NCBI RefSeq assembly: GCF_963677725.1
Contig: NZ_OY782507.1
Span: 2,604,001 to 2,668,000 of the forward strand
Source of the DNA: an uncultured Cohaesibacter sp.
Lineage (GTDB): Bacteria > Pseudomonadota > Alphaproteobacteria > Rhizobiales > Cohaesibacteraceae
Direction of reading: 5' to 3'
DNA length: 64,000 nucleotides
Part shown: piece after piece, positions 1 to 64,000 of the stretch
Position numbering within the stretch: position 1 is the first letter of the stretch
Layout of the letters: every line of letters starts with the position of its first letter
Program-made: the position numbers and the translations under genes
The notes under the pieces: model-generated
What the model was told of the DNA's origin: nothing
Database searches by the model: none
What the model saw: the letters and a program-made list of their open reading frames with translations, nothing else

Positions 1-364
1 CAAGGGTCTCACGATATTTGCTCAGATGCAGATCGTCGATGCGTGCGCCGGTAAGATTGATGGTACCGGTCAGATTGTCAGTCTTGATGTCAACACGTCT
101 GGACGGCGTGATGTCCGCTTCGCTGACCTGTGGTACAGTGCCCGGAACGGACACATTGCCTGCAGAGACATTTGGCACCGCACTTTGCTGGGGCTCGCTT
201 GGTGCTGTCGTCTGGCTCTGTTCGGCAGTCTGCTTCTGCGCTGCCAATCGTTCTTGCCGTTCCTGTTCTGCCTGCATCTTTGGTCCGGCGACAAAATATT
301 GCCAGCCGAACAAGACAACAAACGAAAGAGCAATGGCAAGGAAGAAATTGCGATTATTTTCCAT
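1..364 (-). CDS. yidC: YidC membrane protein insertase, N-terminal part
   Basis: Partial gene: the minus-strand frame starts at 364 and is still open at the left edge, giving the first 121 residues. It begins MENNRNFFLAIALSFVVLFG, the typical YidC start: a short polar head followed by transmembrane segment 1 (about residues 6-25). A Gln/Glu-rich linker (about 30-70) and the first strands of the large periplasmic domain follow. YidC inserts and folds inner-membrane proteins with or without SecYEG. A purine-rich stretch (GATGAAGAAAG) precedes the ATG. It is the last visible member of the rpmH-rnpA-yidC order common in bacteria. No yidD is visible between rnpA and yidC. Confidence 0.93.
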   Translation of the reverse strand, partial: MENNRNFFLAIALSFVVLFGWQYFVAGPKMQAEQERQERLAAQKQTAEQSQTTAPSEPQQSAVPNVSAGNVSVPGTVPQVSEADITPSRRVDIKTDNLTGTINLTGARIDDLHLSKYRETL

Positions 365-716
365 CGACTTTCTTCATCCCGTTTTCTCAAACTCCCGGTC
401 GAACCCAATGTCGCCAAGAGCCTCTCGATCTCTCAGATGATCAATCCTGCCGCCATGTCCTAAGTCAATTTCCTGGGTTAATTGCCCCATTGCATAGGGA
501 TTGGCTTGGCCAATCGGTCGGCAGTTCGATCTCTTATGAACCGATCAGCCATCAAGGCCATTGTCCGGTTCGGTCTTACTGGTTTTGCACTTGGCTTCTG
601 GCATCGGCCAGTTCAAGTGCGCGAATGGTCTGGGCACTGCCCAAGCGACCCTTTCGAGGTCATTTGTGACAGGCATCCTTGAATTGGCCCTGTTTTGCGG
701 CAATGGATACACAAAA
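365..716. other. 352-bp spacer between rnpA and yidC, no gene seen
   Basis: In many bacteria a small yidD gene sits here. I found no frame on either strand with the Cys-rich CR..PTCS.Y signature of YidD, and the open frames lack ribosome binding sites. I see no clear terminator or promoter either, so the spacer may simply be transcribed through. Confidence 0.5.
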
Positions 717-1187
717 TCAATGGCTCTTTTGTGCGGATTGCGCTTTGGACCCGGCCTTGGGGTCTTTATCAGTTGGTTTTCCGGGCGCTTTGCTGGTCCG
801 TGGTCCCCGATCAGGCCCGCCTTTGACACGGCGACGCCGAGCAGGAGGATCGGTCTTGCCCCGCGCAAGATCCCGGGTGCATCCCTTGAAATCGGCGATC
901 AGTGCTTCGAAGGGCAGATGCAGAGCACCAAATTTGCCGATCAGAACATAATCCCAACCTTGGGTCAGATGGTCCGGACCATGCAGCCGGACCAATTCCC
1001 GCAATCGGCGCTTTACCCGATTGCGCACAACCGCATTGCCAACTTTCTTGGTGACGGTGAAGCCAACCCGCGCCGGTTTGTCGTCTTCAGGCGTTCGACG
1101 GACCGCTTGAAGCACAAAACCGCGACGCGAGAGGCGAACTCCCTTGGCCGCGGTTAGAAATTCGCTGCGCTTTTTCAATCGAAGCAT
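717..1187 (-). CDS. rnpA: Ribonuclease P protein component
   Basis: Protein subunit of RNase P, which binds the catalytic RNA and helps remove 5' leaders from pre-tRNAs. The start at 1187 (MLRLKKRSEF) is chosen because AGGTGG lies five bases upstream and the family begins here; an upstream in-frame ATG at 1244 is less likely. The conserved RNA-binding signature RNRVKRRLRE is at residues 55-64, after the usual FVLQ and GFTVTKK strands. The protein is 156 residues, longer than the usual 110-125: from about residue 105 it carries a Lys/Arg/Pro-rich, probably disordered tail, which is common in Rhizobiales. It lies 112 bp downstream of rpmH on the same strand. Confidence 0.93.
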   Translation of the reverse strand: MLRLKKRSEFLTAAKGVRLSRRGFVLQAVRRTPEDDKPARVGFTVTKKVGNAVVRNRVKRRLRELVRLHGPDHLTQGWDYVLIGKFGALHLPFEALIADFKGCTRDLARGKTDPPARRRRVKGGPDRGPRTSKAPGKPTDKDPKAGSKAQSAQKSH

Positions 1188-1299
1188 GTCTGCCACCTGG
1201 AAGCGCTGTGTGTCGATTTTCCATTTTCTGGAGCCCAGACACACAAAACCGCCAGATCGAAGCTGGAAAGCTCAATGCTGGCGGTTGTTGCTGTTTGCC

Positions 1300-1434
1300 T
1301 TAGGCAGAAAGACGCTTGCGTCCCTTTGCACGGCGGCGAGCCAAAACCTGGCGGCCATTTTTCGTTGCCATGCGTGCCCGGAAGCCGTGGCGGCGCTTAC
1401 GCACCAGACGGCTCGGCTGAAAAGTCCGTTTCAT
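1300..1434 (-). CDS. rpmH: 50S ribosomal protein L34
   Basis: Forty-four residues, the normal L34 length, starting [20 protein letters not shown] and ending [13 protein letters not shown]34 is a small, very basic protein of the large ribosomal subunit. It is first in the minus-strand rpmH-rnpA-yidC order, and the usual coupling of L34 with RNase P protein fits. Its promoter and a hairpin followed by six Ts lie within 150 bp upstream (see the entries at 1494-1521 and 1550-1578). Confidence 0.97.
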
Positions 1435-1493
1435 GGGCTCATACCGCTTTCGCGGCCCCTATTCTTGATTTTTTCAAATCCCATCAGATCGGG

Positions 1494-1521
1494 TAAAAAA
1501 GAGCGCCTCGAACGAGACGCT
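1494..1521 (-). terminator. Terminator-like hairpin in the rpmH leader
   Basis: Read on the minus strand, AGCGTCTCG-TT-CGAGGCGCT forms a nine-pair stem with one mismatch and is followed directly by C and six Ts. It lies between the predicted rpmH promoter and the rpmH start, so it could act as an attenuator or end a very short transcript. Confidence 0.6.
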
Positions 1522-1549
1522 TTCCGCGAACCTGATACACTTGCGTCGG

Positions 1550-1578
1550 CTTATACGGAGATGCGCGTCCTGAGTCAA
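1550..1578 (-). promoter_or_regulatory. Sigma-70-type promoter for the rpmH operon
   Basis: On the minus strand TTGACT (1573-1578) is separated by exactly 17 bp from TATAAG (1550-1555). This predicts a start near 1543 and a leader of about 110 nt before rpmH. Confidence 0.55.
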
Positions 1579-1878
1579 TCATGATTGGCGAGAAAAAGCC
1601 AACTTTTGCGTTTCTGTACCCGTAACTCGCAGGCAAATGCACTTGTAGCCGACTTCTTGTCAGGCATTTGTCCCCTCTATAAAAATTTTACCCTCGTAAC
1701 AAGCCCGTGAACAGGCCTTGAAGGGCGATCAAATGACGGTGAGACGCGTCACAAACCCTGATTTTCCCTCTATATAGGGAAGAAAGCGCAGGAACGCGGC
1801 TGGATCTTTACCCACCTTTGCCTTTCCAAGCGCCAAGATAGACGCCAGCAGCAAAGCACGAAACAAGAAAAGAGAATC
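1579..1878. other. Intergenic region upstream of the DUF547 gene
   Basis: No convincing gene on either strand. It presumably holds the plus-strand promoter for the DUF547 gene; the AT-rich stretch around 1678-1695 (TATAAAAATTTTA) is the most promoter-like part, but I cannot assign a clear -35/-10 pair. Confidence 0.4.
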
Positions 1879-1947
1879 ATGTCCCATCGCTCCATACCAG
1901 TGCAGAGCCAAATCAGGACCAGGGGTCTTCAGCCACAAATCCAATAT

Positions 1948-2751
1948 ATGAAACTGGGTTTAAGCCTGTTTGTGGCATCGGCCATGGTGGTTGCGCTTTC
2001 CTGCATGCCGGTTCAAGCCTCCAGTTTGTCAAAACGGTTCCAGCCCAAAGGCAGCGGACAGGTGGATCACTCTGCCTTTGATGCCTTGCTGTCACGGTAT
2101 GTGATCGAGATGGCGGATGGCTCAACACGGGTGAAGTATCGCGCCTTGCGCAGCGCGCGCCCGAAATTGCAGGCTTATCTGGCGACCATGCAAAAAGTAT
2201 CCGTCAAAAGCCTGTCCAGCAATGCGGCCAAGGCCTATTGGATCAATCTGTATAATGCCAAGACGCTTGACGTCATTCTTGAGCATTATCCGGTCCGGTC
2301 TATCCGCGATATCAAGCTTGGGGGGCTGTTTTCGTCCGGTCCCTGGAAGCAGGAGCTGGTGAACGTTGGCGGCAAGGCCTTGTCACTTGATGATATCGAG
2401 CATGAAATTGCCCGCGCCACATGGAAGGATCCGCGACTGCATTATGGCTTTAATTGCGCTTCGATCGGTTGCCCGGATTTGCGGCGGGAAGCCTATCGCG
2501 GCAACGCAATCGACAGGCAACTGGATCAGGCAGCCCGCGCCTTTATCAATCATCCGCGCGGCGTCAAGGCTGGCAAGAATGGCGTGACCGTCTCCAGCCT
2601 TTACAAATGGTACAAATCGGATTTTGGCTCCACAAACCAGCTCAAAGCGCACTGGCTTGGATATGCCAGTCCATCCCTCAGAACACGACTTCAGAAGAAT
2701 AGCAAAATCAATGGCTATCAGTATGACTGGTCTTTAAACGAGGCTCGGTAA
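1948..2751 (+). CDS. DUF547 domain-containing exported protein
   Basis: A DUF547 protein of about 267 residues if it starts at the ATG at 1948. That start gives a clean signal peptide (MKLGLSLFVASAMVVALSCM, cleavage after VQA); an in-frame ATG at 1879 would add 23 residues in front. Family hallmarks are present: AYWINLYNAKTLDVIL, then GPWKQELVNVGGKALSLDDIEHEI, HYGFNCASIGCPDL with two Cys, and a C-terminal NGYQYDWSLN. No biochemical function is known for the family. The next gene starts 2 bp after the stop, so the two are almost certainly co-transcribed; DUF547 genes often accompany TVP38 proteins and flavin oxidoreductases. Confidence 0.85.
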   Translation: MKLGLSLFVASAMVVALSCMPVQASSLSKRFQPKGSGQVDHSAFDALLSRYVIEMADGSTRVKYRALRSARPKLQAYLATMQKVSVKSLSSNAAKAYWINLYNAKTLDVILEHYPVRSIRDIKLGGLFSSGPWKQELVNVGGKALSLDDIEHEIARATWKDPRLHYGFNCASIGCPDLRREAYRGNAIDRQLDQAARAFINHPRGVKAGKNGVTVSSLYKWYKSDFGSTNQLKAHWLGYASPSLRTRLQKNSKINGYQYDWSLNEAR

Positions 2752-2753
2752 CC

Positions 2754-3563
2754 ATGGCAGAACAGATGACACAGGACGCACCGAATAGCAGCAATGCAGC
2801 AAGTCTCGCGACAAGACTGAAAAAATGGGGACCGCTGGTCGCCATTGGCGGGCTGATGGCCTTTGGCTTTTCCCAAGGCTGGCATCACTATCTAAGCCTT
2901 GATTCGCTGGTCCGACATCGGGAATGGCTGGCAGACCAGGTGGCCGCGCATTATTTCATGATGCTGGGTGGCTATATGCTGGCCTATATTCTGGCGGTGG
3001 CTTTGTCCTTTCCCGGCGCGTCTTTCCTGACCATTGCCGGTGGCCTGTTGTTTGGCTGGGCGATTGGTGGCGCTGTCACGGTGCTGGCCGCAACCATCGG
3101 GGCGTCGGTGATTTTTCTGGCCGCACGGTCGGCCTTTGGTGCGTCCTTGCGGGCGCGGGCTGGCGGATTTGTTGATCGCTTCAGTGCGGGCTTTCGCGAC
3201 AATGCCTTTAGTTATTTGCTGTTTTTGCGCCTCGTGCCGGTTTTCCCCTTCTGGCTGATCAATGTGGTCCCGGCCCTGTTCAATGTCGGTCTGGGAACCT
3301 ATTTTCTCGCCACCCTGATCGGTATCCTGCCGGGCACCTTTGCCTATGCCTTTATCGGCGCCGGGCTCGACAGCATCATCGCGGCCCAAAAGGCTGCCAA
3401 TCCGGCCTGCGCCACCGACCCCGGTTGCAACGTGACGCTGGACACATCAGCCCTCATCACGCCGGAATTGATAGCCGCTTTTGTGGCGCTCGGTGTCGTC
3501 TCCTTGATCCCGCCTGTGCTCAAGGCGTTTAAAAACCGACGCGGTGGTAAAGAAAGCTCTTGA
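2754..3563 (+). CDS. TVP38/TMEM64 (DedA-superfamily) membrane protein
   Basis: A 269-residue membrane protein of the TVP38/TMEM64 (SNARE-associated/VTT) family. The core signature is visible: FPGASFLTIAGGLLFG near residues 84-100, a following Gly/Ala-rich segment, then LRLVPVFPFWLINVVPALF and LIGILPGTFAYAFIGAGLD. About six hydrophobic segments can be counted. Relatives are implicated in lipid scrambling and membrane homeostasis; the substrate here is unknown. It starts 2 bp after the DUF547 stop and is followed 69 bp later by a flavin disulfide oxidoreductase, a recurring partner. Confidence 0.85.
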   Translation: MAEQMTQDAPNSSNAASLATRLKKWGPLVAIGGLMAFGFSQGWHHYLSLDSLVRHREWLADQVAAHYFMMLGGYMLAYILAVALSFPGASFLTIAGGLLFGWAIGGAVTVLAATIGASVIFLAARSAFGASLRARAGGFVDRFSAGFRDNAFSYLLFLRLVPVFPFWLINVVPALFNVGLGTYFLATLIGILPGTFAYAFIGAGLDSIIAAQKAANPACATDPGCNVTLDTSALITPELIAAFVALGVVSLIPPVLKAFKNRRGGKESS

Positions 3564-3632
3564 AAAATCGTGCGTCAGACACGCAAAACTAAAGCTGAGG
3601 CGAGGGACCGGTTCCGCCCGAAAGGAAGAATA

Positions 3633-5102
3633 ATGACTGAACAGATCAAAGCCGACATTTGTGTCATCGGAGCGGGCTCGGGCGGATTGAGCGTGGCGGC
3701 TGCCGCTGCCGCCTTTGGGGAGAAGGTCGTCTTGCTGGAAAAAGGCAAGATGGGGGGGGATTGTCTCAATTATGGCTGCGTGCCCTCAAAGGCGATGATC
3801 GCGGCTGGCAAACAGGCCCATTCCATGCGCAATGCCCATCCTTTCGGCATCAGTTCGGTCGAACCGCGCGTCGATTATCAGGCGGTGCATGATCATATCC
3901 ATTCGGTGATCGCGGCGATTGAGCCCAATGATTCGGTTGAGCGGTTTGAAGGGCTGGGCGTGCAGGTGATACAGCAGGCGGGTCAGTTCAAGGATGCCAA
4001 GACCGTCGTCACCGCCGATGGAGAAACCGAGATCACCGCACGCGCCTTTGTGATCGCGACCGGATCGTCGCCAGCGAAATTGCCGATCCCCGGTCTGGAC
4101 GAGGTCGACTATCTGACCAACGAGACGATTTTCACCCTCAGCGATCAGCCAGAGAAGCTGGTTATCATTGGTGGTGGCCCAATCGGCATGGAGTTGGCAC
4201 AGGCACAGCGCCGCCTTGGGGCCGAGGTTACTGTGCTCGAAGCGTTCAATGTGCTGGCAAAGGACGATCCGGAATTGACTGCCGTGGTGATCGACCAGAT
4301 CCGCAGGGACGGGGTTGAGCTGCGCGAAGGCGTCAGGATCGCCCGCATCGAACCAGCGGCAGACAAGCAAGCCTATCCCCATGGGGCCCGAATCATTCTG
4401 GCCAAAGGCGATGAGGACGATCAGGAAAATGTCCATGAGGAAGTCGTCGAGGCAACCCATCTGCTGGTCGCTGCCGGGCGCAGCCCCAATGTTGACAGTT
4501 TGGCGCTGGAAAATGCCGACATTGCCTATGATGCAAAGGGCATCCAGGTCAAACCCACGCTGAAAACCACCAACCGCCGGGTCTATGCCATTGGCGATGT
4601 GACAGGTGGACTGCAATTCACCCATGTGGCGGGTTATCATGCGGGTCTCGTCATCCGCTCGGTCCTGTTCAAGTTGGGGGCCAAGGAAGATCGCTCGATC
4701 ATCCCATGGGTCACCTATACGGACCCGGAAATGGGACATGTTGGGTTGAATGAAGATCAGGCGCGCGAAAAACATCGTGGTTTCAAAGTGTTGCGCTGGC
4801 CCTATGGCGAGAATGACCGGGCGCAGGCAGAGCGCAAGACAAGCGGCCTGATCAAGGTCATTGTCGACAAGAAGGGCGTCGTGCTTGGCGCGTCCGTTGT
4901 GGGAGCCAATGCGGGCGAAATCATCAATATGTGGTCGCTGATTGTCAGCCAGAAAATGAATATCAAGGCCATTACCGGCTATATTTCCCCATACCCGACC
5001 TTCTCGGAGATTGGACGACGGGCGGCGATCACCTATTATGGTGATCTGCCGAAGAAATCCTCGATTCGGCGTGTCATTTCCTTCTTCAAGTCCTTTGGAT
5101 AG
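3633..5102 (+). CDS. FAD-dependent pyridine nucleotide-disulfide oxidoreductase (mercuric reductase-like)
   Basis: A class I flavin disulfide reductase of 489 residues. The start is set at the ATG at 3633, with AAAGGAAG upstream, rather than a GTG at 3570. In order: FAD-binding GAGSGGLSVA near residue 13; the redox-active pair in GGDCLNYGCVPSK, spaced C-x4-C; a second dinucleotide fold IIGGGPIGMELAQA; the FAD-contact motif VYAIGDVTGG; and the C-terminal interface domain ending in the GYISPYPTFSEI region. The HPTxxE of lipoamide dehydrogenases is replaced by YPTFSE, as in MerA-like/YkgC-like members. There is no N-terminal heavy-metal domain and no vicinal Cys pair at the C-terminus, so true mercury reduction is unlikely. 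The natural substrate is not evident. Confidence 0.85.
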   Translation: MTEQIKADICVIGAGSGGLSVAAAAAAFGEKVVLLEKGKMGGDCLNYGCVPSKAMIAAGKQAHSMRNAHPFGISSVEPRVDYQAVHDHIHSVIAAIEPNDSVERFEGLGVQVIQQAGQFKDAKTVVTADGETEITARAFVIATGSSPAKLPIPGLDEVDYLTNETIFTLSDQPEKLVIIGGGPIGMELAQAQRRLGAEVTVLEAFNVLAKDDPELTAVVIDQIRRDGVELREGVRIARIEPAADKQAYPHGARIILAKGDEDDQENVHEEVVEATHLLVAAGRSPNVDSLALENADIAYDAKGIQVKPTLKTTNRRVYAIGDVTGGLQFTHVAGYHAGLVIRSVLFKLGAKEDRSIIPWVTYTDPEMGHVGLNEDQAREKHRGFKVLRWPYGENDRAQAERKTSGLIKVIVDKKGVVLGASVVGANAGEIINMWSLIVSQKMNIKAITGYISPYPTFSEIGRRAAITYYGDLPKKSSIRRVISFFKSFG

Positions 5103-5173
5103 AGGGCGCCATCGACCCCAAAACCGGCCATGGTGTCTTTTATCGCTGCCAATTGCACCGGATAAACAGACCT

Positions 5174-5983
5174 ATGGCCGAGCTTTTCTCTCTCGATAAT
5201 CTCTTCACCTTACTGATGCTGACCCTGCTGCAGGCAGTGCTCGGCTTTGACAATCTTCTGTATATTTCGATCGAATCAAAACGGGTCGCTCCGGAAAAAC
5301 AGGCGATGGTGCGCAAAGTCGGCATCGGGCTGGCCATCGGGCTAAGGCTGTTGCTGCTGTTTGCCATCATGTCCGCCATTTCCTATTTCCAGACGCCTTT
5401 CGTGACCTTCCAGTGGGACGGCATTTTGGAAGGCGACGTCAATATCCATGCGCTGATCGTTTTGATCGGGGGCGTCTTCATCATCTATACCGCCTTCAAG
5501 GAAATCATGCATATGTTGAGCCTTGATGATCTGGAAAGTCACGCGTCCGGGGCCAGCCGGTCGGCGAGCATGGCCATTTTCTGGATCGTGATGATGAATC
5601 TGATCTTCTCGTTCGATTCCATCCTGTCGGCACTGGCGTTGACCAATGTCTTTCTGGTGATGGCGGCGGCCATTGTCATTTCCGGCATCGGTATGATTTA
5701 TCTGGCCGATACGGTATCCAATTTCCTGCAAAAGAACCGTATGTATGAGGTGCTTGGCCTGTTCGTTCTGTTCATTGTCGGCATAATGCTGCTGTCCGAA
5801 GGCGGGCATTTGGCGCATTTGTCTTTCTTTGGCTACCATATCGAACCAATGGCCAAGAGCACCTTCTATTTCGTTCTGGCGGTGCTGGTGGTTGTCGATG
5901 TGGTTCAGGGGCGCTATCAAAGGAAGCTGATTGCCCAGCGCGAAGTGGAGTTGAAGCGCGGCCAGATGAAGCATCCTGCCTGA
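5174..5983 (+). CDS. TerC/Alx-family integral membrane protein
   Basis: A membrane protein of 269 residues with about seven hydrophobic segments. The start is taken at MAELFSLDN (5174); a TTG at 5153 is in frame but less likely. TerC hallmarks are the two acidic motifs inside membrane segments: LGFDNLLYIS (about residues 23-32) and NLIFSFDSILSALA. The family includes tellurite-resistance TerC and the Alx/MeeY/MeeF manganese exporters of E. coli, so metal export at the inner membrane is the most reasonable guess. It follows the oxidoreductase by 71 bp and precedes arfB by 57 bp, all on the plus strand. Confidence 0.82.
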   Translation: MAELFSLDNLFTLLMLTLLQAVLGFDNLLYISIESKRVAPEKQAMVRKVGIGLAIGLRLLLLFAIMSAISYFQTPFVTFQWDGILEGDVNIHALIVLIGGVFIIYTAFKEIMHMLSLDDLESHASGASRSASMAIFWIVMMNLIFSFDSILSALALTNVFLVMAAAIVISGIGMIYLADTVSNFLQKNRMYEVLGLFVLFIVGIMLLSEGGHLAHLSFFGYHIEPMAKSTFYFVLAVLVVVDVVQGRYQRKLIAQREVELKRGQMKHPA

Positions 5984-6040
5984 TTGTCCCGCCAAGAAAC
6001 CGGGGCAGAAGCAAGGGACTTTGAGAAAGCAAGAAAGACC

Positions 6041-6469
6041 ATGTCAGATCGCATCATCATCAAGGAAGGCTTGAGCCTCGATCCAGACGAGCTGGAGGAA
6101 CGCTTCATTCGTGCCTCCGGTCCCGGCGGTCAGAATGTCAACAAGGTCTCAACCGCAGTGGAATTGCGGTTCGATGTGCGCAACTCCCCCTCCCTGCCCG
6201 GTTATATCAAAGCCAATCTGCGCCAGCAGGCATCGCATTTGATGACACAGGACGGGGTGTTGGTGATGCAGGTACAAAGCCATCGCACCCAAGCGCGCAA
6301 TCGCGAAGAAGCAATCGAGCGGCTGGTGGCGCTGATCGATAAGGCGAGTTATCGCCCGAAACGACGCATTGCCACCAAGCCGACCCGGGCCAGCAAGCGA
6401 CGGCGGGTGGATAGCAAAACCAAACGTGGCGCCTTGAAGAAAATGCGCTCGTCAAAAAGCTACGATTAA
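6041..6469 (+). CDS. arfB: Alternative ribosome-rescue factor ArfB (peptidyl-tRNA hydrolase)
   Basis: A 142-residue release-factor-like protein with the catalytic GGQ in GPGGQNVNKVST (GGQ at residues 29-31) and a C-terminal Arg/Lys-rich tail (KPTRASKRRRVDSKTKRG and onward) that in ArfB/ICT1 reaches into the empty mRNA channel. It releases peptides from ribosomes stalled on non-stop mRNAs. It has no stop-codon-recognition domain, which distinguishes it from RF1/RF2. The start MSDRIIIKEG at 6041 is preferred; a TTG at 5984 directly after the TerC stop is in frame but extends beyond the family start. Its 3' end meets yifB tail to tail, 6 bp apart. Confidence 0.92.
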   Translation: MSDRIIIKEGLSLDPDELEERFIRASGPGGQNVNKVSTAVELRFDVRNSPSLPGYIKANLRQQASHLMTQDGVLVMQVQSHRTQARNREEAIERLVALIDKASYRPKRRIATKPTRASKRRRVDSKTKRGALKKMRSSKSYD

Positions 6470-6475
6470 AACCCC

Positions 6476-8005
6476 TCACCCGACCAGCGATGTTTCTGCG
6501 GTCATACGATAGCTCAGCGCCTCGGCTATGTCGGTTTTGCCGGGCTGGGCACGGCCTGCCAAATCGGCCAGGGTCCGGGCAAGCTTCAATATGCGGTGAT
6601 AGCCGCGCGCCGACAGGGCCATGCTTTCAGCGGCATGGGCCAGCAACCTGCGGGCTTCGCCCTTCACATCGCAAACCTGTTCGATGATGCTTGCGGGGCA
6701 TTGGGCATTTGTCATGGCGGTGGACAGACCAAGGGCTGCATAGCGCCGCCCCTGCACATGCCGCGCATTGGCGACCCGTTCCCCCACTTCTTTTGAGCCT
6801 TCTTTTGCGGCGGGCAGCATCAAATCACTGGCCGAGACGGCGGGCACCTCAATGCGCAAATCAATGCGATCAAGCAGCGGGCCGGAAATGCGGGCCTGAT
6901 AATCGGCGGCGCAGCGATTGCCGCGCTTGCAGACATAGCCCGGCTCGCCTGCATGACCACAACGGCAGGGATTCATCGCAGCAATCAACTGAAAGCGGGC
7001 AGGATAGGTGACCCGGTGATTGGCGCGGGAAATGACCGCCTCGCCACTTTCAATCGGCTGGCGCAAACTGTCGAGAACTTGCGGTGAGAATTCCGGCAAT
7101 TCATCGAGAAACAGCACCCCATTGTGGGACAAGGCCACCTCTCCGGGTTTGGCCTTCAGGCCACCACCGACCATCGCCGCCATGGAGGCGGAATGGTGCG
7201 GGGCGCGAAAGGGTCGGTTTGGCGACAATTGCCCCTGGGGCAACAGGCCAGCGATGGACTGGATCATCGAAACATCGAGCAATTCCGCCGGAGACAGGGG
7301 CGGCAAAATGGTCGGCAATCGTGAAGCCAGCATGCTTTTGCCAGAGCCAGGCGGGCCAACCATCAGCATGTTGTGCCCGCCAGCGGCCGAGACTTCGAGC
7401 GCCCGTTTGGCCAGTTCCTGCCCTTTGATGTCCCTGAGATCCATCGCCGAGATATCATTGTCTCGAATGCCCGCGCGGGGACGGGCCAAAAGCTGGCTGC
7501 CCTTGAAATGGTTGGCAAGGGAAATGAGGCTGTCCGGTGCGAGAATATCCATATCGGCATCGGCCCAGGCCGCTTCCGGGCCGCACTGTTTGGGACAGAT
7601 CAGGCCACGATCTTCGGCATTGGCGGCCATGGCCGCTGGCAGAACGCCGACCACAGCAGCGAGCCGCCCATCAAGCGCCAGTTCTCCCAACACCGTGTAA
7701 GTATCAAGGCAATCTGCGGGGATCGCCCCGATCGCCGCCATCAGGCCCAGCGCAATGGGGAGATCAAAATGGCTTCCCTCCTTGGGCAAGTCGGCGGGTG
7801 CAAGATTGATGGTGATGCGTTTGGGTGGCAAGGACAGGCCCGATGCGGTCAACGCGGCCCGAACCCGCTCGCGGCTTTCAGCTACAGCCTTGTCCGGCAG
7901 GCCAACAATGGTGAAGGCAGGAAGACCCGAGGCGACCTGCACCTGCACATCCACGGGCCGGGCAGCGATGCCCTGAAAAGAGACCGTCTGAACATGGGCC
8001 ACCAT
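6476..8005 (-). CDS. yifB: YifB/ComM family Mg-chelatase-like AAA+ ATPase
   Basis: A 509-residue protein with the YifB architecture. The N-terminal Lon-protease-like S5 fold starts MVAHVQTVSFQGI and contains GLPDKAVAESRERVRAAL. A Mg-chelatase-type AAA+ core carries Walker A GPPGSGKSMLA (about residues 215-225), Walker B LFLDELPEF, and the Cys-rich insertion CRCGHAGEPGYVCKRGNRC. A C-terminal helical domain has ARGYHRILKLARTLADL. ComM of this family is a helicase that promotes branch migration in natural transformation; other members are uncharacterised. The start at 8005 has GCGAGGCA upstream; an ATG at 8092 is in frame but would add 29 untypical residues. Confidence 0.92.
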   Translation of the reverse strand: MVAHVQTVSFQGIAARPVDVQVQVASGLPAFTIVGLPDKAVAESRERVRAALTASGLSLPPKRITINLAPADLPKEGSHFDLPIALGLMAAIGAIPADCLDTYTVLGELALDGRLAAVVGVLPAAMAANAEDRGLICPKQCGPEAAWADADMDILAPDSLISLANHFKGSQLLARPRAGIRDNDISAMDLRDIKGQELAKRALEVSAAGGHNMLMVGPPGSGKSMLASRLPTILPPLSPAELLDVSMIQSIAGLLPQGQLSPNRPFRAPHHSASMAAMVGGGLKAKPGEVALSHNGVLFLDELPEFSPQVLDSLRQPIESGEAVISRANHRVTYPARFQLIAAMNPCRCGHAGEPGYVCKRGNRCAADYQARISGPLLDRIDLRIEVPAVSASDLMLPAAKEGSKEVGERVANARHVQGRRYAALGLSTAMTNAQCPASIIEQVCDVKGEARRLLAHAAESMALSARGYHRILKLARTLADLAGRAQPGKTDIAEALSYRMTAETSLVG

Positions 8006-8187
8006 GGCTGCCTCGCATAACCTGAAATGGATGAAGAAAGAAATGCAACTTGTTGCAAGCATAGAGGGTGCTTTTGTCGGGATCAAGAACAAATATCGAA
8101 CGATTCGTCTCTGTTCCCTTGGCCAATCGGCTCAAATCGGTGTATCAGGAGGAGTGAAAAGCGATCCAACCGGAGGGAGACGGAGCG

Positions 8188-8742
8188 ATGGAGGAAGCCA
8201 CAACGGGCGGGACCTGCGATGATGGTGTCATGCTCTATTGCCGCCATGACAGCCCTTTGGGACCGCTGACCTTTTACGGGATCGGCGACAGGCTCCATGG
8301 ATTGCATTTCGCAAAAGAAGGGTTGCCATATCCACCCAAGCCGGATTGGGTGGAAGACAGTCACGCCTTTGCAGAGGCGCGACGCCAGGTGGATGCCTAT
8401 TTCAAAGGAGATCTGTCTCACTTCTGCCTTGATTATCAGCTGGAGGGCTCGGCCTTTCAGCTGGCGGTTTGGCAAGCGCTTGAGGCAATCCCGTTTGGGC
8501 AAGTGCGCTCCTATGGGGACATTGCCCGCGCGGTGGGACAACCGGGTGGTGCGCAGGCTGTAGGGATGGCCAACAATGCCAACCCGATCCCGATCATCGT
8601 GCCCTGTCATCGGGTGATAGGGGCAGATGGATCACTGGTGGGATTTGGCGGCGGGTTGAAGACCAAGATCTGGCTGTTGGAGCATGAGAAGATCAATCCC
8701 AGTCAGGTCCATAGTCCCAACCAGATCGGTTTTGACTTTTAA
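8188..8742 (+). CDS. ogt: Methylated-DNA--protein-cysteine methyltransferase (Ogt-type)
   Basis: A 184-residue O6-alkylguanine transferase: the suicide enzyme takes the alkyl group from O6-alkylguanine or O4-alkylthymine onto an active-site Cys. The motif IVPCHRVIG is present with Cys140; ahead of it are FQLAVWQALEAIPFGQVRSYGDIA (helix-turn-helix recognition region) and AVGMANNANP (Asn hinge). The start at 8188 has GGAGGGAGACGGAG upstream. Its promoter region overlaps that of the divergent yifB. A second MGMT domain occurs at 42.5 kb fused to an AraC domain. A terminator follows at 8780. Confidence 0.92.
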   Translation: MEEATTGGTCDDGVMLYCRHDSPLGPLTFYGIGDRLHGLHFAKEGLPYPPKPDWVEDSHAFAEARRQVDAYFKGDLSHFCLDYQLEGSAFQLAVWQALEAIPFGQVRSYGDIARAVGQPGGAQAVGMANNANPIPIIVPCHRVIGADGSLVGFGGGLKTKIWLLEHEKINPSQVHSPNQIGFDF

Positions 8743-8779
8743 TCCGCTCGCCCATGAGGCCAAGAAGAAGGCCAAGAAA

Positions 8780-8814
8780 AACCGCCGCGCTGATTGCACG
8801 ACGGTTGTTTTTTT
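8780..8814 (+). terminator. Terminator after ogt
   Basis: AACCGCCG (8780-8787) pairs with CGACGGTT (8799-8806) with one mismatch, followed by G and seven Ts on the plus strand. Confidence 0.65.
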
Positions 8815-8833
8815 CACGAATTGAGAACCGGTC

Positions 8834-10030
8834 TTATTGTTCGAGCAAATGCTCGTAGCGCTTGTCGGTCAGGGTCTTGAGGAAGGCGACGAGAGCCTTG
8901 ATGCGATTTTCCTCAAGGGCCGGCCCCTCTTCCAATTTCTCGAAATCAATGGTTTCAGCCACCTCCGGATCGCCCCATGGTTGGCCGGTTTCGGGATTGA
9001 TCTGGGATGCTGGCGATTTCGAATTGTAGTGATTGTAGAAGCGGATAACGGTCTCCAGATCCTCGAATATGCCGTTATGCATGTAAGGCCCGGTCACCGC
9101 CACATTGCGCAGAGTGGTGGTTTTGTATTTGCCGTCCTCGATCCGTTTGTCGACCGTGGCATTGTTCGACAGGCCATGGTCGATGCTGCCGACACCCACC
9201 CCGTTGGCGGCACGCAACGCTTTGTTTTCCGGCACACCGATATTGAAATATTGGTGATTGGTGAAGAGTTCCTTTTCGACGCCGGGGCGCTTGTGGAGCT
9301 GGTGGCAGAGATTGCAATTGGTGAATTGCTGGGAGAAGAACAGCGTCCGGCCCAATTCCTCGTCACGGGTAAATTCTGCCTCACCGCGCAAATAACGGTC
9401 ATATTTCGAATCAAACGGGCTGAAATAGTCGGTCCGTTCAAAGGCGGCAATTGCCTCGGTCATGGCGCGATAGGCCTTGTCGCTATCCGCGAAAATATCC
9501 TCACCATAGAGCAGCTTGAAGCCGCTGACATATTCATCATTCTCCAACAGGCGCTCGACAACGGCCTGTTTGCTTGCCATGCCCATTTCCAGCGGATTGA
9601 GCGGCGGGCCACCTGCCTGACCTTCGAGATCCGGTTCGCGGCCGTCAAGAAACTGGCCACCGACCCATTGGCCATCCTTGTTCTTGTGGAATTTCGGTGT
9701 CAGCGCCGCGTAGGACGCCGTCGGGGCATTGCGGTCACCGATGGATTGGCCATCGTCGCCAAGGGACGTGGCCCGCCCCATGGGGCCATCAAGCCCATTG
9801 CTGCGCGGATCGGAAAAGCCCGCTTCGGGCGCATGGCAGGTGGAACAGGACATGGTCCGGTTCTTTGAGAGATTTTCATCGAAGAACAGCGCCGCACCCA
9901 AGCCTTCCAAGGTGGCCTTATCAGTCGGGAGGGTTGGCAATTCTTCCGCTTTTGCGCCGAAAAGCCCAAGGGCCAGCGCCAAAGATACCGCCCCGACCCC
10001 TATGGTCAACGCCTTTGCACTATGGGACAT
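8834..10030 (-). CDS. Di-haem cytochrome c peroxidase (CcpA/MauG family)
   Basis: A periplasmic di-haem peroxidase of 398 residues that reduces hydrogen peroxide to water using cytochrome c or cupredoxin electrons. Residues 1-28 form a signal peptide (cleavage after AKA). Two c-type haem sites are visible: CSTCH at 62-66 and CNLCH at 239-243. The middle carries NAPTASYAAL, GGQFLDGRE and NPLEMGM, typical of the family; VTGPYMHNGIFEDLETVI near the C-terminus supplies the Met ligand region of the second haem. The start at 10030 has GAGGATAG directly upstream. It stands alone, flanked by the ogt and gshB terminators, and probably defends against peroxide. Confidence 0.9.
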   Translation of the reverse strand: MSHSAKALTIGVGAVSLALALGLFGAKAEELPTLPTDKATLEGLGAALFFDENLSKNRTMSCSTCHAPEAGFSDPRSNGLDGPMGRATSLGDDGQSIGDRNAPTASYAALTPKFHKNKDGQWVGGQFLDGREPDLEGQAGGPPLNPLEMGMASKQAVVERLLENDEYVSGFKLLYGEDIFADSDKAYRAMTEAIAAFERTDYFSPFDSKYDRYLRGEAEFTRDEELGRTLFFSQQFTNCNLCHQLHKRPGVEKELFTNHQYFNIGVPENKALRAANGVGVGSIDHGLSNNATVDKRIEDGKYKTTTLRNVAVTGPYMHNGIFEDLETVIRFYNHYNSKSPASQINPETGQPWGDPEVAETIDFEKLEEGPALEENRIKALVAFLKTLTDKRYEHLLEQ

Positions 10031-10072
10031 TCTATCCTCACATGTCACAGGTCGAGCACTAAAATGTTCCCT

Positions 10073-10112
10073 AAAAAAGGCATGACCCTGCTTTCTGGTC
10101 CAAAGCAGGGTC
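10073..10112 (-). terminator. Terminator after gshB
   Basis: A perfect 11-bp stem, GACCCTGCTTT (10084-10094) with AAAGCAGGGTC (10102-10112), followed on the minus strand by ATGCC and six Ts. It lies 95 bp beyond the gshB stop and 43 bp upstream of the peroxidase start. Confidence 0.75.
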
Positions 10113-10206
10113 CTTCCCCGGTCGAAAATTTGTGCTCGAATGTCGTTACGGTCCTCTGAACGAATAACACCAGCTTATCCGGTTCTTTGCCTTGAGGAAA
10201 GTCAAC

Positions 10207-11169
10207 CTATTCGGTTTCAGCCCGCTTGGCCTCGATATTGTCCCAGATGAGGGCAGCGATATCGATGCCGTCAAGGCGCTGAATGACCCGGATGCCCGTT
10301 GGTGAGGTTACGTTGATTTCCGTGAGATAATCACCGATCACGTCGATGCCCACAAAGATGAAGCCGCGTTCTTTCAGTGCCGGGCCGATGCGGGCGCAGA
10401 TTTCCTTCTCGCGCTCGGTCAGCACGGTCTGCTGAGCTTGCCCGCCCTGCACCATGTTGGAGCGCAGATCGTCCTCGGCCGGAATGCGATTGATTGCACC
10501 CACCGGCTCACCATCGACCAAAATGATGCGTTTGTCGCCTGCCTTCACGTCCGCCAGATATTGCTGGGCCACCCATGGCTCAACGAAGATTTCGCCGAAC
10601 AAGCCCATCAGAGACCCGAAATTCTGGTCATCCTTTCGCAACCGAAACACAGCTGCACCACCATTGCCATAAAGTGGCTTCATGACGATATCGCCATATT
10701 TCTCCTTGAAGGCCCGCAGCTCTTTCTCAGACCGGGTGATCAGGGTTGGTGGCATCAGGTCGGGAAATTCGGTGACAAAAATCTTTTCAGGAGCGTTGCG
10801 CACTTGGGCTGGATCATTGACCACCAAGGTCTTGGGATGGATGCGCTCCAACATGTGGGTGGCGGAAATATAGCCCATGTCAAATGGCGGATCCTGACGC
10901 ATGTGAATAACATCGAACTCGGCCAGATTGGTCCGCACCGCTTCACCCAGCGTGTAATGATTGCCCGGCTCATCGCGCACATCCACCGGATCAACCCATG
11001 CATAGACCTCGCCATTTTCCATGGCCATGGTGTCGACGGTGTAGTGGAACAGCTGATGGCCGCGCTTTTTCGCTTCGAGCATCAGGGCAAAGGTTGAATC
11101 CCCTGCAATATTGATGCTTTCGATGTGATCCATCTGAACGGCGACTTTAAGGGGGCGGGATTGTGCCAT
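10207..11169 (-). CDS. gshB: Glutathione synthetase
   Basis: A 320-residue ATP-grasp enzyme that joins gamma-glutamylcysteine and glycine, the last step of glutathione synthesis in the cytoplasm. It shows the family start [22 protein letters not shown], the ATP-binding [15 protein letters not shown], and the C-terminal [19 protein letters not shown], whose Glu and Asn bind magnesium. The length is normal for the bacterial enzyme. It lies downstream of yraN and rsmI on the same strand, 128 bp from yraN; the order rsmI-yraN-gshB is common in Alphaproteobacteria and may be a single transcript ending at 10073. Confidence 0.96.
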
Positions 11170-11297
11170 GATTGGGCTCCGGCTGGATAAAGGACGGGCT
11201 GAATAAGGGGGTGGGTCGGGAATGCCCGGACAGGGACTATATGTCGGCTTTGGTGCGCAATTTCAAGGTCAGAGAGAGAAGCTCAGGCTTGGCGGTG

Positions 11298-11687
11298 TCA
11301 AAAGGCATCGAAGGCAGCTTCCAGATGCTGCCAAACGGGCTTGGCACCCGCTCCCTTGGCAAAGGCCATGACATCAAAACGGTAGGTCATGATACTCTCA
11401 TCAGGTTGATTGGCAATATAATGGGAGGCAGCGGCAACAATGCGCTGCTGGTTGCGCGGGGTGATCGACCAGAGGGCATCGTCAAGGCTGGCGCGATATT
11501 TGACTTCGAGAAAGACCAGCAGATCGCCTTGGCGACAAACGAGATCGATCTCGCCGCCTTGAGCCTTGTAGCGGTTGGCGAGGATCTGATAACCCTTGGC
11601 CCGCATGATCAGACCGGCCCAGCGTTCGGCGCGCAGACCCCGATCATAGCTTTCCTTTTTGTGCCGCTCCCGCGCCTGCCCGGCCAT
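11298..11687 (-). CDS. yraN: YraN family (UPF0102) putative endonuclease
   Basis: A 129-residue protein of the YraN family, which has a restriction-endonuclease-like fold and is thought to act on Holliday-junction-like DNA. The nuclease core is recognisable: RGLRAERWAG, then GGEIDLV (Glu46, Asp48) and LVFLEVKYR (Glu61-Val-Lys63), which together make the D/E-x(n)-ExK site. The gene starts 5 bp after the rsmI stop, so the two are translationally close; this pairing is conserved across Proteobacteria. The precise role is unsettled. Confidence 0.9.
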   Translation of the reverse strand: MAGQARERHKKESYDRGLRAERWAGLIMRAKGYQILANRYKAQGGEIDLVCRQGDLLVFLEVKYRASLDDALWSITPRNQQRIVAAASHYIANQPDESIMTYRFDVMAFAKGAGAKPVWQHLEAAFDAF

Positions 11688-11692
11688 TCTTC

Positions 11693-12769
11693 CTATACCC
11701 CGTCTGACAACTGGTCCTTGAGGGTCTGGGCCAGTTTGTAGATGTCGTTCTTCTTGGCCCCGACCTTGACGGCAATGTCAGCGGACAATTGTTTGACATG
11801 AAGCCCCGCCTTGAGACCTTCAAGAATCAACGCCTCGACATCTGGTTCAGACAGGTCCTGGTCGGTTTTGGGGCCAATCAGCACCACGGCTTCACCACGC
11901 GGGGCATCGATCTCCGCATAAAAGGCCACCAGCTCTTGGAGGGTGCCGCGTTTGAATTCTTCGAATTTCTTGGTCAGTTCGCGCGCCACCACGGCGTGGC
12001 GGTCGCCGCCCAAATGGGTTGCCATGGCTGCAAGCACCGGCGCCAGACGGCGCGGGCTTTCATAAAAGACCAAGGTGCCTGTGGCCTCAGCCAAATCTGC
12101 CAACTTTCGGTCGCGCGCGCCGGCCTTTTGCGGCAGGAAACCGGCAAAATGCACTTGATCGGTGGGCAAACCTGCTGCCACCAGCGCCGCGAGCATGGCG
12201 GAAGCGCCGGGTATCGGGATGACACCATGCCCCGCCTCGATCACATCACCCACCAGCTTGTAGCCGGGATCGGACAGCAGTGGCGTGCCTGCATCTGAAA
12301 TCAGACAAACGACCTTGCCCTCGGCCAGGGCATTGAGAATATAGGGTCTCTGGCGATCAGCATTATGCTCGTGGTAGGTGATCAGACGGCTACGGATGCC
12401 ATAATGGGTCAGCAGCTTACGCGAGACACGGGTGTCCTCACAAGCGACGATGTCCGCGGTGGCCAGCGTTTCCAGCGCCCGGATGGTGATGTCCCTGAGA
12501 TTGCCAATCGGGGTAGAGACGATATAGAGGCCTGCTGAAATCGCATTGGCGCGAAGTTTCGTTCCGGCAACGAAATAGGAATTACCCTCACCGTCGGGCA
12601 CATTATCGCACTCGGTCTCTTCGGCCACGTCTTCCATGTCGCCAACTTCGAGGTCTGCGGCAAAATCTGCGTTTTCGTCTGGCAAGGCATCCTGCGCGAC
12701 GGCGGCTTCGTCGTCGGGTGATCCAAGGGAGTGGACGTCGCTATCTTTGTTCCCGGTCATGCTTTTCAT
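11693..12769 (-). CDS. rsmI: 16S rRNA (cytidine(1402)-2'-O)-methyltransferase RsmI
   Basis: An SAM-dependent tetrapyrrole-methylase-fold enzyme that methylates the ribose of C1402 in the ribosomal P site. Hallmarks: LYIVSTPIGNLRDITIRALE (about residues 81-100), ACEDTRVSRKLL, LISDAGTPLLSDPG, and VIPIPGASAMLAAL. It is 358 residues, against about 285 usually: the first 75 residues are an Asp/Glu-rich, low-complexity extension that looks disordered. An internal start closer to the domain would be at a non-ATG codon, so I keep the ATG at 12769. It is divergent from the LppC-type lipoprotein gene, an arrangement usual in Alphaproteobacteria. Confidence 0.93.
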   Translation of the reverse strand: MKSMTGNKDSDVHSLGSPDDEAAVAQDALPDENADFAADLEVGDMEDVAEETECDNVPDGEGNSYFVAGTKLRANAISAGLYIVSTPIGNLRDITIRALETLATADIVACEDTRVSRKLLTHYGIRSRLITYHEHNADRQRPYILNALAEGKVVCLISDAGTPLLSDPGYKLVGDVIEAGHGVIPIPGASAMLAALVAAGLPTDQVHFAGFLPQKAGARDRKLADLAEATGTLVFYESPRRLAPVLAAMATHLGGDRHAVVARELTKKFEEFKRGTLQELVAFYAEIDAPRGEAVVLIGPKTDQDLSEPDVEALILEGLKAGLHVKQLSADIAVKVGAKKNDIYKLAQTLKDQLSDGV

Positions 12770-12857
12770 CAGTTTGGTTGGCTGATTCTGTCAATCTGGC
12801 GTGGGATGGGCTGAAGAGTCTCAGCGTGGCGTCATTTTTTCGTGAATTCGCGACAAA

Positions 12858-12888
12858 TTGGCCACAGTTTGGCCGAATCAGTGGCCAA
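12858..12888. repeat. Inverted repeat TTGGCCAC / GTGGCCAA between rsmI and the lipoprotein gene
   Basis: Perfect 8-bp arms (12858-12865 and 12881-12888) with a third TTGGCC copy inside at 12869-12874. It sits in the divergent promoter region and could be an operator; no regulator is evident. Confidence 0.45.
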
Positions 12889-13033
12889 ATATCCATTGAA
12901 AATCCAACATACTTGTTTTGGCAGGTTATTTCTGACAAATCAAACGCACAGATGATCACCGTATGAGCATAATTTGGTGCCGATACGGGGGTCCTGTTGA
13001 CGGCTAGCGGTCTGAGTCTGGAGGCCAGTATTG

Positions 13034-14317
13034 ATGCGTTTTAATCGACATTCTCACCCCACCCCTCAAGCAAAGCATGGCAAATTGCGCCGGTTGATAA
13101 CCCGAGGCATGATTTTCGGGTTGGGTGCAGCGCTGGCTGCTTGTCAACCGGTGAGTCTTTCCGGTCCGGGCTTTGGCAACCAGAGTAATTTTGATGGTCC
13201 GGTGACCGTTGCCCAACCAACGGGCGAAGTGCTTGGCACAGGCTCCGTGCGTGTTGCTCTGCTGACGCCGCAATCGGCTGGCGGTGCCTTCGGCCAAACG
13301 GGGCTGGCCCTTCGCAATGCGGCCGCCATGGCGCTTGAAGATTACAGCACCAACGATCTGCAGATCATCGTCAAGGATGTTGGCACCGGATCGAACGCAG
13401 CCACCGAGCAGGCTGGCCGAGCTCTGGCAGAAGGGGCGCAATTGGTGATTGGCCCGCTGCGTTCAAGCGCGGTGAAGAAGGCAGGGCTGGTTCTCAAGCC
13501 CGCGGGCGTGCCGATGATTGCTTTTAGCACCGACACCGGTGCTGCAGCCCAAGGCGTTTACTTGATCAACTTCTCGCCTGAAAACGACGTTGAGCGGATC
13601 ATGTCCTATGCAGCCATGCAGGGCAAACGCAGTGTGGCGGCGATGCTGCCAAGCACACCTTATGGCAATGTGGTCGAAGCAGCACTTCGGCAATATGCAG
13701 CCCGTTTCGGCGTGCGCGTCGTCACCATCGAGAAATATAAAGCCGGGACCAAACCCGATCCCTTCAGCCTGCAAAAGGCAGCAGAAGAGATTGCTGGCGT
13801 GAAAAGCCAGATCGACAGCCTGTTCATTCCCGAGGGCAGCGCCGTTGTCAATGCGGTGCAGCTGTTGGCCGGTCAAGGGGTCCGTGATCGCGACGTGACC
13901 TTCCTTGGTTCGAGCCAATGGGATGCGCCCCAAATTTCCTCCGAACCGATGCTCAAGGGCGGCTGGTATCCGGCACCGCCGCGCACCTTGCGCAATCTGG
14001 ATGGCCGGACCATCGGCTTTGAGAGTTTTGCATCGCGCTACGCCACCAAGTTTGGCCAGCAGCCACCACGCGTTGCTTCGCTTGCCTATGACAGCGTGAT
14101 CCTTGCTGCCGCTCTGGTCGCACAGGCCGGCGAACGGAAGTTTGCAGCCGAAACCCTCACCGACCCGCAAGGGTTCATCGGCTTTGGCGACGGCTTCTTC
14201 CGATTCCGTCGCGACGGGACCTCACAGCGCAGTCTGGCAATCATGGAAATTACCGGCCGGTCCGGTGCCAAGATCATCGACAATGCCCCAATGTCGGCAG
14301 CCGGTTTGCCGAAGTAA
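13034..14317 (+). CDS. Penicillin-binding protein activator, LppC/LpoA-type lipoprotein
   Basis: A 427-residue outer-membrane lipoprotein of the LppC/LpoA family, with a periplasmic-binding-protein (type 1) fold. A basic N-terminus and hydrophobic stretch end in the lipobox LAAC with Cys37. The binding-protein core is evident: VRVALLTPQSAGGAFGQTGLALRNAAAMAL, LVIGPLRSSAV, PMIAFSTD, and later LGSSQWDAP. In gamma-proteobacteria LpoA activates PBP1A; the alphaproteobacterial relative is assumed to serve peptidoglycan synthesis but is little studied. The ATG at 13034 is preferred over a TTG three bases earlier. It is divergent from rsmI and ends in a bidirectional terminator. Confidence 0.87.
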   Translation: MRFNRHSHPTPQAKHGKLRRLITRGMIFGLGAALAACQPVSLSGPGFGNQSNFDGPVTVAQPTGEVLGTGSVRVALLTPQSAGGAFGQTGLALRNAAAMALEDYSTNDLQIIVKDVGTGSNAATEQAGRALAEGAQLVIGPLRSSAVKKAGLVLKPAGVPMIAFSTDTGAAAQGVYLINFSPENDVERIMSYAAMQGKRSVAAMLPSTPYGNVVEAALRQYAARFGVRVVTIEKYKAGTKPDPFSLQKAAEEIAGVKSQIDSLFIPEGSAVVNAVQLLAGQGVRDRDVTFLGSSQWDAPQISSEPMLKGGWYPAPPRTLRNLDGRTIGFESFASRYATKFGQQPPRVASLAYDSVILAAALVAQAGERKFAAETLTDPQGFIGFGDGFFRFRRDGTSQRSLAIMEITGRSGAKIIDNAPMSAAGLPK

Positions 14318-14340
14318 CCCCCAAAGGGCATCAGGATAAG

Positions 14341-14369
14341 AAAAGGGAGCCGAATGGCTCCCTTTTTTT
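14341..14369. terminator. Bidirectional terminator between the LppC-type and SH3-MliC genes
   Basis: AAAAGGGAGCC-GAAT-GGCTCCCTTTTTTT: an 11-bp stem with seven Ts on the plus side and four on the minus side. It lies between two convergent genes. Confidence 0.85.
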
Positions 14370-14387
14370 GTTGGCATTTTGGCACTG

Positions 14388-15290
14388 TCAGTTGGAGAAG
14401 CAGCGGTCGATCAATTGGCCACCTTCGATCAGAGAAATTTCGCCGCCTTTGCCACTCAATTCGTGAAAGCCGTCGGTATAGCGCATCCCCGAACCGGACC
14501 GCACCTGTGTGACCCGAATTTTCGGCCCACTGTCGTGGCTATAGAGTGCATAGGATTCTCTATTGTCGTCAAAGAAGGTCACACGCAGTGGGATGCCTTC
14601 ATTGCAGGAATAATTGACCGTGTTCCGTCGCACTTGCGGCGTCTGCCTTCTTGGCTTTGCCTGCGGTTGCAGGCTGGCACGGTAATTGGCGCAGGTGTCA
14701 AAGGTGCCTTGGAACGGCGTGCGGGTCGAACAGATGATACCCCCCCACATGTAACCGCTTCGATTGCCACGATATTGGATGGTAAACCAGGGATAGCCGT
14801 TGAACATCACTCCGGTGGAACCGGTCACCATGATGGGGGTGAATTCAGGCAGGGATGTCACGCGGCGATATTGCGTGCCTGGGCCGCTTCGCACAATGCC
14901 ACCGCCGGTTTCGGCCTCCAGAGGAAACGGGCCCCTGTTGCCCTGCACGGGTTGACGAGGTTGTTGGGCCGTGGCAGCAGGCCGCAAATACTCGTTATTG
15001 ACCCACCCTTGCAGATTGCGCCCGCGCGAGGAGCCGCGCACATAGGTCCAATTGCCTTCGACTGCTTCCACGTTCATGTGGCAATCATCGGCTTCAAAAA
15101 AGCCAATCCGCTCACTGCGATTGGTCGGTTGGGTTCTTACATTGAGAACATCACCCGGAGAGACACCGGTCACGCAGACCGTATCCGACCCCCGATAGCG
15201 GGCTTCGGCGCGGTCCAAGGGGAGATGGAGTGCGACGAGACTGAGGGCAAATGCCGCCAGTCCGGCCTTTCTATCAATTACTTTAGCCAT
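14388..15290 (-). CDS. Exported SH3-SH3-MliC protein (putative lysozyme inhibitor)
   Basis: A 300-residue exported protein. The signal peptide is residues 1-30 (cleavage after AEA). Two bacterial SH3 modules follow: about 36-103 (VLNVRTQP, WTYVRGSSRGRNLQGWVNNEYLRP) and about 129-188 (GGGIVRSGPGTQYRRV, WFTIQYRGNRSGYMWGGI). After a basic linker, residues 225-297 match the MliC/PliC lysozyme-inhibitor fold: YSCNEG with Cys229, SGSGMRYTDGFHELSGKGGE and a final Cys297. MliC domains block c-type lysozymes; SH3 modules bind peptidoglycan. The start at 15290 has GGAGAGAAAA upstream; a longer frame from 15320 is unlikely. The function is inferred from domains only. Confidence 0.82.
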   Translation of the reverse strand: MAKVIDRKAGLAAFALSLVALHLPLDRAEARYRGSDTVCVTGVSPGDVLNVRTQPTNRSERIGFFEADDCHMNVEAVEGNWTYVRGSSRGRNLQGWVNNEYLRPAATAQQPRQPVQGNRGPFPLEAETGGGIVRSGPGTQYRRVTSLPEFTPIMVTGSTGVMFNGYPWFTIQYRGNRSGYMWGGIICSTRTPFQGTFDTCANYRASLQPQAKPRRQTPQVRRNTVNYSCNEGIPLRVTFFDDNRESYALYSHDSGPKIRVTQVRSGSGMRYTDGFHELSGKGGEISLIEGGQLIDRCFSN

Positions 15291-15602
15291 TTTTCTCTCC
15301 AATAACACACAGGGCAACATGGTATAATTTGATAAAATGTCGGCTGTTCAAACGGTCCGAAACAAAAATCAAACCGACCCTCTCAATCAAGGCAAGACCA
15401 ACGGACTTGCGCAAGAGGGTAAGTCTTTCTCCTGATATCGCAAAGTCATTTCTGGCCTGATCGCTTTCGCAAAAGGCAGAAGCCATCCCCGAGCGGAAAG
15501 AAGCTAACTAGAATTCCGCCGAATACGGTGAGAGGAAACTCCGGGATTGCTCCCTATTGTCATTGATAGAGGCCTCAGACCGGGAGCGAGGTGGCTGGGC
15601 AC
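15291..15602. other. Intergenic region upstream of the SH3-MliC gene
   Basis: About 310 bp without a credible gene. It should contain the minus-strand promoter for the SH3-MliC gene; AT-rich DNA at 15321-15350 is the likeliest place. I see no further structure. Confidence 0.4.
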
Positions 15603-15625
15603 AAAAAAGCCTGCTGTAAGCAGGC
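15603..15625 (-). terminator. Terminator after hemW
   Basis: On the minus strand GCCTGCT-TAC-AGCAGGC is followed at once by six Ts; it lies 70 bp past the hemW stop. Confidence 0.85.
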
Positions 15626-15694
15626 ATTTTCCTTCGAAATTTCAGAAGCGTGTTGATCAGAAGCTCTTGGTCAAACCAACACATGCGCGTGCAG

Positions 15695-16894
15695 TCAGCA
15701 GGCCAGTTCAGCCACCAAGCTATTGAGCATCAGGAAGCCTTGACGGGTGGCGCGGATGCGGGTGGGGCCGGTTTGCTCAAGAAAGCCACCTTCCACCAAC
15801 ATGGCGAGCTTTTTGGGGTCGAGCGGTTTCCCCGCAAGGCGTTCGTAGCGAGCGGTGTCGATGCCTTCCTTGACGCGCAGGCCCATGATCAGGAATTCGT
15901 CGCTCTGGGCTTCAAGATCGAGGACTTCTTCGCGAAGCGCTCCGGTGCCTTCGGCCTCGAGCCGTTTCAGCCAACTCTCCGGGTGGCGCTCATTGGCGGT
16001 GGCGATACGCCCATTGGACAGGCTCAGCCGTCCGTGCGCCCCTGCCCCCACGCCAACATAATCACCATAGCGCCAATAGGTCAGATTGTGGCGGGATTCG
16101 CTGCCCGGGCGGGCGTGGTTGGAAATTTCATAGGCTGGCATGCCGTGGCGTTCCAGCTCTTCATGGGTCATTTCATACAAAGCCACCGAGGTGTCTTCGT
16201 CCGGCAGCTCGAACTTGCCATTGCGGTAGAGCTTGAAGAAAGGGGTGTCCTGCTCGATGGTCAGCTGATAAAGCGAGAGATGATCTGCCGACAGGGCTAT
16301 GGCCTCGCGCAGTTCCTTGGCCCAGAGATCTGGGGTCTGGTGCGGCCGGGCATAAATGAGGTCAAAGGACATACGCGGGAAATGGGCCTGCGCCAGCTTG
16401 ATCGCGGCTTTGGCTTCGTCCGCGCTGTGCAAGCGGCCCAGAAAGCGCAGTTGATCATCATAGAGCGACTGCACCCCGAGCGAGACGCGGTTAACGCCCG
16501 CGCTGGCATAGCCCTTGAAATGATCCGCTTCAACAGAGGTCGGGTTGGCCTCAAGGGTCACTTCGATATCGTCTGTCATGGTCCAGAAACCGGCGGCGGC
16601 ATCAAGCAGGGCTGCAACGGTTTGTGGTTTCATCAGCGACGGGGTGCCGCCGCCAAAGAAGATCGAGGTCAGTGGCTGCCGTTTGCCCGATGCGCGCTGG
16701 CGGTCAGCATAATGGCGCATTTCAGTAATCATTGCGTCAGCGAAACGGTTTTGATCAACCGGCTGGTGGCGCACATGACTGTTAAAATCGCAATAGGGGC
16801 ATTTGGCCATACAGAAGGGCCAATGAAGATAGAGACCGAAACCGGGAGTATCCGGGCTCGTAACATTCTCCAGGATGGCGGTACTCTCAGTCAT
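15695..16894 (-). CDS. hemW: HemW, radical-SAM haem chaperone
   Basis: A 399-residue radical-SAM protein long annotated as oxygen-independent coproporphyrinogen oxidase. The cluster-binding motif is CMAKCPYCDF (Cys28, 32, 35); the extra Cys of true HemN (CxxxCxxCxC) is replaced by Phe, which marks HemW. FFGGGTPSLM, EANPTSVE, VNRVSLGVQS and the C-terminal HemN_C domain follow. HemW binds haem and is thought to deliver it to respiratory enzymes. It is often co-transcribed with rdgB; here a terminator-like hairpin lies between the two. Confidence 0.93.
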   Translation of the reverse strand: MTESTAILENVTSPDTPGFGLYLHWPFCMAKCPYCDFNSHVRHQPVDQNRFADAMITEMRHYADRQRASGKRQPLTSIFFGGGTPSLMKPQTVAALLDAAAGFWTMTDDIEVTLEANPTSVEADHFKGYASAGVNRVSLGVQSLYDDQLRFLGRLHSADEAKAAIKLAQAHFPRMSFDLIYARPHQTPDLWAKELREAIALSADHLSLYQLTIEQDTPFFKLYRNGKFELPDEDTSVALYEMTHEELERHGMPAYEISNHARPGSESRHNLTYWRYGDYVGVGAGAHGRLSLSNGRIATANERHPESWLKRLEAEGTGALREEVLDLEAQSDEFLIMGLRVKEGIDTARYERLAGKPLDPKKLAMLVEGGFLEQTGPTRIRATRQGFLMLNSLVAELAC

Positions 16895-16933
16895 CGTAGC
16901 TCCTGACAGATCATCACCCCCATAGAGGCAAGC

Positions 16934-16968
16934 AAAAAGCCCGGCCAGCCTTACGGCAACGGCCGGGG
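16934..16968 (-). terminator. Terminator after rdgB
   Basis: CCCGGCC (16940-16946) pairs with GGCCGGG (16961-16967); on the minus strand the stem is followed by GC and five Ts. It separates rdgB from hemW. Confidence 0.6.
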
Positions 16969-16982
16969 TCTGGATTCAGTGC

Positions 16983-17633
16983 CTATTTGAGAAATGGCTC
17001 AAGGCACGCATCGGCAAACAGCTTGAAGGCGCGGGAGCGATGGGACAGGCCGCGCTCACCACCCGGCTTCCAGCCATGTTTCTGGTCCGAGGTCATTTCA
17101 CCAAAGGTGATTTCGTGGCCTTCGGGGATGAACATCGGATCATAGCCAAAGCCCTTCTCACCACGCGGTGGCCAGATAACCTGCCCTTCCACCTCGCCGC
17201 GGAAAAACCGGGTTTCGCCATCGGGCCAAGCCAGACACAGGACCGCAATGAAGCGGCCCGTTCGATCCTTGTCTCCGGTTGCACCCTTGGCTTGCAGCTT
17301 TTCTTCAACATTGCGCATGGCCAGAGCAAAATCCTTGTCCGGACCAGCCCAACGCGCCGAATAGATGCCCGGATCACCATCGAGCGCATCCACGGCAAAG
17401 CCGGAATCATCAGCCAGAGCTGGCAGGCCCGTTGCCTTGGCCGCGGCCAAAGCCTTCAGTTCCGCATTGGCCTCAAAGGTGGTCCCGGTCTCTTCGGGCT
17501 CTTCAAGGTCCAGTTCGGTTGCGGTCTTGATGCTGAGACCATAATGGGCCAGCAATTCCCGAATTTCGCGGATCTTGCCTTTATTGTGGCTCGCCACCAC
17601 AAGCGGCGTGTCAATGCTCAGCTGATTGCTCAT
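16983..17633 (-). CDS. rdgB: XTP/dITP diphosphatase (RdgB/HAM1)
   Basis: A 216-residue house-cleaning pyrophosphatase that hydrolyses ITP, dITP and XTP and keeps deaminated purines out of nucleic acids. Family motifs: [13 protein letters not shown] at the start (SHNKGK phosphate loop), [37 protein letters not shown], and the C-terminal GLSHRSRAF. The start is 36 bp downstream of the rph stop, matching the usual rph-rdgB operon. Confidence 0.96.
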
Positions 17634-17669
17634 TGGATGCTCTCTCTTTTGCGCGCGCTCACGATACGA

Positions 17670-18389
17670 TTAGGCTTCGTCGGCAATCTGAAGGGTCAGC
17701 AATTCGCCAATGCCTTTTTTGGCCAGACCCATCAGGGCCATCAATTCCTCTTCCGAGAATGGCTCGCCTTCTGCAGTGCCCTGGATTTCAACGATGCCGC
17801 CCTTGCCGGTCATGACAAAGTTTGCGTCGGTTTCGGCGTCTGAATCTTCAAGATAATCAAGATCGAGTACCGGAGTGCCATGATAGATGCCGCAGGAAAT
17901 GGCTGCGACCTGATCTTTCAGAATGGTGGCGTCCTTGGCAACCATGTTGCGGGCGCGCATCCACTCGATGCAATCACGCAAGGCAACCCATGCGCCGGTG
18001 ATCGAGGCTGTGCGAGTGCCGCCATCGGCTTGAATGACATCGCAGTCAACGGTGATCTGGCGTTCGCCGAGGGCTTCAAGATCGACGATGGCGCGCAAGG
18101 ACCGGCCGATCAGGCGCTGGATTTCCTGTGTCCGGCCAGACTGCTTGCCAGCCTGCGCTTCGCGGCGCATGCGATCGCCAGTGGCGCGGGGCAGCATGCC
18201 ATATTCGGCTGTTACCCAGCCGCGGTTCTGACCACGCAGCCAAGGCGGGATACGCTCCTCAAGACTGGCGGTGCAGAGCACATGGGTATCGCCAAACTTG
18301 ATCAGGCAGGAGCCTTCCGCATGTTTGGAGACATTGCGCGTGATCGTCACCTCGCGCTTCTGGTCTGGGGTACGTTTGGACGGGCGCAT
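17670..18389 (-). CDS. rph: Ribonuclease PH
   Basis: A 239-residue phosphorolytic 3'-5' exoribonuclease that trims tRNA 3' ends, releasing nucleoside diphosphates. The N-terminus [18 protein letters not shown] and the motifs [44 protein letters not shown] and DADGG-like [17 protein letters not shown] are all typical. The length is normal. It is transcribed away from hrcA, sharing a 263-bp divergent intergenic region that contains a TGTGCA-T-TGCACA palindrome at 18508-18520. Confidence 0.97.
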
Positions 18390-18652
18390 TGAAGTCTCCT
18401 GCTTGCTGTGTCGTTTGATCGGAACAACGGATCTGTCCGCTCACGCCGAGGTGAGAGGGCTTGTGATCTGGTTGATCATTGTTTCCGGTCCGCTCAGATC
18501 TATATCTTGTGCATTGCACATGTCTGAAGAGCTTTCTAGAAGTGCAGGGGCCTTGAGACAAGGGGTGCTTGCAGCATTTCGTGTTTTTGAGGCATAACAA
18601 TATGAAACGATGCTCCGAAGCCACGGAGCGTGTTATCGACAGAGAGTGTCAA

Positions 18653-19738
18653 ATGATCGATCGTATCAATAGCTTTCCACCCTATACCGGGATGGATGAC
18701 CGGTTGAAGGACATTTTCCGAACCATTGTCGAATCCTATCTGGAGACCGGCGATCCGGTTGGCTCGCGCAGCATTTCGCGCGCCTTGCCGATTTCCCTTT
18801 CACCGGCCTCGGTGCGCAATGTGATGTCGGATCTGGAGCATTTGGGGCTGATCTATGCACCCCATACCAGCGCCGGGCGTTTGCCGACCGAAATGGGTTT
18901 GCGTTTCTTTGTCGATGCCATGCTGGAATTTGGCGATCTGTCGAATGACGAGCGCCGCAGCATTGAAAGCCAGATGACGGCATCGCCAGCCCATGAGGCA
19001 GGTGTCGACAATCTTCTGACCAAGGCCAGCAAGATGCTCTCGGGCCTGTCGTCGGGCGCAGGGCTTGTATTGACCTCCAAGCAGGACAAACGGCTCAAGC
19101 ATGTGGAATTTGTCCGGCTGGAAACAACCAAAGCGCTTGTGGTGCTGGTGGATGAGGAAGACCGTGTCGAGAACCGCTTGATTGATTTGCCTACGGGACT
19201 GCCTGCGTCGGCACTGACGGAAGCGAGCAATTTCCTCAATGCCCATATTCGCGGCAAAACGCTGACTGCGGCGCAAACGGAGATCGAAGCTCATCGCCAT
19301 GCCTTGCAGGCGGAGCTGGATGAATTGACCGCCAAGCTGGTGGAAGCGGGGTTGGCCACATGGGCCGGGGCCAATACGGATCAGCCGCAAAGCCTGATCG
19401 TCCGCGGGCGGTCCAACCTATTGGAAAATGTCACGGCGCGGGAGGATCTGGAGCGGATCCGGCATCTGTTCGATGATCTGGAGACCAAGAAAGATCTGGT
19501 TCAGCTGTTGCAACTGGCTGATCAGGGGGACGGGGTGCGAATCTATATCGGGTCGGAGAATAAGCTCTTCTCCTTGTCCGGTTCGTCGGTCATCGTTTCA
19601 CCCTATCGGGATAGCGAGCAGAATATTGTCGGCATTTTAGGGGTGATTGGTCCAACGCGGCTCAATTATGCGCGCATCGTGCCGATGGTAGACTATACAG
19701 CGCGCGTTCTGACAAGCATGCTGTCCGAGAAGCCCTGA
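18653..19738 (+). CDS. hrcA: Heat-inducible transcription repressor HrcA
   Basis: HrcA binds CIRCE elements, usually ahead of groESL, and is released on heat shock. The protein has an N-terminal winged helix ([61 protein letters not shown]) and the C-terminal HrcA domain with [25 protein letters not shown] choose the ATG at 18653 (361 residues), preceded by AGAGAG; an ATG at 18602 with GAGG upstream would add 17 residues and cannot be excluded. I found no CIRCE inverted repeat in the hrcA, grpE or dnaK upstream regions. grpE follows 236 bp downstream. Confidence 0.95.
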
Positions 19739-19811
19739 TCGGGAATCCCCATCGGTTTGTCTGCCTATTGGGTGCATTTCCACCCAAGTTGGGCGCTGAA
19801 GTGTGAATCGC

Positions 19812-19838
19812 TTTGAAATATGCGGGCCTTTTCCATCT
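19812..19838 (+). promoter_or_regulatory. Possible sigma-32-type promoter for grpE
   Basis: TTTGAAA followed, 12 bp later, by TTCCATCT resembles the enterobacterial CTTGAAA-N12-CCCCATnT pattern. It lies about 140 bp ahead of grpE. Weak on its own. Confidence 0.3.
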
Positions 19839-19974
19839 CTTTGCTCCGCGCTACTTGATTTTCTGCTGAAAAGCCTGATATCGGGTGCAAACCCAAAGAC
19901 CTGAGGATGTTTTGTGCGCGTTCGGTGATCTGCGTCACCCGGCAGCGCCAGTGTTCCAAAAGTGAGGCCAATTA

Positions 19975-20631
19975 ATGTCTGAAGAAAAGCAACATTCTGA
20001 AGCTGTCGAGGATCCGCTTGCCGAAGCTCCGGTTGAAGAGAATGCAGCTGACCAGCCCTATCTCAATCCGCTTGAAGCAGCGGAGTTGCGGATTGCCGAG
20101 TTGGAAAAAGACCATTCCGAGATGAAGGATCAGCTTCTGCGTACGGTCGCTGAAATGGAAAATCTGCGCCGCCGCACGGAAAAAGAAGTGCGCGATGCCA
20201 AGCAATTCTCCGTTACCAGCTTTGCGCGGGATATGCTGTCAGTTGCAGACAATCTACGCCGCGGGCAGGAAGCCATTTCCGAAGAAGATCGCGTTTCTGC
20301 CGATGGGGCCCTCAAAGCTCTGCTCGACGGCACCGCGATGACCGAACGGGAAATGCTCAAGACGCTGGAAAAACATGGCGTCAAGAAGCTGAACCCGGAA
20401 GGGGAAAAGTTCGACCCGAATTATCATCAGGCGATGTTTGAAGTCCCGAACCCGGATGTCCCGAACAATTCGGTCGTTCAGGTGGTGCAAGCCGGTTACG
20501 TAATCGGCACCCGCGTGCTGCGACCGGCGATGGTTGGGGTGGCAAAGGGTGGCCCGAAATTCCCGGCCCCTGCCGCAAATGAAGAAGGCGGCGAAGGGAC
20601 CTCGGGTGAGGGCCTCGACAAGAGCGTCTGA
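19975..20631 (+). CDS. grpE: Nucleotide exchange factor GrpE
   Basis: A 218-residue DnaK co-chaperone that speeds ADP release. An acidic N-terminal tail precedes a long coiled coil (about residues 40-90, with [18 protein letters not shown]), then the beta domain with [24 protein letters not shown] and [22 protein letters not shown]. The start has GTGAGG upstream. It stands apart from dnaK-dnaJ, 8.6 kb away, but next to hrcA as in many Alphaproteobacteria. It ends in a strong terminator at 20656. Confidence 0.96.
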
Positions 20632-20655
20632 TACAATCTGATGCCTGGATACACA

Positions 20656-20690
20656 GCCGTTGCCGCTCTCGTAAGCGGCAGCGGCTTTTT
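20656..20690 (+). terminator. Terminator after grpE
   Basis: A perfect 12-bp stem GCCGTTGCCGCT (20656-20667) / AGCGGCAGCGGC (20674-20685) followed by five Ts. Confidence 0.88.
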
Positions 20691-20739
20691 CACATCTGGA
20701 TAGATGATTCAGCAAAAATCCCGGATGAGAGGCAAAAGT

Positions 20740-20947
20740 GCGCGGTTTCGTCGCACTTTGAGGACCGTTTTTGCGCCTTCCCTATGATTTTTGTCAAAGT
20801 GAGACAGTTTGCCTGCAACTAAAGTGTATTTAACCTTGTGGTTCGGGTTCGCCAGTGCGTCTCTCTCCTCCCCTCGACGTTCCTCTGCTGGCACAATACC
20901 CATGGATCACGCCTCGAAGGAGACCTCCAACAGGTCTCCTTTTTTTT
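20740..20947 (+). ncRNA. Candidate small RNA with its own terminator
   Basis: A gene-free stretch after the grpE terminator ends in a second strong plus-strand terminator: GGAGACCT (20919-20926) / AGGTCTCC (20932-20939) followed by eight Ts. The neighbouring LysR gene runs the other way, so this terminator serves a separate transcript. Upstream lies a pyrimidine-rich segment TCTCTCCTCCCCTC (about 20860-20874) that could pair with Shine-Dalgarno sequences, a common mode for alphaproteobacterial sRNAs. The 5' end and promoter are not clear, so the left boundary is a guess. No match to a named RNA family is claimed. Confidence 0.4.
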
Positions 20948-20992
20948 GCCTATACGTCATCTCTGAGTTACGTATAAGGAAAGTCGATCCGG

Positions 20993-21886
20993 TCAGCCCC
21001 TGCCAAGGGCTGTGATGATCCATGAGCGAAACTGGATGGCAGCGGGACTGATGTGACCGCGCTGGCGGACCAATTGCATGGAGCGACCTGTGGGAAGTGG
21101 CGTCGCATCAAGCGCAACGAGGCTGCCGTCCGCCAAGGCAGGGCGAGCCAATTGCCGATGCGCCATGAAGACCCCCCTGCCCTGCTTGGCGGCTTCGAGC
21201 GCCAGCCATTGATTGGGATATTTGAGGCCCGACTGCCAGTCCAGAGACAGGCTCGCCCGTTTCTCTGCCCAGTGCGACCAGTCCCCCTCGCAATGGACAT
21301 CATGCAACAAGGTCACCGGCCTCCAATTATATGGATCCTGAAGGCCCAGCAGATCGCGATATTGTTGCGAGCACACCGGCTGGATTGCATCCTCATAGAG
21401 AGGCTCACATAGAAGATCCGAGCCATCTATCGCGCGGTCGGTAATCAGGAAGTCGAGCGCTTCCATCGTTTGAGTGCCAGCGCGTTTGGATTTCTGTCGC
21501 GGGATGATTTCGACCTGCGGGTTGGCCTGATAGAAGTCTTGCAGATTTGGCAGCAGCCAGCCTTCGAGCAAGTCGGACGGCAGGGCGATAGACAGGGAAA
21601 TGAGAGACGCGTCTGTTTGTTTTGGTGGCAGCAAGGTGGCGAGTTGATCGAGCAGGCGGGTCACTTCGGGCAAGTAATGGTCCCCGGCTTCGGTCAAGGC
21701 AACCTTGTTGGCTCGCCGGACAAACAGCGCCTCACCGAGCCATGACTCAAGGCCTTTGACATGCTGGCTGATGGCGGTCGAGGTCACATTCAGTTCCTGC
21801 GCCGCCCGCGCAAAGGAGCCGTGACGGGCCGCGGCTTCAAAGGCTTTGACGGCACTGAAGGGGGGAAGCTTGCGATGCTTGTCCAT
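20993..21886 (-). CDS. LysR-family transcriptional regulator (GcvA-like)
   Basis: A 297-residue LysR regulator. The N-terminal winged helix-turn-helix (about residues 5-65) reads LPPFSAVKAFEAAARHGSFARAAQELNVTSTAISQHVKGLE, close to the GcvA/AmpR subgroup, followed by a linker helix and a periplasmic-binding-protein-like effector domain. The effector is unknown. It lies downstream of putA on the same strand, 135 bp away and separated by a long hairpin, so a link to proline metabolism is possible but not shown. Confidence 0.88.
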   Translation of the reverse strand: MDKHRKLPPFSAVKAFEAAARHGSFARAAQELNVTSTAISQHVKGLESWLGEALFVRRANKVALTEAGDHYLPEVTRLLDQLATLLPPKQTDASLISLSIALPSDLLEGWLLPNLQDFYQANPQVEIIPRQKSKRAGTQTMEALDFLITDRAIDGSDLLCEPLYEDAIQPVCSQQYRDLLGLQDPYNWRPVTLLHDVHCEGDWSHWAEKRASLSLDWQSGLKYPNQWLALEAAKQGRGVFMAHRQLARPALADGSLVALDATPLPTGRSMQLVRQRGHISPAAIQFRSWIITALGRG

Positions 21887-21960
21887 TCTCGACTCTCACT
21901 GATCTCTTTGGTGAGCCTCGCCCGGCTTGAGGCCTCTTTAGAATGCCAGAGAAACAATAA

Positions 21961-21996
21961 AGGGCAAGAAAAACTTTTCCAAGTTTTTCTTGCCCT
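21961..21996 (-). terminator. Perfect 16-bp hairpin after putA
   Basis: AGGGCAAGAAAAACTT (21961-21976) and AAGTTTTTCTTGCCCT (21981-21996) are exact complements around a TTCC loop. On the minus strand the stem is followed by a T-rich stretch (TTATTGTTTC), so it should terminate putA 26 bp past its stop. Confidence 0.7.
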
Positions 21997-22021
21997 CTCA
22001 CATCAAGCTGTTTTTACTTGA

Positions 22022-25000
22022 TTATTTTTCCCGTCCTTCCGCTGCGGCAAGCAATTGGGCATTGCCGCCAGAGGCAGTGGTATCGACACAGAGATGGCGC
22101 TCAAGGATGAAACGCGCAGGATCCGCTTCAACAATCAGCGGCATCAAGACGCCGTCGCGCTTGGCGATCTCCACACGCAACGCCCGTTTGGTGTCAGCCT
22201 CGAAGCAGCAGGCAACCGCGTCGATGGCGTCCAGATCGGAAATTGTTTCGATGTCGATATGACCATCAATGCCAACAATGGGTGCGCCAGACGATGCAAG
22301 CTGTTCGGCCAAAGCCTTGGCACCGGGAGCCACCAATGTGACTGCACAGCCACCGACCAGAGCCGCCACTGCCATTTTGAGGGTTTCGCTATCGTCACCC
22401 CCGGCAACGAGGGCAATGCCACGCGGAGCAAAGGTCAGGCGGTTGGATTCCCCGGTTGGCCCTGGCATCTCGCGTGGTTCAAGGGCTTCACCCATCTGGT
22501 CGTCAAACTCGACCGGCAGGTCACATACCCCTTTCAGCGACGCATAGCGAAGGGCATTGGCAGCCCAATGATCGCGCAGAGAATGTTCAGCCTGCAACTG
22601 ATGGATCGCATTTTGCAGCTCAATGGTCGACACCTGCTCACCACTCATGGCGCTGGTGGCCGAAGCCGCTCCCTGATAGAAGCGGTTGACATAGTGCGGA
22701 CCGCCCGCTTTTGGACCAGTGCCGGACAGTCCTTCGCCACCGAAGGGCTGGGATCCGACAATCGCACCGATCTGGTTGCGGTTGACATAGATGTTGCCTA
22801 CCTTGATCCGGTCGACAATTTCCTGCACCCGATTGTCCATGCGGGTATGCAGGCCAAAGGTGAGGCCGAAGCCCTTGGCATTGATGCGATCGACCACCTT
22901 GCGGACATCGCGTGCCGCAAAGGAAGCCACATGCAGGACAGGACCAAAGATCTCCTCTTCCAGCTCCTCGATGCCGGAGAGCTGAATAAGGGTCGGAGCG
23001 CAAAAAATGCCTTGATCAGGCACATTCAGCTGTTTGATCAGCTTGCCAGCAGCACGCATTGCCTCGCAATGGATGTCGATCTTGCTTTTGGCGGCTTGAT
23101 CGATCACCGGCCCGATATCGGTTGACCAGTCCCATGGATTGCCCAAAGCCAGCTCAGTCATCGCGCCTTTGAGCATTTCGATCACCCGCTCATAAATGTC
23201 CTCCTGCACATAAAGCATACGCAGCGCCGAGCAACGCTGACCAGCCGACTGGAAGCTTGAGGCGAGGATATCGCGCACGGCCTGTTCCGGCAGAGCGGTG
23301 GAATCGACGATCATTGCATTCAGACCGCCGGTTTCGGCAATGACGGGTGCGTCAGGCGACACATTTTCCGCCATGGCGCGGTTGATGGTTTGGGCGACAC
23401 CGGTCGAGCCTGTGAAGCAAACCCCGGCAATGCGTGGGTCGCTGGTGATGGGTGTGCCGACGGTGCGGCCGCTGCCGGGCAGCAATTGCATTGCGGCTTT
23501 CGGAATGCCAGCTTCATGCATCAGTTCGACAGCGCGGGCGGCGATCAGCGGGGTTGGGCCGGCGGGTTTTGCCAAAACCGCATTGCCTGCGGCCAGAGCG
23601 GCCAGAATCTGACCCGTGAAAATGGCAAGCGGGAAGTTCCACGGCGAAATACAGGCGATTGTCCCGCGGGCCTGCTTTTTGGCCTCAGCCTCCAAGCGCT
23701 CTGCCTCATTGGCATAGAAACGGGCGAAGTCGACCGCTTCACGCACTTCACCAATGGCATCGAGCATGGTTTTGCCCGCTTCTCGGCTAGCAAGCGCAAA
23801 GAATTCCGGTGCATGGGCTTCATAAAGATCGCCGACCTTGCGCAAGATCGCGGCCCGCTCGGCTGTTGGGACTTGCGACCATGCTTCAAATCCCTTGACG
23901 CTTGCGTTAAGGGCAACTTCGACATCCTCAGCCGAAGCCTGAGCAACAAGGCCGATCTGGTCAGACGGATCAGCCGGGTTGAAGACCGGTTTCATTTCGG
24001 AAGCGGTTTCATAGCCATCAATCATTGGTTTTGCGATCCATTGATGGGTTTTGAAGCGACCTCTTTGCTCATCCAACCTGGCCATGGTGACTGGATCGGT
24101 ATGGTCCCAGCCTTTGGAATTGCGGCGGTTTGCACCAAAAATGTCTTTTGGCTTGGTGATGTAGGGATTGGCAATTGCGTCGCCGAGGCTTCGGACTTGC
24201 GCAAAGGGATCCTTGGCGATGTCTTCCGGTGCGATGCTTTCATCGACAATCTGGTTGACGAAGGAGGAGTTGGCGCCATTTTCCAACAAGCGACGGACCA
24301 GATAGGCCAGCAGATCTTCATGCGCACCTACCGGTGCATAGATGCGGCAATTGACACTTTCGGTCTTCATCAGGGTTTCGAACAGACTTTCGCCCATGCC
24401 GTGGAGACGCTGGAATTCGAACTGATCCTTGGTAATGCCCATGGTCTGGGCGATTTCAAGGATCGCAGCGACCGAATGGGCGTTGTGGGATGCAAATTGC
24501 GGGTAAATCCGGTCGGTCATGTCCAGAAGACGGTGGGCATTGGACAAGTAAGACACGTCGGAATTGACCTTACGTGTGAAGACCGGAAAACCGTCAAGGC
24601 CCATCACCTGGGCGCGCTTGACCTCGGCATCCCAATAGGCGCCCTTGACGAGACGCACGGTGATCTTTCGGCCGAGCTTGTGGGTCAGGGCATAGAGCCA
24701 GTCAATGACGAAGGACGCGCGATGACCGTAGCTCTGGACGACGACGCCAAAGCCATCCCAGCCAGCCAGCGCCGGATCTGAAAAGACCTTTTCGATAACA
24801 TCAAGGGACAGATCGAGGCGGTCCATTTCCTCGGCATCGATGTTAAAGCCCATATTGGCGGATTTGGCCAGCAAAGCCAGCGACAGGGTGCGTGAGGTGA
24901 GTTCTTTGAGGACCCGGTCCTTTTTGCCCATCTCATAGCGGGAATGGAGCGCCGACAATTTGACCGAAATGCCCGGATTCTTCATCGTGTCGTCGGACTT

Positions 25001-25717
25001 GCAATGTTTGGCCAGCGCGGTGATCGCATCCGAATAGGCAATGTGATAGCGCATCGCATCCTGCTCGGTGCGCGCAGATTCGCCCAACATGTCGTAGGAA
25101 TAGACATAGCCTTTCTTTTGCATGTCCTGAGCGCGGTTGGTGGCCTTTTCGATGGTGGTGCCGAGCACGAATTGACGCCCCAGTTCCTTCATGGCTTGTG
25201 CCACGGCGGTACGAACCACAGGCTCTCCCATGCGCTTGACCATGGAATGCAGGGTGGTGGCCAAGCCTTTTTCATCGTCGGTTTTCAGCAATTTGCCGGT
25301 CAGCATCAGGCCCCAGGTGGAGGCATTGACCAGTGGCGAGGCGGATTTACCCAGATGGACGCCCCATTCGCTGGGCGCGATCTTGTCGGAAATCAGCGCG
25401 TCAATGGTGTCCGGGTCCGGTACGCGCAGCAGGGCTTCGGCCAGGCACATCAGGGCAATGCCTTCCTTGGTCGACAGGCCATACTGAGCCAGGAAACTCT
25501 CCATCATGGTGGGCGAGGCGCTGGTACGGATGGCCCGTACCAGATCGGCAGCGCGTTTGCTGGCCTGCGCGCAGAGATGTTCGTCTAAGTCGGCTTCCTG
25601 CATCAGGCGGCGGACATTTTCGGCCTCATCGGCCAGATAATGGTCGCGAATGATGGTGCGAAGGCTGGTCATGCGGTCGGTCAGATCCTGTGCCCGCTCG
25701 CTAGTTTGTTGATCCAT
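22022..25717 (-). CDS. putA: Bifunctional proline dehydrogenase / P5C dehydrogenase PutA
   Basis: A 1231-residue enzyme that oxidises proline to glutamate in two steps. After an N-terminal helical arm (about 1-90) comes the FAD-dependent proline dehydrogenase barrel (about 100-490), with VSVKLSALHSRYE, VRLVKGAYWDAEVKRAQ and FQRLHGMGESL. The NAD-dependent aldehyde dehydrogenase domain (about 590-1010) has ACISPWNFPLAIFTGQ, FTGSTGVAQ, the general base in IAETGGLNAM and the catalytic Cys in SAGQRCSALR. A C-terminal region of about 200 residues follows, typical of long PutAs. No ribbon-helix-helix DNA-binding domain is present, so it is not a self-repressing PutA; the divergent Lrp-type gene probably regulates it. 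Confidence 0.96.
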   Translation of the reverse strand: MDQQTSERAQDLTDRMTSLRTIIRDHYLADEAENVRRLMQEADLDEHLCAQASKRAADLVRAIRTSASPTMMESFLAQYGLSTKEGIALMCLAEALLRVPDPDTIDALISDKIAPSEWGVHLGKSASPLVNASTWGLMLTGKLLKTDDEKGLATTLHSMVKRMGEPVVRTAVAQAMKELGRQFVLGTTIEKATNRAQDMQKKGYVYSYDMLGESARTEQDAMRYHIAYSDAITALAKHCKSDDTMKNPGISVKLSALHSRYEMGKKDRVLKELTSRTLSLALLAKSANMGFNIDAEEMDRLDLSLDVIEKVFSDPALAGWDGFGVVVQSYGHRASFVIDWLYALTHKLGRKITVRLVKGAYWDAEVKRAQVMGLDGFPVFTRKVNSDVSYLSNAHRLLDMTDRIYPQFASHNAHSVAAILEIAQTMGITKDQFEFQRLHGMGESLFETLMKTESVNCRIYAPVGAHEDLLAYLVRRLLENGANSSFVNQIVDESIAPEDIAKDPFAQVRSLGDAIANPYITKPKDIFGANRRNSKGWDHTDPVTMARLDEQRGRFKTHQWIAKPMIDGYETASEMKPVFNPADPSDQIGLVAQASAEDVEVALNASVKGFEAWSQVPTAERAAILRKVGDLYEAHAPEFFALASREAGKTMLDAIGEVREAVDFARFYANEAERLEAEAKKQARGTIACISPWNFPLAIFTGQILAALAAGNAVLAKPAGPTPLIAARAVELMHEAGIPKAAMQLLPGSGRTVGTPITSDPRIAGVCFTGSTGVAQTINRAMAENVSPDAPVIAETGGLNAMIVDSTALPEQAVRDILASSFQSAGQRCSALRMLYVQEDIYERVIEMLKGAMTELALGNPWDWSTDIGPVIDQAAKSKIDIHCEAMRAAGKLIKQLNVPDQGIFCAPTLIQLSGIEELEEEIFGPVLHVASFAARDVRKVVDRINAKGFGLTFGLHTRMDNRVQEIVDRIKVGNIYVNRNQIGAIVGSQPFGGEGLSGTGPKAGGPHYVNRFYQGAASATSAMSGEQVSTIELQNAIHQLQAEHSLRDHWAANALRYASLKGVCDLPVEFDDQMGEALEPREMPGPTGESNRLTFAPRGIALVAGGDDSETLKMAVAALVGGCAVTLVAPGAKALAEQLASSGAPIVGIDGHIDIETISDLDAIDAVACCFEADTKRALRVEIAKRDGVLMPLIVEADPARFILERHLCVDTTASGGNAQLLAAAEGREK

Positions 25718-25947
25718 CTGGACCTCCTTGGACGGCTATGCTCGGCGGATCGATCTTGATTTTGCTTTGGTTTCGCTCTGACTTCAGGCGAGGATGTCGG
25801 TACCGCGAGGCGATGTGATTGCTTGGAAGATAGCCTTAGAATAGCGGAAAATGCCTAGGCGAACTGACTGAATTATTTGCAAATTTAGCCATATTCGTTT
25901 ATTTTCATGATCTAAACCTATTTTATCGACTATAAATTGTGTGAATT
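25718..25947. promoter_or_regulatory. Divergent putA / Lrp-type regulator promoter region
   Basis: 230 bp, AT-rich toward the regulator side (25860-25947). TATAAAT at 25931-25937 is a plausible -10 for the regulator. PutR-type Lrp proteins bind such regions; I cannot define the exact site by eye. Confidence 0.45.
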
Positions 25948-26397
25948 ATGGATAATTTGGATAATCTTGATCGCAAAATTCTCGACGTGCTGGCCGATGA
26001 CGGACGCATTACGGTGACCGATTTGGCCAAAAGGGTAGGCCTGTCAAAGACCCCTTGCCAGCTCAGGATGCGCAAGCTGGAGGACCGTGGCTATATCCGC
26101 GGCTACGGCGCGATGCTCGATCCGGAAAAACTGGGGGAAGGGCATATTGCCTTTGTGCAGGTGTCCTTGAGTGACACCCGCTCGGACGCGCTTAATGCTT
26201 TCAACGAGGCGGTGCGCCATATCCGCGAAATCGAGCAATGCCATATGATCGCGTCGAATTTCGATTATCTGCTGAAAATCCGCACCCGCGACATGTCGAA
26301 CTATCGCAAGGTACTGGGAGAGAAAATCTCCGCCCTGCCCCATGTGTCACACACATCGACCTTTGTGGTGATGGAAAGCGTCAAGGATCGCAAGTGA
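25948..26397 (+). CDS. putR: Lrp/AsnC-family regulator, probable proline-responsive PutR
   Basis: A 149-residue Lrp/AsnC protein. The N-terminal helix-turn-helix (about 2-60) reads LDNLDRKILDVLADDGRITVTDLAKRVGLSKTPCQLRMRKLE; the C-terminal RAM effector domain (about 65-145) contains VRHIREIEQCHMIASNFDYLLKIRTRDM. Position 230 bp from putA and divergent from it is the arrangement of PutR in Agrobacterium and Rhodobacter, where it activates putA in the presence of proline; the name here rests on that context and family. Confidence 0.85.
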   Translation: MDNLDNLDRKILDVLADDGRITVTDLAKRVGLSKTPCQLRMRKLEDRGYIRGYGAMLDPEKLGEGHIAFVQVSLSDTRSDALNAFNEAVRHIREIEQCHMIASNFDYLLKIRTRDMSNYRKVLGEKISALPHVSHTSTFVVMESVKDRK

Positions 26398-26425
26398 GCC
26401 GGGCAAGTGAACCGGATTGACGGCA

Positions 26426-27358
26426 TCAGTCCCTTCGGACGCTCAAAACCCTCAGGCTTTTGGGATGGAGTTCAATCATCACCTTGTCTTTCAATGGCAG
26501 CAATTCACCATCCTGAACGCATTTGGACGGTTTTCTTCTGCCTTCCACTGAAATTTCCACCTTTTGAGCCGTTTTGATCACAACGTCGGGATTGTCATGG
26601 GTTAGCCCAAGCAGCAAATCGGCTCCCAGTTTCAGCGCCTTTTGCCGATTCATCCGGCCAACCATGTAGACGCCAAGGCGCCCACCATCGGGTTGTTCGG
26701 CAAAGGGGAGTGCGGTGCCACCGAACAGATTGTTGGAAATGGACAAAGCACTGAGTTTACGGGTTTCCCGCTCGCCATCGATATCAAGGGTCAGCTTGTA
26801 AAGCGGCATACGGGCAATGGTGCGCCAGAAGGCTTTGAGGGTCGCCACCATTTTACCAAGTCGCGAGCCGTATCTCAGGCGGGCTCGTTTGCGAATCATC
26901 CGAGGGTGCAGGCCAATCGACATTTGATGGACAAAGGGGCGGCCATTGGCGGTGGCGATGTCATAGGCGCGGATGTTGCTGGTCCGCAGCGCATCAATCG
27001 CCTCGAAGAGATCCTGTGGCATGGCAAGTGATCGGGCAAAGAGATTCATCGTGCCGCCGGGAATGACCGCCAGGATCTTGTCATTCTGCCAGGCAAAATT
27101 GGCTGCCGCAGATACCGTCCCGTCCCCGCCACCGGCCAGCAGGACGGCAAAATTCTCGGTGCGCGCAATGTGTTCCATCTCTTCAATCAAGACTTTGCCA
27201 TCGCCCACATGGATGGTTACAGACTCATAGCTATCCGCAAAGGCCTGTTTGATATGCTGCTTGACCGCGTCAAGATCGGCGGTCCGAAAGGTGCCGCTGC
27301 CTGTGTTGAGGAAGGCATGAACCGTATTTTTGGGGGCCGTATTTTTTGGCTCAGTCAT
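26426..27358 (-). CDS. Diacylglycerol kinase-family lipid kinase
   Basis: A 310-residue member of the DAGK_cat (DgkB/YegS) family. The catalytic signature LLAGGGDGTVSAAANFAW and the following VIPGGTMNLFARSL are clear; a C-terminal beta domain ends near KVMIELHPKSLRVLS. These soluble kinases phosphorylate diacylglycerol or related lipids. The start MTEPKN at 27358 has AGGAA seven bases upstream and overlaps the upstream AlkB gene by 8 bp; an in-frame start at 27406 lies deeper within it. The overlap suggests coupled translation. Confidence 0.88.
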   Translation of the reverse strand: MTEPKNTAPKNTVHAFLNTGSGTFRTADLDAVKQHIKQAFADSYESVTIHVGDGKVLIEEMEHIARTENFAVLLAGGGDGTVSAAANFAWQNDKILAVIPGGTMNLFARSLAMPQDLFEAIDALRTSNIRAYDIATANGRPFVHQMSIGLHPRMIRKRARLRYGSRLGKMVATLKAFWRTIARMPLYKLTLDIDGERETRKLSALSISNNLFGGTALPFAEQPDGGRLGVYMVGRMNRQKALKLGADLLLGLTHDNPDVVIKTAQKVEISVEGRRKPSKCVQDGELLPLKDKVMIELHPKSLRVLSVRRD

Positions 27359-27995
27359 GACTTGGTTCCTGTGCTTCCTTTGTCGTTTCATCTGGTTTTT
27401 CATCACCGGGTTTCGTCACGCGCCGCATGGTGAGATTGATCCGACCGGGCTCTTTCAGCAAGGTCGAGGTGCCGGGATATATCTTGTCGACGCCATGATA
27501 GGCAAGGCGATCATCGCCTTCCAGCAGCATCACATCACCGGACCGGAGCAGAAAGCTCTGGGTCGGGTCCTTGCGGTCCTTGCCCCCAAGGCGGAAGCGG
27601 GCATCATCGCCAAGGGAAACTGACAGAATCGGTGCGGCGAAATCTTCCTCATCATTATCAACATGAAGGCCCATTCTGGCATTTGGGTGATAATGGTTGA
27701 TCAGGCAAGCTTCAGGCGGTGCCGGATAGTCGGTGAGGTCGTGCCACATGCCAAGCAGGCTGTCGGGTATTGGTGGCCATGACTGGCCTGTGACCGGATG
27801 GACCGGCTCATAGCGATAGCCCGATTTGTCCGATAGCCACCCCAGAGGGCCGCAGTTGGACATACGCACCGACAGGGGCTTGCCCCAGCGGGGCATGGTG
27901 GGGGTAAAAAGCGGCGCTCTGGCCACAATTGCGCGAATTTCCTCAAGCACAGCCTGTTGCATTTCGGATGTGAGATAATTGCTCAGCAATCGCAT
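27351..27995 (-). CDS. alkB: AlkB-type 2-oxoglutarate/Fe(II) dioxygenase
   Basis: A 214-residue AlkB-family oxygenase that can remove alkyl groups from 1-methyladenine and 3-methylcytosine in DNA or RNA. The metal-binding triad is visible: HVD in MGLHVDNDEEDF, the distal His in LAYHGVDKI, and the oxoglutarate-binding Arg residues in GRINLTMRR. LINHYHPNARMGLH and SVSLGDDARFRLGG are also typical. The last 20 residues are a charged tail. It overlaps the downstream lipid kinase gene by 8 bp. With the two MGMT domains in the window it forms a modest set of alkylation-repair genes. Confidence 0.9.
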   Translation of the reverse strand: MRLLSNYLTSEMQQAVLEEIRAIVARAPLFTPTMPRWGKPLSVRMSNCGPLGWLSDKSGYRYEPVHPVTGQSWPPIPDSLLGMWHDLTDYPAPPEACLINHYHPNARMGLHVDNDEEDFAAPILSVSLGDDARFRLGGKDRKDPTQSFLLRSGDVMLLEGDDRLAYHGVDKIYPGTSTLLKEPGRINLTMRRVTKPGDEKPDETTKEAQEPSHD

Positions 27996-28329
27996 GATTG
28001 GTCCTTGTTTCGTCCTGATGGACGGCGGTCAGCCCGCGTCTTGCCGGGCAGAGGCTTGGCAGGCTGTGACTGCATGCCTTGATCTTTTAACGCGCAAAGG
28101 GTCAAAGGAGATCCATTTTTGTGCGAGAGTTCTGTCAAAATTTGTTGGTGGGCGAGACAATGATGCTCTGCAACGAGGAAGCGCCTTGGCATATGATCAA
28201 GACAGCCCCTATCTCTGACAGAGGTGGCGTGGCGCACATCTTGAAACTTTTCAGGATAGTGCGCCACCCCAATCCATGCGGGTCTTTTGGAACCATGAAG
28301 GGCCGGTCCCTTAAAAATCAGACATCGCC
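27996..28329. other. Intergenic region upstream of alkB, with one inverted repeat
   Basis: About 330 bp with no credible gene. Its one clear structure is a perfect 9-bp inverted repeat, GTGGCGCAC (28229-28237) and GTGCGCCAC (28259-28267), around a 21-nt loop that itself holds TGAAA/TTTCA. There is no T-tract beside it, so it is not an obvious terminator. Confidence 0.45.
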
Positions 28330-28779
28330 TTATTCGTCATAGATAAAGGCTCTTGGAAATTGCTTATAGAGCGGATCCCCGTCCCAGAAGACATCAGTCG
28401 GGCCGATTGCATAGTCAATCAGGTTCCATTGACCATAGGCCTGCCGCAGCAAGGCATAGGTGGTCAGACCGTCCTGATCTTCCCACATTTTGAAGTCCGG
28501 GCCGCTGGTCGCAATTTCTCCGCCACCGGGGCGTTGCGGATCAACAACCAGCCATGCCCAATCCTGATATACACGCATCCGATTGACCACGAATTCCACC
28601 GGCGCACCGACGCGCGCTTCCAATAGCGGTCGAATCGCATTGAGGATCAGCTTGCGCTCTTGGCTACCCCGCTCGGGCGTATATATCTGTTGTGCCGAAG
28701 CCGCGCCCACACTCAGCGGGCCAATGCTCAGCAGCATGGCTGCAATCACAGCCAATGGCATCCAAAGTCTTTTCAACAT
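28330..28779 (-). CDS. Small exported protein of unknown function
   Basis: A 149-residue protein starting at 28779 with GGGAACC upstream. Residues 1-30 form a signal peptide ending ASA, so the mature part is periplasmic. The rest has no motif I recognise: ERKLILNAIRPLLEARVGAPVEFVVNRMRVYQDWAWLVVDPQ, then a short acidic region and LLRQAYGQWNLIDYAIGPTDVFWDGD. The pattern (start of mature domain, central VYQDWAW and a final DPLYKQFPRAFI) looks like a single small folded domain with many aromatic residues and no Cys. It lies alone between alkB and dnaK. Confidence 0.75.
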   Translation of the reverse strand: MLKRLWMPLAVIAAMLLSIGPLSVGAASAQQIYTPERGSQERKLILNAIRPLLEARVGAPVEFVVNRMRVYQDWAWLVVDPQRPGGGEIATSGPDFKMWEDQDGLTTYALLRQAYGQWNLIDYAIGPTDVFWDGDPLYKQFPRAFIYDE

Positions 28780-29067
28780 TTCATGGTTCCCTTTTTGCAC
28801 TTCTCAGAGGCGCGCAGCTCGCCTTCGGGTAAGGCAATCGCGTGAAAAGCCGGGATCAGTTTAGCCGATTAATTCTGTCTTGCTAAGACGGTTTGCATGG
28901 CATGACGGCTCTTGAGGGGATCAAAATATCGCGCTTGTGGGGAATTTTTGCTCTTAACGTCGATTTAACCCGAAACACCCTCTTTATTTTGCCGCTCCAC
29001 TCTTATATGAGGGGTGCCAAATTTTCGAATTTTGTCGCAAAAGCGTTCAAAGTGGTAGGGTTTCAGC
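28780..29067. other. Upstream part of the dnaK intergenic region
   Basis: No gene seen. It holds an exact TTAA-N7-TTAAC motif at 28954-28969 and, further right, the dnaK promoter. Confidence 0.5.
28954..28969. promoter_or_regulatory. CtrA-type box upstream of dnaK
   Basis: TTAA-CGTCGAT-TTAAC fits the Caulobacter CtrA consensus TTAA-N7-TTAAC exactly. It is about 115 bp upstream of the predicted dnaK promoter and 175 bp from the divergent small exported protein gene. Confidence 0.4.
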
Positions 29068-29097
29068 CTTGCACCATGCTTGGGTGGCCCCTATATG
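29068..29097 (+). promoter_or_regulatory. Sigma-32-type heat-shock promoter for dnaK
   Basis: CTTG (29068-29071) is followed after exactly 18 bp by CCTATATG (29090-29097), matching the alphaproteobacterial heat-shock pattern CTTG-N17/18-CYTATNT. Transcription would begin near 29105, giving a leader of about 115 nt. Confidence 0.65.
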
Positions 29098-29218
29098 TCC
29101 CATTGAATGGAACCTAACCCGCGCGGCAACGCGCATCTTCAGGGGGTCGGGCCGACAACCGGCGTAAACAAACCGCTTTTGAAGGGTTTCACCGACCTGC
29201 CGATAAGGAGAAACAAGA

Positions 29219-31138
29219 ATGAGCAAAGTCATTGGTATTGACTTGGGCACCACGAACTCGTGCGTGTCCATTATGGATGGCAAAGAGCCAAAAGTCATCG
29301 AAAACGCCGAAGGCGCCCGTACCACCCCATCGATGATCGGTTTCACCGACGATGGTGAGCGTCTGGCAGGTCAGCCAGCCAAACGGCAGGCTGTGACCAA
29401 CCCGCTGAACACCCTGTTCGCGGTCAAACGTCTGATCGGTCGTCGGTTTGAAGATCCGGCTGTCGCCAAAGACATGGATCTGGTCCCCTACAAGATCGTC
29501 AAAGGCGACAATGGCGATGCCTGGGTAGAAGTTGAGGGTGCAAAATACTCTCCTTCGCAAGTCTCCGCAATGATCCTTCAGAAAATGAAGGAAACCGCTG
29601 AAGATTATCTCGGCACGCCTGTCACTCAGGCGGTGATCACCGTTCCGGCCTACTTCAACGACGCCCAGCGTCAGGCAACCAAGGATGCGGGCAAGATTGC
29701 CGGCCTTGAAGTGCTGCGCATCATCAACGAGCCGACCGCAGCCGCTCTGGCCTATGGTCTGGACAAGAATGACGGCAAAACCATCGCGGTTTATGACCTT
29801 GGTGGCGGTACCTTCGACGTGTCCGTGCTGGAAATCGGCGATGGTGTGTTCGAAGTGAAATCCACCAATGGTGATACCTTCCTTGGTGGTGAAGACTTTG
29901 ACATGCGTCTGGTCGACTATCTGGTCGCGGAATTCAAGAAAGACAGCGGCATTGATCTGAAAAATGACAAGCTTGCTCTGCAGCGCCTTAAAGAAGCTGC
30001 CGAGAAAGCCAAGATCGAGCTGTCTTCCTCCACCCAGACCGAGATCAACCTGCCATACATCACCGCAGATGCTTCTGGTCCAAAACACCTGACCTTGAAG
30101 CTGACCCGTGCGAAATTCGAAGCGCTGGTTGATGATCTGGTCAAACGCACCATCAAGCCTTGTGAGGCGGCTCTGAAAGATGCCGGCCTCAATGCTTCGG
30201 AAATTGACGAAGTCGTGCTTGTTGGTGGTATGACCCGCATGCCGAAGGTACAGGAATCGGTCAAGCAGTTCTTTGGCAAAGAGCCTCATAAGGGTGTGAA
30301 CCCGGATGAAGTGGTTGCCATGGGTGCGGCCATTCAGGCTGGCGTTCTGCAGGGTGACGTGAAAGACGTGCTGCTGCTCGACGTGACCCCGCTGTCTCTG
30401 GGTATTGAAACCCTTGGCGGTGTCTTCACCCGTCTGATCGACCGCAACACCACGATCCCGACCAAGAAGGGTCAGGTCTTCTCGACCGCTGATGACAATC
30501 AGAGCGCCGTGACGATCCGGGTCTTCCAGGGTGAGCGTGAAATGGCCGCTGATAACAAGATGCTTGGCCAGTTCGATCTGGTTGGCATCCCTCCAGCGCC
30601 ACGCGGTGTGCCGCAGATCGAAGTGACCTTCGACATCGATGCCAACGGTATCGTCAATGTCTCGGCGCTCGACAAAGGCACCGGCAAAGAGCAGAAAATC
30701 TCCATCAAGGCATCTGGCGGTCTCAGCGACGACGAGATCGAAAAGATGGTCAAGGATGCAGAAGCCAATGCTGAAGCCGACAAGGTGCGCAAGGAACTGG
30801 TGGAAGCCAAGAATCACGGCGAAGCCATGGTTCACTCCGCCGAGAAGAGCATCGCCGACTTTGGTGACAAGGTATCGGAAGCCGACAAATCTGCCATCGA
30901 GTCAGCGATTGCCGAGCTGAAGACTGCTCTTGAAGGCGACGATCTTGAAGGGATCAAAGCCAAGACCGAAAATCTCACCACCGCTTCCATGAAGCTTGGT
31001 GAAGCCATGTATGCGGCACAGCAGTCCGATGAGGAAGCTCAGGCCGCTGCAGATGCTGCACGCGATGCTGCCAAGGATGACGACATCGTCGATGCCGACT
31101 TCGAAGAAGTCCGCGACGATGACGAGAAAAAATCCTAA
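29219..31138 (+). CDS. dnaK: Chaperone protein DnaK (Hsp70)
   Basis: A 639-residue Hsp70. The ATPase domain (about 1-385) has [17 protein letters not shown] at the start, [20 protein letters not shown] and [19 protein letters not shown]; the substrate domain (about 390-610) has [14 protein letters not shown]. The C-terminus is a charged tail ending [15 protein letters not shown], the bacterial form of the EEVD-like end. It folds nascent and stress-damaged proteins together with DnaJ and GrpE, both in this window. AAGGAG lies ahead of the ATG. Codon use is noticeably more regular than in neighbours, as expected for a highly expressed gene. Confidence 0.99.
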
Positions 31139-31159
31139 GGCCGGGTCGTAACAAGACAA

Positions 31160-31184
31160 AGACAGCACCCATCGGGTGCTGTCT
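31160..31184 (+). terminator. Hairpin between dnaK and dnaJ
   Basis: AGACAGCACCC-ATC-GGGTGCTGTCT is a perfect 11-bp stem only 22 bp after the dnaK stop, but the T-rich tail is weak (CATCGTTTT). It may reduce read-through so that less DnaJ than DnaK is made. Confidence 0.6.
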
Positions 31185-31429
31185 CATCGTTTTGAGAACC
31201 CGGAGTGTTGCCGCACTTCGGGTTTTGTCGTGAAGCCAGTGCAGTTGAGAATGCCGTACGAATGATTTGATCCGGGTGGGCCAGAGCCGGACGATAGACG
31301 CTTTAGCGCTGCATCTTGACATGTGGCAGACGCACAGAGCGGTCGACATCAATGCATATCTTGCACTGGAAGCACCAGACTGGGCCTTTGATTGGCCGTT
31401 GACCAAAGACCTGTTAGAAAGTGGAACGG

Positions 31430-32557
31430 ATGTCCAAAGCCGATTATTACGAATTGCTCGGGGTCTCCCGTGGGGCTGACGACAAGGAGTTGAAAAGCGC
31501 CTTTCGCAAGAAAGCGATGCAATTTCACCCTGACCGCAATCCGGATGACCCGGAGGCAGAAGCCCGCTTCAAGGAAATCAATGAAGCTTACGAAATTCTC
31601 AAGGATGCCGAGAAGCGCGCCGCCTATGACCGCTATGGTCATGCTGCCTTTGAACAAGGCGGCATGGGGCAGGGCTTCGGATCCGACTTCGGGTCCTCCA
31701 TGTCCGATATCTTCGAGGATATTTTCGGCGACATGATGGGCGGCGGCGGGCGGCGGTCCCGCGGTCGCGAGCGTGGGGCGGACCTGCGTTACAATATGGA
31801 AATCACGCTGGAAGAGGCCTTCCACGGCAAAACCGCCGAAATCGAAGTGCCAACTTCCGTCACCTGTACCACCTGTTCTGGCTCTGGTGCCAAGGCAGGC
31901 ACCAGCCCCAAACCCTGTCGCACCTGTGGTGGCATCGGCAAGGTTCGGGCTACGCAGGGCTTTTTCACTGTCGAGCGGACGTGCCCAAGCTGTCATGGCC
32001 GTGGCGAAGTGATCGAGGATCCATGCCCAAGCTGTCATGGCTCGGGTCGGACGATGGAAAACCGCACCCTGTCGGTCAACATTCCGGCTGGTATCGAAGA
32101 CGGCACCCGTATTCGCCTGTCGGGCGAAGGGGAAGCCGGGGTGAGGGGCGGTCCTCCGGGCGATCTTTACATTTTTCTTACCCAGAAGCCGCATGACCTG
32201 TTCCAGCGGGATGGGGCTGACATTTTCTGTCGCGTGCCGATTTCGATGTCGACCGCCATTTTGGGTGGTCAGTTCGAGGTGCCGACAGTGGATGGGGGCA
32301 AGACGCGGGTGAATGTGCCCGAAGGCACCCAGACGGGCAAGCAGTTCCGCCTGAGAGGCAAGGGGATGCCGGTTCTGCGCAGCGCGCAATATGGCGACAT
32401 GTATATTCAGGTCGACGTGGAAACGCCGCGCAAGCTGACCAAACGCCAGAAGGAACTGATTATGGAGTTTGACGAGTTGGCGCACGCGGATAATCATCCC
32501 GGCAGAGACGGCTTTTTCGCCAAGGTGAAGGATTTCTTCGAACGCATTGGGGAATAG
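31430..32557 (+). CDS. dnaJ: Chaperone protein DnaJ (Hsp40)
   Basis: A 375-residue type I J-protein that stimulates DnaK ATPase and hands over substrates. The J domain (1-70) contains the essential HPD in [11 protein letters not shown]; a Gly-rich linker follows ([19 protein letters not shown]). The zinc-binding region has four CxxCxGxG-type repeats: [24 protein letters not shown] and CPSCHGSG. The C-terminal substrate and dimerisation domains follow. The start at 31430 has GTGGAAC upstream; a GTG at 31421 is also in frame. It lies 291 bp after dnaK, an unusually wide gap for the pair. Confidence 0.98.
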
Positions 32558-32580
32558 GCAAAAATTCCCAACCGAGTTTC

Positions 32581-32612
32581 AAAAAGGGGTGCTGGATCAG
32601 TGCCCCTTTTTT
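32581..32612 (+). terminator. Terminator after dnaJ
   Basis: AAAAAGGGG (32581-32589) pairs with CCCCTTTTT; the stem encloses an inner loop and is followed by Ts, 23 bp past the dnaJ stop. Confidence 0.75.
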
Positions 32613-32806
32613 GCGTCCTCTTTTAAGTCCACTTTTGCGCTCACTGGCCTGATATCCTTCTTTTCTTGCTGTGGTGCCTTTTATCGCGCATCGTTTGACA
32701 ATATATTGGATAAGTATGTTTCCTAATTAATTCTCTCGCGCCATTCGGCACGGGTTATAGTGTCTAGCCTGCCTTATGTCAGACTTGGACTTTGCCGGAG
32801 AATCCA

Positions 32807-33409
32807 ATGCTCAAGAAGTTGCGCAACCGTCCCCTGATCACCAAGATCCCGGATGAAATCCGTTTTTTGCGGCAATGGTTCGACAATCCGATGAAAACAG
32901 GGGCGGTGGCGCCGTCCAGTCCGGCTTTGGCGCGGCGCATGGCCTCTTTCATCGATCCGGCCAAACCGGGGTTGGTGGTAGAGCTGGGGCCAGGCACCGG
33001 GGTTGTCACACAAGAGGTGCTGGCGCGCGGTGTGGAGCCAGGCAGGGTGCTGGCGGTGGAATATTCGACCGATTTTGTCAATATTCTGCGCGACCGATTT
33101 GCTGGCGCGACGGTGATGCAGGGGGACGCCTATGACTTTCAGGCCATCCGACAGACCCATATCAACGAGCCTTTGGCGGCGGTGGTCTCAAGCCTGCCGC
33201 TCTTCACCAAACCCAAGGCAATGCGCAGACGGTTGATCGACATGTGTCTTGATGCACTGGCACCGGGCTGTCCCTTCATCCAGTTTTCCTATGCCTTGGT
33301 CCCGCCAGTGCCGCTAGAGGATGGCAATTTCACTATTGAAACCAGCAATTGGGTGATTGGCAACCTTCCGCCTGCCCGTGTATGGGTGTATCGTAGACCA
33401 CTACAATAG
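32807..33409 (+). CDS. pmtA: Phospholipid N-methyltransferase (PmtA type)
   Basis: A 200-residue SAM-dependent methyltransferase resembling the rhizobial PmtA, which converts phosphatidylethanolamine to phosphatidylcholine. Family features: EIRFLRQWFDNPMKTGAVAPSSPALARRMA at the N-terminus, motif I VVELGPGTGVVTQEVLARGV, the acidic VEYSTDF, VVSSLPLF, and IGNLPPARVWVYRR at the end. The ATG at 32807 has GGAG eight bases upstream and is preferred over a TTG at 32792. Members also include rRNA-adenine-methylase-like proteins, so substrate is inferred. It has its own terminator. Confidence 0.82.
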   Translation: MLKKLRNRPLITKIPDEIRFLRQWFDNPMKTGAVAPSSPALARRMASFIDPAKPGLVVELGPGTGVVTQEVLARGVEPGRVLAVEYSTDFVNILRDRFAGATVMQGDAYDFQAIRQTHINEPLAAVVSSLPLFTKPKAMRRRLIDMCLDALAPGCPFIQFSYALVPPVPLEDGNFTIETSNWVIGNLPPARVWVYRRPLQ

Positions 33410-33430
33410 GCCTGTCTGACAGGCTTTTTT
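33410..33430 (+). terminator. Terminator after pmtA
   Basis: GCCTGTC-T-GACAGGC followed directly by six Ts, starting right after the pmtA stop codon. Confidence 0.75.
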
Positions 33431-33452
33431 AATACACCGAACGGAAGACGGC

Positions 33453-34031
33453 ATGAAAAAGACACGCATTCTCTGCTTTGCCGGATCGACCCGATCCAGC
33501 AGTTTCAATCAGGCCCTGGCGGGCGCAATGGCCAAAAAGCTCAGCCTGATGGAAATGGATGTCACCTATCTCAATCTCACGGATTATCCTCTGCCCCTAT
33601 TCAACCAAGATGACGAGAAGGAAAAAGGCGTACCGGACAATGCGGTGAAGCTGGCCAAAGTGATGGCCAAGCATGATGGCATCTTCATAGCCTGCCCGGA
33701 ATATAATGGCTCGGTGACTCCTTTGCTGAAAAACACCATCGACTGGGTTTCTCGTGTGCCGGCCGAGGCGCGCCACCCTTATCGCACGCCGGTCTTTGCC
33801 ATTGGTGCGGCCTCTCCGGGACAAATGGGCGGTATGCGGTCGCTGTCTCATCTGCGAGAAGTGCTCTTGGCGCTCGGTGCAATCGTGATCCCCGAGCAGG
33901 TCAGCGTCGCCAATGCAGGTTCGGCATTTGATGATAAAGGTGACCTCAAGGATGATCGGCAGAATGTGTTTATGGAAGGCTGTGCCCATAAGCTGGCCCA
34001 ATTCGCTCAACGGTTAAAACCGCTCGAATAG
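33453..34031 (+). CDS. NADPH-dependent FMN reductase family protein
   Basis: A 192-residue flavodoxin-fold reductase. The FMN phosphate loop is [18 protein letters not shown] (residues 5-22); the second flavin contact is [21 protein letters not shown], the signature of the NAD(P)H-dependent FMN reductase / azoreductase / chromate reductase group. The natural electron acceptor cannot be read from sequence. It stands alone between pmtA and pyrF. Confidence 0.88.
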
Positions 34032-34137
34032 ACCGAATTCAGCCAAATTTTCCGTAGCTCAGCTATGGACCGGACAGGATTTGGGTGATATGGCTCTTGC
34101 CAATTATCCCAAAACTGTCAGCCACGGAGATCCTCCC

Positions 34138-34836
34138 ATGTCCATCAGCGCTCGCGACCGTCTGATCGTACCCCTTGATGTGCCAACGATTGACGAAGCC
34201 CGTCACGTGGTTGACGACCTTGGCGAGGCGGTCTCTTTCTACAAAATCGGCTATCAGCTGGGATATGCAGGCGGCTTTGCGCTGGCTCATCAGCTGATTG
34301 CGGATGGCAAGCAGATTTTCATGGATCTCAAGCTGCTGGATATCGACAACACGGTCGAGAAAGGCGTGGAATCGATCAGTCGGATGGGAGCGACCTTCCT
34401 GACGATTCATGCCTATCCCAAGGCAATGCGGGCGGCTGTCGCGGGGCGCGGCACTTCGGATCTGAAATTGCTAGGAGTGACCGTTCTGACCTCCATGGAC
34501 GATCAGGATCTGCTCGGGGCTGGCTATCGGATGAGCGCCGAGGATCTGGTTGCCATGCGGGCCAAGGATGCCAGAGAGGCGGGGATGGACGGCATTGTCT
34601 GTTCTGCACAGGAAGCCACCGCCATGCGTGCCATTGTCGGTCCGGATGTGGCGATCGTGACCCCGGGCATCCGCCCAAGTGGCACGGATGCCGGCGATCA
34701 GAAACGGGTCATGACACCGGGTAAGGCCATCGCGGCGGGTGCTGATTATCTGGTGGTTGGTCGTCCGGTTCTCAATGCACCTGATCGGCCCGCAATGGCG
34801 CGCCAGATCGTCGACGAGATTGCAGCGGCGCTGTAA
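34138..34836 (+). CDS. pyrF: Orotidine 5'-phosphate decarboxylase
   Basis: A 232-residue TIM-barrel enzyme that makes UMP from OMP, the last step of pyrimidine synthesis. It begins [16 protein letters not shown]; the catalytic Lys-Asp array is in [17 protein letters not shown] (DxKxxDI pattern), and the phosphate-binding loop is VTPGIRPSG. The start at 34138 has GGAG eight bases upstream; in-frame starts at 34090 (ATG) and 34081 (TTG) would add residues outside the family. Confidence 0.97.
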
Positions 34837-34932
34837 ACGCGTCCCAAACATTGGGCCGGTCGTGAGCCAATGTTGACTTTGCGCAGAGTCGATGCTGAAA
34901 TTTTTATTTCGTATCCGGAATAAATAGATATC

Positions 34933-35562
34933 ATGAGCTCTTTGCCGCCGATGAATTCTGCCAAAGAGCCTGGCTCTGATGGTACCACCCCTGCGGACTC
35001 GCAAGCGGATGACCTATCCATTCAGGTGCGTGCTGCGTCTTATACGGATATTGCAGATTTGCAGGCAATCGAACGCAGTGCGGCGCAATTGTTCGCGCGC
35101 AGCCCCTATCCGGAATTGGCCGGTTTCTCGCCGATCTCCTCACTGGTCTATGGACAGGCTTTCTCCAATCGCCATCCCATTTGGCTCGCAGAAGTCTGTC
35201 TTGCTGAGACCCCTGCGCATCCGCATGGAGCAAAAGCCGGATTTGCCTATTGCGTGCCACTTGGCGATGGTCTGCATCTACAGGAATTATCAGTGCATGG
35301 GGATTTTCAACGTCGGGGCATTGGGGGCGCTCTGCTGTCAGCGGTGATCGACAAGGCAAAGGCGCGATCCGCCGCCTTTCTCAGCTTGACCACTTATGCG
35401 GACATTCCCTGGAATGGCCCCTTTTACCGCCGCCATGGCTTTGAACAACTGACAGCCGACAGCATGCCGCAAAGCTTGCGGGACATTCTGGACCAGGAAA
35501 TCCGGAGCGGTGCCAATGAAGCGACCCGCTGTGTCATGCGTCTTGATTTGTCCGATACCTGA
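34933..35562 (+). CDS. GNAT-family N-acetyltransferase
   Basis: A 209-residue GNAT. After about 35 variable residues the domain begins IQVRAASYTDIADLQAIERSAA. The acetyl-CoA-binding motif A is LHLQELSVHGDFQRRGIGGALLSAVID, with the RxxGxG loop RRGIGG, followed by the characteristic LTTYADIPWNGPFYRRHGF of Acetyltransf_1 members. Substrate unknown. It follows pyrF by 96 bp but probably has its own promoter; AT-rich DNA just upstream (34898-34930) supports this. Confidence 0.87.
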   Translation: MSSLPPMNSAKEPGSDGTTPADSQADDLSIQVRAASYTDIADLQAIERSAAQLFARSPYPELAGFSPISSLVYGQAFSNRHPIWLAEVCLAETPAHPHGAKAGFAYCVPLGDGLHLQELSVHGDFQRRGIGGALLSAVIDKAKARSAAFLSLTTYADIPWNGPFYRRHGFEQLTADSMPQSLRDILDQEIRSGANEATRCVMRLDLSDT

Positions 35563-35600
35563 TTGGCAGATTCCGGGCTTTGGGCTGTATTGAACAGGCT

Positions 35601-36233
35601 TTAGGCGGCGCTTTTTGCCAATCCCTTGAATTCCCCATAGCGCCATGCCTCACGTTGCTTGCGCACGGCATTCATATATATGACCTGTCCGATGGCAAAG
35701 CTGAGCAAGATCATCAGCAAACCGGGAATGACGAGGGTGTAAAGGTAGCTATCGGGATCGGTTTTCAGGAAAACCTTTTCCGGGCGGTCCGGATTGACAT
35801 GCGCCAAGACGGAGCGGCCGACTGAATAGGCAGCAATCTGATGCTTCACTTCGCCAGGCGAATGGGAGCGGATCGGACGAACTGACATGCTTTGCCCGGT
35901 ATAGAGCGTGCCGTCATACATATATTGATATTGGATTTCGGCAGTGAAGACCGGAGTGCCGTCTTCATAGTTCATCCGAACCACATCGGACTTCATAATG
36001 ACTGCCGTCACCTGCTTCCAACTTTGGGCGGTGAAGGCCGTTGAAAAATGCGCAAGACCTACCAAAAACAGTGCAAAGCCGACCACAACAAGCATGAAAC
36101 GCAACAGGCGAACTGATCGGCGTTGATCAAGTGTCAGGCGCGGACGCTGCAATTTCCAGCGATTTGGTTCCCTGATCGGTTGGCGTTCAATTCCCTTGGT
36201 TCCCGGATATACATAGGCAGGTTGGTAACGCAT
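35601..36233 (-). CDS. DUF3592-type membrane protein
   Basis: A 210-residue protein with two hydrophobic segments, near residues 47-70 (LLRFMLVVVGFALFLVGLAHF) and 165-190 (LVIPGLLMILLSFAIGQVIYM). Between them lies an exposed domain with QSWKQVTAVIMKSDVV, AEIQYQYMYDGTLYTGQSM and RSVLAHVNPDRPEKVFLK, the pattern of DUF3592. The function of the family is unknown. The start MRYQPAY at 36233 is chosen; an ATG at 36287 is in frame but would add a hydrophobic lead. Its upstream region is the GANTC/DnaA-box cluster at 36.3-36.6 kb. Confidence 0.78.
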   Translation of the reverse strand: MRYQPAYVYPGTKGIERQPIREPNRWKLQRPRLTLDQRRSVRLLRFMLVVVGFALFLVGLAHFSTAFTAQSWKQVTAVIMKSDVVRMNYEDGTPVFTAEIQYQYMYDGTLYTGQSMSVRPIRSHSPGEVKHQIAAYSVGRSVLAHVNPDRPEKVFLKTDPDSYLYTLVIPGLLMILLSFAIGQVIYMNAVRKQREAWRYGEFKGLAKSAA

Positions 36234-36420
36234 GATCAAAATCTCGAATATCAAAAAAATAGAATTTACAGTGGAATGAAACCACATTTTTCCGGTGTGG
36301 CCTAATGCTGATGAAAGGATACATCATTAGATTAATGATTTTCTTTCGCGATCAGAAAAATTTTATCTTTATGCTTTGCAGATGAAACAAGATTCTCTAT
36401 TTAGGATTTGTTAATAATTA

Positions 36421-36429
36421 TTATCCACA
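36421..36429 (+). promoter_or_regulatory. DnaA box TTATCCACA
   Basis: Exact match to the 9-bp DnaA consensus, preceded by AT-rich DNA and overlapping the first CAGAGTC heptamer by two bases. Confidence 0.5.
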
Positions 36430-36603
36430 GAGTCTTCACAGGCCATCTGATAGGAAAATGCCTCTCTGCCAGAGTCTAACTGGTTAATAATTTCCTTTTA
36501 GTTTGAATGACCAGAGTCATCGCTCGGACTGCAGAGCGATAAACCTTGGCATGCAGAGTCTAGTCCGAGTCTAGCGGCGGCTGACGGAATCCGAGCCAGA
36601 GTC
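36428..36603. repeat. Five CAGAGTC heptamers at 42-43 bp intervals
   Basis: CAGAGTC begins at 36428, 36470, 36512, 36554 and 36597: intervals of 42, 42, 42 and 43 bp, about four helical turns. Each contains GAGTC, a CcrM-type (GANTC) methylation site. DNA between them is not obviously repeated. Further GANTC sites are at 36391, 36567 and 36587. Confidence 0.7.
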
Positions 36604-36679
36604 AAACCGGATTTACGGTTTGTTAATACTTAATGCGGGGAAGTTTTCGTTGCTCGCTGAGCCAGCATCAAGGCACGGT

Positions 36680-37465
36680 TCAACGCGGATCGTGCGTCTT
36701 GTAATGCTTTTTGAACAGAAGGGTTGCAAGCACGGCTTTAAGGCAGCCGAATGGGCCGAACCTGCGCAAACGAAAGCGCCATTCGGCGAGCGGGGCGTTG
36801 GCGGCATCGGTAAAGCGTTTGCGCGCCGGAACAGAGCGATCTCCACCAATCGCATCGATTGAAGAATCGAAAATATTGTTGATCGTGGGCGAGGGGAGGA
36901 TGCCATAAGTCTCCATCCCGTGTTCCCACGGGCGACGCATATCTTCATCGATGGGGCGTTTGCGCAAGAGCTGATAGGTGAGGAATTTCCGGGCCCCCGC
37001 CTTGTTCATGACATAGGCGCCGGCGGTGTTTGGCACCCGCCAATAGCGCACTAGCGAGCCAATGCCCCGCCAAGTCTTGATGATCTGATAAAAGGCTTTC
37101 GCAGGATTGGAGATTCGCACGATCTCCCAATCATCTGGCAGGTCGGCAACGAGGTTCGGCAAGTGTGCGAAATTGTCGGAGAATTGCAGATCGTCTTCCA
37201 TGATGCAGACGGGCTCGTCGGATTCCTGCGCCAGAATATGCTGCATGGCATAGAGGTGACTGGCGTAGCAGCCGATTTCCCCTTTGTTCATGGCGCTGTT
37301 GATCGCCCCTTGCTGATCGAGAAAATAGGGCTTGAGGTCGTCCGGAATGGCCGTGCCAAGAAAGGCCGGTATGCGCTCAGGCGTGAAGCCGCGCCTGGAC
37401 AATGCGTCCGACATATAGGTCAGCCGATCAGAATCCCGATCCAGATTGATAACCAGAAAGCGCAT
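36680..37465 (-). CDS. Glycosyltransferase family 25 protein
   Basis: A 261-residue GT25 enzyme, the family of LPS galactosyltransferases such as LgtB/LgtE. The N-terminal MRFLVINLDRDSDRLTYM, GEIGCYASHLYAMQHIL, the metal-binding CIMEDDLQFSDNF, and NTAGAYVMNKAGARKFL are all typical. It is the last of three minus-strand transferase genes; the next upstream gene ends 11 bp before its start. Confidence 0.88.
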   Translation of the reverse strand: MRFLVINLDRDSDRLTYMSDALSRRGFTPERIPAFLGTAIPDDLKPYFLDQQGAINSAMNKGEIGCYASHLYAMQHILAQESDEPVCIMEDDLQFSDNFAHLPNLVADLPDDWEIVRISNPAKAFYQIIKTWRGIGSLVRYWRVPNTAGAYVMNKAGARKFLTYQLLRKRPIDEDMRRPWEHGMETYGILPSPTINNIFDSSIDAIGGDRSVPARKRFTDAANAPLAEWRFRLRRFGPFGCLKAVLATLLFKKHYKTHDPR

Positions 37466-37476
37466 ATCCGTCCTCG

Positions 37477-38385
37477 TCAGATCAGAATCCAGCCCTTGGG
37501 GCAGATATCGTCGATATAGGTGGTTTGCATATGCTCGCGGGTATACCAGCGCCGCGGCGCAATCACATGTTTGTCTTTGGAGCGGTCAAGCCAGGCCCCC
37601 CACCAGCTGAAGGAAGAATTGGCCACGATATGATGGCTGCATTGGCTCATCAGCGAAAGATCACAAAAACGATCAGCCTCAGGCATCACGATCCGGTTCG
37701 GCCATGACTGGGTGAGTGCATCAGCGACCTCTCTGTCGTCACTGAAAATCAGAAATTTGCAATCGGGCACCAGCTGGCTCATCAGGGTCGCGGCGCGATT
37801 ATAGTAATCATCCTCAAGAATACCGTGTATTTTCAATGCTTTGGGATCATGCACATAATCCCCGCGACGAATATGGACAGAAACCGCTTTTGGTGCCTTG
37901 GCCCATTCGGCGCTTTGTGGGTCGAGCGCCTGCTGGAAAGCGGACAAATCGAATGCGGCACGGATATCGTCCTCAAAGGCAGCAAAATAGTCTTCAGACT
38001 GGAAATAGCCATTCAGGTAGCTACCGGTTTTCAGTTTGAAAATGTCTGCATTGACATCAAGACCTTCATGACGGAACCGCTCGCCGGGCCAATTGCCACC
38101 ATGTTTTTGCTTTTTTCTGTCACGCCCCGTCAGCTTTCCCAAAAAGGTTGGTGCGGCAAGGCTGCTCTGGTCCCACAGGTCCGCCTGAATTGGAAACTGG
38201 GCAAGGCCGAAACTGGCATGATCAAGACGTTTGGAACCAACAATATCGAGCAGCAGATGCGCATTGAGGCGCCTGGCTTGGGCGAGGGCGGCCGCATATT
38301 GGAACATCTGATTGCCAAGGCCACCGAAGATCCGGACACACAGAAACTGATCAACATTGTCCTGTGTTACGTGAGTTGGTTTCAT
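37477..38385 (-). CDS. Glycosyltransferase family 11 (alpha-1,2-fucosyltransferase type)
   Basis: A 302-residue GT11 protein. The N-terminal GGLGNQMFQYAAALAQARRL and motif I VSVHIRRGDYV, which binds GDP-fucose, are both clear; motif III-like SSFSWWGAWLDRSKDKHVIAPRRW follows. GT11 members transfer fucose in alpha-1,2 linkage to O-antigen or other surface glycans. I use the ATG at 38385; an ATG at 38466 lies within the end of the preceding gene. No GDP-fucose synthesis genes (gmd, fcl) are in this window. Confidence 0.88.
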   Translation of the reverse strand: MKPTHVTQDNVDQFLCVRIFGGLGNQMFQYAAALAQARRLNAHLLLDIVGSKRLDHASFGLAQFPIQADLWDQSSLAAPTFLGKLTGRDRKKQKHGGNWPGERFRHEGLDVNADIFKLKTGSYLNGYFQSEDYFAAFEDDIRAAFDLSAFQQALDPQSAEWAKAPKAVSVHIRRGDYVHDPKALKIHGILEDDYYNRAATLMSQLVPDCKFLIFSDDREVADALTQSWPNRIVMPEADRFCDLSLMSQCSHHIVANSSFSWWGAWLDRSKDKHVIAPRRWYTREHMQTTYIDDICPKGWILI

Positions 38386-38429
38386 CAGACACCTATTGCG
38401 ACGTTGCCTTAGCCTATGCGAATTCCTGT

Positions 38430-39470
38430 TCAGTCGCGCTCGAACAGGGCAATTTCCATGCGCCACAAAAGCCGCTTGACGGCGCGCGGCAGTTTAAGGG
38501 ATCGAGACAGACGCGAAGGCTTGACCCAGCCTATTGGCACGGGCTTTGCCAATGCGGGGCTTTCTGCCAGATCGGGGGAAAGATCTATCACCATTTTGTT
38601 GAGCACGGCAAAGAGATTATGCTCATGCATCAACCGTTCCTTGTTGGCCTGCATGGCCTTGATTGCCCGGTCATCCCGTGCGCGATCAACCTCAAGGCAT
38701 TGGCGAATGCGTTGAACCGCTTCCCTTGGCCGGGTCAGATCGATCCACAACAAACCATCCTTGTCAAACTCGTCGGCAATGGCGGGAGACCCGCCATGAA
38801 TGAGAAAGGCGCCGCCAAGAAGCGTGTCGGCCGTTTTCTCGGTCCAACCATGGGGCATCAGATTGTTTTCAAGCGCCAGATGATAACGGGAATTGTCGAT
38901 GACTTCGGCTTTGTCTGTGAGGGGATCAAAACCACGACCAAAGATTTTCAGCCGATCACCCAGTTCCGCCTTCAGCAGACGCAGGAAGCGTAATCGGCGC
39001 ACCTGGTTCTTGGTCTGGCTCTTGGTAGAGCAAATGGCGGTTATTTCAAACGTCCGTTCCTCGATGGGACGGGTCGGCTGCTGCAAGGCTTGCCAGTCCT
39101 TGCTGACATGGGATGCTCCACCCGCACCGATATTCATGCCATAGAACCAGGGCAAACCTGTTTGCGTCAGCCTGGTCAGGCCCTTGAATCCCTTGATAGG
39201 GTAGGGCGAGAGAAGAATCCCGAACTGGTCCAGATAGCTCTGCGGATAGGATTGGAATTCGGGCGGCTCACTGACAACCAGCGCCCGGCGTTCTTTCGGC
39301 ACACGGGTTTGCAAATGGTCTTGGTGGCGATCAAAAACAACCAGCCAGTCAGCCTTTTGCTCCCGATCTTCAAGGGGAAAGGACAATTCTCCCCAAAAGC
39401 CCGCAGAGTCAGGGGTTTGACGGTAAATCGCCTTGGAAAAGTGAACGGAACTAAGGTGAACGATTTTCAT
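38430..39470 (-). CDS. Glycosyltransferase family 10 (alpha-1,3-fucosyltransferase type)
   Basis: A 346-residue protein. The GT10 motif is recognisable in SRYHLALENNLMPHGWTEKTADTLLGGAF (FuT consensus: FENs..dYvTEK...a), with the upstream KIFGRGFDPLTDKAEVIDN. The N-terminal half carries ALVVSEPPEFQSYPQSYLDQFG and LPWFYGMNIG, typical of these fucosyltransferases. The C-terminal part is helical with many basic residues and no membrane segment. It is first of three minus-strand transferase genes. The ATG at 39470 lacks a good ribosome binding site. Confidence 0.78.
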   Translation of the reverse strand: MKIVHLSSVHFSKAIYRQTPDSAGFWGELSFPLEDREQKADWLVVFDRHQDHLQTRVPKERRALVVSEPPEFQSYPQSYLDQFGILLSPYPIKGFKGLTRLTQTGLPWFYGMNIGAGGASHVSKDWQALQQPTRPIEERTFEITAICSTKSQTKNQVRRLRFLRLLKAELGDRLKIFGRGFDPLTDKAEVIDNSRYHLALENNLMPHGWTEKTADTLLGGAFLIHGGSPAIADEFDKDGLLWIDLTRPREAVQRIRQCLEVDRARDDRAIKAMQANKERLMHEHNLFAVLNKMVIDLSPDLAESPALAKPVPIGWVKPSRLSRSLKLPRAVKRLLWRMEIALFERD

Positions 39471-39874
39471 TTAAACAGGCGTCTGATACCAAGATCGAGT
39501 GCGATAAGGTCCGGTTGTAGGCCAGCTTGAGCTGTCTTGCAATCAGTTTCCAGCGCAACTAGGTTACATTCCGATTCACCATCTGTCCCGATTGGGCCAG
39601 CTTACAAAAGGCTTGCTATCAGTCATCCTCAAACATGTTGTTTCTGTTTGCACGGCCCTTGCTATTGATGTTCGTCACCATTCTGCTCAAGCCGTTGAGT
39701 TTTGAGGGAAACAAGGAGCGAGGTGGCGCACTGATTGGCGCAGCTGAGCATCTGTCACGCTGGCGCAGCCGGCTCAAATTGCGCCCATTTCATTTGGTTG
39801 CCTTTGAAAGCTGGGATATGAAGAAGCCGTGAATCTGAGTCCACCCGTACCGCATGCCCTCAAATGAGAGTTTC
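39471..39874. other. Divergent region between GT10 and GT2 genes
   Basis: 404 bp. A 65-codon plus-strand frame at 39635-39832 starts with a hydrophobic stretch but has no ribosome binding site and unusual composition; I do not call it. Promoters for both transferase directions should lie here, none with a clear consensus. Confidence 0.4.
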
Positions 39875-40672
39875 ATGAGCATATCAGCATCGATCAAGCT
39901 TCCTCTTTCCGTTTTTATCATCTCGCTGAATGAGGAAGACCGGATTGCCCAATCCATCCGCAGCGTCATTGACTGGGTTGATGAGGTGATTGTGGTGGAT
40001 TCAGGCTCCACGGACCGGACAATCGAGCTGGCAGAAGATCTTGGGGCGAAGGTCGTGCATCATGATTGGCCGGGCTATGGCGAGCAAAAGCGCTTTGGCG
40101 AGGACCTGTGCCGCAATGACTGGCTGTTGAATATCGATGCGGATGAGGAAATCACCCCGGCCTTGCGGGATGAAATCATCGCTCTGTTCAAGCCAATTCC
40201 CGACACCGACATATGCAAACTAGAGATCCTCGATATCTATCCTCATCTCAATGAGGCCAAAAACTGGGCGTATGGTTATTGGCAATATCGTCTTTATAAT
40301 CGGTCCAAAGGGCGTTTTTCCACATCCACGGTGCATGACACGGTGCGTCCACATCCAGAAGCCCGCATTCACATTTTGAAGGGCAAGGTCAATCACCGCT
40401 CCTTCAAAACCATCGAATTTGCGGTCGACAAGATGAATCGTATTTCCTCGATGCAGCGCGATGACATGCTGGACCGCAAGCGCAAAATTCCGGCCTGGCG
40501 GCTTATCACGGAATTTCCCTTTGCTTTTTGCAAGGGTTACTTCCTGCGCAAACACTGCCTATATGGGTATTGGGGCGTTGTGCTGGCTTACAATTACGCC
40601 TTTTCGCGCCATTTGCGGGTTGCCAAAATGTATGAAGCGCAATTGATGGCCGTGCCAACAGACGACAGGTGA
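39875..40672 (+). CDS. Glycosyltransferase family 2, LPS-core type (WaaE-like)
   Basis: A 265-residue GT2 enzyme. LSVFIISLNEEDRIAQSIRSV begins the nucleotide-sugar fold, followed by EVIVVDSGSTDRTIELAE and the DxD-like WLLNIDADEEITPAL. WQYRLYNRSKGRFSTSTVHDTV and the hydrophobic C-terminus resemble WaaE/KdtX beta-1,4-glucosyltransferases of LPS core. An ATG at 39854 is in frame, but 39875 has GAGAG just upstream. It is divergent from the GT10-GT11-GT25 run and probably belongs to the same surface-glycan function. Confidence 0.85.
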   Translation: MSISASIKLPLSVFIISLNEEDRIAQSIRSVIDWVDEVIVVDSGSTDRTIELAEDLGAKVVHHDWPGYGEQKRFGEDLCRNDWLLNIDADEEITPALRDEIIALFKPIPDTDICKLEILDIYPHLNEAKNWAYGYWQYRLYNRSKGRFSTSTVHDTVRPHPEARIHILKGKVNHRSFKTIEFAVDKMNRISSMQRDDMLDRKRKIPAWRLITEFPFAFCKGYFLRKHCLYGYWGVVLAYNYAFSRHLRVAKMYEAQLMAVPTDDR

Positions 40673-40838
40673 GGGCGCAAGTACCCATCCAAAGCCACCC
40701 GGAGCATGCCTTGCTGCCATGCAGTGAACAAACAGGTCTTGCACCGGACAAAGGACATGCTTAGAACAATCGTATCTCAAAGATGGCCGGGACGAAGGTT
40801 GTATCGTCACAAAACGGCGAAAAGTGCGGGGAACCAGT

Positions 40839-41651
40839 ATGACAGACATTCGGCTTGTGGTTATGGGTGCTCAAGGGCGCATGGGACGTGCTCTGATTGG
40901 CGCCATTCATGAAGCAGAAGGTGTCTGTGTTGCCGGGGCCATTGAGCGAGACGGGTCTGACGCGATCGGGCAGGATGCTGGCATGCTGGCCGGTTTGCCC
41001 AATCTGGGTGTAACAGTGACCACGAATCTTGGCGCCGCGCTAGATGTGGCAGACGGGCTGATTGACTTCACCGCACCCAAGGCGACCCTTGCCTTTGCCA
41101 AAATCGCGGCTGCCAAAAACAAGCTTCATATCATCGGAACCACCGGGTTTACGCCCGAGGAGGAAGCCGAGTTGCAAGGCATCGCCGAGACCGGTGCCGT
41201 GATGGTCAAGTCCGGCAATATGTCGCTCGGGGTCAATCTGCTTGGCAAGTTGGTGGAACAGGCTGCCCGCTCGCTTGATGCTGATTTCGATATCGAAGTG
41301 GTTGAAATGCATCACAAACACAAAGTGGACGCGCCGTCTGGTACCGCTTTGCTGCTTGGTCAGTCCGCTGCCGAAGGACGCGGCATCGACTTGCATGGCA
41401 ATGCCGTGATGGCGCGCGAAGGCATCACCGGTGCGCGGGAGCGGGGCTCCATCGGCTTTGCCACCTTGCGCGGCGGGTCGGTGATTGGCGAGCATACGGT
41501 GATCTTTGCCGGAGAGGGCGAGCGGATCGAGTTGACCCACAAATCTCAGGATCGGTCAATCTTTGCCCGTGGTGCTGTCAAGGCCGCTCGCTGGGCCCAT
41601 GGCAAGCCGATCGGCTATTATACAATGATGGATGTGCTCGGCCTTAACTAA
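40839..41651 (+). CDS. dapB: 4-hydroxy-tetrahydrodipicolinate reductase
   Basis: A 270-residue NAD(P)H-dependent reductase of lysine and diaminopimelate synthesis. The Rossmann motif VVMGAQGRMGRALI, the active-site HHKHKVDAPSGTALLLG, VKSGNMSLGVNLL and GAVKAARWAHGKPIGYYTMMDVLGL at the end are all characteristic. The ATG at 40839 has GGGGAACC upstream; a GTG at 40824 is in frame. Confidence 0.97.
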   Translation: MTDIRLVVMGAQGRMGRALIGAIHEAEGVCVAGAIERDGSDAIGQDAGMLAGLPNLGVTVTTNLGAALDVADGLIDFTAPKATLAFAKIAAAKNKLHIIGTTGFTPEEEAELQGIAETGAVMVKSGNMSLGVNLLGKLVEQAARSLDADFDIEVVEMHHKHKVDAPSGTALLLGQSAAEGRGIDLHGNAVMAREGITGARERGSIGFATLRGGSVIGEHTVIFAGEGERIELTHKSQDRSIFARGAVKAARWAHGKPIGYYTMMDVLGLN

Positions 41652-41815
41652 ATTGGCCATAAGTGATCTGGCCTGAAAGACCCATTTGCAAGCCCTTGGC
41701 GCGGTCGATCTGCTGACAAAGCTTGCTTGAACCCTTGTTACCCTATGCATCCTTTTGAGGTGAGCTCAATGTAAGCCGGGATGCCGTTGTCGTTGACTGT
41801 GAAGGAGTAGATCCT

Positions 41816-42436
41816 ATGGAACGGACACTAGTGCTGGTGCGTCATGGCCAGAGTGAATGGAATCTGAAAAATCTTTTTACTGGCTGGAAGGATCCTGACC
41901 TCACCGAGCAGGGCCATGCTGAAGCAATTGCTGCTGGCAAAAAGCTCAACGAGCTGGGCATGAAGTTCGATATCGCCTTCACTTCTGATCTGCAGCGTGC
42001 CCAGAAAACCTGCCAGCATATTCTTGATGGCGTCGGACAATCCGATCTGGAAACCATCCGCGATCTGGCTCTCAATGAACGTGACTATGGCGATCTGGCT
42101 GGTCTGAACAAGGATGATGCCCGTGTGAAATGGGGCGAAGAACAGGTTCACATCTGGCGCCGGTCTTACGACGTGCCTCCTCCGGGCGGCGAAAGTCTGA
42201 AAGACACCGCAGCGCGTACCTTGCCTTACTTCATCACCGACCTGCTGCCACAGGTCATGTCCGGCAAGACCGTTCTGTGCGCAGCCCACGGCAACTCCCT
42301 GCGCTCCATCGTGATGGTGCTTGACCGCTTGACCAAAGAGGAAATCCTCAACGTCAATCTGGGCACCGGTGTTCCGATGATCTACAAATTCAACGATGAC
42401 ACCAGCGTCGCATCCAAAGAAGTCATCGAACTTTAG
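41816..42436 (+). CDS. gpmA: 2,3-bisphosphoglycerate-dependent phosphoglycerate mutase
   Basis: A 206-residue histidine-phosphatase-superfamily mutase converting 3- to 2-phosphoglycerate. The phosphohistidine motif [10 protein letters not shown] opens the protein; [41 protein letters not shown] and the second His in [15 protein letters not shown] follow. It is the short (about 206-residue) form common in Alphaproteobacteria. GGAGTAGATCCT precedes the ATG. A strong terminator follows. Confidence 0.95.
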
Positions 42437-42462
42437 GAATTTCCTATTTCGGTTCGGACTCG

Positions 42463-42490
42463 AAAAGGGCAGCTTTGGCTGCCCTTTTTT
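42463..42490. terminator. Terminator between gpmA and the AraC-MGMT gene
   Basis: AAAAGGGCAGC-TTTG-GCTGCCCTTTTTT, an 11-bp stem with Ts on both sides, lies between two convergent genes. Confidence 0.88.
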
Positions 42491-42528
42491 GTATCTGGCT
42501 GATGCGGGAGACAAAAGGAAAGATCTGG

Positions 42529-43476
42529 CTAGAGATCGCCAACCTGTCCGGATTCCCAGCCCAGAATGGCGCGTTTTCTAGTCAGTCCCCAGTGATAGCC
42601 GCAGATCGAGCCACCCTTGCCGACAACGCGATGGCAGGGCACGACAAAAGAAATCGGGTTCTTGCCAACCGCCGTGCCGACAGCGCGGGCAGCCTTGGGA
42701 TTGCCGATCCGCTCAGCGACATCGGAATAGGTGGTCATGTTGCCCAACGGGATCCTGAGCAGCATTTCCCAGACACGTACCTCAAAATCCGTGCCGATCA
42801 GGGTGATCCGCAAAGGCTGCTCTTCAACCCAGGCTTGGGGATCAAAAATTCGGTGGACATAGCTCTGGGTGGCGGCGGAATTTTCCTGATAGATGGCATT
42901 CGGCCAGCGGCCCATCATGTCTTCGAGGGCCTTTTTCTCCTCGCCCGGATCGGCGAAGGCTAGTCCTGCGAGACCGTGGGTGGTCACCATCACCAGAGCG
43001 ACACCAAACGGGCTGGGGTGAAATCCATAGTCAATGGCGAGCCCGGCCCCCTTGGCCTTGTAGGCGCCCGGTGTAATGGCCTCATGGGTGACAAAGAGAT
43101 CATGCAACCGTGATGGGGCCGACAGGCCCACTTCGAAGGCCGCATCCATTACGGATACGGACTGATCAAGCAATTCCTTTGCATGATCGAGGGTTACCGC
43201 TTGCACAAAGCCCTTTGGAGACAGACCGCCAGTCCAGCGGGTGAATAGCCGTTGCAGATGGTGGGGAGACAGTCCGACATGATCGGCCAGCCTCTCAAGA
43301 CTGGGCTGGGTGCGCCAATGATGGGTGAGATATTCGATCGAGCGGCGAATGGTGTCGTAGTCACGCAAAGCCTCCTCTGCATCAATCCGGCTGGACTGGG
43401 CGTCGGTCAGGATCGGCAGATCTGTCGTCAGGGGCAGAATCTTTGGTAGGCTCTGGCTCGTCATGCACGCATCCAT
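42529..43476 (-). CDS. AraC-type regulator fused to methylated-DNA-cysteine methyltransferase
   Basis: A 315-residue Ada-like fusion. An AraC helix-turn-helix pair (about residues 30-125: IRRSIEYLTHHWRTQPSLERLADHVGLSPHHLQRLF) is joined to an MGMT domain (about 135-315) with FEVRVWEMLLRIPLGNMTTYSDVAERIG and FVVPCHRVVG, Cys281. The N-terminal methylphosphotriester domain of E. coli Ada, with its four zinc-binding Cys, is absent, so DNA-damage sensing must differ. The ATG at 43476 has GAGGAG upstream; 43464 is an alternative. DUF2244 lies 52 bp upstream on the same strand. Confidence 0.88.
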   Translation of the reverse strand: MDACMTSQSLPKILPLTTDLPILTDAQSSRIDAEEALRDYDTIRRSIEYLTHHWRTQPSLERLADHVGLSPHHLQRLFTRWTGGLSPKGFVQAVTLDHAKELLDQSVSVMDAAFEVGLSAPSRLHDLFVTHEAITPGAYKAKGAGLAIDYGFHPSPFGVALVMVTTHGLAGLAFADPGEEKKALEDMMGRWPNAIYQENSAATQSYVHRIFDPQAWVEEQPLRITLIGTDFEVRVWEMLLRIPLGNMTTYSDVAERIGNPKAARAVGTAVGKNPISFVVPCHRVVGKGGSICGYHWGLTRKRAILGWESGQVGDL

Positions 43477-43528
43477 TGTTGGCAATCTCCTCGGTCGGTG
43501 GCGCAAATGGTAGCGTCTGCCGTGCCTT

Positions 43529-44056
43529 TCAACCACCCGAAACTTGCGCGGCTCCGTTTTTTGCTGCCAACAACGCGCTTTGCAGCGCTATGGCGAGGCT
43601 TTCGCGCTCGCAGGCATGGAGAAAGGCTCCGATTTCGACGCGATTGCCATGGGACGTGAGGTGCAGCTCCGTCATGCCGCGATCTTCCTCTTTGCGTGTC
43701 TCCACCCGCACCCAATAGGGATTGAAGGAGACTTGGGTCTGCCGGCCTTTGGGACAGGTGCGGGTGATGCTGACATCACGATGGGTGATGCGAATCTGCT
43801 CGGTCGCTCTGGCTTCGCGATAATTGCAGCGAAAAGCCCACCATAACAGCAGGATATCCAGACCGGCAAAGCCAAGGACTGGCCAGGCACCCATCAGATA
43901 AAAAGGAACAGAAGCAATCAATAGCATCAGGCCGACAAAGATCATCAACCCTATGAAGCCATTCCGTCCCAGTGATCGGTAGGGATGGAGAATGGCATCA
44001 AAATAGGGTTCGGTCTCATCAAAGCGGGGTGCGTTTGCTTCATCATGGACTGCCAT
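43529..44056 (-). CDS. DUF2244 membrane protein
   Basis: A 175-residue DUF2244 protein with two adjacent hydrophobic segments (about residues 34-80: GFIGLMIFVGLMLLIASVPFYLMGAWPVLGFAGLDILLLWWAF). A soluble beta-rich part follows, with FRCNYREARATEQIRI and NPYWVRVETR. The family function is unknown. In Rhizobiales these genes commonly sit divergent from nth, as here. Confidence 0.82.
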   Translation of the reverse strand: MAVHDEANAPRFDETEPYFDAILHPYRSLGRNGFIGLMIFVGLMLLIASVPFYLMGAWPVLGFAGLDILLLWWAFRCNYREARATEQIRITHRDVSITRTCPKGRQTQVSFNPYWVRVETRKEEDRGMTELHLTSHGNRVEIGAFLHACERESLAIALQSALLAAKNGAAQVSGG

Positions 44057-44193
44057 GAAACCAGTTTAGCAAAACTTACGTATTTTCCCATAGTATTTTT
44101 CGCAAGCGCCTTCGATTTGGATTGCTGATGGGAAAGAGACTTGCATCCTCAACGCTCGGGAGCCTAAAGATTGAGGCAGACTTTCGAGAAAGG

Positions 44194-45051
44194 ATGAAGA
44201 CCTTGACCGACCAAGCGGACGATGCGACGCCTGCCCCAAAGCCAGCAAAGAACAAAGGCGCAAAAGCAACCAAAGCCCTGAATGCGTCGAAGAAAAAGCC
44301 AGCGGCAAAAAAGCCTGTGCGGCGGCGCAAATGGAGCAATATGCCGAAAGAGGATATCGATGCTCTGTTTGACCGCTTTTCGCGCCAACGGCCCAATCCA
44401 CGCGGGGAGCTGGACTATACCAACGCTTACACCTTGCTGGTGGCGGTGGTTCTCTCAGCGCAGGCCACCGATGTGGGGGTCAACAAGGCAACAGGGCCGC
44501 TCTTTGCCGTGGCGGACAGCCCGGAAAAGATGGTGGCGCTCGGTGAAGAGGCTGTTCGCGACTATATCAGGACCATCGGGCTTTATCGCAACAAGGCCAA
44601 GAATGTCATTCTGCTGAGCCAAAAGCTGCTTGATGAGTTTGGCGGCGAGGTGCCTGCTGACCGCGATGCGCTGGTCAGCCTGCCCGGTGTGGGGCGCAAA
44701 ACCGCCAATGTGGTGTTGAATATCTTTTTCGGTCAGCCGACCATTGCCGTCGATACCCATATTTTCCGACTGGCCAATCGGCTGGAACTGGCACCGGGCA
44801 AGACGGTCGAAGAAGTGGAGATGGCGCTCGAGAAGGTCATTCCGGAGCCATATGTCCGGCATTCCCATCATTGGCTGATCCTGCATGGGCGCTATGTCTG
44901 CAAGGCCCGCAAACCCGATTGCAAGCAGTGCATTGTCGCCGATCTCTGTCGCTTCAAGGACAAGACCTATTCGGTGCCCGCGCCGATTGTCGAGCTTGAT
45001 TCCTACGAGAATAAGCTAAGTGAGCCGGACAAGACCGGAGAAGTGCTCTAG
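44194..45051 (+). CDS. nth: Endonuclease III (DNA glycosylase / AP lyase)
   Basis: A base-excision glycosylase removing oxidised pyrimidines. The HhH motif with catalytic Lys is LPGVGRKTANVVLN; the catalytic Asp is in AVDTHIFRLANRL. A [4Fe-4S] cluster loop closes the protein: C-x6-C-x2-C-x5-C in CKARKPDCKQCIVADLC. The first 45 or so residues are a Lys/Ala/Pro-rich tail not found in E. coli Nth. The start is uncertain: 44194 has AGAAAGG very close to the ATG, while 44128 would add 22 residues. Confidence 0.93.
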   Translation: MKTLTDQADDATPAPKPAKNKGAKATKALNASKKKPAAKKPVRRRKWSNMPKEDIDALFDRFSRQRPNPRGELDYTNAYTLLVAVVLSAQATDVGVNKATGPLFAVADSPEKMVALGEEAVRDYIRTIGLYRNKAKNVILLSQKLLDEFGGEVPADRDALVSLPGVGRKTANVVLNIFFGQPTIAVDTHIFRLANRLELAPGKTVEEVEMALEKVIPEPYVRHSHHWLILHGRYVCKARKPDCKQCIVADLCRFKDKTYSVPAPIVELDSYENKLSEPDKTGEVL

Positions 45052-45098
45052 CCTCGCCGCTCAAACCCACTCAGGCCCACTCTAGCTGTCAGATGACA

Positions 45099-45785
45099 TC
45101 AATCGGTATTGACGGGCTTTGATCCGGTCAGCCTTTTATGGACGTGAACCATGAAGGCGGTTGCGAATAGCGGGGTCAGCAGGTTCAGAAGTGGTACGGC
45201 GATGAAACCGGCAATCAGCAGACCTGCGATAAAGATCCGGCCGCCATAGCGGCTGCGCAATTCCTTCACTTCGGCCCCGGAGCGGAAGCGCAAGGCGGCC
45301 TGCTCGAAATATTCCCGACCGAGCAAATAGCCGTTGGCGACGAAAAAGAGTGGCACGCCAAGGCCAAGGAAGGGGATGAGCAGCAGCACAACCAGGTTTA
45401 CGCCGATCACCACGAGCAAAAAGCGCAAGGTCTGGACAATCGCTTCGCCAAGCGGCAGATCGCGGCCATGGGCTTCATGTGGATAATGCCGATCCTCTAC
45501 CGTTCGACTGACTTCATCAAGGAACAAGCTCGCAACCACGGTGGACACGGGGATAATCAGAAACCAGAGACCAAAAAACAGCCCCAGCGATGTGATGATG
45601 GAGGCTGCCGACTCGGCCCAGCCAGGCAGGAAGTCCTCCAGGGTCAGCAAATAATCGATGCCTTCGCGCATGCCCACCCAGACGAGTGCCAGCAGCAGCA
45701 AGGTGATGCCGAGCATTTTCCAAAGGACAGAACGGAACGGCTTGGTGAATAGCTGATTGAAGGCCAACAGGGCTGAGGCAACCAT
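45099..45785 (-). CDS. EI24/CysZ-family membrane protein
   Basis: A 228-residue membrane protein with about four hydrophobic segments (near 20-40, 60-95, 125-155 and 195-220). The EI24 pattern includes the early AFNQLFTKPFRSVLWKMLG and the conserved NGYLLGREYFEQAALR after the central segments. CysZ of E. coli carries sulfate, but alphaproteobacterial relatives are largely untested, so the substrate is open. The ATG at 45785 is chosen; upstream starts lie in sequence without family likeness. Confidence 0.83.
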   Translation of the reverse strand: MVASALLAFNQLFTKPFRSVLWKMLGITLLLLALVWVGMREGIDYLLTLEDFLPGWAESAASIITSLGLFFGLWFLIIPVSTVVASLFLDEVSRTVEDRHYPHEAHGRDLPLGEAIVQTLRFLLVVIGVNLVVLLLIPFLGLGVPLFFVANGYLLGREYFEQAALRFRSGAEVKELRSRYGGRIFIAGLLIAGFIAVPLLNLLTPLFATAFMVHVHKRLTGSKPVNTD

Positions 45786-45989
45786 GGATGTCAGGACTCT
45801 CGCAGATTTTGAGGATGTTCCTGAATCACATAGGCGGGTAAAAGCGCCAGCGCAAGGGCTGTTCACCCCTTTTGGCGGTTGCCAAACAAAGCTGCCTTAT
45901 TATACTGCCGCCGACTTCAAACACTTCAAAACCGAAAGGAAGGCTCGTTTCTTCTTGGCCATGGCCTCAAATGCGAGCCGGAGTTCAGC

Positions 45990-46988
45990 ATGACAGCAGC
46001 AAAATATGACATTTTGGGAATCGGGAATGCCATTGTCGATGTGCTCTCGCGCACCGATGATGACTTTCTCGTTGCAGAAGATCTGCATAAGGGATCGATG
46101 AACCTGATTGATGCTGATCGTGCCGAATATCTCTATTCCCGCATGGGCCCGGCCATCGAGGCGTCTGGTGGCAGCGCTGGCAACACCATCTTCGGCATTG
46201 CCAGCCTTGGCGGCCATCCCGCCTATTGCGGCAAAGTAGCCAATGATCAGTTGGGCAGCATCTTTACCCACGACATGCAATCGCTGGGGGCGCATTTCGA
46301 TACAGCACCACTGGTCGACGGGGCACCGACGGCACGTTCGATGATCCTGATCACGCCGGATGGCGAACGGACGATGAACACGTTTCTGGGTGCCTGTGTC
46401 GAGCTGGGTGAAGCGGATATTGATCCCGAAGTGGTCGCCAATTCCGGCATTACCTATATGGAAGGCTATTTGTGGGACAAGGAAAATGCCAAAAACGCTT
46501 TCCGCAAGGCGGCCCGCATTGCCCATGAAGCGGGGCGCGAGGTGTCCATCACTCTGTCAGACAGTTTCTGTGTGGATCGCTTCCGGGAGGAGTTTCTCGA
46601 TCTGATCCAGAGCAAGCAGGTCGATATCATGTTTGCCAACGAGCCGGAAGTGAAAGCGCTTTATCAGACCGCAGACCGGGTGACCGCACTCAATGCCATT
46701 CGCAAGGATGCCAAGCTTGCCGCCATTACGCTGGGCAGCGAAGGCTCGGTGATCGTATCCGGCGACGAGACGATTTATGTCGAAGCCTGCAAGATCCGCG
46801 AACTGGTGGACACCACCGGGGCAGGGGACCTTTATGCTTCAGGCTTCCTGTTCGGTCTTTCCAACGGCTTCAGTCTTGAGAAATGCGCGACCTTGGGCAA
46901 TTTCTGCGCCTCTGAAGTTATCCAGCATATTGGCCCGAGGCCAGAGCATGATATGAAGCAGGCGGCTACACAGGCGGGTCTCATCTAA
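45990..46988 (+). CDS. PfkB-family carbohydrate/adenosine kinase
   Basis: A 332-residue ribokinase-like kinase. It begins YDILGIGNAIVDVLSR; the substrate-binding GGSAGNTIFGIASLGG follows, and the catalytic base lies in RELVDTTGAGDLYASGFL (Asp in DTTGAGD). This subgroup, conserved across Alphaproteobacteria, is usually annotated as adenosine kinase, but guanosine/inosine or sugar substrates cannot be excluded. The ATG at 45990 has GGAG seven bases upstream. It is divergent from the EI24 gene. Confidence 0.88.
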   Translation: MTAAKYDILGIGNAIVDVLSRTDDDFLVAEDLHKGSMNLIDADRAEYLYSRMGPAIEASGGSAGNTIFGIASLGGHPAYCGKVANDQLGSIFTHDMQSLGAHFDTAPLVDGAPTARSMILITPDGERTMNTFLGACVELGEADIDPEVVANSGITYMEGYLWDKENAKNAFRKAARIAHEAGREVSITLSDSFCVDRFREEFLDLIQSKQVDIMFANEPEVKALYQTADRVTALNAIRKDAKLAAITLGSEGSVIVSGDETIYVEACKIRELVDTTGAGDLYASGFLFGLSNGFSLEKCATLGNFCASEVIQHIGPRPEHDMKQAATQAGLI

Positions 46989-47007
46989 GCCATATTGAAT
47001 GGCCATG

Positions 47008-47037
47008 AAAAAAGGCGGCTTGAAAGCCGCCTTTTTT
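47008..47037. terminator. Bidirectional terminator between the PfkB-type kinase and coaA
   Basis: AAAAAAGGCGGCTT-GAA-AGCCGCCTTTTTT, a 13-bp stem with T-runs on both strands between convergent genes. Confidence 0.9.
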
Positions 47038-47075
47038 GTTTCGTTTCCGCATTAAACTTTGAAATTACTGACATT

Positions 47076-48065
47076 CTATAGCTTGCGAAGCAGAACCGTC
47101 TTGATGGCGTGGGTCTCATCCTTGCCCAACAGCAGATCGGCACGCGGACGGGTCGGGAAAATATTTTCACGCAAATTGACTAGGTTGATGGTGGTCCAGA
47201 GGCGGTTCGCCGTCTCCTCGGCTTCTTCATCGGTCAAGGTCGAATAGCGATGGAAATAGGAGCCGGGATCGCGGAAAGCGGTTTCGCGCAGGCGCTTGAA
47301 ACGCTCGATATACCAGCGATGCAGCATATCCTCTTCCGCATCGATATAAATCGAGAAGTCGAAGAAATCAGAGACAAAGGGAATGGCTTTGCCGTCATTG
47401 GGCAGCAAGCCAGTCTGCAACACATTCAAGCCTTCCAGGATCAAAATGTCGGGCTGATCGATGATCACGCCTTCGTCCGGCATCACGTCATAATAGAAGT
47501 GGGAATAGACCGGAGCCCGGACATTGCGCTTGCCGGTCTTGATGTCGGTCAGAAATTGCAGGATCGCTGTACGATCATAGCTTTCCGGAAAGCCCTTGCG
47601 TTGCATCAGTCCTTCGGCATTCAGCACCGCATTGGGCAACAGAAAGCCGTCGGTGGTGACCAGATCCACCTTGGGACTGGCGGGCCAACGGGACAGCAGC
47701 GCCTGCAGCAGACGGGCCGTGGTTGATTTGCCGACGGAGACCGAGCCAGCCACCCCGATGATGAAAGGGGTTTTGGGCTCATTGGTGCCGAGAAAATGCT
47801 GGGTGGCATTGTTCAGGCCCTTGGCAAATTCGACATAATAGCTAAGCAATCTGGAGAGAGGCAGGTAGATTTCCTCAACCTCTTCCAGAGAGATCGGTTC
47901 ATGAAGGCTCTTGATGCGCTCCAGATCCACATTGGTCAACGTCATGGGCGTGTCAGCACGCAGCGTAGCCCATTCTTCGTTGGTAAATGCACGATAGGGG
48001 GATAAATTCCGCCGTGCCATTTGTTCCATTGTCTCGTTCCCCGGTGCCCGGTCGACCAGTTCCAT
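47076..48065 (-). CDS. coaA: Pantothenate kinase (type I)
   Basis: A 329-residue kinase for the first step of coenzyme A synthesis. The P-loop is [39 protein letters not shown] and YDVMPDE-type [10 protein letters not shown] follow, then [10 protein letters not shown]. The domain starts with [15 protein letters not shown]. Two starts are plausible: 48065, with GGGGGAA upstream, and 48029, with GGGGAAC upstream. In Rhizobiales coaA ends the histidine cluster; here a 371-bp gap separates it from hisE. Confidence 0.96.
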
Positions 48066-48436
48066 ATCAGGTCATTCCCCCAAGCATCCTGCCTTGATCA
48101 TCCAAGCCAATGACTCTCAAGCAGTTTGATGCTCATTTCGGCTTTCTTCGATCAATCGCGGCCACTCTAGACCCAAGCGATGATGCCGATGTTGATTGAT
48201 CTCAAAACCTATCCCTTTTGCCGCCTTTGAGGCGGTAGAGCCTTCTTGGCAACGCCAGCGGCAGGGAGAGGAAAGCGCAGCAATCTGCCTTTTTCGCTCT
48301 TGCAGTGCTTCATTTGACCCATTGCGTGCAATTGGCAATAAGTATGCGTGTTATTGCGTAACCTTTGCAATTGCACGGATTTTGGGAAATGATTCACGTG
48401 AAATGAGCGAGCGGAATCGTGCGCTTTGTGCCGTTT
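48066..48436. other. 371-bp gap between hisE and coaA
   Basis: No gene seen. Its notable element is a near-parS palindrome at 48390-48405. It may also carry a separate coaA promoter. Confidence 0.5.
48390..48405. promoter_or_regulatory. parS-like palindrome
   Basis: TGATTCACGTGAAATG matches the chromosomal parS consensus TGTTTCACGTGAAACA at 13 of 16 positions, with an exact TTCACGTGAA core. It is about 14.6 kb from the predicted origin. Confidence 0.45.
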
Positions 48437-48760
48437 TCAGTCTGGTTTGCGGGCGGCTTTTTCTTCCAGCCCCGTCTGGCCAGTGCGGCGGGCCAGTTCG
48501 TCCATCACGTCATCCAGCTTGACACCGGAAATATTCAGCACCACCAGCAGGTGATAAAACAGATCAGCCGTTTCCGAAGTCAGCTCCGCCTTGTCGCCCT
48601 TCATTGCAGCGATGACGGATTCGACCGCTTCCTCGCCAAGCTTTTGGGCGCATTTGCCGACGCCTTTGCCAATCAGTTTGCGCGTGTAGGACTTTTCATC
48701 CGAGGAAGCCGCACGCTGTGCAATGATCGCTTCGAGATCATTGAGAGTGAAATTTGCCAT
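48437..48760 (-). CDS. hisE: Phosphoribosyl-ATP pyrophosphatase
   Basis: A 107-residue stand-alone HisE, second step of histidine synthesis. It shows the all-alpha MazG-like pattern: [42 protein letters not shown]. It is separate from HisI, as usual in Alphaproteobacteria. It follows hisF by 18 bp on the minus strand and closes the contiguous his run. Confidence 0.95.
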
Positions 48761-48778
48761 CAGGCTGTCCTTCTTGTC

Positions 48779-49561
48779 CTATTTGTCCATATCCATGCGC
48801 ATGGGAATCCCTGCCGCGGCCATATGGGCCTTGGCTTGCTGAATGGAAAATTCCCCAAAATGGAATATGGAGGCAGCGAGCACGGCTGTCGCATGACCAT
48901 CACGCACCCCTTCGACCAGATGATCAAGGGTGCCAACACCGCCAGATGCAATCACGGGAACGGTGATCATGTCAGCAATCTTGCGGGTCAATTCGATATC
49001 GAAACCGATTTTGGTGCCGTCACGGTCCATTGAGGTCAGCAGGATTTCACCTGCACCAAGATCGACGACTTCCTGGGCATATTCAATCGCGTCAATGCCG
49101 GTCGGGGTGCGGCCACCATGGGTGAAGATTTCCCATTTCGGGGTTTCTCCCTGCTTGGACACACGCTTGGCATCGACAGAGGCGACAATGCACTGGGCGC
49201 CGAATTTTTCCGCCGCTTCCTTGATGAACTCACGGCGCAAAACCGCGGCGGTGTTGATCGAAACCTTGTCAGCGCCGGCTTTCAACAGATCACGGATATT
49301 GTCAGTGGTGCGGATGCCGCCACCGACGGTGACGGGCATGAAGCATGCTTCGGCCGTCCGGCGGACCACATCAAAGATTGTGTCGCGATTTTCGTGACTG
49401 GCTGTGATGTCGAGAAAGCACAATTCGTCGGCACCGGCGGCGTCATAGGCCTTGGCGCTTTCCACCGGATCACCGGCATCCTTGAGATCAACGAAATTGA
49501 CACCCTTGACCACTCGGCCATCCTTGACGTCAAGGCAGGGAATTACGCGGGCTTTGAGCAT
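48779..49561 (-). CDS. hisF: Imidazole glycerol phosphate synthase, cyclase subunit
   Basis: A 260-residue (beta/alpha)8 barrel. It starts [23 protein letters not shown], containing the catalytic Asp, with the second in [14 protein letters not shown]. Half-barrel repeats with phosphate loops are VGGGIRT and [10 protein letters not shown]. With HisH it converts PRFAR to imidazole glycerol phosphate and AICAR. The start is 1 bp from the hisA stop. Confidence 0.98.
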
Positions 49562-49562
49562 G

Positions 49563-50306
49563 TTACTTCTCCCCTTCCTTGGCTGCCTTGATCAGGGCGA
49601 GCGCTTCAGCAGGGTCAAGGCGGCCATCATAGAGGGCGCGACCGGTGATCGCCCCTTCGAGAATGGCGCAATCCGGCTCGACCAGCCGTTTGACATCGTC
49701 AATCGAGGCGAGCCCACCCGAAGCAATAACCGGAATTGAGACGGCACGGGCCAGCTCAAGGGTTGAATCGATATTGAGGCCAGTCAGGATGCCATCGCGA
49801 TCAATGTCGGTATAGATGATGGCGGCAACGCCTGCATCTTCGAACTGACGAGCGAGGTCAATCGCGGTCAGCTGGGAGGTTTCCGCCCAGCCTTCAACCG
49901 CCACCTTACCGCCCTTGGCATCAATGCCGACAGCCACCCGGCCCGGGAACTGCTTGCATGCTTCCTTGACCAGAGCCGGATCCCGCACGGCAACCGTACC
50001 CAGAATCACCCGGCGGATGCCCTTGCCGAGCCAATGCTCGATGCCAGCAAGATCGCGGATGCCGCCACCGAGCTGGACCGGATTGGTGGTGCTGGCCAAA
50101 ATACTCTCGACTGCTGCGCTGTTTTCCGATTTCCCCGCGAAGGCACCATTCAGATCGACCACATGGAGCCATTCAAACCCCTGATCCTGAAAGCTTTTGG
50201 CCTGTGCGCCGGGATTGTCATTGAAAATCGTCGCCTGATCCATGTCTCCGAGCTTCAGTCGGACACATTGACCATCCTTGAGGTCAATTGCAGGAAAGAT
50301 GATCAT
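49563..50306 (-). CDS. hisA: Phosphoribosylformimino-AICAR-P isomerase
   Basis: A 247-residue barrel homologous to HisF that isomerises ProFAR to PRFAR. It begins [22 protein letters not shown] with the catalytic Asp; [10 protein letters not shown] and the second half [13 protein letters not shown] and [10 protein letters not shown] repeat the fold. It overlaps the hisH stop in a TAATG arrangement, so translation is coupled. Confidence 0.97.
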
Positions 50307-50956
50307 TATGGTCTCCAGCGCAGGAAATTCGAAATCAGCGCCAGCCCCAGCTTCTGGCTCTTTTCAGGGTGGAACTGGGTGCCGACATAATTGTCCCGAC
50401 CAACCATGGCGGTGACGGTCTGGCCATAATCGCAGGTTGCCAGCAGGTCGTCAGCATGGGTTGGCTGCAGGTGGTAGGAGTGAACGAAATAGGCATGCAG
50501 GCCATCCGGGCCGGTTGGAATGCCTTCCCAGAGCGGATGATCCTTCAGAACGGATACGGTGTTCCAGCCCATATGCGGGATTTTCAGCGCCGGATCCTGC
50601 GGTTCAATCGCCACAACGTCGCCCGCAATCCAGCCAAGACCCTCGGTGGTGCCATGTTCCAAGCCCCGATCGGCAAGCAATTGCTGGCCGACGCAAATGC
50701 CAAAGAATGGCTTGCCATCGACACGCACCGCCTCTTTGAGGGCATCCGTCATCCCGTCAACGGCATCCAGTCCCGCGCGACAATCCGCAAAGGCGCCAAC
50801 ACCGGGCAGGACAATCCGGTCAGCAGACCGCACGTCATCGGGATTGGAGGTTACAAGCACCTCTCCATTCACGCCCCCTTCGCGGGCGGCGCGCTCAAAT
50901 GCCTTGGCAGCGGAACAGAGGTTGCCCGAACCATAATCAATAATCGCTATGCGCAT
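50306..50956 (-). CDS. hisH: Imidazole glycerol phosphate synthase, glutaminase subunit
   Basis: A 216-residue class I glutamine amidotransferase. The nucleophile Cys is in [15 protein letters not shown] and the His/Glu of the triad in [34 protein letters not shown] opens the protein. It supplies ammonia to HisF. DUF2628 ends 5 bp upstream of its start region, hisA begins at its stop. Confidence 0.97.
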
Positions 50957-50961
50957 GGTCT

Positions 50962-51513
50962 TTACGTCTCCCGGGACCGGTTTGGCGCGGGGAAGAGGCC
51001 GATGATCGGCTCACTGGTCCCTGTGTCCCTCATTTTGTCCTTGAGCGCGACATAGCCGCTTTTGCTCTGGTTTGGCAATGGTTTTGGCCCATTGAGTGGC
51101 CCGGATGCCGTTTTCAACGCTGACAGTGGTGCGTCTTCCGCATTTGCCAGTCGGGCCGTCACATAGCGATGCTCACAATGCTGCAGATCCTCGGCATAAA
51201 GGCTTGCCACCTCCACATACCCCTTGTTGCGCAGAGACCAGCCAATCATGTTGGGGGCCTCAAGGCTGATCCACAAGTTCATCAACAGGGTAATCAGCAT
51301 GCCCGCCCAGACAGGCAACATGCTTTCAATCGCCGCAACGGGTATCAATATGATGATATAGACCAACAGAATCCACCAAAGCCGCTGCACCAACATCCAG
51401 ACAGCAGGCAGCATGAAGGCAAAGATAGAATAGTGATCCTTGATGAGGACCGCCGAATCAATCGCCTCGTGAGGGGGCAGGCCGGGCTTTTCATAAATGG
51501 TGTAGGAGGGCAT
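50962..51513 (-). CDS. DUF2628 membrane protein inside the his cluster
   Basis: A 183-residue protein with [35 protein letters not shown] at the front and three hydrophobic segments (about residues 38-115). [26 protein letters not shown] follows, then a variable tail. The start at 51513 has AGGTGG upstream; 51528 is in frame. DUF2628 proteins occur between hisB and hisH in many Rhizobiales but have no known part in histidine synthesis. Confidence 0.83.
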
Positions 51514-51600
51514 CCTGCCACCTTTCATCTGATATCTGTGAACGACATTGCCATTGCATTCTGACGGGCCAGAGGACGGGTCGGAAAGCTGGCGGATCCG

Positions 51601-52194
51601 TCAGCCATTCAGTGTTCCCTTGGTGGAAGGCACACGGTCAGCCTGACGCGGGTCAAGCTCAATCGCCTGACGCAGAGCGCGCGCCACGGCCTTGAAGCAG
51701 CTTTCGGCAATATGGTGATTGTTGCGGCCATAGAGATTGGCAATATGCAGGGTAATCCCGGAATTCTGGGCAAAAGCGTTAAAGAATTCCTCGAACAGTT
51801 CGGTATCGAAATCACCGATCTTGTCCTTGGTGAAGGTCACATCCCAGACAAAAAACGGCCGACCGGACACGTCAACGGCGGCGCGGGTCATGGTTTCATC
51901 CATCGGCAGGTGGGCATCGGCATAGCGGGTGATGCCCTTTTTGTCGCCGAGCGCCTGCTTCAAAGCCTGACCCAGCGCGATGCCGACATCCTCGGTGGTA
52001 TGATGGGCATCCACATGCAGGTCACCCTTGACCTTGATTTCCATGTCAATCAGGGAATGGCGGGAAAGCTGATCAATCATGTGATCGAGGAAACCAACAC
52101 CGGTGTCGATCTTATAGCTGCCGGTGCCATCAAGATTGATGGACAGGGCGACATCGGTTTCGTTGGTCTTGCGATTGATCGTTGCCTTGCGCAT
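51601..52194 (-). CDS. hisB: Imidazoleglycerol-phosphate dehydratase
   Basis: A 197-residue monofunctional HisB dehydrating IGP to imidazole acetol phosphate. The manganese-binding repeats are [30 protein letters not shown] and [15 protein letters not shown]. The N-terminal [14 protein letters not shown] at 52194 matches the family start; the open frame continues upstream without likeness. It is the first gene of hisB-DUF2628-hisH-hisA-hisF-hisE and is divergent from hslV. Confidence 0.97.
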
Positions 52195-52572
52195 AGATGC
52201 TTTCCTTTGCGTGGACCTAATATGGCATTTCCCCGGCCAAAGCGCCCCTTTTCGCATGGTTGCGCGGTCGCTATGGGTTCTGACCTTGCCGGGCAATCCT
52301 TTATGTATCAGGGCATTCTTTACAAATCCATAGGCCTCAATGCGCTAATTGAATCAACAGGGGCAATTTCTAACGCCATTGTTGCGCATTTCCGCACGAA
52401 TATGGCACCACCATGCGCAAAGAGGCACAATGAATCCTTTAGAAGCCCCTCACAAGGGTATAAAGCTCACACAAAAGGGCTGATTGAAAGTCGATCAACG
52501 ACGCCTACATAAGACACAGATTTCCAATCAAGCCGGAGCGGGCTCTGATTTGGCCGCAACAGGGATGACAGA
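52195..52572. other. hisB-hslV divergent intergenic region
   Basis: 378 bp without a gene. It contains the predicted heat-shock promoter of hslV at 52483-52513; the hisB promoter must lie to its left but is not obvious. Confidence 0.45.
52483..52513 (+). promoter_or_regulatory. Sigma-32-type promoter for hslVU
   Basis: ATTGAAA with a 17-bp gap (counted from ATTG) to CCTACATAAG, close to the alphaproteobacterial CTTG-N17/18-CYTATNTNNG pattern. It lies 60 bp before hslV, a heat-shock gene. Confidence 0.5.
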
Positions 52573-53142
52573 ATGAGTGATCATAGTTCAAACAATCCGA
52601 ATGTGCCTGTCTGGCACGGCACGACCATCATAACCGTTCGCAAGGGTGACAAGGTTGTCATTGCCGGCGACGGGCAGGTGAGCCTTGGTGCGACGGTCAT
52701 AAAGGGCAATGCCCGCAAGGTACGGCCGCTGGGCAAGGGCAATGTGATTGCCGGATTTGCCGGAGCAACCGCTGATGCCTTCACCCTGTTTGAACGGCTG
52801 GAAGCGAAATTGGAGCAATATCCCGAACAATTGACCCGCGCCTGTGTCGACATGGCCAAGGATTGGCGCACGGACCGCTATTTGCGCCGTCTGGAAGCGA
52901 TGATGATTGTGGCCGACAAGAATGTTTCGCTGGTGCTGACCGGCACGGGAGACGTGCTGGAGCCCGAAGACGGGGTCACAGCCATCGGGTCGGGCGGCAA
53001 TTATGCGTTGGCCGCAGCGCGGGCCTTGATGGATACCGACATGGAAGCCGAAGCCATTGCCCGCAAGGCCATGGGGATTGCCGCGGACATTTGCGTCTAT
53101 ACCAACGGCAATCTGACGGTAGAAGTGCTTGATGCCGAATAG
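52573..53142 (+). CDS. hslV: ATP-dependent protease subunit HslV
   Basis: A 189-residue threonine peptidase, the proteolytic core of the HslUV (ClpQY) proteasome-like complex. The nucleophile is the first Thr of [11 protein letters not shown] (Thr17), exposed by removal of a 16-residue propeptide. [29 protein letters not shown] and [26 protein letters not shown] are diagnostic. The next gene begins within its last codons. Confidence 0.98.
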
Positions 53143-53659
53143 GGGCGAGATTTCCTTTCGGCCCGTTACAAAGGAGGATTTTCCTCTTCTGCTGACATGG
53201 CTCTCAGAGCCGCATGTTGCAAGATGGTGGGATCCTGCGGATCGCGCGATCGCGAAGATTGAAAGGCATCTTGCGGACGAAAGCGTCCGGCCTTTGATTG
53301 TCTCAGTTGACCGCGATCCATTTGCCTATATCCAGGTTTGCCAGCTTGATGCAGAAGGGGATGAAGTGATTTCTCTTTGTTCAACGCCGAACGAACCACT
53401 GCCTGTTGGAACTGTGGGATTGGACCAATTTATCGGACCGAAGGAAAAGGTCGGAATAGGTCTGGGTCCCCGGTTCATGGAAATGATGATGACAAAGCTT
53501 TTTGGAGAAGGTGTTCCTGCTGTTCTGGTTGACCCGCATGCAACCAACATCTTTGCCATAAGGGCTTATGAAAAGGCCGGACTGAAACAATCGCACGAAG
53601 TCGACACCAGGAATGGACGCGTGCAGGTGATGGTCCGGTATGCTCAGGAGTTTGAATAA
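53132..53659 (+). CDS. GNAT-family acetyltransferase coupled to hslVU
   Basis: A 175-residue acetyltransferase of the AAC(6')/Acetyltransf_8-like group: [29 protein letters not shown] at the start, [26 protein letters not shown] carrying the CoA region, and [22 protein letters not shown] at the end. It overlaps hslV by 11 bp at the front and hslU by one base at the back (TAATG), so all three are translationally coupled. Similar proteins are often labelled aminoglycoside acetyltransferases, but nothing here shows resistance; the position suggests a housekeeping or stress role. Confidence 0.9.
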
Positions 53660-54966
53660 TGACCAACTTTTCCCCGCGCGAAATCGTGTCCGAACTGGAC
53701 CGCTTCATTGTCGGCCAGAAAGAAGCCAAACGGGCGGTGGCCATCGCGCTGCGCAATCGCTGGCGTCGGCAACAGCTTGAGGACAGCCTCAAGGAAGAGG
53801 TTCTGCCGAAGAATATTCTAATGATCGGGCCGACGGGCGTCGGCAAGACGGAGATTTCCCGACGGTTGGCAAAACTCGCCAATGCTCCTTTCATGAAGAT
53901 CGAGGCGACGAAATTCACAGAAGTTGGCTATGTCGGGCGTGATGTGGACCAGATTGTTCGCGATCTGATCGAAAGCGGCATCATGCTGACCCGGGAAAGT
54001 CGTCGCAAGGATGTGAAGGCCAAGGCCCATGGGGCGGCTGAGGATCGGGTGCTGGATGCTCTGGTCGGGCCGGGTGCAGGGACTGCCACCCGCGACAGTT
54101 TCCGCAAAAAGCTGCGTGACGGGCTGCTTGATGACAAGGAAATCGATGTCGAGGTGCGCGACACCTCATCGCCCATGTCAAATTTCGAAATTCCCGGCAT
54201 GCCAGGGGGCTCCATGGGGGTGATGAATTTGTCGGACATGTTCGGCAAGGCTTTTGGGGAGAGAACCAAAACGCGCCGGGTGTCGGTGAAGGAATCCTAC
54301 GAGCTTCTGATCACCGAGGAATCGGACAAGCTGCTTGATGAGGATCAAGTTGTTTCGGAAGCGATTTCCTTGGTAGAAAATAACGGCATTGTCTTCCTTG
54401 ACGAGATCGACAAGATCTGTGCTCAGGATGGCCGGGGCGGGGCGGATGTTTCTCGGGAAGGGGTCCAGCGCGATTTGCTGCCACTGATCGAAGGCACCAC
54501 GGTGACAACGAAATATGGACCGGTGAAGACCGATCATATTCTCTTCATCGCGTCAGGCGCCTTCCATGTGGCAAAGCCCTCGGACCTCTTGCCAGAGCTT
54601 CAGGGTCGTTTGCCGATTCGTGTCGAGTTGAATGCTTTGACCAAGGATGATTTCCGCGCCATTCTCACCGAGACCGAAGCCAATCTGCCGAAACAATATA
54701 GTGCACTGATGGCTACCGAAGAGGTGACATTGAGCTTCAGCGATGATGCGATCGAGACGATTGCCGATATTGCGGTTGATCTGAACAGCTCGGTTGAGAA
54801 TATCGGTGCCCGCCGCCTACAGACGGTGATGGAGAAAATTCTGGAGGATATTTCCTTCGACGCACCGGATAAACCGGGTGAAGTTATTGAAATTACCGGT
54901 GATTTTGTTCGTGAACATATTGGTGCTCTGGCCAAGAATACCGATCTTAGCCGCTATATCCTCTAA
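53659..54966 (+). CDS. hslU: ATP-dependent protease ATPase subunit HslU
   Basis: A 435-residue AAA+ unfoldase that feeds HslV. The N-terminus has [32 protein letters not shown]; Walker A is [17 protein letters not shown] and Walker [12 protein letters not shown]. The I domain (about residues 105-235) is shorter and more variable than the AAA core. The C-terminal tail ends SRYIL, which inserts between HslV subunits. It converges on the next gene with 15 bp between stops. Confidence 0.98.
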
Positions 54967-54981
54967 ATCGGGATTGGCGGC

Positions 54982-55383
54982 TCAGAGCTGATCCCTGAGG
55001 TCGGGGCTACCCATGCTCCGATCTCGCGACGAGGCAGCGCGCAGCTGCAGGATCAAGGCGTCCAGACTGTCGTGGGAAAGCACATTAATCCGCTCGGCCA
55101 GAAGATTGGCCAGTTCGGTCGCTTTGGGATCAAGACCTGCGGTGCGGACCGTTGGATTCGGATCCGAAATCTCCGCCAGACGCTGCAATTCTTCCGCTTC
55201 ATCCCAAATCACGTTGAAATAGCCGATGATCCGCTGAATGAGAAACCAGGTCGGCTTGCCGCGCTTGCCATGTTCGAGCGCGGATAGATAGGCGCTGGAA
55301 ACTTCCAGTCGCTCCGCCATTTCCTTGAGGGAAATGTTGCGTTCCTGCCTCATGCGCCGCAGCTTTGCACCAAACGGGGTCAT
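54982..55383 (-). CDS. XRE-family helix-turn-helix regulator
   Basis: A 133-residue protein. Residues 3-65 form an HTH_3 domain: FGAKLRRMRQERNISLKEMAERLEVSSAYLSALEHGKRGKP. The remaining half, with IQRIIGYFNVIWDEAEELQRLAEISDP and a helical C-terminus, has no motif I recognise. Target and ligand are unknown. It lies 67 bp downstream of the Smr gene on the same strand. Confidence 0.87.
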   Translation of the reverse strand: MTPFGAKLRRMRQERNISLKEMAERLEVSSAYLSALEHGKRGKPTWFLIQRIIGYFNVIWDEAEELQRLAEISDPNPTVRTAGLDPKATELANLLAERINVLSHDSLDALILQLRAASSRDRSMGSPDLRDQL

Positions 55384-55450
55384 GTATCACCGTCCTCAAA
55401 GGGCTTTACAGGCCCGGTTCGAGCTTCAATCGTGTCAGGCTTTAGGTATT

Positions 55451-56077
55451 TTATCCTGATTTGCCCCGTTTTCTCAAGCGCACATGCAAGGCACCTGCGC
55501 CACCGAGTGTCCGGTGCGCTTCTTCAAAACCGACAATCAGCGATCTGATTTCCGGTTCGGACAACCATTTGGGCACCACGCGGCGCAGAACGCCCTTCTC
55601 AGGCCCGACAGAGTAGGTTTCGGTGTCTCCCCGGCTTCCCTTGCCGGTGATCACCAGAACATGCTTGTGGCCCTGGCTGTGGGCGCTGCGCAGGAAACCA
55701 AACAGGGCAGAATGGGCCTCGCGCTGGGTCATACCGTGCAGGTCGATGCGGGAATCGATAAAAGCGCGGCCCCGGACGATGCGCTTTTTTTCCTTCCGGT
55801 CGATTGGGCTGAGCGCTGGCAACGGTTGCGAGCGGCTTTTGCCATTGCCGCCCATACCAGCCTTCTTGAGGTTCAGCATGTCATCCTCACTGGCGCGGCG
55901 GTGCTGAACCGGATGATCCGGGTCAGGCTGATTGATCGGATCAAGCTGGGACCGCTGATCCATATGTTCAATCAGGGCTTTCAATTCAGCGGATTTTCCT
56001 TCCATCGGGGTGACGGTGTCCGCGACTTTCTGCCAGAGCTTGAGATCCTTTTGATTGAGAAGGGGCTTTTTAGCCAT
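55451..56077 (-). CDS. Smr-domain protein
   Basis: A 208-residue protein with a C-terminal Smr (small MutS-related) domain from about residue 105: SRIDLHGMTQREAHSALFGFL and the loop VLVITGKGSRG. Smr domains nick or cleave DNA/RNA branched structures. The N-terminal half is charged and likely disordered, starting with KDLKLWQKVADTVTP. It overlaps the mltA stop by 8 bp, so expression is coupled to it, a pairing widespread in Alphaproteobacteria. Confidence 0.9.
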   Translation of the reverse strand: MAKKPLLNQKDLKLWQKVADTVTPMEGKSAELKALIEHMDQRSQLDPINQPDPDHPVQHRRASEDDMLNLKKAGMGGNGKSRSQPLPALSPIDRKEKKRIVRGRAFIDSRIDLHGMTQREAHSALFGFLRSAHSQGHKHVLVITGKGSRGDTETYSVGPEKGVLRRVVPKWLSEPEIRSLIVGFEEAHRTLGGAGALHVRLRKRGKSG

Positions 56078-57179
56078 TGGCCTGCTCCTTCGCGCCTAAA
56101 GGCACAAGGCAGGTGAAACGAGCCTGTTGCTTGAGACAGCCTGCCAGCTGCCCCGCCGCCTCGCCACTGCCACAGAACAGATCGGCACGGGCCAAGCCCT
56201 TGATGGCGGAGCCCGTATCATGAGCCAGAACCAGCTGGGTGAAGGGAGCAATCTGCGCCGTGTCAAGCGAAGGCAATGCGGTCTCGATCCAGAAGGGCAG
56301 GCCGAATGTGTGTAGATGGCGGTCAACCGCGATGCTGCGCAGGGGCAACAAAGGCACGTGGGCTGCGGATATCGGGCCTGTATCCGGGCTGCTTGGCAAG
56401 GAATCTTCTAGCGGTTTGAAAAAGATATAGGAGGGATTGCGAGCCAGATAGCGCGTGCCATCCTCACCCATAGCCCGCAGATAGGCAATCAGAGCGTCCA
56501 TAGAGATTGAATCGGGGGTGAAATGACCCTCTTCAATCAGCAATTTGCCCAAGGATTGATAGGGATGGCCGGATTTTCCGTCAAAAGCGATGCGCATGGT
56601 CTGGCCATCTGCGAGGCGCAGGCGGGCGGAGCCCTGTATATGAATGATATAGGCCTCAAAGGGATCTTTGAGCCAAAGGAATTCCAGCCCCTGACCCTCA
56701 AGGCCACCGGCCATAATCTCGGCGCGGTTCAGATGCAGGGTGATTTTGCCCTCTCGCTTGCGGGCGAAACTGGTCTCTTCCGTAAAGCCGCACGCCAACG
56801 CTTCCTCTGCCTTGAGGCTGACCAGATCGGACGGACGGCGATGGAGCGGAAAGCGAAACTCCGCATCAGGCACAAGGCGCGCGTCAAACTCCGGCTCATA
56901 ATAGCCGGTCAGCAACCCTTCGCCATCGATGGTGAAGGGCACAAAGCTGCGCTCGAAAAAGCGTCGCGCGTCAGCCCGGGGCAAATCTGAGGGCAAGGCA
57001 AGGGCAGCCTTTGCCACAGCGAGCAAATCATCAACGGCAATAGCCGGGTGGCGACTGGTTGGTGGATGGTCAATCAGGAAAGGGGCAGAATGCCTAAAGG
57101 CGGCAAATGCTGCCCCATGGTCGTGGCCAGACCAACCGGAAAGGCTTTCATAGTCAGTCCGGGTCAGACCAGCCATCAT
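56070..57179 (-). CDS. mltA: Membrane-bound lytic murein transglycosylase A
   Basis: A 369-residue lytic transglycosylase that cleaves the MurNAc-GlcNAc bond and leaves 1,6-anhydro ends. The MltA barrel is seen in GEGLLTGYYEPEFDARL, WLKDPFEAYIIHIQGSARLRL and LARNPSYIFF; the 3D domain includes LVLAHDTGSAIKGLARADLFCGSG with its conserved Asp. No lipobox or signal peptide is visible: an in-frame stop lies 18-21 bp upstream of the ATG at 57179, so the protein as read would not be a lipoprotein. Relatives in Rhizobiales share this. It sits between the Smr gene and the Tim44-like gene. Confidence 0.93.
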   Translation of the reverse strand: MMAGLTRTDYESLSGWSGHDHGAAFAAFRHSAPFLIDHPPTSRHPAIAVDDLLAVAKAALALPSDLPRADARRFFERSFVPFTIDGEGLLTGYYEPEFDARLVPDAEFRFPLHRRPSDLVSLKAEEALACGFTEETSFARKREGKITLHLNRAEIMAGGLEGQGLEFLWLKDPFEAYIIHIQGSARLRLADGQTMRIAFDGKSGHPYQSLGKLLIEEGHFTPDSISMDALIAYLRAMGEDGTRYLARNPSYIFFKPLEDSLPSSPDTGPISAAHVPLLPLRSIAVDRHLHTFGLPFWIETALPSLDTAQIAPFTQLVLAHDTGSAIKGLARADLFCGSGEAAGQLAGCLKQQARFTCLVPLGAKEQANG

Positions 57180-57275
57180 TTCGGTTTTTCCTTCTTCTCA
57201 TCAAACGGGCCCGCAAATCCATCAATGGAAAGGGGCCCGGTTGGCAGCATGGCGGCAATCACTTGCCCGCTTTTG

Positions 57276-58007
57276 TTATTGAGCCGATTCCGTGCCGATC
57301 AGCTTCCAGTTCGGATTGCGGCTGGTTACGTCGCGGGCAAAGGTCCAGATATCGGTGACTTCGTCAATGGCATTCGGGTCGCCTTCCACCACATGTCCGA
57401 TGTCATCCTTGGTGCAAGAGGTGATGGAGGAAACAAAGCGCACGGTGATCTGCGCTTCTCCACCGGCCAGTTCCGCCTCGACAATCGAGGACTTGTTGAT
57501 CCCGATGAAGGTGAAATCGACCCGCAGGCCCTGTTCATCCCGCTCATCAAGCGCCTTGATGAAGCCTGCAAAGACATCACCGGCCAGCAACTTTTTCAAG
57601 GTGCGGCGATCGCCTTCGGCATAGGCGGTGACAATCATCTCATAGGCAGAGCGCGCACCTGCCATGAAAGATTCCGGATCGAAGCTCTTGTCGACCGACA
57701 TCAGATGAGTGAGCGCAGCATTGAGTGGCGAGCCTTCCGGCGCGATCTTTTCCAGACGCTGCGCCTTTTCCTCGGCTTCCATTTCCTCTGTCTGGGCCCG
57801 GCCCGGCAAGGAAATGACATTGTCGCCCACATCATCCGCGCGTGGGGCCTCACCTTGGCGTTTGCTTTCCGGATCGGAATAAGGATCATAGGGATCCGCT
57901 TCATTACCGGTGCGCGTGCCAAGAACATCTCGTAGACGCAGGAAAAGCACAACCGCAATCACGAGGAAAATGATGGATGTGATATCGAAACCGAAGACAT
58001 CGGACAT
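57276..58007 (-). CDS. Tim44/TimA-family membrane-associated protein
   Basis: A 243-residue Tim44-like protein. A single N-terminal hydrophobic segment (about residues 9-26: ITSIIFLVIAVVLFLRLRDVL) anchors it; a charged linker follows, then the Tim44 domain (about 100-235) with FDPESFMAGARSAYEMIVTAYAEGDRRTLKKLL and a final WTFARDVTSRNPNWKLIGT. TimA in Caulobacter resembles mitochondrial Tim44, but its function is not settled. The start MSDVFG at 58007 is used; upstream in-frame residues do not match. It is divergent from fxsA. Confidence 0.9.
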   Translation of the reverse strand: MSDVFGFDITSIIFLVIAVVLFLRLRDVLGTRTGNEADPYDPYSDPESKRQGEAPRADDVGDNVISLPGRAQTEEMEAEEKAQRLEKIAPEGSPLNAALTHLMSVDKSFDPESFMAGARSAYEMIVTAYAEGDRRTLKKLLAGDVFAGFIKALDERDEQGLRVDFTFIGINKSSIVEAELAGGEAQITVRFVSSITSCTKDDIGHVVEGDPNAIDEVTDIWTFARDVTSRNPNWKLIGTESAQ

Positions 58008-58149
58008 AGAGTTAGCCTTAATCCATTCGTTTTTTGCAGAAAAAGCCTGCAAGTTTTACAATTCTTTCTATATGTAGGGGAGAGGCGTCGGCAAATCCAG
58101 AAAGGATACAGGCCAGCCCCAAAAAAAGCGCACCCTCATTGGAGTATTT

Positions 58150-58767
58150 TTGATTACGATGCAAAAATCGCTGTTTCCGTTCATCCCATTCCTGCTTTTG
58201 ATCATCCCTGTGCTGGAAATCGGGGTCTTTATTTTGGTTGGCGAGCAAATCGGCGTCATCAATACCCTGCTTGGCATTGTGCTCACAGCCGTGATTGGCA
58301 CCATTCTGCTCCGACGTCAGGGTTTCGCCTTGCTCTCTCAGGCGCAAGGGCAGATGAATGCTGGCCGCGTACCGGGTAAGGAGCTGGCCCATGGGGTGAT
58401 GTTGCTGGCCGCCGGCCTGCTGCTGCTGACACCGGGCTTTGTCACCGATACATTCGGCTTCCTTTTGCTGGTTCCGACCATTCGCGACGGAATTTTTGCC
58501 TTTTTCAAAAGCCGGATCACTCTGGTCAATGTTGGCGCAACGCAGTCTGGCTTTTCCAGCGGCAATGCGGGCGGCACCTATTATCGCAGCTATAGCTATT
58601 CCTCAACCGATACAGGACCCAAAGGCAAAGGGTCAAAAGACTCTTCGGTGATTGATCTTGATGAAGGGGATTTCAATGAAGTCACCGATCATGAAGCCAT
58701 CGAAGCCAAGCCGTCGGATGGAAAAAAAGATTCCAAGGACGGCCAGTCCCCTTGGGAAAAATCCTGA
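58150..58767 (+). CDS. fxsA: FxsA family membrane protein
   Basis: A 205-residue FxsA-type protein. It has hydrophobic segments near residues 9-28 (PFIPFLLLIIPVLEIGVFIL), 35-60 and 75-105, and the characteristic ALLSQAQGQMNAGRVPGKELAHGVMLLAAGLLLLTPGFVTDTFGFLLLVP. The C-terminal 80 residues are hydrophilic. FxsA was named as a suppressor of phage F exclusion in E. coli. The start is ambiguous: GGAG at 58141 is five bases from a TTG at 58150 but fourteen from the ATG at 58159. I list the TTG. Confidence 0.88.
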   Translation: MITMQKSLFPFIPFLLLIIPVLEIGVFILVGEQIGVINTLLGIVLTAVIGTILLRRQGFALLSQAQGQMNAGRVPGKELAHGVMLLAAGLLLLTPGFVTDTFGFLLLVPTIRDGIFAFFKSRITLVNVGATQSGFSSGNAGGTYYRSYSYSSTDTGPKGKGSKDSSVIDLDEGDFNEVTDHEAIEAKPSDGKKDSKDGQSPWEKS

Positions 58768-58954
58768 ACAGGGATCGGTCATTTTGGTCATCCTTGCCTC
58801 GCTTGTCGGGGGGAAAGATGGGCAAATTGGCGTAAAAGCCCCTGCTACAGGGGCCTTGTCCTTGTTTCCCGCCGAGCATCATGCTAGGCGCTAGACAGCG
58901 AAGGATCTCGAACCGGGGTCCTGTATATAGAAACCAATTTACGGGAATAAGTTT

Positions 58955-59452
58955 ATGAGCGACGCACAAGAAAACGGCGCTGCCGAGGGCCAAGAACAGA
59001 AGCTTCCTGGCATGCGCATCCTGGCGCAGTATATCAAGGATCTGTCTTTCGAGAATCCAAATTCACCGGATTCCCTGCGTCCTCGCGAGAATGCCCCGGA
59101 CATCAATGTCCAGATCAATGTCAATGCGACCCCAATCACCGAGACCGAATTCGAAGCCGAGCTGACGCTGAATGCGGAAGCCAAAGACGGCGAAACGGTG
59201 ATGTTCAATGTAGAACTGCTTTATGGCGGCATCTTCTCCATCGTCAACGTACCTCAGGAGCAGCTGCATCCGTTCGTCATGATCGAATGCCCACGTCTGC
59301 TGTTCCCATTTGCCCGTCAGATCATTTCCGATGCGACCCAGCGTGGCGGTTTCCCTCCACTGAATGTCGATCCGATCGATTTTGCACAGCTGTATCGTCA
59401 GCGGATGATGGAACTGGCTGCCAAAGAAAGCGAAGGCCAGACCGAGCAGTAA
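58955..59452 (+). CDS. secB: Protein-export chaperone SecB
   Basis: A 165-residue SecB that holds preproteins unfolded and delivers them to Sec[90 protein letters not shown] and [14 protein letters not shown] are diagnostic. It is convergent with dnaQ; the secB-dnaQ arrangement beside the origin is conserved in Alphaproteobacteria. Confidence 0.98.
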
Positions 59453-59475
59453 GACCTGCTTGCACAGACTTTATG

Positions 59476-59508
59476 AAAAAGCCGACCCTTGTTTGGGGTC
59501 GGCTTTTT
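59476..59508. terminator. Bidirectional terminator between secB and dnaQ
   Basis: AAAAAGCCGACCC-(loop)-GGGTCGGCTTTTT: a 13-bp stem with T-runs on both strands. Confidence 0.9.
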
Positions 59509-59532
59509 TGTTTGTGCCTTGGAGACACAATT

Positions 59533-59548
59533 CGTTTCACGTGAATCC
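59533..59548. promoter_or_regulatory. parS-like palindrome
   Basis: CGTTTCACGTGAATCC matches the parS consensus TGTTTCACGTGAAACA at 13 of 16 positions, in the secB-dnaQ intergenic region and about 3.4 kb from the predicted origin. Confidence 0.5.
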
Positions 59549-59582
59549 GTATGCGCGCAGGCGGGCTTGATTGCCCTTATGT

Positions 59583-60326
59583 TTATTGCCCGCTGTCGGT
59601 TTTGGCCAGTTCTGGCAGATAATCAGCCCACAGGCTATCGCCCTTGATTTCCTTCAGGAAGGCCAGATGTGCCTCGCGGTCCGCCTCGCTCAGGCGAGAT
59701 GGCAAAGGATTGGGGCGTGGACGGGCAGCAACCCTTTGGCGACGCCGCCGTTGGCCATCTTCACTGCTGTCCTGATCGTCCTCTTCACCAGCCAGCATCA
59801 AGCTTGTCTGGCGGCCACCAATCAGTTCGAGATAGACATCGGCAAGGATCTCACTATCGAGCAATGCGCCGTGGAGGGTACGCTTGGTATTGTCGATGCC
59901 AAAGCGGCTGCAAAGCGCATCGAGACTGTTGGGTCCAGCGGGAAATTTTGTCCGCGCCATCGCCAGAGTATCGCGCACCAGATTGTCATCAATCTTCGGA
60001 AAGCCAGCATTTTCCAGCTCCCAATTGAGGAATTTGACGTCAAACTGGGCATTGTGGGCGATGATCACCGTATCCTTGATGAAATCATGGAAGGATTGCG
60101 CCACTGCCGCAAATTTCGGTTTGTCAGAGAGAAATTCCTCAGACAGGCCATGCACCTTGAAGGCCTCTTCAGGCATGTCCCGTTCGGGATTGATATAGAC
60201 GTGATAATTGTTTTCGGTCGGCAGATGATTGATCAACTCGACACAGCCAATTTCCACCACCCGGTCGCCGGTGAAGGGGTCGAGCCCGGTGGTTTCGGTA
60301 TCGAATACAATCTCTCTGAGTGCCAT
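59583..60326 (-). CDS. dnaQ: DNA polymerase III epsilon subunit (3'-5' exonuclease)
   Basis: A 247-residue proofreading exonuclease of the replicative polymerase. Exo I is VFDTETTGLDPFTGDRVVEIG (Asp and Glu), Exo II IIAHNAQFDVKFLNWEL, Exo III HGALLDSEILADVYLEL. A basic linker and a short C-terminal domain, predicted to bind the alpha subunit, follow. GAGGATTCC precedes the ATG at 60326. coaE ends 67 bp upstream. Confidence 0.97.
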   Translation of the reverse strand: MALREIVFDTETTGLDPFTGDRVVEIGCVELINHLPTENNYHVYINPERDMPEEAFKVHGLSEEFLSDKPKFAAVAQSFHDFIKDTVIIAHNAQFDVKFLNWELENAGFPKIDDNLVRDTLAMARTKFPAGPNSLDALCSRFGIDNTKRTLHGALLDSEILADVYLELIGGRQTSLMLAGEEDDQDSSEDGQRRRRQRVAARPRPNPLPSRLSEADREAHLAFLKEIKGDSLWADYLPELAKTDSGQ

Positions 60327-60393
60327 GGAATCCTCTTGCTGCCTAAAGGCCGAATAATGGGGCCAAATTTTCGATGAGTATGCTTCATTCGCC

Positions 60394-60987
60394 TCAAAGT
60401 GAAAAGCGCTGACGAATAGCCTCCAGCACCCTGTCCACCTGTTCTGCTGCATCGTCAAGACTGGTGCCGGTATCGATGACATAGTCAGCCCGCTGGCATT
60501 TTTCAGCATCAGGCATCTGTCGCGCCTTGATGGCTTGAAATTTCTCTGCGGTCATACCGGGGCGGGCCAGCACCCGCGCACGCTGCACATCTTCTGGCGC
60601 AGAGACAACGACAATTACATCGGCGCGCGCCTCCCCCCTGGTTTCAAACAACAGGGGAATGTCAAGCACCACAATTTCTGCACCGCTCTGCTTGGCGGCT
60701 TCGAAAAAAGCGCGTTCCTCTTCATGAACCAGCGGGTGAATGATCGCTTCGAGGCTCGCCATTGCGTCGCTGTTGCCGATCACCTGTTTGGACAGAGCCG
60801 CTCGATCCACTCCGTCAGGGCCTGTGGTGCCGGGAAAAGCCGCTTCGATCAAAGGGGCGGCTCGGCCCGAATAGAGCCGATGGACCGTTGCATCCGCATC
60901 ATGCAAGCGGCAGCCACGTTCGACAAACATTTGCCCTGTCGTCGATTTTCCCATCCCGATAGAGCCAGTCAGGCCAATTTTGATCAT
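60394..60987 (-). CDS. coaE: Dephospho-CoA kinase
   Basis: A 197-residue kinase for the last step of CoA synthesis. The P-loop is [50 protein letters not shown] and [15 protein letters not shown] are typical. It starts 3 bp after the aroE stop. With coaA at 47 kb, both kinases of the pathway are in this window. Confidence 0.96.
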
Positions 60988-60990
60988 CGC

Positions 60991-61851
60991 TCAAGCCTCC
61001 AGGATCAGGCTACGAAGGGTTTTGGTGACGCTGGGACGCGGACCAAACCAATGCTCAAAGCCCGGCACAGCCTGATGGAGCAGCATGCCAAGGCCATCCA
61101 CCACACCATTGCCACGGGTGCGGGCGGCAGCCAGCAAATCGGTTTCCAGCGGGTTATAGACGATATCGGTCACCAGAGCGGTGGTTGGCAAAGCATCAAG
61201 ACTGATTTCAAGGGCTGGTTGGCCAACCATGCCCAGAGAGGATGTGTTGACCAACAGGTCCTTGCCTTCAAGCGCGACTGAACGCTTTTCCCAGTCTTCA
61301 ACCGCCACCCGGTTGGCAAAGCCAAGTTCAGCAAACAGGGCGGCCAACTCGTCGGCCCGGGCCCGGGTTCGATTCACCAGCGTAACGGTCTTAAATCCGC
61401 GGTTGATCAAACCGTCGATGATAGGACGGGCGGCACCACCAGCCCCAAGGACCAGCGCATGACCAGCGGACTTCTGATCCCAGCCGGGGGCTTGTTGATC
61501 GAGGTTGGCAAGAAACCCATAGCCGTCCGTATTGTCTACATGAAGCTTGTCATCTTCAAACCAGAGCGTATTGGCCGCACCAAGGCGCCTGGCGGTGTCA
61601 TGAATGACATCCACATGGGCCAAGACCGCCTGTTTATGGGGTATGGTGACATTGCCGCCAACATAACCCCGGTCGCGCAACGAGCCGATGAATATTTCAA
61701 GATCTGCTGGCTCGACCGCAAGCTTTTCATAAGATCCGGCAAGGCCATGCTCACGCAACCAGTGACCATGAATGAGCGGTGATTTGGACTGTTCAATGGG
61801 CCAGCCAATGACAAATGCTTTGGGGGCTTTGGGCGCTTCCGGATAGATCAT
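60991..61851 (-). CDS. aroE: Shikimate dehydrogenase (NADP+)
   Basis: A 286-residue enzyme reducing 3-dehydroshikimate in aromatic amino acid synthesis. The substrate-binding IGWPIEQSKSPLIHGHW, catalytic GNVTIPHKQAVL (Lys), NTDGYGF and cofactor loop VLGAGGAARPIIDGL with VNRTRAR are clear. It lies 3 bp after the maf stop; coaE follows 3 bp later, so the three are one tight unit. Confidence 0.97.
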   Translation of the reverse strand: MIYPEAPKAPKAFVIGWPIEQSKSPLIHGHWLREHGLAGSYEKLAVEPADLEIFIGSLRDRGYVGGNVTIPHKQAVLAHVDVIHDTARRLGAANTLWFEDDKLHVDNTDGYGFLANLDQQAPGWDQKSAGHALVLGAGGAARPIIDGLINRGFKTVTLVNRTRARADELAALFAELGFANRVAVEDWEKRSVALEGKDLLVNTSSLGMVGQPALEISLDALPTTALVTDIVYNPLETDLLAAARTRGNGVVDGLGMLLHQAVPGFEHWFGPRPSVTKTLRSLILEA

Positions 61852-61854
61852 CGA

Positions 61855-62475
61855 TTAAAACTCCAACCCGTGGTCGCTTCGCAGATAGGACAGCAGCGGC
61901 AAAAGGGGTAGACCGAGAATGGTGAAATAATCGCCTTCAATTTTTTCAAACAATTGCACGCCCAAGCCTTCGAGCTGATAGCAGCCGACGCTGGAGCGGA
62001 CCTGTTCTCCAACCCGGGCCATATAGCGTCCAACCTGCTCAGGACTCAGAGGCCGCATGGTCAGGGTGGCAGTGGAGACGTGACGCCACAATGTTTCCCC
62101 ATCTTTCACACAGGCCACTGCCGAATGGAGCTGATGGCTTTTACCCGCCATTTCAAGAAGTTGGGCACGGGCTGCAGCATCATTTTCCGGTTTGTTAAAT
62201 CGCTTCTCGCCAATGCCGAGCGTCTGATCCGCCCCGATGACCAAAGCACCGGGATTGCGGCTCGACACATCCATCGCCTTCACCTCGGCAAGCAATTCGC
62301 CAATGTCCTGAGCGCTGCCACCGGCCTCGATAAGAGGTTGTTCGGCGGCCCGTTCGTCAATCTGAGCGGTCTCACACGCAAAAGTCAGGCCAGCATTGGA
62401 CAAAAGGGTGGCCCGGGACTGGCTTTTGGAGGCCAGAATCAAAGGAGGCATCGAATTGGTCAAAAGGGTGGTCAT
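61855..62475 (-). CDS. maf: Maf-like nucleotide pyrophosphatase
   Basis: A 206-residue Maf-family pyrophosphatase, which hydrolyses dTTP/UTP or modified nucleotides. It begins PPLILASKSQSRATLLSNAGL (family SxSPRR variant with SQSR), with the conserved VIGADQTLGIGEKRFNKP and EKIEGDYFTILGLPLLPLL. ATGs at 62502, 62475 and 62451 are in frame; 62475 has GGGATCCC upstream. In Caulobacter-type genomes the PpsR-type gene usually lies beside maf; it is absent here. The predicted origin lies directly upstream. Confidence 0.93.
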   Translation of the reverse strand: MTTLLTNSMPPLILASKSQSRATLLSNAGLTFACETAQIDERAAEQPLIEAGGSAQDIGELLAEVKAMDVSSRNPGALVIGADQTLGIGEKRFNKPENDAAARAQLLEMAGKSHQLHSAVACVKDGETLWRHVSTATLTMRPLSPEQVGRYMARVGEQVRSSVGCYQLEGLGVQLFEKIEGDYFTILGLPLLPLLSYLRSDHGLEF

Positions 62476-62649
62476 CAAAGGGATCCCGTATGTGAAAAGC
62501 ACTTTATCACTTTTTAGAGCAAAGAAAGCGGAAGGGAAACTGTTGATGAGGGCTGGACTCGTGGATTCTTCTCACAGATTCAAAAGGATCAATTTGTTTC
62601 AAAATCGAACGATCTGCCTTATCGGCTCTGGTTATCAACGGCGCGAAAA

Positions 62650-62664
62650 TTAACGGTTGGTTAA
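62650..62664. promoter_or_regulatory. CtrA-type box 1 in the predicted origin
   Basis: TTAA-CGGTTGG-TTAA, an exact match to the CtrA spacing. Confidence 0.6.
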
Positions 62665-62962
62665 GAGTGATTCTGTGCAGATTCTGCTTGCCAGCTTCTG
62701 CCAAAATCGCACTTTTTGCGGCTCTGGGTGGGTTATGCCCAAGGCTCAAAAGTGCGGGATAAGGATTTCTACAATCAGATTTTCGGGCTGATTTCTGTCA
62801 CTTTTTTGTCGTGATTGGGTGGTATGTTTGAGTTCGGTGGCTGATTCTTCCCCAAGCCGAATGGGCCTCAGGGGACAAAGTTGGGTGAATCCGGCGTTTT
62901 AAGTTTTTCTTCACTTTTCCCAAAGCGCCATCCCCAAATGCATTTGCGCAGCGTCGCTTTCG

Positions 62963-62998
62963 TTAACCATGTATTAACTTAGGTTAACAAACAATTAA
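62963..62998. promoter_or_regulatory. CtrA-type boxes 2 and 3 in the predicted origin
   Basis: TTAA-CCATGTA-TTAAC at 62963 and TTAA-CAAACAA-TTAA at 62984. Their starts are 21 bp apart, two helical turns, so two dimers could bind the same face. Confidence 0.65.
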
Positions 62999-63049
62999 TA
63001 CACAAAGTGCGCAAAATTCGTTACCAGTTAATCCTCGCATAATTCAGTT

Positions 63050-63078
63050 TTGACATTGCTCCAGCTTTCTGGATTCCT
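63050..63078 (+). promoter_or_regulatory. Possible hemE promoter
   Basis: TTGACA at 63050-63055 is a perfect -35; the hexamer 17 bp later (ATTCCT) is a poor -10. In Caulobacter hemE promoters lie within the origin. Confidence 0.3.
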
Positions 63079-63128
63079 TGGTCAAAATCTACTTTTCCCC
63101 GCTGTTCAATTTGCGGATAGAGGAGACT

Positions 63129-63263
63129 ATGCCGAAATGGGAGAGGGTTTTCCAAGCGATCTGTGACTCAATTGTGGGCGAAAAAGATATCCCGCAATCC
63201 ACTGCCAATAAGAAGAAACAAATCTTAGAATCTAAGAATCTTTTTATAGGAAAAGCCGATTGA
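63129..63263 (+). CDS. Possible 44-residue small protein upstream of hemE
   Basis: An ATG frame preceded by AGGAG three bases away, encoding MPKWERVFQAICDSIVGEKD then a Lys-rich end (KKKQILESKN). It ends 21 bp before the first candidate hemE start. A short helical peptide is possible, but spacing of the ribosome binding site is tight and codon use does not favour it. A CTTAG/CTAAG hairpin with five Ts overlaps its end (63224-63245). Confidence 0.22.
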   Translation: MPKWERVFQAICDSIVGEKDIPQSTANKKKQILESKNLFIGKAD

Positions 63264-63305
63264 AAATGCTCAGATGAGATCCGGATGAAGAGAGAGACGA
63301 AGACA

Positions 63306-64000
63306 GTGACCAAGACAATAACCAACCGGCGCCTGCTGAATGTTCTCAATGGGCAAACCGAGAAGACACCTCCAATCTGGCTCATGCGACAGGCAGGCCG
63401 TTATCTTCCCGAATATCTGGAAACAAGAGCGGAAGCAGGAAGCTTCCTCAATCTGTGTTACAATCCCGAATTGGCTACCGAAGTAACGTTGCAGCCGATC
63501 CGTCGGTTCGGATTTGATGCCTCCATCCTTTTCTCTGACATTCTGGTGGTTCCCGATGCATTGGGGCGTTCTGTTCGCTTTGTGCAAGGGGAAGGGCCGC
63601 AACTCGATCCGATCAGTGTTGAAGAGATCCATGATCTCGATCCTTCCAAGGTCCTCACGCAACTCGGGCCTGTCTTTGAGGCGGTTGAACGGATCCGGGC
63701 CAATCTGCCTGACGAGACCACCTTTCTTGGTTTTTGTGGTGCCCCATGGACCGTTGCCACTTATATGATTGCGGGTCATGGCACCCCGGATCAGGCGCCA
63801 GCGCGGTTGTTTGCGCGGCAGGAACCTGAAGCGTTTGCCAAATTGATCGATGTGCTGGTGGAAGCGTCCATTCTTTATTTGATCAAACAATTGCAGTCCG
63901 GCGCAGACGCTGTGCAGATTTTTGATAGTTGGGCGGGCGTGTTGGATGATGCTCTGTTCCTGTCAGCCAGTCAGGAGCCGATTGCCCGGATTGTGGCAGG
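63306..64000 (+). CDS. hemE: Uroporphyrinogen decarboxylase, N-terminal part
   Basis: Partial gene, open at the right edge. It decarboxylates the four acetate side chains of uroporphyrinogen III in haem synthesis. The N-terminal signature [20 protein letters not shown] with its active-site Arg is clear, followed by [19 protein letters not shown] (catalytic Asp), [19 protein letters not shown] and [10 protein letters not shown]. Start: GTG at 63306 gives [16 protein letters not shown], the family-like beginning, with AGAGAG upstream; an ATG at 63285 is in frame and adds seven residues. About 230 of some 345 residues are visible. Confidence 0.95.

Follow-up and report, generated by a model that had tools for sequence, protein, structure and literature searches.

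The maf–hemE gap

The window, a 64-kb stretch comprising bases 2604001–2668000 of the single 4,625,566-base contig of genome G000, holds near its right end an intergenic gap between maf and hemE. The neighbourhood is made up of a gene for an hslU-like AAA protein, a Tim44-like gene, fxsA, secB, a dnaQ-like exonuclease gene, coaE, aroE, maf and hemE, and is followed to the right of hemE by rho, mnmE, parA and parB, the last two being confirmed by Pfam. A previous sequence-only reading of this DNA had described the gap as 62503–63284; the gap is real and measures 833 bp, with its left edge corrected to 62452 because the Maf start lies more likely at 62451. The closest named relatives in the genome collection belong to Cohaesibacter, the genus meant in what follows. 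No Rfam match was obtained in the gap (E up to 1) or, at gathering score, in the window, and a tRNA search of the window returned none. The features of this region are the following:

61855–62451, minus strand: maf (PF02545)
62452–63284, unstranded: maf–hemE intergenic gap, the proposed origin region (A); skew step here in 7/7 genus genomes
62503–63284, unstranded: 11 GANTC (CcrM) sites, a number not conserved across the genus
62650–62664, plus strand: CtrA box TTAACGGTTGGTTAA; a full box at that position in 0/17 other genus gaps
62849–62854, plus strand: W-box-like TCCCCA (W-box consensus from PMC4285127)
62930–63018, unstranded: surroundings of the CtrA pair, matched by BLAST in 9/17 other genus genomes
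62931–62936, plus strand: W-box-like TCCCCA (consensus from the same source)
62963–62977, plus strand: CtrA box TTAACCATGTATTAA, in the alignment column where 11/18 genus genomes have TAACACTCTGTT
62984–62998, plus strand: CtrA box TTAACAAACAATTAA, 21 bp after the box at 62963
63161–63263, unstranded: pre-hemE stretch (TGTGG...ATCCAC), covered wholly or mostly by BLAST matches in 17/17 other genus genomes
63197–63202, plus strand: ATCCAC core, identical in 20/20 aligned family genomes
63285–64000, plus strand: hemE (PF01208), running off the window

The exact TTAA-N7-TTAA boxes reported earlier for the gap, among them a pair at a distance of 21 bp, were recovered and number exactly three (62650, 62963 and 62984); the window has a single further box, at 28954. 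Under a first-order Markov model of the gap 0.03 boxes are expected, and at least three were reached in 0 of 20,000 simulations. The gap gives BLAST matches in 17/17 genus relatives, and at least one full CtrA box was present in the gap of 17 of the 18 genus genomes. The DnaA-box, W-box, CtrA and IHF motifs were taken from PMC4285127, which gives TAACGCTCTGTT as the Caulobacter IHF site; TAACACTCTGTT, carried by 11/18 genus genomes, lies 1 mismatch from it, and matches of this quality are rare (1 in 340 kb and 2 in 400 kb of two genus genomes). The dual site was not recognisable in the gap of G000, where the best match has 4 mismatches and a full CtrA box stands in the place of the relatives' IHF site. 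The genome carries a CtrA gene, which scores 425 bits with NF045991 (cut-off 350). CtrA binding as in Caulobacter is supported by box conservation and by the Caulobacter-type IHF/CtrA site of the relatives; occupancy and the repression that had been proposed are what we infer.

The stretch 62960–63050, described earlier as AT-rich, is indeed 68% AT, a value reached by only 0.25% of the window's 91-bp stretches, and the gap is absent from the 15 AT-richest 100-bp places listed for 340 kb. With respect to DnaA, no box within 1 mismatch of the consensus TTATCCACA or of the G-box TGATCCACA was found in the gap of this genome, and 15/18 genus gaps lack a box within 1 mismatch of TTATCCACA; one exact TGATCCACA occurs in the gap of the family relative G018. 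What there is for DnaA consists of weaker candidates: four sequences in 998 bp that differ from TTWTNCACA by at most 1 mismatch, the TCCCCA sites and the ATCCAC core. TCCCCA occurs 2–3 times per 600 bp in 18/18 genus genomes against 0.2 in the 340-kb background, and 0 times in both sister-genus gaps. Taken singly, the enrichment gives P < 0.05 in 8/18 genus genomes and above 0.05 in 10/18, this genome alone giving P 0.066 for 2 copies in the last 600 bp of its gap. The pre-hemE stretch 63161–63263 may combine degenerate DnaA sites with the hemE promoter.

The eleven GANTC sites in about 780 bp exceed chance, as had been noticed: 3.5 are expected (P about 0.0009), and this is the densest 782-bp stretch of the window. 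The next clusters over 340 kb hold 9 sites each, and one of these is at window 36.4 kb. The number per gap ranges from 1 to 12 in the 18 genus genomes; the excess is confined to this genome and a few relatives and does not characterise the genus. With such variation, the CcrM control of the origin that the sequence-only reading had put forward is not supported. The genome does have a CcrM-like gene, which among NCBIfam models matches CcrM best, at a score below the curated cut-off (626 vs 830). For Agrobacterium ori1, an effect of CcrM over-expression is called non-significant in PMC11514494.

Strand composition, KOPS and parS around hemE

GC3 skew corrected for gene strand was pooled over 7 genus genomes, with gene calls by a simple script. 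Between −22 and −0.5 kb of the gap r was 0.001 (95% −0.014 to 0.016) and from hemE rightwards 0.140 (95% 0.128 to 0.152), in intervals that treat genes of related genomes as independent. By gene slot, the five maf-side slots nearest the gap average −0.06 to −0.10 in the 7 genomes, and on the other side hemE stands at +0.10, the next gene at +0.05, rho at −0.05 and mnmE at +0.15. Intergenic skew near hemE in the 7 genomes shows the same pattern, with −0.02 far to the left and +0.09 to the right. A GC-skew inflection had been named earlier as a check on the origin claim, and in all 7 Cohaesibacter genomes fetched strand composition steps at the maf/hemE gap. Change points of the raw skew lie 0.4–3.7 kb right of the hemE start in 7/7 genus genomes and at −0.2 kb from hemE in G018. 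Their 95% intervals, which extend up to 13 kb right of hemE, contain the hemE start in 6/7 (that of G008 just excludes it) and in 0/7 the more distant element B described below. Assignment of arms by polarised 6-, 7- and 8-mers was also tried; owing to the low skew of the maf-side arm it yielded no distinct minimum around hemE, and the 8-mers that behaved most consistently in the two arms resembled KOPS (GGGCAGGG, GAGCAGGG).

CtrA boxes are frequently promoter elements, and the second conserved stretch, 63161–63263, abuts hemE, so that the gap could be conceived as lying close to the origin rather than at it, with no role beyond that of a CtrA-regulated promoter region serving hemE and maf. 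The skew step, however, coincides with the gap in 7/7 genomes, and the place matches the hemE-linked origins known in Caulobacter and Rickettsia; a gap with promoter function only is accordingly the least credible of the readings weighed here, and we give it hardly any weight.

Polarity of KOPS was scored with GGGNAGGG or GAGCAGGG in forty 20-kb samples around the chromosome. The maf-side arm holds 9+/76− and the hemE-side arm 61+/3−, with the origin-side switch in the hemE region and the other switch near 0.25–0.35 Mb. Three parS-like places at 2671985–2678155 are the genome's sole matches within 2 mismatches, and parS/parAB lie 4.7–11 kb from the gap. The claim of a chromosome origin at the maf–hemE gap is well supported by the skew step, the KOPS switch, parS/parAB and the position.

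The parS cluster itself deserves consideration as the site of initiation, since the 3' end of mnmE, which lies about 4.5 kb to the right of where hemE starts (G000 2671.8 kb), holds TTATCCACA and TTTTCCACA at 2671817/2671826 together with a GANTC cluster. TTATCCACA is present there in 6/7 genomes, and the 95% skew change-point interval includes +4.5 kb in 6/7 genus genomes. Nevertheless, hemE (+0.10) and the next gene (+0.05) already show hemE-side skew, although rho (−0.05) does not; the DnaA boxes are inside the mnmE coding sequence, and 3 of the 10 GANTC sites listed there in G000 belong to the parS-like GTTTCACGTGAATC. Moreover, the skew of G018 steps at −0.2 kb although the 80 kb fetched from this genome contain no TTATCCACA. 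An origin at the mnmE 3' end is hence regarded as highly improbable.

Some further details of the parS-like sites were recorded. The mnmE–mnmG interval (L032:3980–4140) contains four of them, three being GTTTCACGTGAATC overlapping GAATC, a CcrM site, and the first two are 42 bp apart, beside the two DnaA-box sequences of the mnmE 3' end. Another parS-like 12-mer, GTTTCACGTGAA, occurs at window 59534 and is found 3.5–4.5 kb on the maf side of hemE in 7/7 genus genomes.

Element B and the maf-side arm

Far to the left of the gap the window contains a second region of interest, designated element B:

35601–36233, minus strand: DUF3592 gene (PF12158), 210 aa, its start abutting element B
36234–36680, unstranded: element B, intergenic, with a phased GAGTC array, a DnaA box and an AT-rich stretch, about 26.7 kb from hemE
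36421–36429, plus strand: DnaA-box consensus TTATCCACA, running into the array's first GAGTC
36428–36603, plus strand: CAGAGTC sites at 36428, 36470, 36512, 36554 and 36597 (spacings 42, 42, 42 and 43)

Counterparts of element B were located upstream of the DUF3592 gene in 14/18 genus genomes, 22–30 kb from the hemE gap on the same contig in 12/14 and on different contigs in G009 and G016. The 42-bp register of GAGTC is kept in 10/14, the other four having spacings of about 52, 33 and 21. Pooled over the 14 regions, the 111 pair distances include 59 that deviate by at most 1 bp from a multiple of 42 (7% expected), for a period that was noticed in the data it was tested on and for pairs that are not independent. 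A strict three-copy pattern was met in 7/397 genomes of the order, all in the genus Cohaesibacter (reversed control 1/397), and 16 viral-contig stretches in IMG/VR match the three-copy 42-bp CAGAGTC pattern. Among the 14 regions, TTATCCACA is present in 5 (this genome included), a full CtrA box in 8, both in 2 and neither in 3; element B of G000 is without a full CtrA box.

In G002, G003, G010 and G013 (4/18) no B gene was located near the origin and only remote DUF3592 relatives occur elsewhere, and the B DNA was not found in these four by searches that also missed it in some carriers. G018 and G019 showed no relatives of the DUF3592 B gene, the array was not found in two sister genera, and no GANTC cluster was found on the maf side in G018. 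The array keeps a fixed distance to the DUF3592 start codon across B regions, which suggests that element B may be a cell-cycle-regulated promoter or a methylation-sensing element rather than an origin. Element B also lies close to the start of a run of '+' KOPS.

The proposition that has to be weighed most seriously against the hemE gap is that the active origin of Cohaesibacter has moved 22–30 kb to the maf side, to element B, leaving the hemE gap as a former origin kept as the hemE promoter. It would account for the DnaA or CtrA box in 11/14 B regions, for the 15 of 18 genus gaps that lack a TTATCCACA-type DnaA box and for the KOPS pattern, in which 7/7 genus genomes have an unbroken '+' run to hemE and the last '-' at −22.7 to −40.1 kb, close to B. 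From element B to hemE 31/31 KOPS are '+' in the 7 genomes (2640–2667 kb of G000 and its counterparts), many of them probably common by descent, and their direction is the reverse of that in most of the maf-side arm. For G018, where neither the B gene nor a maf-side GANTC cluster was found, 80 kb were fetched; the 58 kb lying on the maf side contain 2+/8− KOPS and the 22 kb on the hemE side 2+/1−, and '-' KOPS continue up to −2.2 kb.

However, the KOPS switch at element B is not sharp, since 3/7 genomes have KOPS of mixed direction farther left than B minus 5 kb (G001 7+/6−, G014 9+/6−, G004 8+/8−). KOPS were moreover rejected as a fine origin marker, being sparse near hemE and running in one direction on both sides in several lineages. 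In 77 hemE-bearing loci of the order (80 loci, 3 dropped for no hemE match), the KOPS within about 10–12 kb of hemE amount to 18+/30− for the maf side and 53+/36− for the hemE side. In Brucella/Ochrobactrum the few maf-side KOPS are also '+' even though DnaA boxes are present at hemE in 9/9, so KOPS need not mark origins finely, and because KOPS near hemE fail to switch in several other lineages the skew was weighted above them. The skew steps at hemE and not at B in 7/7 genomes, the B gene was not found near the origin in the four genomes named above whereas the hemE gap is matched throughout the genus, and the fixed array–DUF3592 distance is that of a promoter element. Relocation to element B is for these reasons ranked second to the hemE gap and judged unlikely.

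A peculiarity of the chromosome is that its maf-side arm has strong KOPS polarity yet nearly zero replication-linked GC3 skew. In G000 r is about +0.03 to +0.04 on the maf-side arm and about +0.14 on the hemE-side arm, with single samples on the maf side varying from −0.08 to +0.12. Two hemE-side samples near 3.35–3.48 Mb (3349500 and 3465000) have about 0 skew, and a low-GC stretch (36%) was observed at 3118500–3138499; these are likely islands or rearrangements. In G012 the values on the maf side stay within −0.08 to +0.04 from 1.0 Mb onwards, with departures at 0.75 Mb on the maf side (+0.09, KOPS 0+/6−) and at 4.75 Mb on the hemE side (−0.02). The skew of G018 is two-sided and by eye stronger on the hemE side.

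One conceivable cause is that the hemE origin often fires only its hemE-side fork, or that the maf-side fork often stalls, so that the maf-side arm would be copied about equally both ways, its skew being erased with KOPS still pointing to the terminus and the phased GAGTC array with its DnaA or CtrA box forming part of an altered control of starts; we consider this quite improbable. Unidirectional replication has been shown for chromids, according to PMC7858055, and in a limited literature search no main chromosome described as one-armed was met. Both this one-sided skew and the array of CcrM sites phased at 42 bp are oddities of one genus that lend themselves to testing.

The proposed origin and its relation to known systems

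Overall, the maf–hemE gap is very probably the chromosomal replication origin, occupying the same place as the hemE-linked alphaproteobacterial origins, with a mechanism that would involve DnaA and CtrA. As such it is a known kind of origin, and its placement by computation is well supported. In the course of initiation DnaA would bind weak sites with TCCCCA and ATCCAC cores and open the AT-rich stretch near 62960–63050, upon which two forks would be loaded. CtrA may bind the TTAA-N7-TTAA boxes over the AT-rich stretch and block initiation in non-replicating cells, and such repression of the origin is likely; IHF could compete with CtrA at the overlapping TAACACTCTGTT site in 11/18 genus genomes. 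CcrM control at the gap is left out of the preferred reading.

Element B invites a comparison with the origin of Vibrio chromosome II, which has GATC-containing iterons: both possess helically phased repeats, each with a methylase site, near a DnaA box. The two differ in that element B carries GAGTC/CcrM rather than GATC/Dam sites at a 42-bp spacing, has no initiator gene identified and lies in a position suggestive of a promoter.

For the gap the closest parallel is Cori of Caulobacter crescentus, which is flanked by ppsR (RP001) and has parS/parAB within about 10 kb. The likeness comprises the place beside hemE, the TTAA-N7-TTAA boxes, the skew boundary, the nearby parS/parAB and, in 11/18 genus genomes, the dual IHF/CtrA site with 1 mismatch; the W-box-like TCCCCA may be a further point of resemblance. 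Unlike Cori, the gap of this genome has no G-box TGATCCACA within 1 mismatch, no ppsR beside it and a full CtrA box in place of the IHF site. A search for ppsR (PF03618) did not find it in G000 and found it in the control Caulobacter. Gap lengths in the genus fall into two classes, about 0.6–0.8 kb in 11 genomes and 1.3–1.5 kb in 7, suggesting that ppsR may have been lost in part of the genus.

Within the order, Brucella/Ochrobactrum, Rhizobium, Ensifer/Sinorhizobium and Mesorhizobium share the neighbourhood, hemE and maf again standing on opposite sides. Within the 450 bp that precede hemE these four groups have a full CtrA box in 0/54 loci and a DnaA box (at most 1 mismatch) in 54/54, largely the reverse of Cohaesibacter; Roseibium/Stappia loci are mixed (CtrA 4/10, DnaA 9/10), and ten other loci of the order have CtrA in 1/10 and DnaA in 10/10. 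Altogether 73 of the 74 other loci of the order carry in these 450 bp a DnaA box with at most 1 mismatch to TTATCCACA or TGATCCACA, against 14–26% by chance. PMC4433202, on S. meliloti, describes an origin with no CtrA motif and not bound by CtrA, and PMC2877005 states that Brucella CtrA does not bind the origin. A limited literature search yielded no paper on a Cohaesibacter replication origin. On motif content, the Cohaesibacter origin looks more like that of Caulobacter than like those of the studied members of its own order, because CtrA boxes and, in most members, an IHF-type site are present in the genus and full CtrA boxes are absent from the 54 order loci. It is its place in the tree that makes this CtrA decoration of interest: conserved CtrA boxes, mostly with an IHF/CtrA site, in the order of S. 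meliloti and Brucella offer a natural comparison for the loss or gain of direct CtrA control of replication.
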